From an uncultured Collinsella sp. (GTDB lineage: Bacteria; Actinomycetota; Coriobacteriia; Coriobacteriales; Coriobacteriaceae), in the NCBI GenBank assembly GCA_902475825.1, contig CABSBA010000032.1, positions 1 through 11,575 of the forward strand: 11,575 bases of DNA, written 5' to 3'. The notes under the pieces were generated by a model. It was given only the letters and a program-made list of their open reading frames with translations. It did no database searches and was not told where the DNA came from. Position numbers and translations under genes: made by a program. Numbering within the stretch: position 1 is the first letter of the stretch; every line of letters begins with the position of its first letter. This document shows, piece after piece, positions 1-11,575 of the stretch.

Positions 1-960
1 AGTCGTGGAGTCCCAAGCGAGCGTTCGCCCATCAAACGGCGATGTAATTGAGTTGAGGAACCAGCCCCATGCACCCGTACCATAAACCGCAGAGATGCCA
101 CTCTGCTTGAAGGCAAGTTCAGTCGCATCAGCCACGGTCGCGGTATCAACCATGGTGTAGTCAGCTGCAGGCGCCCACGTCTGAACATTACCGCCGCTGT
201 CAACACCGATAATCTGCAGGGAAGCCTTTGTCTGCCCAGGCATAGTACCGTCAGAGCCGTAGACCCAGGAAACCTTGTCACCGGCCTTGAGCGTGTAGTT
301 ACCGGCGCCCACATTTGCGAGCTTGCCGTTGACAAAGAACTGCCAGTAATTCCAAGTGGAAGCGTCAACCTTTTCGGTCGAGAGCTTTACGTCCTCATCA
401 AACGGAGAGGTGAGCGAGTTGAGGTACCAGCCGTAGGAGCCCGTCCCGGTGTCGGCGCCAATGCCAGCCTGCTTGAACACCTGCTCAGAGAGCTCAGCCG
501 CGGTCGAGCCCTCCTTCACTTGGATAGTCGTGGGCTGAGCCCAGGTCTGCTGGCTACCGTCCTTAGCCTGGCCAACAACCTCGCAGCTCACGGAGAGCTG
601 GTCGGTGGGCGCCGGGTCGCCGTACTTGGAGTAGCACCAGACGACCGAGTCGCCGGCCTCGAGCACGTAGCCGCCCGCACCAACCGATGCGGCCGTGCCG
701 TTGATGAAGAGCTGCCAGTACGCTCCGGTCTGCGAATCATAGCCAAGCGTTCGGCCCGCGTCGACAGGCGAGGTGATGGAATTGAGGTACCAGCCCCAGG
801 TTCCCATGCCGTAATCGGCGGTGAGGCCGTGCTTCTTGAAGAGCGCCTCAGAGAGGTCGGCGGCGGTAGACCCCGTTTTTAACGTGTACGGCTCGGCGGC
901 GGTCCAGGTCTGCTGGTTGCCATCGGCATCGATGCCGATAACCGAGCATGTTGCTGTAAC
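1..960 (-). repeat. Tandem DUF4430 domain repeats inside the surface protein gene
   Basis: Three tandem copies, about 120 codons (360 bp) apart, encode residues about 1418-1532, 1538-1656 and 1661 to the window edge. Each begins with a beta strand and a V/I-G motif followed by QTW, and has the motif GWYLNS-I/L-TSP (starting at residues 1473, 1594 and 1716; the third reads GWFLN). Copies one and two then show YWQ-L/F-F-I/V-NG and VGAG-G/N-Y (Tyr1498 and Tyr1622), followed by L-x-A-G-D. This is the DUF4430 / transcobalamin-like C-terminal pattern (Pfam PF14478). The third copy is cut by the window edge, so the true number is unknown. Confidence 0.8.
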
Positions 961-3900
961 CTCAGGAGCGACCTGACCACTCGTTCCAAGCACGGTCACT
1001 GTCGCAGAGACGTCCTGGTTGGCGAGCTTTGCGTACGTGGCATTATCCGGATAGCGCTTGGCGTAACGCGCGTACTTCTCACTGGAAAGGCGAGAAGTAA
1101 TGGTGACCTTGGTGTTGTACTCAGGCTGCGTGACAAGAAGGTTCTCCGCAGAGACGACACCAGTGTCGCTCGACTTGAAGAGGCGCCACTGCTGGCCGCT
1201 CATGTCGTCGTAGCCCTCGAGCTCAACCGGGACGATGCCCGAGCCCGCAGCGTCGGTAGACGCCTTGTCGTAGCTCCACGCGAGCTTACCATCGGCGTCG
1301 AGATACGCCTTCTGGAAGGCATGCATATTTGCGGTCACGCCGGCGGCGTCCTGGCCGTCGAGGATGGCCTCGGCGTAGCCCGCCTTGGCGGCCTCCATGA
1401 GCTTAAGCTCATTGTCGAGGTCGGCCTGATCCTGCGGCGCAACCGTGAAGTCAAGCGTCTTTGTGGCAGTGACCTCAGCGTTGTTCTTATCCGTAACCGT
1501 GCAGGTGAGTTTCGTGGAGACGGCGCTCTTACCGGCCTCGGGACGGAAGACCGTGCCCTTATAGCCGTTGAAGGTCACGTCATCGGTGCTCGCGGAGTAC
1601 TCGACCTTATAGTATTTTCCGTCGACGCCGAGCGTGCTCGTGCGCGGCATCTGGAGGTCATCGGTCAGGCCGTCCTTATTGGCAACCGCATCGGTACCGG
1701 AGTACTTGATGTTGTTGTAAATAAACGCCGCGTCGACCTTCTCCTGCAGCGCCTTCTTGTCGGCAGCAACCTTCTCGGGGTCGCCCTTGACGGTCACGGT
1801 GAAGTCGTGCGTGCCCTCGACATCGCTCGGGCCGCCCTTCACAAACGAAACCGTCGCGGTCAGCGTAACAGCGCGATCGCTCGAGGCGCGCGTCACCTTG
1901 CCGGTGTAATCGCTCCAGCCATAGCCGGACGGCCAAATGGCGTCGCCGTCGGAGCTCTTCCAGCTAACCTCGAACTTGCTCTTGGAGCCCGCGCGGTACG
2001 GAAGCGTGAGGTTGGACGTAACGGACTCGGCCGAATCGCCCGCAGCGTAACCGATGGCAACCTGCTCGGCGGCATCGTCGAGCATCTGCTGCACACGAGC
2101 CTCGTCCCAAGCCACCTGAACCGTCTTGTTGGGCTGGTAATACTCGGTCTTCTCGCCATCGCGCGACAGTTCAAACGCCACATCGGCGCTACGCAGACCG
2201 TCGATGTTGTAACCGGTGTAGTCGTTGGGGTCAATGAAGAAGAACGTTACATCGCCATTGGTCTTGTCCTGCGCATCGGAGATGCCGACCGTGGCCTTGG
2301 CGTCCTCAGCCTTAAAGAGCACGCCGCCCTCGGAGACCTTAACGTCAACGTCGGTAAATCCCAGATCAGCAAGCTGTGCCTTCAGCGCATCATTGACGTT
2401 GCCGCCCTTGGCGCTGTAGTCAACAACAATCTGCTTGTTAGCATCGTTGAGCTTTTGGACTGCAGCCTCGAGCGAACCCGCGGCGATAACCTTGTTGGTG
2501 GAGACGAGCTCGACCGTCGAGCTTCCGCTCGTGGTGACAGCCTTCAGATACTTGCCAGCAGCAGATGCCGAGACCGTCGCCTCGGCGCCCGACATATCGG
2601 ACAGCAGCGTCCAGTCGGCCGCGGGAGCCTTCGCGTCGTCGGCCGCATACCAAGCAACAGTCGCCTGACCGGTGACGTCGATACCATTGGTGGCCGAACC
2701 GTCGGCGCGCTTGGCCTGCGCCGTCGCCTTAACGCTATCGCCCGCGACGAGATGGGTCGAATCGCTATTGATCTGCGGCGCAGTGGTCACACGCAGCAGG
2801 TTATACTCCCCCGCCGCGGTAACGCTATCGGGCGAAACCCACTCAACGGTGTTATCGAGCGCGCTCGCGGTGACCTTGATCTTCTTGCCGACAAGCGCAT
2901 CCGTAATAGTCAGGCTGCCATCAGTCGTATCGACGCCGTCGGTGAGCTCGGTCCAATCGGTACCGTTCTCGCTCGCGTACCACGCCATGGTGAGGTCGGC
3001 ATCATCGGGCACGTCCTTGGTCGAGCCCGACCAAGGACCCGGAACCTGCACGCTCGGTGTGATCTTTGAACCCACGCTCAGCGTAACGTTCTTATCGGCA
3101 AGCTCAATGCCCGCCAGCTTGTACTGGCCCTTAAGCGTCACGGGGCCAAGCGGAGCAACAGACTGCGTGCCGCCGGAGGAGCTCTTCTTCTGCGTGCTGA
3201 AAACGGTATTTTCGCTCGTCACCTTTACGAGCAGATACTTGCCGGCATAGGCGGCGTCAACGGTATAGGTGGCCTCGGTAGCACCGGGGATATCGGTGTA
3301 AGCGGAGTCGAAGCTCGAGCTACTATTTGCATACTGCCACTGGTAGGTCACATTATCGGTGCGGTCGATATAGCTGTACTTCGAGCCGTCCTTTTTGCGC
3401 ACCTTGGTCTTGAGCTTATCGCCCACGTGCACGCCGTTGGTGGCAGGAGAGCCCTCAAACTGCACGTCGTAAAGCTCAACCTGACCCGCAACCGAGACAG
3501 GACCTGCCGCATAGTAGGGCTTCTCCTCGCCATAGCCGCCATTGGCCTTAGCCACGACGTAGTAGCCCTTAAGGGCGGCGGTCACCGTCAGGGTGTTACC
3601 GGTCTCACCCTCGATAGGCGTGTTGCACGAGCTCGCGTATTTCGCGGTGCCCTTATACCACTGCCACGTGACATGCGAATCGGTGGTAACGTCGGTGGAA
3701 CCCGCCTTGGCGGTCGCCGTAATCGTGGAGCCAACCTCGACTTTGCCCGAAGTCGGGCTCATAGTCACGCTCGAGACATTAATTGAACCGGCGGCTGCAA
3801 CGAGAGCGCCCGTCGAGTTGGTCGTGCTCGAAGAGCCGATCTTCGAAGACACCTTGCACTTGAGGTACTTGCCGCCCAAAGCATCGGTTAGCTCGAGGGT

Positions 3901-5211
3901 CTCACCCGTGGCACCCGCAATGTCGATATACTTGCCACTCTTGGTGCCAGAGCACTGCCACTGATAGTTGAGCTTGCTCGCGTCGATAAACGTCGAGGCG
4001 CCCTTCTCCTTGGCGCGAGCCTGGGCGGTATCGCCAACCGCGAACACGGAGTTGTTGGTCTTGGGATTGATGAGCGAAACCGCGTAGACGTCCACCGCAC
4101 CGGCCTGTTTGACCTTGTTGGAGGTGGTCTTGCTCACCGTATTTACGCCAGCAGTAGCCTCGACTCTGATGTACTTGCCCTCGAGGTCATCGGTCACCGT
4201 GAGGGAAGCGCCCGTCTCGCCCTCGATCTTGGTAAAGCCCGAGTACTGCGAGGTAGATGCGGACCAGGTGTAGGTGACCTTGGCGTCGGAGCCCGCGGGG
4301 CTCGACCAATCCTTGTACGGCGTCGCCATCAGAGTATCGCCTATGCTCGGCGCGTCGCTACTCAGCTTGACGCTGTAAAGCTCCATTTGGCCGGCGCCCA
4401 GCACGGGGCCGGGGATGCTGTTAGGATTAATGCCCGAGCCGTACGAAACAGAGGGGCCGTAGTGGTCCTTGCCGTCTGCCGTCACCTTGCAGATGAAGTA
4501 TTTGCCCTCCATCGCGTCAGTGATGGTGAGCGACTGCTCGTGGCCTACGACCTCGGTGTAATCGGCGGCGTCACTGCTGGCCTTGACCGTGCCGGCGAGC
4601 CAGGTATAGGTCCAGGCGCCGGGGTTAGCGACCGATTTGGTCTCGGTCGTAGGGTCGCCCCAGTAGTCCTCGGTCTCGACCTCATCGTACATATTGGCCC
4701 AGAGCGTATCACCCACATTGAGCGCGCCGGACTTCGTCGAATACGAGTTGTCCTTATCCTTGGCGTCCTGGATATAGACCTTAGCCTCGCTCGAAAGCGT
4801 TGTGGCGGACGCGGCGGCAACGGCGTTCTTCTGCTCCGAAGCAGCAGGCATCGCAGCAGAGCTCTCGGACTCAGTCGCGTTGTCTGCGGCGGTGTCAGCA
4901 CTATTCGCGGAACTCGCAGTTGCGCCCTGATCTGCGTCGGCGCCATCGTCAGCAGCGCTCGCCGGCGCACTGTTCGCGCCGGCATCGGCGGCAGTGCCAT
5001 CGTCGGCCGCCGCCCCCTCGCCGCCCGTCGCAGCCTGAGTCACGGACTCGGCGATGCCCTCGGCGCCTTCGGCCCACAGCTGTGCCGGCGTGGTGCCAAA
5101 AGCCATGGCAAAAGCCAGGAACGCCACCAGACCGCGCTTGGCTACGCCACGGGCAATCGCTCCATGGCGACGCCACGAGGCGCGCTGGCACTCGTCCTCA
5201 AACATATCCAT
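1..5211 (-). CDS. Giant secreted surface protein with Ig-like repeats and C-terminal DUF4430 (transcobalamin-like) repeats, partial
   Basis: The frame is open from 5211 to the window edge (1737 codons, no stop seen); the C-terminus and any cell-wall anchor lie outside. Residues 1-47 look like a signal peptide: basic region ending K25-R26, hydrophobic core 27-38, likely cleavage after A47. Residues 52-140 are an Ala/Asp/Ser-rich linker. Seven Ig-like repeats follow, starting near 142, 276, 371, 475, 576, 695 and 801, each with a VGD-T/S-L start, a YQW or YTW core and an end like LTDALGGKYLKCKV. Residues 913-1030 form an unassigned alpha/beta stretch, 1037-1409 about three atrophied-Ig-like domains, and 1418 onward DUF4430 repeats. 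GGAG lies 4 nt before M1 (10 nt before M3), so either Met could start. A cobalamin riboswitch precedes the gene. DUF4430 resembles the cobalamin-facing C-terminal domain of transcobalamin, so I infer a surface corrinoid-binding role; a generic adhesin is the alternative. Confidence 0.88.
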   Translation of the reverse strand, partial: MDMFEDECQRASWRRHGAIARGVAKRGLVAFLAFAMAFGTTPAQLWAEGAEGIAESVTQAATGGEGAAADDGTAADAGANSAPASAADDGADADQGATASSANSADTAADNATESESSAAMPAASEQKNAVAAASATTLSSEAKVYIQDAKDKDNSYSTKSGALNVGDTLWANMYDEVETEDYWGDPTTETKSVANPGAWTYTWLAGTVKASSDAADYTEVVGHEQSLTITDAMEGKYFICKVTADGKDHYGPSVSYGSGINPNSIPGPVLGAGQMELYSVKLSSDAPSIGDTLMATPYKDWSSPAGSDAKVTYTWSASTSQYSGFTKIEGETGASLTVTDDLEGKYIRVEATAGVNTVSKTTSNKVKQAGAVDVYAVSLINPKTNNSVFAVGDTAQARAKEKGASTFIDASKLNYQWQCSGTKSGKYIDIAGATGETLELTDALGGKYLKCKVSSKIGSSSTTNSTGALVAAAGSINVSSVTMSPTSGKVEVGSTITATAKAGSTDVTTDSHVTWQWYKGTAKYASSCNTPIEGETGNTLTVTAALKGYYVVAKANGGYGEEKPYYAAGPVSVAGQVELYDVQFEGSPATNGVHVGDKLKTKVRKKDGSKYSYIDRTDNVTYQWQYANSSSSFDSAYTDIPGATEATYTVDAAYAGKYLLVKVTSENTVFSTQKKSSSGGTQSVAPLGPVTLKGQYKLAGIELADKNVTLSVGSKITPSVQVPGPWSGSTKDVPDDADLTMAWYASENGTDWTELTDGVDTTDGSLTITDALVGKKIKVTASALDNTVEWVSPDSVTAAGEYNLLRVTTAPQINSDSTHLVAGDSVKATAQAKRADGSATNGIDVTGQATVAWYAADDAKAPAADWTLLSDMSGAEATVSASAAGKYLKAVTTSGSSTVELVSTNKVIAAGSLEAAVQKLNDANKQIVVDYSAKGGNVNDALKAQLADLGFTDVDVKVSEGGVLFKAEDAKATVGISDAQDKTNGDVTFFFIDPNDYTGYNIDGLRSADVAFELSRDGEKTEYYQPNKTVQVAWDEARVQQMLDDAAEQVAIGYAAGDSAESVTSNLTLPYRAGSKSKFEVSWKSSDGDAIWPSGYGWSDYTGKVTRASSDRAVTLTATVSFVKGGPSDVEGTHDFTVTVKGDPEKVAADKKALQEKVDAAFIYNNIKYSGTDAVANKDGLTDDLQMPRTSTLGVDGKYYKVEYSASTDDVTFNGYKGTVFRPEAGKSAVSTKLTCTVTDKNNAEVTATKTLDFTVAPQDQADLDNELKLMEAAKAGYAEAILDGQDAAGVTANMHAFQKAYLDADGKLAWSYDKASTDAAGSGIVPVELEGYDDMSGQQWRLFKSSDTGVVSAENLLVTQPEYNTKVTITSRLSSEKYARYAKRYPDNATYAKLANQDVSATVTVLGTSGQVAPEVTATCSVIGIDADGNQQTWTAAEPYTLKTGSTAADLSEALFKKHGLTADYGMGTWGWYLNSITSPVDAGRTLGYDSQTGAYWQLFINGTAASVGAGGYVLEAGDSVVWCYSKYGDPAPTDQLSVSCEVVGQAKDGSQQTWAQPTTIQVKEGSTAAELSEQVFKQAGIGADTGTGSYGWYLNSLTSPFDEDVKLSTEKVDASTWNYWQFFVNGKLANVGAGNYTLKAGDKVSWVYGSDGTMPGQTKASLQIIGVDSGGNVQTWAPAADYTMVDTATVADATELAFKQSGISAVYGTGAWGWFLNSITSPFDGRTLAWDSTT
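985..2103 (-). other. Atrophied bacterial Ig-like (aBig) domain block in the surface protein
   Basis: Residues about 1037-1142, 1146-1258 and 1261-1409 read as three related beta-rich modules. The first carries SNLTLP, then W-K-S-S-D-G, G-K-V-T-R and VTLTATV, which is the usual aBig order. The third has W-R-L-F-K-S-S followed by TQPEYNTKVTITSRLSS. Modules of this kind are often found next to DUF4430 domains in Gram-positive surface proteins and probably act as a stalk. Domain borders are approximate. Confidence 0.6.
2479..4788 (-). repeat. Seven Ig-like repeats in the surface protein
   Basis: Residues 142-911 hold seven diverged repeats of about 95-130 residues. Each has a G-D/S-T/K opening strand, an aromatic core W in a Y-x-W context, and a closing G-K-Y/K-x-x-V-x-x strand. 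The sequence between cores varies strongly, so these are old, diverged repeats rather than recent DNA duplications. They most likely form a rod that carries the C-terminal domains away from, or along, the cell surface. Confidence 0.7.
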
Positions 5212-5354
5212 TTGTCTCCTACTGTCTGCACTTGGAGCATTGCCCAGCGGCTGCCCCACGTCATCGCGCATATTGCGCCCGAGTACCCCCATCGGGGTCC
5301 CCCTTCCCTCCAGAGCCCAACGCGTACCGGCGGCATGCGCCGCGGCCGCGTGCA
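5212..5354 (-). promoter_or_regulatory. Expression platform / leader between riboswitch and surface-protein start
   Basis: No hairpin followed by a U-run is visible here, so a classical terminator is not supported. Small hairpins are possible at 5298-5286 (ACCCC/GGGGT) and 5278-5266 (GCGCA/TGCGC). TGCTCC at 5239-5234 can pair with GGAG-A-CA at 5219-5213, which would bury the Shine-Dalgarno sequence. This favours control of translation, but it is a hand-drawn fold. Confidence 0.4.
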
Positions 5355-5527
5355 AGATGGGAGGCGATCCGACTTAACCTTACCGACCCGGGCGCGCCGT
5401 CCGATCTGCGACGCAACCATCCCGGGCCAAGAGGAATTACGGTTACTGGTACAGCCGGGGACTTGCACCCCGATTCTCCCAAACGCGCAGGAAAACCGCG
5501 CATTCGTGCGTCTCCGCACCACCATCT
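5355..5527 (-). ncRNA. Cobalamin (B12) riboswitch leading the surface-protein gene
   Basis: Read on the minus strand, the leader contains the ordered elements of a cobalamin riboswitch. P1 is AGATGG (5527-5522) pairing with CCATCT (5360-5355). A 9-bp hairpin with one bulge lies at about 5504-5481, then GGGAGAATC (5480-5472), the short stem-loop GGGGTGCAAGTCCCC (5471-5457), and the B12-box-like core GCTGTACCAGTAACCGTAA (5455-5437), close to the usual GCTG-n-CCCGCAACTGTAA. A 6-bp CCCGGG/CCCGGG stem (5426-5421 with 5392-5387) is followed by AAGTCGGATCGCC (5375-5363), matching the usual 3' segment AGTC-GA-ACC-GCC. About 130 nt lie between the aptamer and the start codon. The element is expected to lower expression of the surface protein when adenosylcobalamin or another corrinoid is plentiful. 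Class and ligand preference cannot be read by eye. Confidence 0.88.
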
Positions 5528-5536
5528 AGGCCATCG

Positions 5537-5565
5537 ATTATTACTGTCGATATGGTATCACGCAA
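5537..5565 (-). promoter_or_regulatory. Predicted sigma-70-type promoter of the riboswitch / surface protein transcript
   Basis: TTGCGT (5565-5560) and AATAAT (5542-5537) are separated by 17 nt, matching 3/6 and 5/6 of the consensus boxes. The expected transcription start near 5530 falls right at the beginning of the riboswitch P1 stem, which supports the call. Confidence 0.6.
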
Positions 5566-5591
5566 AAGGGCCCCGCACACAGGCGAAGCCC
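5564..5591 (-). terminator. Intrinsic terminator after the AarF/UbiB gene
   Basis: GGGCTTCGC (5591-5583) pairs with GCGGGGCCC (5576-5568) over 9 bp with two G-U pairs, around a 6-nt loop, followed by TTTT (5567-5564). It lies about 90 nt after the stop of the kinase gene. Its U-run overlaps the -35 box of the next promoter, so the two transcription units are tightly packed. Confidence 0.72.
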
Positions 5592-5678
5592 AAGGTAAAA
5601 GCTATGGTTTGCGATAGAAAAGGGTGAGGATGGAATGCCGAGCAAAAGGATCCGTCTTCCTCTGATCCCGCGAAATCG

Positions 5679-7442
5679 TTACCGCTTGCCGCCGTGACTG
5701 TTGCGCCAGATCTCGCGACCCAGCATCAGCGCCAGCACCAGCGCGCTCACGTAGCCCATAAAGCCAATGACCGGGATACCGAACACAACCGGCTCGATGC
5801 GTGCGTAGTACACCACCGATGAGCCGATAAACAGACCGGCGATCACAATTGCCATCGACATGCGGTCGATAATTCCACCCAGCTGTCGCAGCGCCTTATC
5901 GCTGCTCATGATCTGCGTGTTTACCTTAAGCTGGCCGCGCGTGAGCATGCGCGACGCCAAGCCCAGATACTCGGCCGCCTCGAGCGAGCCTTTTGCCGCG
6001 CGATAGCTGCTCGCGGCAAGATCGCGCCCCATTTCGCGGACGCGCGCATAGGCGCTCTTCTCGTTTTTGATGTGCGCCTGGATAATCTGGATCATGTTGA
6101 CGTTGGGCATATACTCGGTCAGTAGGCCCTCGAGCGTCACCATGCCGCGGGCGAACATCGTCACCACACTCGGCAGCTCAACGTCGTTCTTGCGCGCCAG
6201 GTTTAGCAGCGAGGTCAAAAACTCGCCGATATCCAGGTCCTTAAGATCAAGACCCGCAAAGTCGGCGACGATAAAGTCCAAGTCGGACAAAAAGGCCGAA
6301 TGGTCGAGCTCGGCGGAATCGCCGCGCGTCACGGCAAAGCGCATGAGCGAGTCCTTGAGCTTGGGCACGTCGCCCTCGGCCACGGCGAAAATCATGTCCT
6401 TGACGATACCGCGGTCGTGACTCGACATGCGCCCGACCATGCCCAGGTCGATAAAGTAGACGATGCCGTCCTTGAGGATGATGTTTCCCGCATGCGGGTC
6501 GGCATGAAAAAAGCCGTCATCGAGCACCTGCGTCGAATAGTCCTCGACAATCGCCGAGCCGATCTTTTCCAGGTCATAACCCTCGGGTCCTTGGAGCCGG
6601 CGATGGAAAGCAGGACGGCCGTCAATGTAGTCCATGACCACGACGTGTTCGGTGCAAAGGTCCAAGTAGGATTTGGGACACGACACACCATGCACGCTCT
6701 TATGGAAGTCATAGAAATCGTTGAGGTTTTTGGCCTCGGCCAAAAAGTTGGTCTCCTCGCGAAACGAGGCCCACAGCTCCTCGACGACGGCGTGTAAGTC
6801 AACAAACTGGTCGGTGTTGACGAACTTGGAAACGATGCGCACCACCGAACGGATGATGTCGATATCCTGCGCCATGACCTGTTGCGCGCCGGGGCGCTGC
6901 ACCTTAACGGCCACGTCCTCGCCCGTCACCAGGCGGGCGCGGTGTACCTGCGCGAGCGACGCGCTACCGAGCGGGTTGGGGTCGATCGCGTCGAACATCT
7001 GCCCCAGGCGCTGACCGTATTCCTCTTCCAGACAGCGGAGCACTACCTCATACGGCACCGGGTCTACGTCGGAGCGCAGGCGACGCAGCTCGTCGCAAAA
7101 CCGCTGCGGCAAGATCTCGGACCGGTTGGCCAGAATCTGCCCCATCTTGACGAACATGGGGCCAAGCTCTTCGAGCAGGCGGCGCAGGCGTACCGGCGTA
7201 AGGTTATCCCATACGCGGTACTTCTTGATCAGGCGAACGATCTGCCCAATGCGTTCGCGGCGGCCTGCCGGCGTGAGCTGGTATTCCTCGTCCGGCGCCA
7301 TCGCGTCGGGCTCCTCAGGAACCATATCGACAGCACGCGGCTTCTTGCGAGCGCCCGAGACGGCGGCATCGACCTCATCGACAACCGCCGCCTCGTCACC
7401 CAAGGGATCTAGATTGTTGTAGTCGGTGGTGGAATCTGCCAT
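5679..7442 (-). CDS. AarF/UbiB (ABC1) family atypical protein kinase-like protein
   Basis: The 587-residue protein has the family marks in order: KMGQ at 99-102 (the KxGQ motif), the nucleotide loop GSASLAQVH at 159-167, AVKVQRP with Lys180, the catalytic loop HADPHAGN at 313-320, and DLG at 332-334 in place of DFG. Two hydrophobic helices at about 529-548 and 552-575 end the protein, typical of membrane-bound bacterial members. Residues 1-60 are acidic and low in order. In proteobacteria UbiB supports ubiquinone synthesis; the role in Gram-positive anaerobes is unsettled and may involve quinone or lipid handling. It starts 8 nt after the stop of the phasin-like gene and lacks a clear Shine-Dalgarno sequence, so translation is probably coupled. 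I do not assign the name ubiB because the function is not shown. Confidence 0.93.
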   Translation of the reverse strand: MADSTTDYNNLDPLGDEAAVVDEVDAAVSGARKKPRAVDMVPEEPDAMAPDEEYQLTPAGRRERIGQIVRLIKKYRVWDNLTPVRLRRLLEELGPMFVKMGQILANRSEILPQRFCDELRRLRSDVDPVPYEVVLRCLEEEYGQRLGQMFDAIDPNPLGSASLAQVHRARLVTGEDVAVKVQRPGAQQVMAQDIDIIRSVVRIVSKFVNTDQFVDLHAVVEELWASFREETNFLAEAKNLNDFYDFHKSVHGVSCPKSYLDLCTEHVVVMDYIDGRPAFHRRLQGPEGYDLEKIGSAIVEDYSTQVLDDGFFHADPHAGNIILKDGIVYFIDLGMVGRMSSHDRGIVKDMIFAVAEGDVPKLKDSLMRFAVTRGDSAELDHSAFLSDLDFIVADFAGLDLKDLDIGEFLTSLLNLARKNDVELPSVVTMFARGMVTLEGLLTEYMPNVNMIQIIQAHIKNEKSAYARVREMGRDLAASSYRAAKGSLEAAEYLGLASRMLTRGQLKVNTQIMSSDKALRQLGGIIDRMSMAIVIAGLFIGSSVVYYARIEPVVFGIPVIGFMGYVSALVLALMLGREIWRNSHGGKR

Positions 7443-7450
7443 CTGCGCTG

Positions 7451-7867
7451 CTACTCGGCCTCTTCGGTGTCCTCTGCATCGTCGGGCTCAACGGACTCGA
7501 CGGGCACCGAGGTCACGTTGTCCTCGACCGAATCGACGATGTCGCGCACATGGGCCAAAAAGGCCGTGCGCTCGGGGGCGGTCATAACGCGGACGCGGGC
7601 CAGGATGAGCTCGTCGAGCACGCGCTGCGCCGCAGTCTCACCCTGCATGCCCAGGCGCTCGGTCAGGTCGGAGATGGTGCCGCCGGCCTGCTCGAACATG
7701 TCGGACACGCTGCGGGCTATATCGGGGGTGCCGGCGTCCTTGCGAACCTGCTCGCCTTTGGTATTGAGGTCGTCGAGGACCTTCTTGCCGCCCTCGACGG
7801 CAACGGCGGCGGCGCCGAAGCCCACGTTGATGGCACCGTTAACAAGCTGATCGAATTTCATAACCAT
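7451..7867 (-). CDS. Phasin-like / PHA synthesis regulator-like coiled-coil protein
   Basis: The 138-residue product starts MVMKFDQLVNGAINVGFGAA. The frame stays open upstream to an ATG at 7930, but only the ATG at 7867 has a well-placed Shine-Dalgarno sequence (GGAG at 7877-7874, 6 nt spacing), so I choose it. The protein has a Gly/Ala-rich N-terminal helix, a charged amphipathic middle (KKVLDDLNTKGEQVRKDAG) likely to form helices or coiled coils, and a very acidic tail (EPDDAEDTEEAE). It resembles the small proteins annotated as phasin or polyhydroxyalkanoate-synthesis regulator that often sit beside AarF-type kinases. No PHA synthase is visible, so a granule role is doubtful; it may instead be a partner or membrane adaptor of the downstream kinase. 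Confidence 0.8.
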   Translation of the reverse strand: MVMKFDQLVNGAINVGFGAAAVAVEGGKKVLDDLNTKGEQVRKDAGTPDIARSVSDMFEQAGGTISDLTERLGMQGETAAQRVLDELILARVRVMTAPERTAFLAHVRDIVDSVEDNVTSVPVESVEPDDAEDTEEAE

Positions 7868-7902
7868 GGTTGGCTCCAATCGTGAACAACTGCATTGGCC
7901 TT

Positions 7903-7932
7903 CTTGTACCCAAGATTGGGTGAACGACACAA
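7903..7932 (-). promoter_or_regulatory. Possible promoter with a palindrome, phasin-like / AarF operon
   Basis: TTGTGT (7932-7927) and TACAAG (7908-7903) are 18 nt apart, weak matches to the consensus. The spacer holds the perfect inverted repeat CCCAATCTTGGG (7920-7909), placed where a repressor could act. It lies after the terminator of the dipeptidase gene and ahead of the phasin-like start, the only place a promoter for this operon would fit. Confidence 0.3.
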
Positions 7933-7958
7933 AATCGTTTTATCGCTGGGATAGAAAT

Positions 7959-7997
7959 CGAGTGGGGCAAAGCCTTTGACGGCGTTTGCCCCACTCG
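7959..7997 (-). terminator. Hairpin terminator after the C69 dipeptidase gene
   Basis: A perfect 13-bp stem (CGAGTGGGGCAAA with TTTGCCCCACTCG) encloses a second GCC/GGC stem and a short loop, 18 nt after the stop codon. The tail is ATTTCT, so the U-run is imperfect, but the length and position of the stem make termination or 3'-end protection likely. Confidence 0.65.
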
Positions 7998-8015
7998 CTC
8001 GCTGCAAGGCCGTCT

Positions 8016-9539
8016 TTACCTTACGTTATCGTTCATCGCGAAGGAATTCTTCATGGCACAGCTCGTGGTGTAGAGCACCTTGCCCAACAGGGCGTCGGTC
8101 TCCACGCGCACGAGCTCGGCAAAGGCCTCGTTGGCGCGGGCGAGCTCGGCAGGCACCTCGGCCTCGGGCAGTGCGGCTACGACAGCGTCAACGTCGTGAA
8201 TCTGCTTGTGGCCCATGCCGCCGACCTTCTCCTGATAATCCTCGACCGCGCGACCGCACTCATGGAAGCGAACATCGGCCAAGGCACCGATCAGGCGATT
8301 TGCCCAATAGAAATTCTCGGACGTCACGCGAGCCTGCGTGTCGGCATAGTACTTGGGCATGGTCTCGACATTGGCGTACAGCGGTACGAGCGCGTTAAAC
8401 GAGTTGGAGCCAAACGCCATCCACTGCACGGCGCGATACGCCGGCTGCGCATAGGGGCGCAGCTGCAGCACGGCAAGCTGGCTGTTGCGGTTGATGCCGA
8501 TGGGACGATAGGCGCCGCGCGTGGCGGGCGTGCCCTTGCTGCCGTAGCAGTCGTACTCCGTGCCCTGGTAGTGGCTCGAAAGCACGTACTTGATGTCCTC
8601 GATGGTCACCTTGCGTTCGGGCACGCGGCTCCAGGGGATGTCATCGCTTTCGGGCGTGTAGTCGGCGTCGGGACCGTCCCACACATCGCTGGGGTTGAGG
8701 CAGCGCTGCATGTACCAGGCGCGCGGCGTGTTGTAGACGTGGTCGCTGTCGCTGTGCGAGCCAAAGGCCTCGCGCGGGTTAAAGACCGCGGCGGGACCGT
8801 CGCCCTCGACGCCCAGCGTCAGGTCCAGATGCCACTCGGCCATCCAGGAGCGCAGGTCGGCGGAGCACATGTGGTCGACCTGAGCGCCCTCGGCGTCATC
8901 CAGGTCAAAGCTATCGATACCCAGCTGGTTAGGCATGGTCACATAGGCGTCATCGGGCACGCGCTTGGCGATCCAGTGGTGGCCGCCGATGGTCTCGAGC
9001 CACCAGATCTCGTCCACGTCACTAAAGGCGATGCCGTTGTTCTCGTAGGTGCCGTAGCGCTCGAGCAGGTCGCCCAGGATGCGCACGCCGTCGCGGGCGG
9101 ACTTGGCGTACGGCAGCACCAGGGTCACCATATCCTCCTCGCCCAAACCACCGGGCTGCGCCGGAACATAGCCGTCCTCGCCTTCGTTACCCTTGGCGGG
9201 CACATAGTCCACGAGCGGATCGGCGCCGCGGACGCGCTCGTTGGTGGTGAGCGTCTCGGTTGCGGACATGCCAACATTGAGCTCATTGAAGCCGGCCTCG
9301 GCCCAAATGCCGTGACCCGGAACAACGTCGGGGACGCTCGTGTAACGCATGGGGTTGTCGGGCAGCTCAACGGTCAGGTGGCTCAGGACGCTCGTGTAGA
9401 CACGCGGCTGCTCGTCGGGGTGCACCACGCGCATGCGCTTGGGCTCAAACACCCCGTTGGACGAGTCCTCATTGCGGGCAACCAGCGTCGAGCCGTCGTA
9501 GCTCGCGTTCTTACCAACCAAAATCGTTGTGCACGGCAT
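8016..9539 (-). CDS. C69 family dipeptidase (PepD type, N-terminal nucleophile hydrolase)
   Basis: The 507-residue product begins MPCTTILVGKNASYDGSTLV. The CTTILVGK-ASYDGST motif followed by ARNEDS is the hallmark of the C69 dipeptidases, in which the Cys (residue 3 here) becomes the N-terminal nucleophile after trimming. Later family features are AEAGFNELNVGMSATET, a WWLETIGGHHW segment and VPDDAYVTMPNQ. I place the start at 9539, not at the upstream ATG at 9545, because AAGGAGG (9552-9546) directly abuts that ATG but sits 6 nt before the 9539 ATG. No signal peptide is seen, so it probably acts in the cytoplasm on dipeptides. It stands alone, with 88 nt before it holding only a weak promoter-like TACACT, and a hairpin after it. 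Confidence 0.94.
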   Translation of the reverse strand: MPCTTILVGKNASYDGSTLVARNEDSSNGVFEPKRMRVVHPDEQPRVYTSVLSHLTVELPDNPMRYTSVPDVVPGHGIWAEAGFNELNVGMSATETLTTNERVRGADPLVDYVPAKGNEGEDGYVPAQPGGLGEEDMVTLVLPYAKSARDGVRILGDLLERYGTYENNGIAFSDVDEIWWLETIGGHHWIAKRVPDDAYVTMPNQLGIDSFDLDDAEGAQVDHMCSADLRSWMAEWHLDLTLGVEGDGPAAVFNPREAFGSHSDSDHVYNTPRAWYMQRCLNPSDVWDGPDADYTPESDDIPWSRVPERKVTIEDIKYVLSSHYQGTEYDCYGSKGTPATRGAYRPIGINRNSQLAVLQLRPYAQPAYRAVQWMAFGSNSFNALVPLYANVETMPKYYADTQARVTSENFYWANRLIGALADVRFHECGRAVEDYQEKVGGMGHKQIHDVDAVVAALPEAEVPAELARANEAFAELVRVETDALLGKVLYTTSCAMKNSFAMNDNVR

Positions 9540-9545
9540 GCGCAT

Positions 9546-9552
9546 CCTCCTT
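9546..9552 (-). promoter_or_regulatory. Shine-Dalgarno sequence that fixes the dipeptidase start
   Basis: AAGGAGG lies 6 nt before the ATG at 9539 and zero nt before the ATG at 9545. Only the downstream start is therefore usable, and it puts the nucleophile at residue 3. Confidence 0.85.
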
Positions 9553-9640
9553 GAGCGAAGAAATCAAACGGTAACAGTGTATCGCTTCGACACGAAAAGG
9601 GCGAAACCGCGACCTCGGCAGCCCCTGTGGTCAAAAACAC

Positions 9641-10495
9641 CTATTTCGATGCGCGCTCCGCCGCCTCGATCACGTGCTTGGCGAGAATCGCCGTCGTTAC
9701 AGCCCCCACGCCGCCCGGCACGGGAGTAATTGCGCCAACGATCAGCTCCGCAGCATCAAAATCGACATCGCCGACCAGCTTGCCAGCGGCCTCGTCCCAG
9801 TTAATGCCCACATCGATGATCGTCTGGCCCTCGCGAACCGCATCCGCGCCAATCGTGCGTGCGCGTCCAACGGCCGCAACCACAATATCAGCCGCACGGC
9901 ACTCGGCAGCCAAGTCGCGCGTATGCGTATGGCACATCGTCACCGTGGCATTGCGAGCCGTAAGCATGGCGGCAACGGGACGGCCAATCACGAGCGACCG
10001 ACCGACGACCGCGACCTTGGCCCCATCCAGCTCAACACCGTAATGGTCCAGCAATGCCAACACGGCCTCGGCCGTGCAAGGAGCAAAGCCCTCGCCTCGC
10101 CCCGAAAGCGTGGTGAGCAGCGAGGCCGGCGTCATGGAGTCAACATCTTTGGCGGGCTCGAGTGCCGCGGCAACTGTATCCTCGTCAAGGCCGGCGGGCA
10201 GCGGACGAAACATCAGGCAGCCATGAACAGCCGAATCGGTATTAATGCCCTCAATAGCCGCCAGCAGCTCATCCTGCGAAACATCGGCGGGAAGCAAAAC
10301 GCGGCGAGCCTCAATGCCGACCTTCTCGCAGCGCTTGAGGGCGCCGCGCTCGTAGGACAGGTCGTCCTCGCGCTCGCCCACACGCACGATGGCCAGCGTC
10401 GGCACGATGCCCTGTTCGCGCAGGGCGGCGCAACGAGCGGCAAGCTCCTCGGTCAAAGCGCGGGCAACGGGAGCACCCTTGAGCAGCTCTGCCAT
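9641..10495 (-). CDS. folD: FolD-type methylenetetrahydrofolate dehydrogenase, cyclohydrolase site lost
   Basis: The 284-residue length and order of motifs match FolD, which oxidises 5,10-methylene-THF to methenyl-THF with NAD(P) and normally also hydrolyses it to 10-formyl-THF. Seen here: the catalytic-domain segment SYERGALKRCEKVGI (47-61), RPLPAGLD (97-104), KDVDSMTP (116-123), the nucleotide-binding VVGRSLVIGRP (163-173), and ITPVPGGVGAVTT (256-268). Compared with E. coli FolD (YVASKRKACEEVGF), Tyr50 is kept as Tyr48 but catalytic Lys54 is Ala52. In the substrate loop the usual VQLPLP reads MFRPLP, so Gln98 is Phe95. KDVDG is KDVDS. The enzyme is therefore probably a dehydrogenase without cyclohydrolase activity, that step being supplied by the FchA-type enzyme encoded 2 nt upstream. 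Its Shine-Dalgarno sequence (GAGGGG, 10507-10502) lies in the end of fchA. Confidence 0.93.
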   Translation of the reverse strand: MAELLKGAPVARALTEELAARCAALREQGIVPTLAIVRVGEREDDLSYERGALKRCEKVGIEARRVLLPADVSQDELLAAIEGINTDSAVHGCLMFRPLPAGLDEDTVAAALEPAKDVDSMTPASLLTTLSGRGEGFAPCTAEAVLALLDHYGVELDGAKVAVVGRSLVIGRPVAAMLTARNATVTMCHTHTRDLAAECRAADIVVAAVGRARTIGADAVREGQTIIDVGINWDEAAGKLVGDVDFDAAELIVGAITPVPGGVGAVTTAILAKHVIEAAERASK

Positions 10496-10497
10496 GG

Positions 10498-11130
10498 CTA
10501 TCCCCTCTTCCTTGCGGCGTCAGCAGCACGGCGCGCCAGTGCATCGGCGCGCGGCAGCCACGTATCTAGTAGTTCATCGCACGCCGCCTCGAGTTCCTCG
10601 GCGCGCGCCCGGTCTTTCATAGATGTGGTGTTGGCAAAGAGCGTCAGGCTCGCGCCTTGCATGGCGGCGCGGCAGAACACGGCGCCGCATGCCACGTCGG
10701 ACAGCAACTGGCGCGAACCCTTGTCGGCCATGTCCTCGAGCAGCGCCAGCGCGCGCCCGCAGGCATCCATGATCCGGTACGGCGGCATGGCCGCCACGCG
10801 CAACGCGTCCTGAATCGCCGCGGGTCGAGCCGGGTCCTCGCGCGGAATGCCGTACGACGCGGACACCTGGCCGTATGCACGAACATCCTCGGCAACCAGA
10901 CCCACTAGTTCCTGCGCCAACTCGTCTGCCTGGGCAAATGCACGCGTCAGATCGTCCGCCCGATCGCTAAGCGCGGGATTGGTCGCCCCGTAGCGAGCGA
11001 CCATCCCGCAAAGCGAGGCGCCCAGCGCGCCCACAAAGGCGCTCGCGCTACCGCCGCCGGGAACCGGCTCGCGCGCGGCCAGCGCCTCGGCAAACCCACG
11101 GCAGGTCTTGTCCATCATCTCTTGGCTCAT
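10498..11130 (-). CDS. fchA: Methenyl-THF cyclohydrolase / formimino-THF cyclodeaminase (FTCD_C family)
   Basis: The 210-residue, mostly helical protein carries the family signature PVPGGGSASAFVGALGASLC (residues 22-41) and a second conserved helix DVACGAVFCRAAMQGASL. Its length fits stand-alone cyclodeaminase/cyclohydrolase proteins. Members either release ammonia from 5-formimino-THF during histidine breakdown or hydrolyse 5,10-methenyl-THF to 10-formyl-THF. No histidine-breakdown gene is nearby, whereas a FolD lacking its cyclohydrolase residues follows 2 nt later, so cyclohydrolase is the better guess. The start at 11130 has AAGGTG about 7 nt before it; the internal ATGATG at residues 5-6 has weaker ribosome-binding context. 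Confidence 0.9.
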   Translation of the reverse strand: MSQEMMDKTCRGFAEALAAREPVPGGGSASAFVGALGASLCGMVARYGATNPALSDRADDLTRAFAQADELAQELVGLVAEDVRAYGQVSASYGIPREDPARPAAIQDALRVAAMPPYRIMDACGRALALLEDMADKGSRQLLSDVACGAVFCRAAMQGASLTLFANTTSMKDRARAEELEAACDELLDTWLPRADALARRAADAARKRG

Positions 11131-11158
11131 ACGTATGCACCTTCAAGTCATATAGATC

Positions 11159-11180
11159 GGTCGGGCGGCAACCGCCGACC
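11159..11180 (-). promoter_or_regulatory. Stable hairpin in the fchA leader
   Basis: GGTCGGCGG pairs with CCGCCCGACC around a TTG loop, 9 bp with a single bulged C, ending about 28 nt before the fchA start. There is no U-run after it, so it is not a plain terminator. It could stabilise the mRNA or be a protein-binding site. Confidence 0.4.
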
Positions 11181-11207
11181 AACCGCATCAAACACGTAAT
11201 GATGCTA

Positions 11208-11236
11208 AGTCTAGCCCATAAGCACATGAGCGTCAG
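11208..11236 (-). promoter_or_regulatory. Predicted promoter of the fchA-folD operon
   Basis: CTGACG (11236-11231) and TAGACT (11213-11208) match 4/6 of each consensus box with ideal 17-nt spacing. Transcription would start near 11201, giving a leader of about 70 nt that contains the hairpin at 11159-11180. Confidence 0.45.
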
Positions 11237-11292
11237 CACACCTGGCCATCGCGGATTTCTATGACGAACGATAGGCGTCGGCGCCGCAAACA

Positions 11293-11308
11293 TGGGACAT
11301 ATGACCCA
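11293..11308. repeat. Dyad repeat copy 1 (TGGGACATATGACCCA)
   Basis: An imperfect palindrome with arms TGGG/CCCA and inner CAT/ATG. A second copy lies at 11503-11518. Similarity continues past the dyad (CACCTTTCGAG here, CACCCTTACGAG there). A half-copy, TGGGGCATAT, follows at 11337-11346. It may be an operator or part of a dispersed intergenic repeat. Confidence 0.5.
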
Positions 11309-11420
11309 CCTTTCGAGACTTCCGGACGTCAAAAACTGGGGCATATCTATAAACAGGGAACCTGTTGGGGCAACGCCCCCGCGTACACGCGCCCCATTAA
11401 AACAACGGGCACCTCACCCC

Positions 11421-11455
11421 GGGGAGAGCCGGCAGCACCGGCCCTCCCCTCTTTT
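11421..11455 (+). terminator. Plus-strand intrinsic terminator or attenuator
   Basis: GGGGAG-A-GCCGG pairs with CCGGC-C-CTCCCC (11 bp, one mismatch) around CAGCA, followed by TCTTTT on the plus strand. The minus-strand side has no U-run. No plus-strand gene precedes it in the window, so it would end a short RNA or act as an attenuator for a gene starting near 11561. A TATAAA box at 11348-11353 could start such a transcript, though no good -35 box is seen. Confidence 0.6.
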
Positions 11456-11502
11456 GCGCCCAGGCATATTGCCACTTAACGGTGCAAATCGGGCCCTCAG
11501 AA

Positions 11503-11518
11503 TGGGACACATGGCCCA
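11503..11518. repeat. Dyad repeat copy 2 (TGGGACACATGGCCCA)
   Basis: The same orientation as copy 1, 210 bp away start to start. The palindromic pairs TGGG/CCCA and CA/TG are kept while the non-pairing positions differ, which hints that the dyad itself matters. Confidence 0.5.
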
Positions 11519-11560
11519 CCCTTACGAGCCGCTCGCGCGTACAGTAAAGGCAGGTAATCC

Positions 11561-11575
11561 ATGGACGGTTACAGA
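11561..11575 (+). CDS. Possible start of a plus-strand gene, cut by the window edge
   Basis: ATG at 11561 begins MDGYR before the window ends. CAGG lies 6 nt and AAGG 10 nt upstream, a weak but usable ribosome-binding context. Five codons cannot identify a protein. The divergent layout relative to fchA and the plus-strand terminator upstream make a gene here plausible. Confidence 0.3.

Follow-up and report, generated by a model that had tools for sequence, protein, structure and literature searches.

The window, by which we mean the whole 11,575-nucleotide stretch of Collinsella DNA analyzed here, holds on its minus strand the 5' part of a giant surface protein gene led by a cobalamin-type riboswitch (Table 1). 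The reading frame stays open to the window edge for 1764 codons from ATG 5292, the start whose position behind the riboswitch is conserved; a reading made from the sequence alone (below, the sequence-only reading) had described a secreted protein of over 1737 residues, which is the count from the alternative start, ATG 5211.

Table 1. Features of the giant gene and its leader in the window
Feature	Position	Strand	Remarks
Giant surface protein gene, 5' part	1..5292	minus	Runs off left edge; alternative start ATG 5211
DUF4430 domain 3	1..228	minus	Cut by window edge; complete in L004
DUF4430 domain 2	229..597	minus	Pfam match
DUF4430 domain 1	598..969	minus	Pfam match
aBig_2 (atrophied bacterial Ig) domain, PF20578	1786..2079	minus	Pfam match
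Stalk of Ig-like repeats, ~100 aa each	2478..4794	minus	Named by appearance
Signal-peptide hydrophobic core and Ala-rich cleavage region	5076..5139	minus	Inferred from sequence
CUGG (5313-5310) overlapping Shine-Dalgarno GGAGGGAAGGGGG	5299..5313	minus	Proposed L13/expression platform; inferred function
Cobalamin-riboswitch aptamer	5355..5527	minus	P1 = 5527-5522/5360-5355; permissive Rfam scan, R1, covariation
L5 tetranucleotide CCAG	5446..5449	minus	Proposed kissing-loop strand; inferred pairing
Extended -10 element TGATACCAT	5552..5560	minus	Pattern TGNTANN[AT]T in homologous leaders
Terminator-like hairpin and T-run	5568..5591	minus	Behind upstream ABC1/UbiB-type gene; 1 found

In relatives the full-length protein has about 2375 aa (2375 aa in P0066). 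Five of the Ig-like stalk repeats of P0066 carry a common G-K/Y-Y motif, and a Pfam search of the stalk region in the window gave no match. DUF4430 (PF14478) scores 88.6 bits in the giant protein, where the cut-off is 23.8; two stretches pass in the window, a third is cut by its edge, and three pass in full-length relatives. The sequence-only reading had at least three such domains end the protein, as heads at the tip of the stalk; their number stands, but the array is neither C-terminal nor the tip, since in relatives an eight-bladed propeller, a Flg_new repeat and a C-terminal membrane anchor (judged from sequence, like the signal peptide) follow it. The propeller has its matches among eight-bladed YxaL/BamB-type proteins; one of the BtuG kind gains no support, BtuG being absent among the propeller matches listed.

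At gathering scores, the Rfam scan gave no riboswitch match in the window, nor in L001-L006. A permissive scan of positions 5000-5760 placed the AdoCbl-II riboswitch (RF01689) at 5382-5492 of the minus strand, with 30.5 bits (E 4.9e-5) where the gathering score is 36.5, so that Rfam backs the cobalamin riboswitch earlier suggested for 5355-5527 at the permissive level and not at the gathering score. In another genome, the orthologous gene has a leader (L038) that does reach the gathering score, with 38.7 bits, as do six further leaders found with R1, a riboswitch model built here (L127, L129 and L136-L139; 38.8-42.7 bits); those of L039 and L040 do not. Since the focal leader falls below that score, we claim it as a divergent member of clan CL00101 and not as an Rfam-certified RF01689. 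It shares core and fold with the AdoCbl-II riboswitches of that clan, and differs from the model in one arm, with a 37-nt insertion against 4 nt in the model, and in its conserved CUGG/Shine-Dalgarno platform. Helix P1 closes exactly at the coordinates first proposed for the element.

The leaders compared keep the conserved riboswitch core, with compensatory changes in the helices. In a 9-sequence MAFFT alignment, from which the tested structure was itself derived so that the test is biased in its favor, 98.2% of cells are paired and both-sided changes occur in 12 of the 45 pairs; among 500 shuffles none reached the pairing fraction and none the double-change count, 16 reached the measure of further pair types, and slid control structures pair in just 35-42% of cells. 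The leader might instead be a degenerate, non-functional cobalamin riboswitch before a constitutive gene, as its score below the Rfam gathering score and its unremarkable whole-leader folding energy (z-score only -0.44, which we left out as evidence) would allow; the compensatory changes, the invariant core and the retention of CCAG and CUGG in every homologous leader make this very improbable. Comparative analysis confirms the window leader as a cobalamin-type riboswitch, one predicted to bind its ligand.

The homologous leaders number 29, being 32 search-string matches minus three without the L5 element. All 29 carry CCAG in L5 and CUGG downstream of the aptamer; because both motifs are invariant, the L5-L13 pairing that we propose for them is one without covariation. 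In 27 of the 29 leaders, many of them close kin, an extended -10 pattern precedes the first hairpin by 41-43 nt; this pattern agrees with the promoter previously noted just before the riboswitch, where the sigma-70 scan found none. The terminator-like hairpin further upstream is weak evidence alone, because shuffles average 0.7 such hairpins.

R1, whose rows were drawn from nine loci (of the 42 positive genus genomes, 7 contributed to them) and whose E-values are rough because its calibration was short, matches 42 of the 43 genus genomes, and in 40 of these DUF4430 lies just downstream. Searches over more than 40 genomes ran with stricter filters, by which weak matches may be missed. For the class as a whole, the R1-DUF4430 association takes no account of kinship, and its DUF4430 set consists of the matches listed plus ten further hits; 13 R1 hits were at first counted as unlinked to DUF4430, of which three carry DUF4430 by Pfam (G091:C41, G223:C1:720923 and G210). 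The unlinked hits of G003 and G211 are at or near contig ends, that of G171 was likewise counted as unlinked, and at G245:C25:33781 the nearest DUF4430 among the matches listed is 17.8 kb off. Other hits without DUF4430 lead to ECF (G195), a double ABC ATPase (G212:C12) or RACo (G183). The G153 hit leads to an S-layer propeller protein, which does not fit; that of G231:C16 is over the RF01482 score, with no B12 gene recognised behind it; and the hit in G075 (25 bits), inside an AIRS-type gene, is probably a chance match.

The DUF4430 profile matches the haptocorrin beta domain at E 2.2e-4, with intrinsic factor at E 0.11 and transcobalamin-2 at E 0.41; an equally good match (E 2.8e-4) is 3u7z, an entry deposited as a putative metal-binding protein. 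A single-sequence PDB search of the DUF4430-propeller region returned only haptocorrin, at E 0.7. By profile similarity DUF4430 is a homologue of the beta domain of the transcobalamin/intrinsic factor family, the relationship that the sequence-only reading had named, and is predicted to bind corrinoids.

Evidence on gene neighborhoods comes from relatives, the nearest being 95.8% identical to the window over 11.4 kb. The gene after that of the giant protein encodes a membrane-anchored DUF4430 protein (L004, 17126-17995, just left of the window), and there are no CbiO/CbiQ-type genes in this focal operon of L004. The nearest relative, G004, has an S component that resembles CbrT, a B12 ECF protein (E 2.9e-6), adjoining a double ABC ATPase and a frame that we call EcfT-like by its appearance, the Pfam search of this T component having given no match; R1 likewise gave no match near this ECF operon. 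Orthologues of the CbrT-like transporter stand in a switch-plus-DUF4430 operon in five genus genomes (loci L071 and L072 included), with one riboswitch leading both a DUF4430 lipoprotein and the transporter; this count takes the best R1 hit per genome, one or two DUF4430 places each and seven of the S-component places. The likely hand-over partners are the small membrane-anchored DUF4430 protein and the CbrT-like ECF system encoded elsewhere; the sequence-only reading had expected a partner left of the window or at another locus.

In the nearest relative, a second B12 riboswitch stands before another giant protein, which contains an alpha/alpha toroid. Transcobalamin's other half has a fold of this class. 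The toroid gene was found in only 4 of the 43 genus genomes (G002 and G005 gave no match), so the DUF4430 system cannot generally depend on it. Elsewhere in the class Coriobacteriia, the toroid and DUF4430 genes share a single operon with the riboswitch, and at the loci compared toroid and DUF4430 are on separate genes and not on one chain. The class linkage uses places from the listed DUF4430 matches, with G178 and G203 counted as unlinked though DUF4430 is present; G068 gave no DUF4430 match in this comparison. The toroid model found no Foldseek match at E <=0.001 (the best, to transcobalamin, was 0.029) and aligns not only with haptocorrin but also with the toroids of complement/alpha-2-macroglobulin and squalene cyclase; the toroid sequence profile finds cyclases and not transcobalamins, and a single-sequence PDB search gave no match.

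Ig-like, aBig_2, Flg_new and propeller domains are common in adhesins, and the giant protein has them all. It could accordingly serve at the cell surface in adhesion or as a scaffold of the cell wall, its DUF4430 domains binding sugars or protein partners and its riboswitch sensing corrinoid as a sign of location in the gut. SLBB relatives in ComEA and in polysaccharide export are described in PMC1796856 as predicted sugar binders. Such a role looks improbable beside operons in which a DUF4430 lipoprotein and an ECF transporter follow the same switch, the resemblance of the ECF S component to CbrT, and the operons formed by toroid and DUF4430.

We instead propose, with a probability of roughly 0.8, a B12-repressed corrinoid-capture system of Collinsella with transcobalamin-like halves on separate proteins; the computed support consists of riboswitch homology and covariation, the domains, the gene neighborhoods and the CbrT similarity. 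Cobalamin abundant inside the cell would be bound by the leader RNA, whose L5 loop CCAG would pair with the CUGG at the Shine-Dalgarno sequence and so block translation. When B12 is scarce, the giant membrane-anchored protein would be made, with its Ig stalk, three DUF4430 heads and beta-propeller, together with the small membrane-anchored DUF4430 protein of the same operon; both may bind extracellular corrinoid and pass it to the CbrT-like ECF transporter. Some species, the nearest relative included, would add the giant toroid surface protein from the second B12-riboswitch gene, and toroid and DUF4430, on different chains, would probably clamp one corrinoid between them. The corrinoid capture put forward by the sequence-only reading is partly supported in this context of riboswitch, haptocorrin-like DUF4430, CbrT-like ECF operons and toroid partner. 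A more specific version, which we hold tentatively and at rather less than even odds, is a split intrinsic factor: toroid and DUF4430 halves would sit on two different long stalk proteins anchored in the membrane, each with a B12 riboswitch of its own before it, and would be joined by the corrinoid, which would then go by way of the membrane-proximal DUF4430 protein to the CbrT-like ECF transporter.

The ligand captured might be other than cobalamin, namely other corrinoids, precursors or cobalt species (cobinamide, cobamides, cobalt tetrapyrroles). A secreted protein of one class member (L141) joins the toroid to a CbiK cobaltochelatase-type domain (229.5 bits), and CbiD is found in 16 of the 42 genus genomes carrying the system, so that intermediates could be useful; CbrT-family and BtuFCD transporters are, moreover, reported to import cobinamide too (PMC6593275). 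We regard these ligands as rather unlikely, for G001-G005 gave no CbiD and the S component is like that of a B12 transporter. The MetH activation domain (PF02965) was nowhere over cut-off in the 43 genus genomes, with sub-cut-off matches in 20 of them.

To our knowledge, Collinsella's lineage has no outer membrane. Surface B12 capture by Gram-positive gut bacteria is little known, and the proposed system would offer a machine specific enough to test, in a genus common in the human gut, with a bearing on gut competition for B12. The riboswitch model, through its DUF4430 neighbors across the genus, links this uncharacterised family to B12, and the arrangement suggests that bacteria possess, as separate parts, a counterpart of the two-domain animal B12 carriers.

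B12 scavenging by transcobalamin-like domains on Gram-positive surfaces was already proposed by Burroughs et al. 2007 (PMC1796856), who described fusions of such domains with Ig, FIVAR and propeller domains, and their general, though not universal, nearness to CbiO/CbiQ genes. The Collinsella protein resembles the SLBB proteins described there in being secreted and anchored, with DUF4430/SLBB fused to Ig and propeller domains, in having a second paralogous SLBB protein in its operon, and in the CbiO/CbiQ (ECF-type) genes of related operons. It differs in that cobalamin riboswitches lead its genes, the main text of PMC1796856 being without the word riboswitch, and in that the toroid and SLBB halves, there described as fused in one chain, are here on separate chains. 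A literature search at the level of titles and abstract starts, subscription papers and preprints aside, found no link between riboswitch and DUF4430 among the papers listed; riboswitch control and split halves appear new.

BtuG of Bacteroides (PMC6977713) follows the same logic of surface B12 capture for a transporter and has a beta-propeller too, whereas the propeller here best matches eight-bladed YxaL/BamB-type proteins and BtuG is not among the matches listed; the likeness is one of logic, where the sequence-only reading had placed it. For Gram-positives, the only systems named in the part of that paper drawn on here are btuFCD homologues unaccompanied by btuB, and one ECF transporter. 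In comparison with animal transcobalamin, haptocorrin and intrinsic factor, the two domains are here on separate proteins, three beta domains and a propeller share one chain, and the toroid is not specifically transcobalamin-like by sequence. ECF-CbrT (6FNP, PMC5997447) has a similar S component, with ATPase and EcfT-like neighbors in the nearest relative; the distinction is that the ECF genes are here associated with extracellular DUF4430 proteins, both being led by one riboswitch in the five genus genomes.

The element ahead of the giant gene had been read from sequence alone as a cobalamin riboswitch. At gathering scores no Rfam model matched in the window, and a permissive scan gave AdoCbl-II (RF01689) at 30.5 bits, against a gathering score of 36.5. 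In another Collinsella genome (L038), however, the leader of the giant gene's orthologue scores 38.7 bits, and RF01689 is passed by six further leaders matched by R1, our covariance model built from nine leaders of cobalamin-riboswitch type (L127, L129, L136, L137, L138 and L139; 38.8 to 42.7 bits); the L039 and L040 leaders reach only near 29.5 bits. In a MAFFT alignment of nine leaders, from which the tested secondary structure also came, 98.2% of cells are paired, falling to 35-42% when the partner strand is slid, and both partners have changed in 12 of 45 pairs (shuffled mean 5.0; 0 of 500 shuffles as high). For further pair types the excess is weaker, with 16 of 500 shuffles reaching the observed count. 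All 29 homologous leaders compared, a set that includes many close kin, keep CCAG as the L5 tetranucleotide and, overlapping the Shine-Dalgarno, a complementary CUGG; an extended -10 box lies at almost constant distance in 27. Because RF01689 is passed by the orthologous and six R1 leaders, because the helices pair and change on both sides, and because the CCAG/CUGG and -10 elements are kept, we take the window element, on comparative grounds, to be a real cobalamin riboswitch despite its own sub-gathering score. Its arrangement with the Shine-Dalgarno is the one expected of a translational OFF switch; the pairing of L5 CCAG with CUGG remains putative, as neither strand ever varies.

Coordinates of features in the window and at related loci
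Locus	Position	Strand	Feature
Window	5355-5527	-	Cobalamin-type riboswitch
Window	5382-5492		RF01689 match
Window	1-5355	-	One giant open frame
Window	5292		ATG, most likely start of giant frame
Window	5211		Alternative ATG
Window	8016-9545		C69 dipeptidase gene
L035	9602-11806		C69 dipeptidase gene
Window	9641-11130		FolD adjoining FTCD_C (formiminotransferase-cyclodeaminase)
L127	2264-6013		R1 upstream of ~1240-aa surface protein, GLUG motifs and one DUF4430
L128	337-4047		As L127
L130	364-2322		PQQ-type propeller protein with S-layer domains behind R1
L131 (G231:C16)	5712-5858		AdoCbl riboswitch, 51.1 bits, exceeding RF01482 score
L133	353-1696		RACo, activator of corrinoid iron-sulphur proteins, behind R1-type match of 27.8 bits
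L141 (G231:C13)	6375-13529		Secreted 2384-aa protein: toroid, ricin-type lectin repeats, CbiK cobaltochelatase domain (229.5 bits)
G245:C25	20827-50042		Three R1-type riboswitches in 30 kb on one strand, at least two DUF4430 among the matches listed; perhaps a B12 regulon cluster

The favoured ATG is probably the true start, since the order of switch, CUGG/Shine-Dalgarno and ATG is conserved among relatives; the alternative also has a good ribosome site. The window belongs to a Collinsella species; among the relatives compared, an uncultured Collinsella MAG (L004/G004) is nearest, with 95.8% identity across 11.4 kb. A full-length relative protein (P0066, 2375 aa) carries a signal peptide, Ig-like repeats, aBig_2, three DUF4430, a beta-propeller, a Flg_new repeat and a C-terminal hydrophobic helix terminating in KRR, with signal peptide, repeats and membrane anchor assigned by eye; no LPXTG motif is evident in it. 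The sequence-only reading had the protein ending in at least three DUF4430; in this relative other domains follow them. Both riboswitch-controlled giant genes (window and L035) have a C69 dipeptidase gene upstream, probably by coincidence, and one-carbon metabolism genes stand near the locus.

With genomes possibly incomplete and kinship uncorrected, here and in the class counts, R1 matches occur in 42 of 43 Collinsella genomes, seven of which contributed rows to R1. In 40 of the 42 genomes the best match is followed on the same strand by DUF4430 (PF14478) no more than 10 kb away; the contig breaks behind the match in G003, and in G034 the match (43 bits) precedes a toroid gene, not DUF4430. 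PF14478 and the ECF S component (query, the S domain of L071) are likewise each found in 42 of 43, and a single genome, G040, lacks all three. CbiD, a corrin-ring enzyme, is present in G040 and in 16 of the other 42; the MetH activation domain gave no match over the cut-off in any genome of the genus.

Across the class, with 246 genomes searched, R1 was matched in 81 and DUF4430 in 145; 80 of the 81 have both (Fisher p 6e-23 for co-occurrence, kinship uncorrected). G153, the genome of L130, is the one R1-positive genome without a DUF4430 match. Among the DUF4430 matches listed, 77 of 90 R1 matches have one within 10 kb downstream on the same strand, and a Pfam search found DUF4430 at three more. 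Three of the remaining ten lie upstream of an ECF system (L129), a double ABC ATPase (L134) and RACo (L133), one precedes the S-layer propeller gene (L130), and the rest include matches at contig ends. The L132 match (25 bits), located within an AIRS-type gene, is probably chance. Behind the L131 riboswitch, a brief look at 5.7 kb of frames recognised no B12 gene.

No transporter had been visible, and the partner was expected left of the window or elsewhere. In L004 the gene directly downstream of the giant gene encodes a protein of 289 aa, anchored in the membrane at its N-terminus, with a long linker and a single DUF4430. Five genus genomes (G020, G026, G035, G041 and G042) have an ECF S-component match 3.0-3.2 kb behind the riboswitch on the same strand. 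The order in L071, which was examined closely, is riboswitch, DUF4430 lipoprotein, EcfT-like protein (named by appearance, with no Pfam or NCBIfam match) and a frame that combines two ABC ATPase domains with an S-like part scoring under the Pfam cut-offs. DUF4430 and ECF-type genes also stand behind the 2384-aa gene of L141, whose product is apparently an extracellular cobalt chelatase. In G004 the ECF genes corresponding to those of L071 are isolated, with no R1 nearby; their S component exceeds the DUF6580 cut-off and matches PDB 6fnp (E 2.9e-6), which is ECF-CbrT, a vitamin B12 transporter (PMC5997447).

Among the open-access papers listed, titles and abstract starts showed no report of a cobalamin riboswitch before DUF4430 genes or of a split toroid/DUF4430 pair, and the word 'riboswitch' is absent from the main text of Burroughs et al. 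2007 (PMC1796856). That study proposed transcobalamin-like SLBB domains on Gram-positive surfaces as B12 scavengers, described their genes in operons with CbiO/CbiQ genes, and recorded SLBB domains fused with the toroid as well as with Ig, FIVAR and propeller domains.
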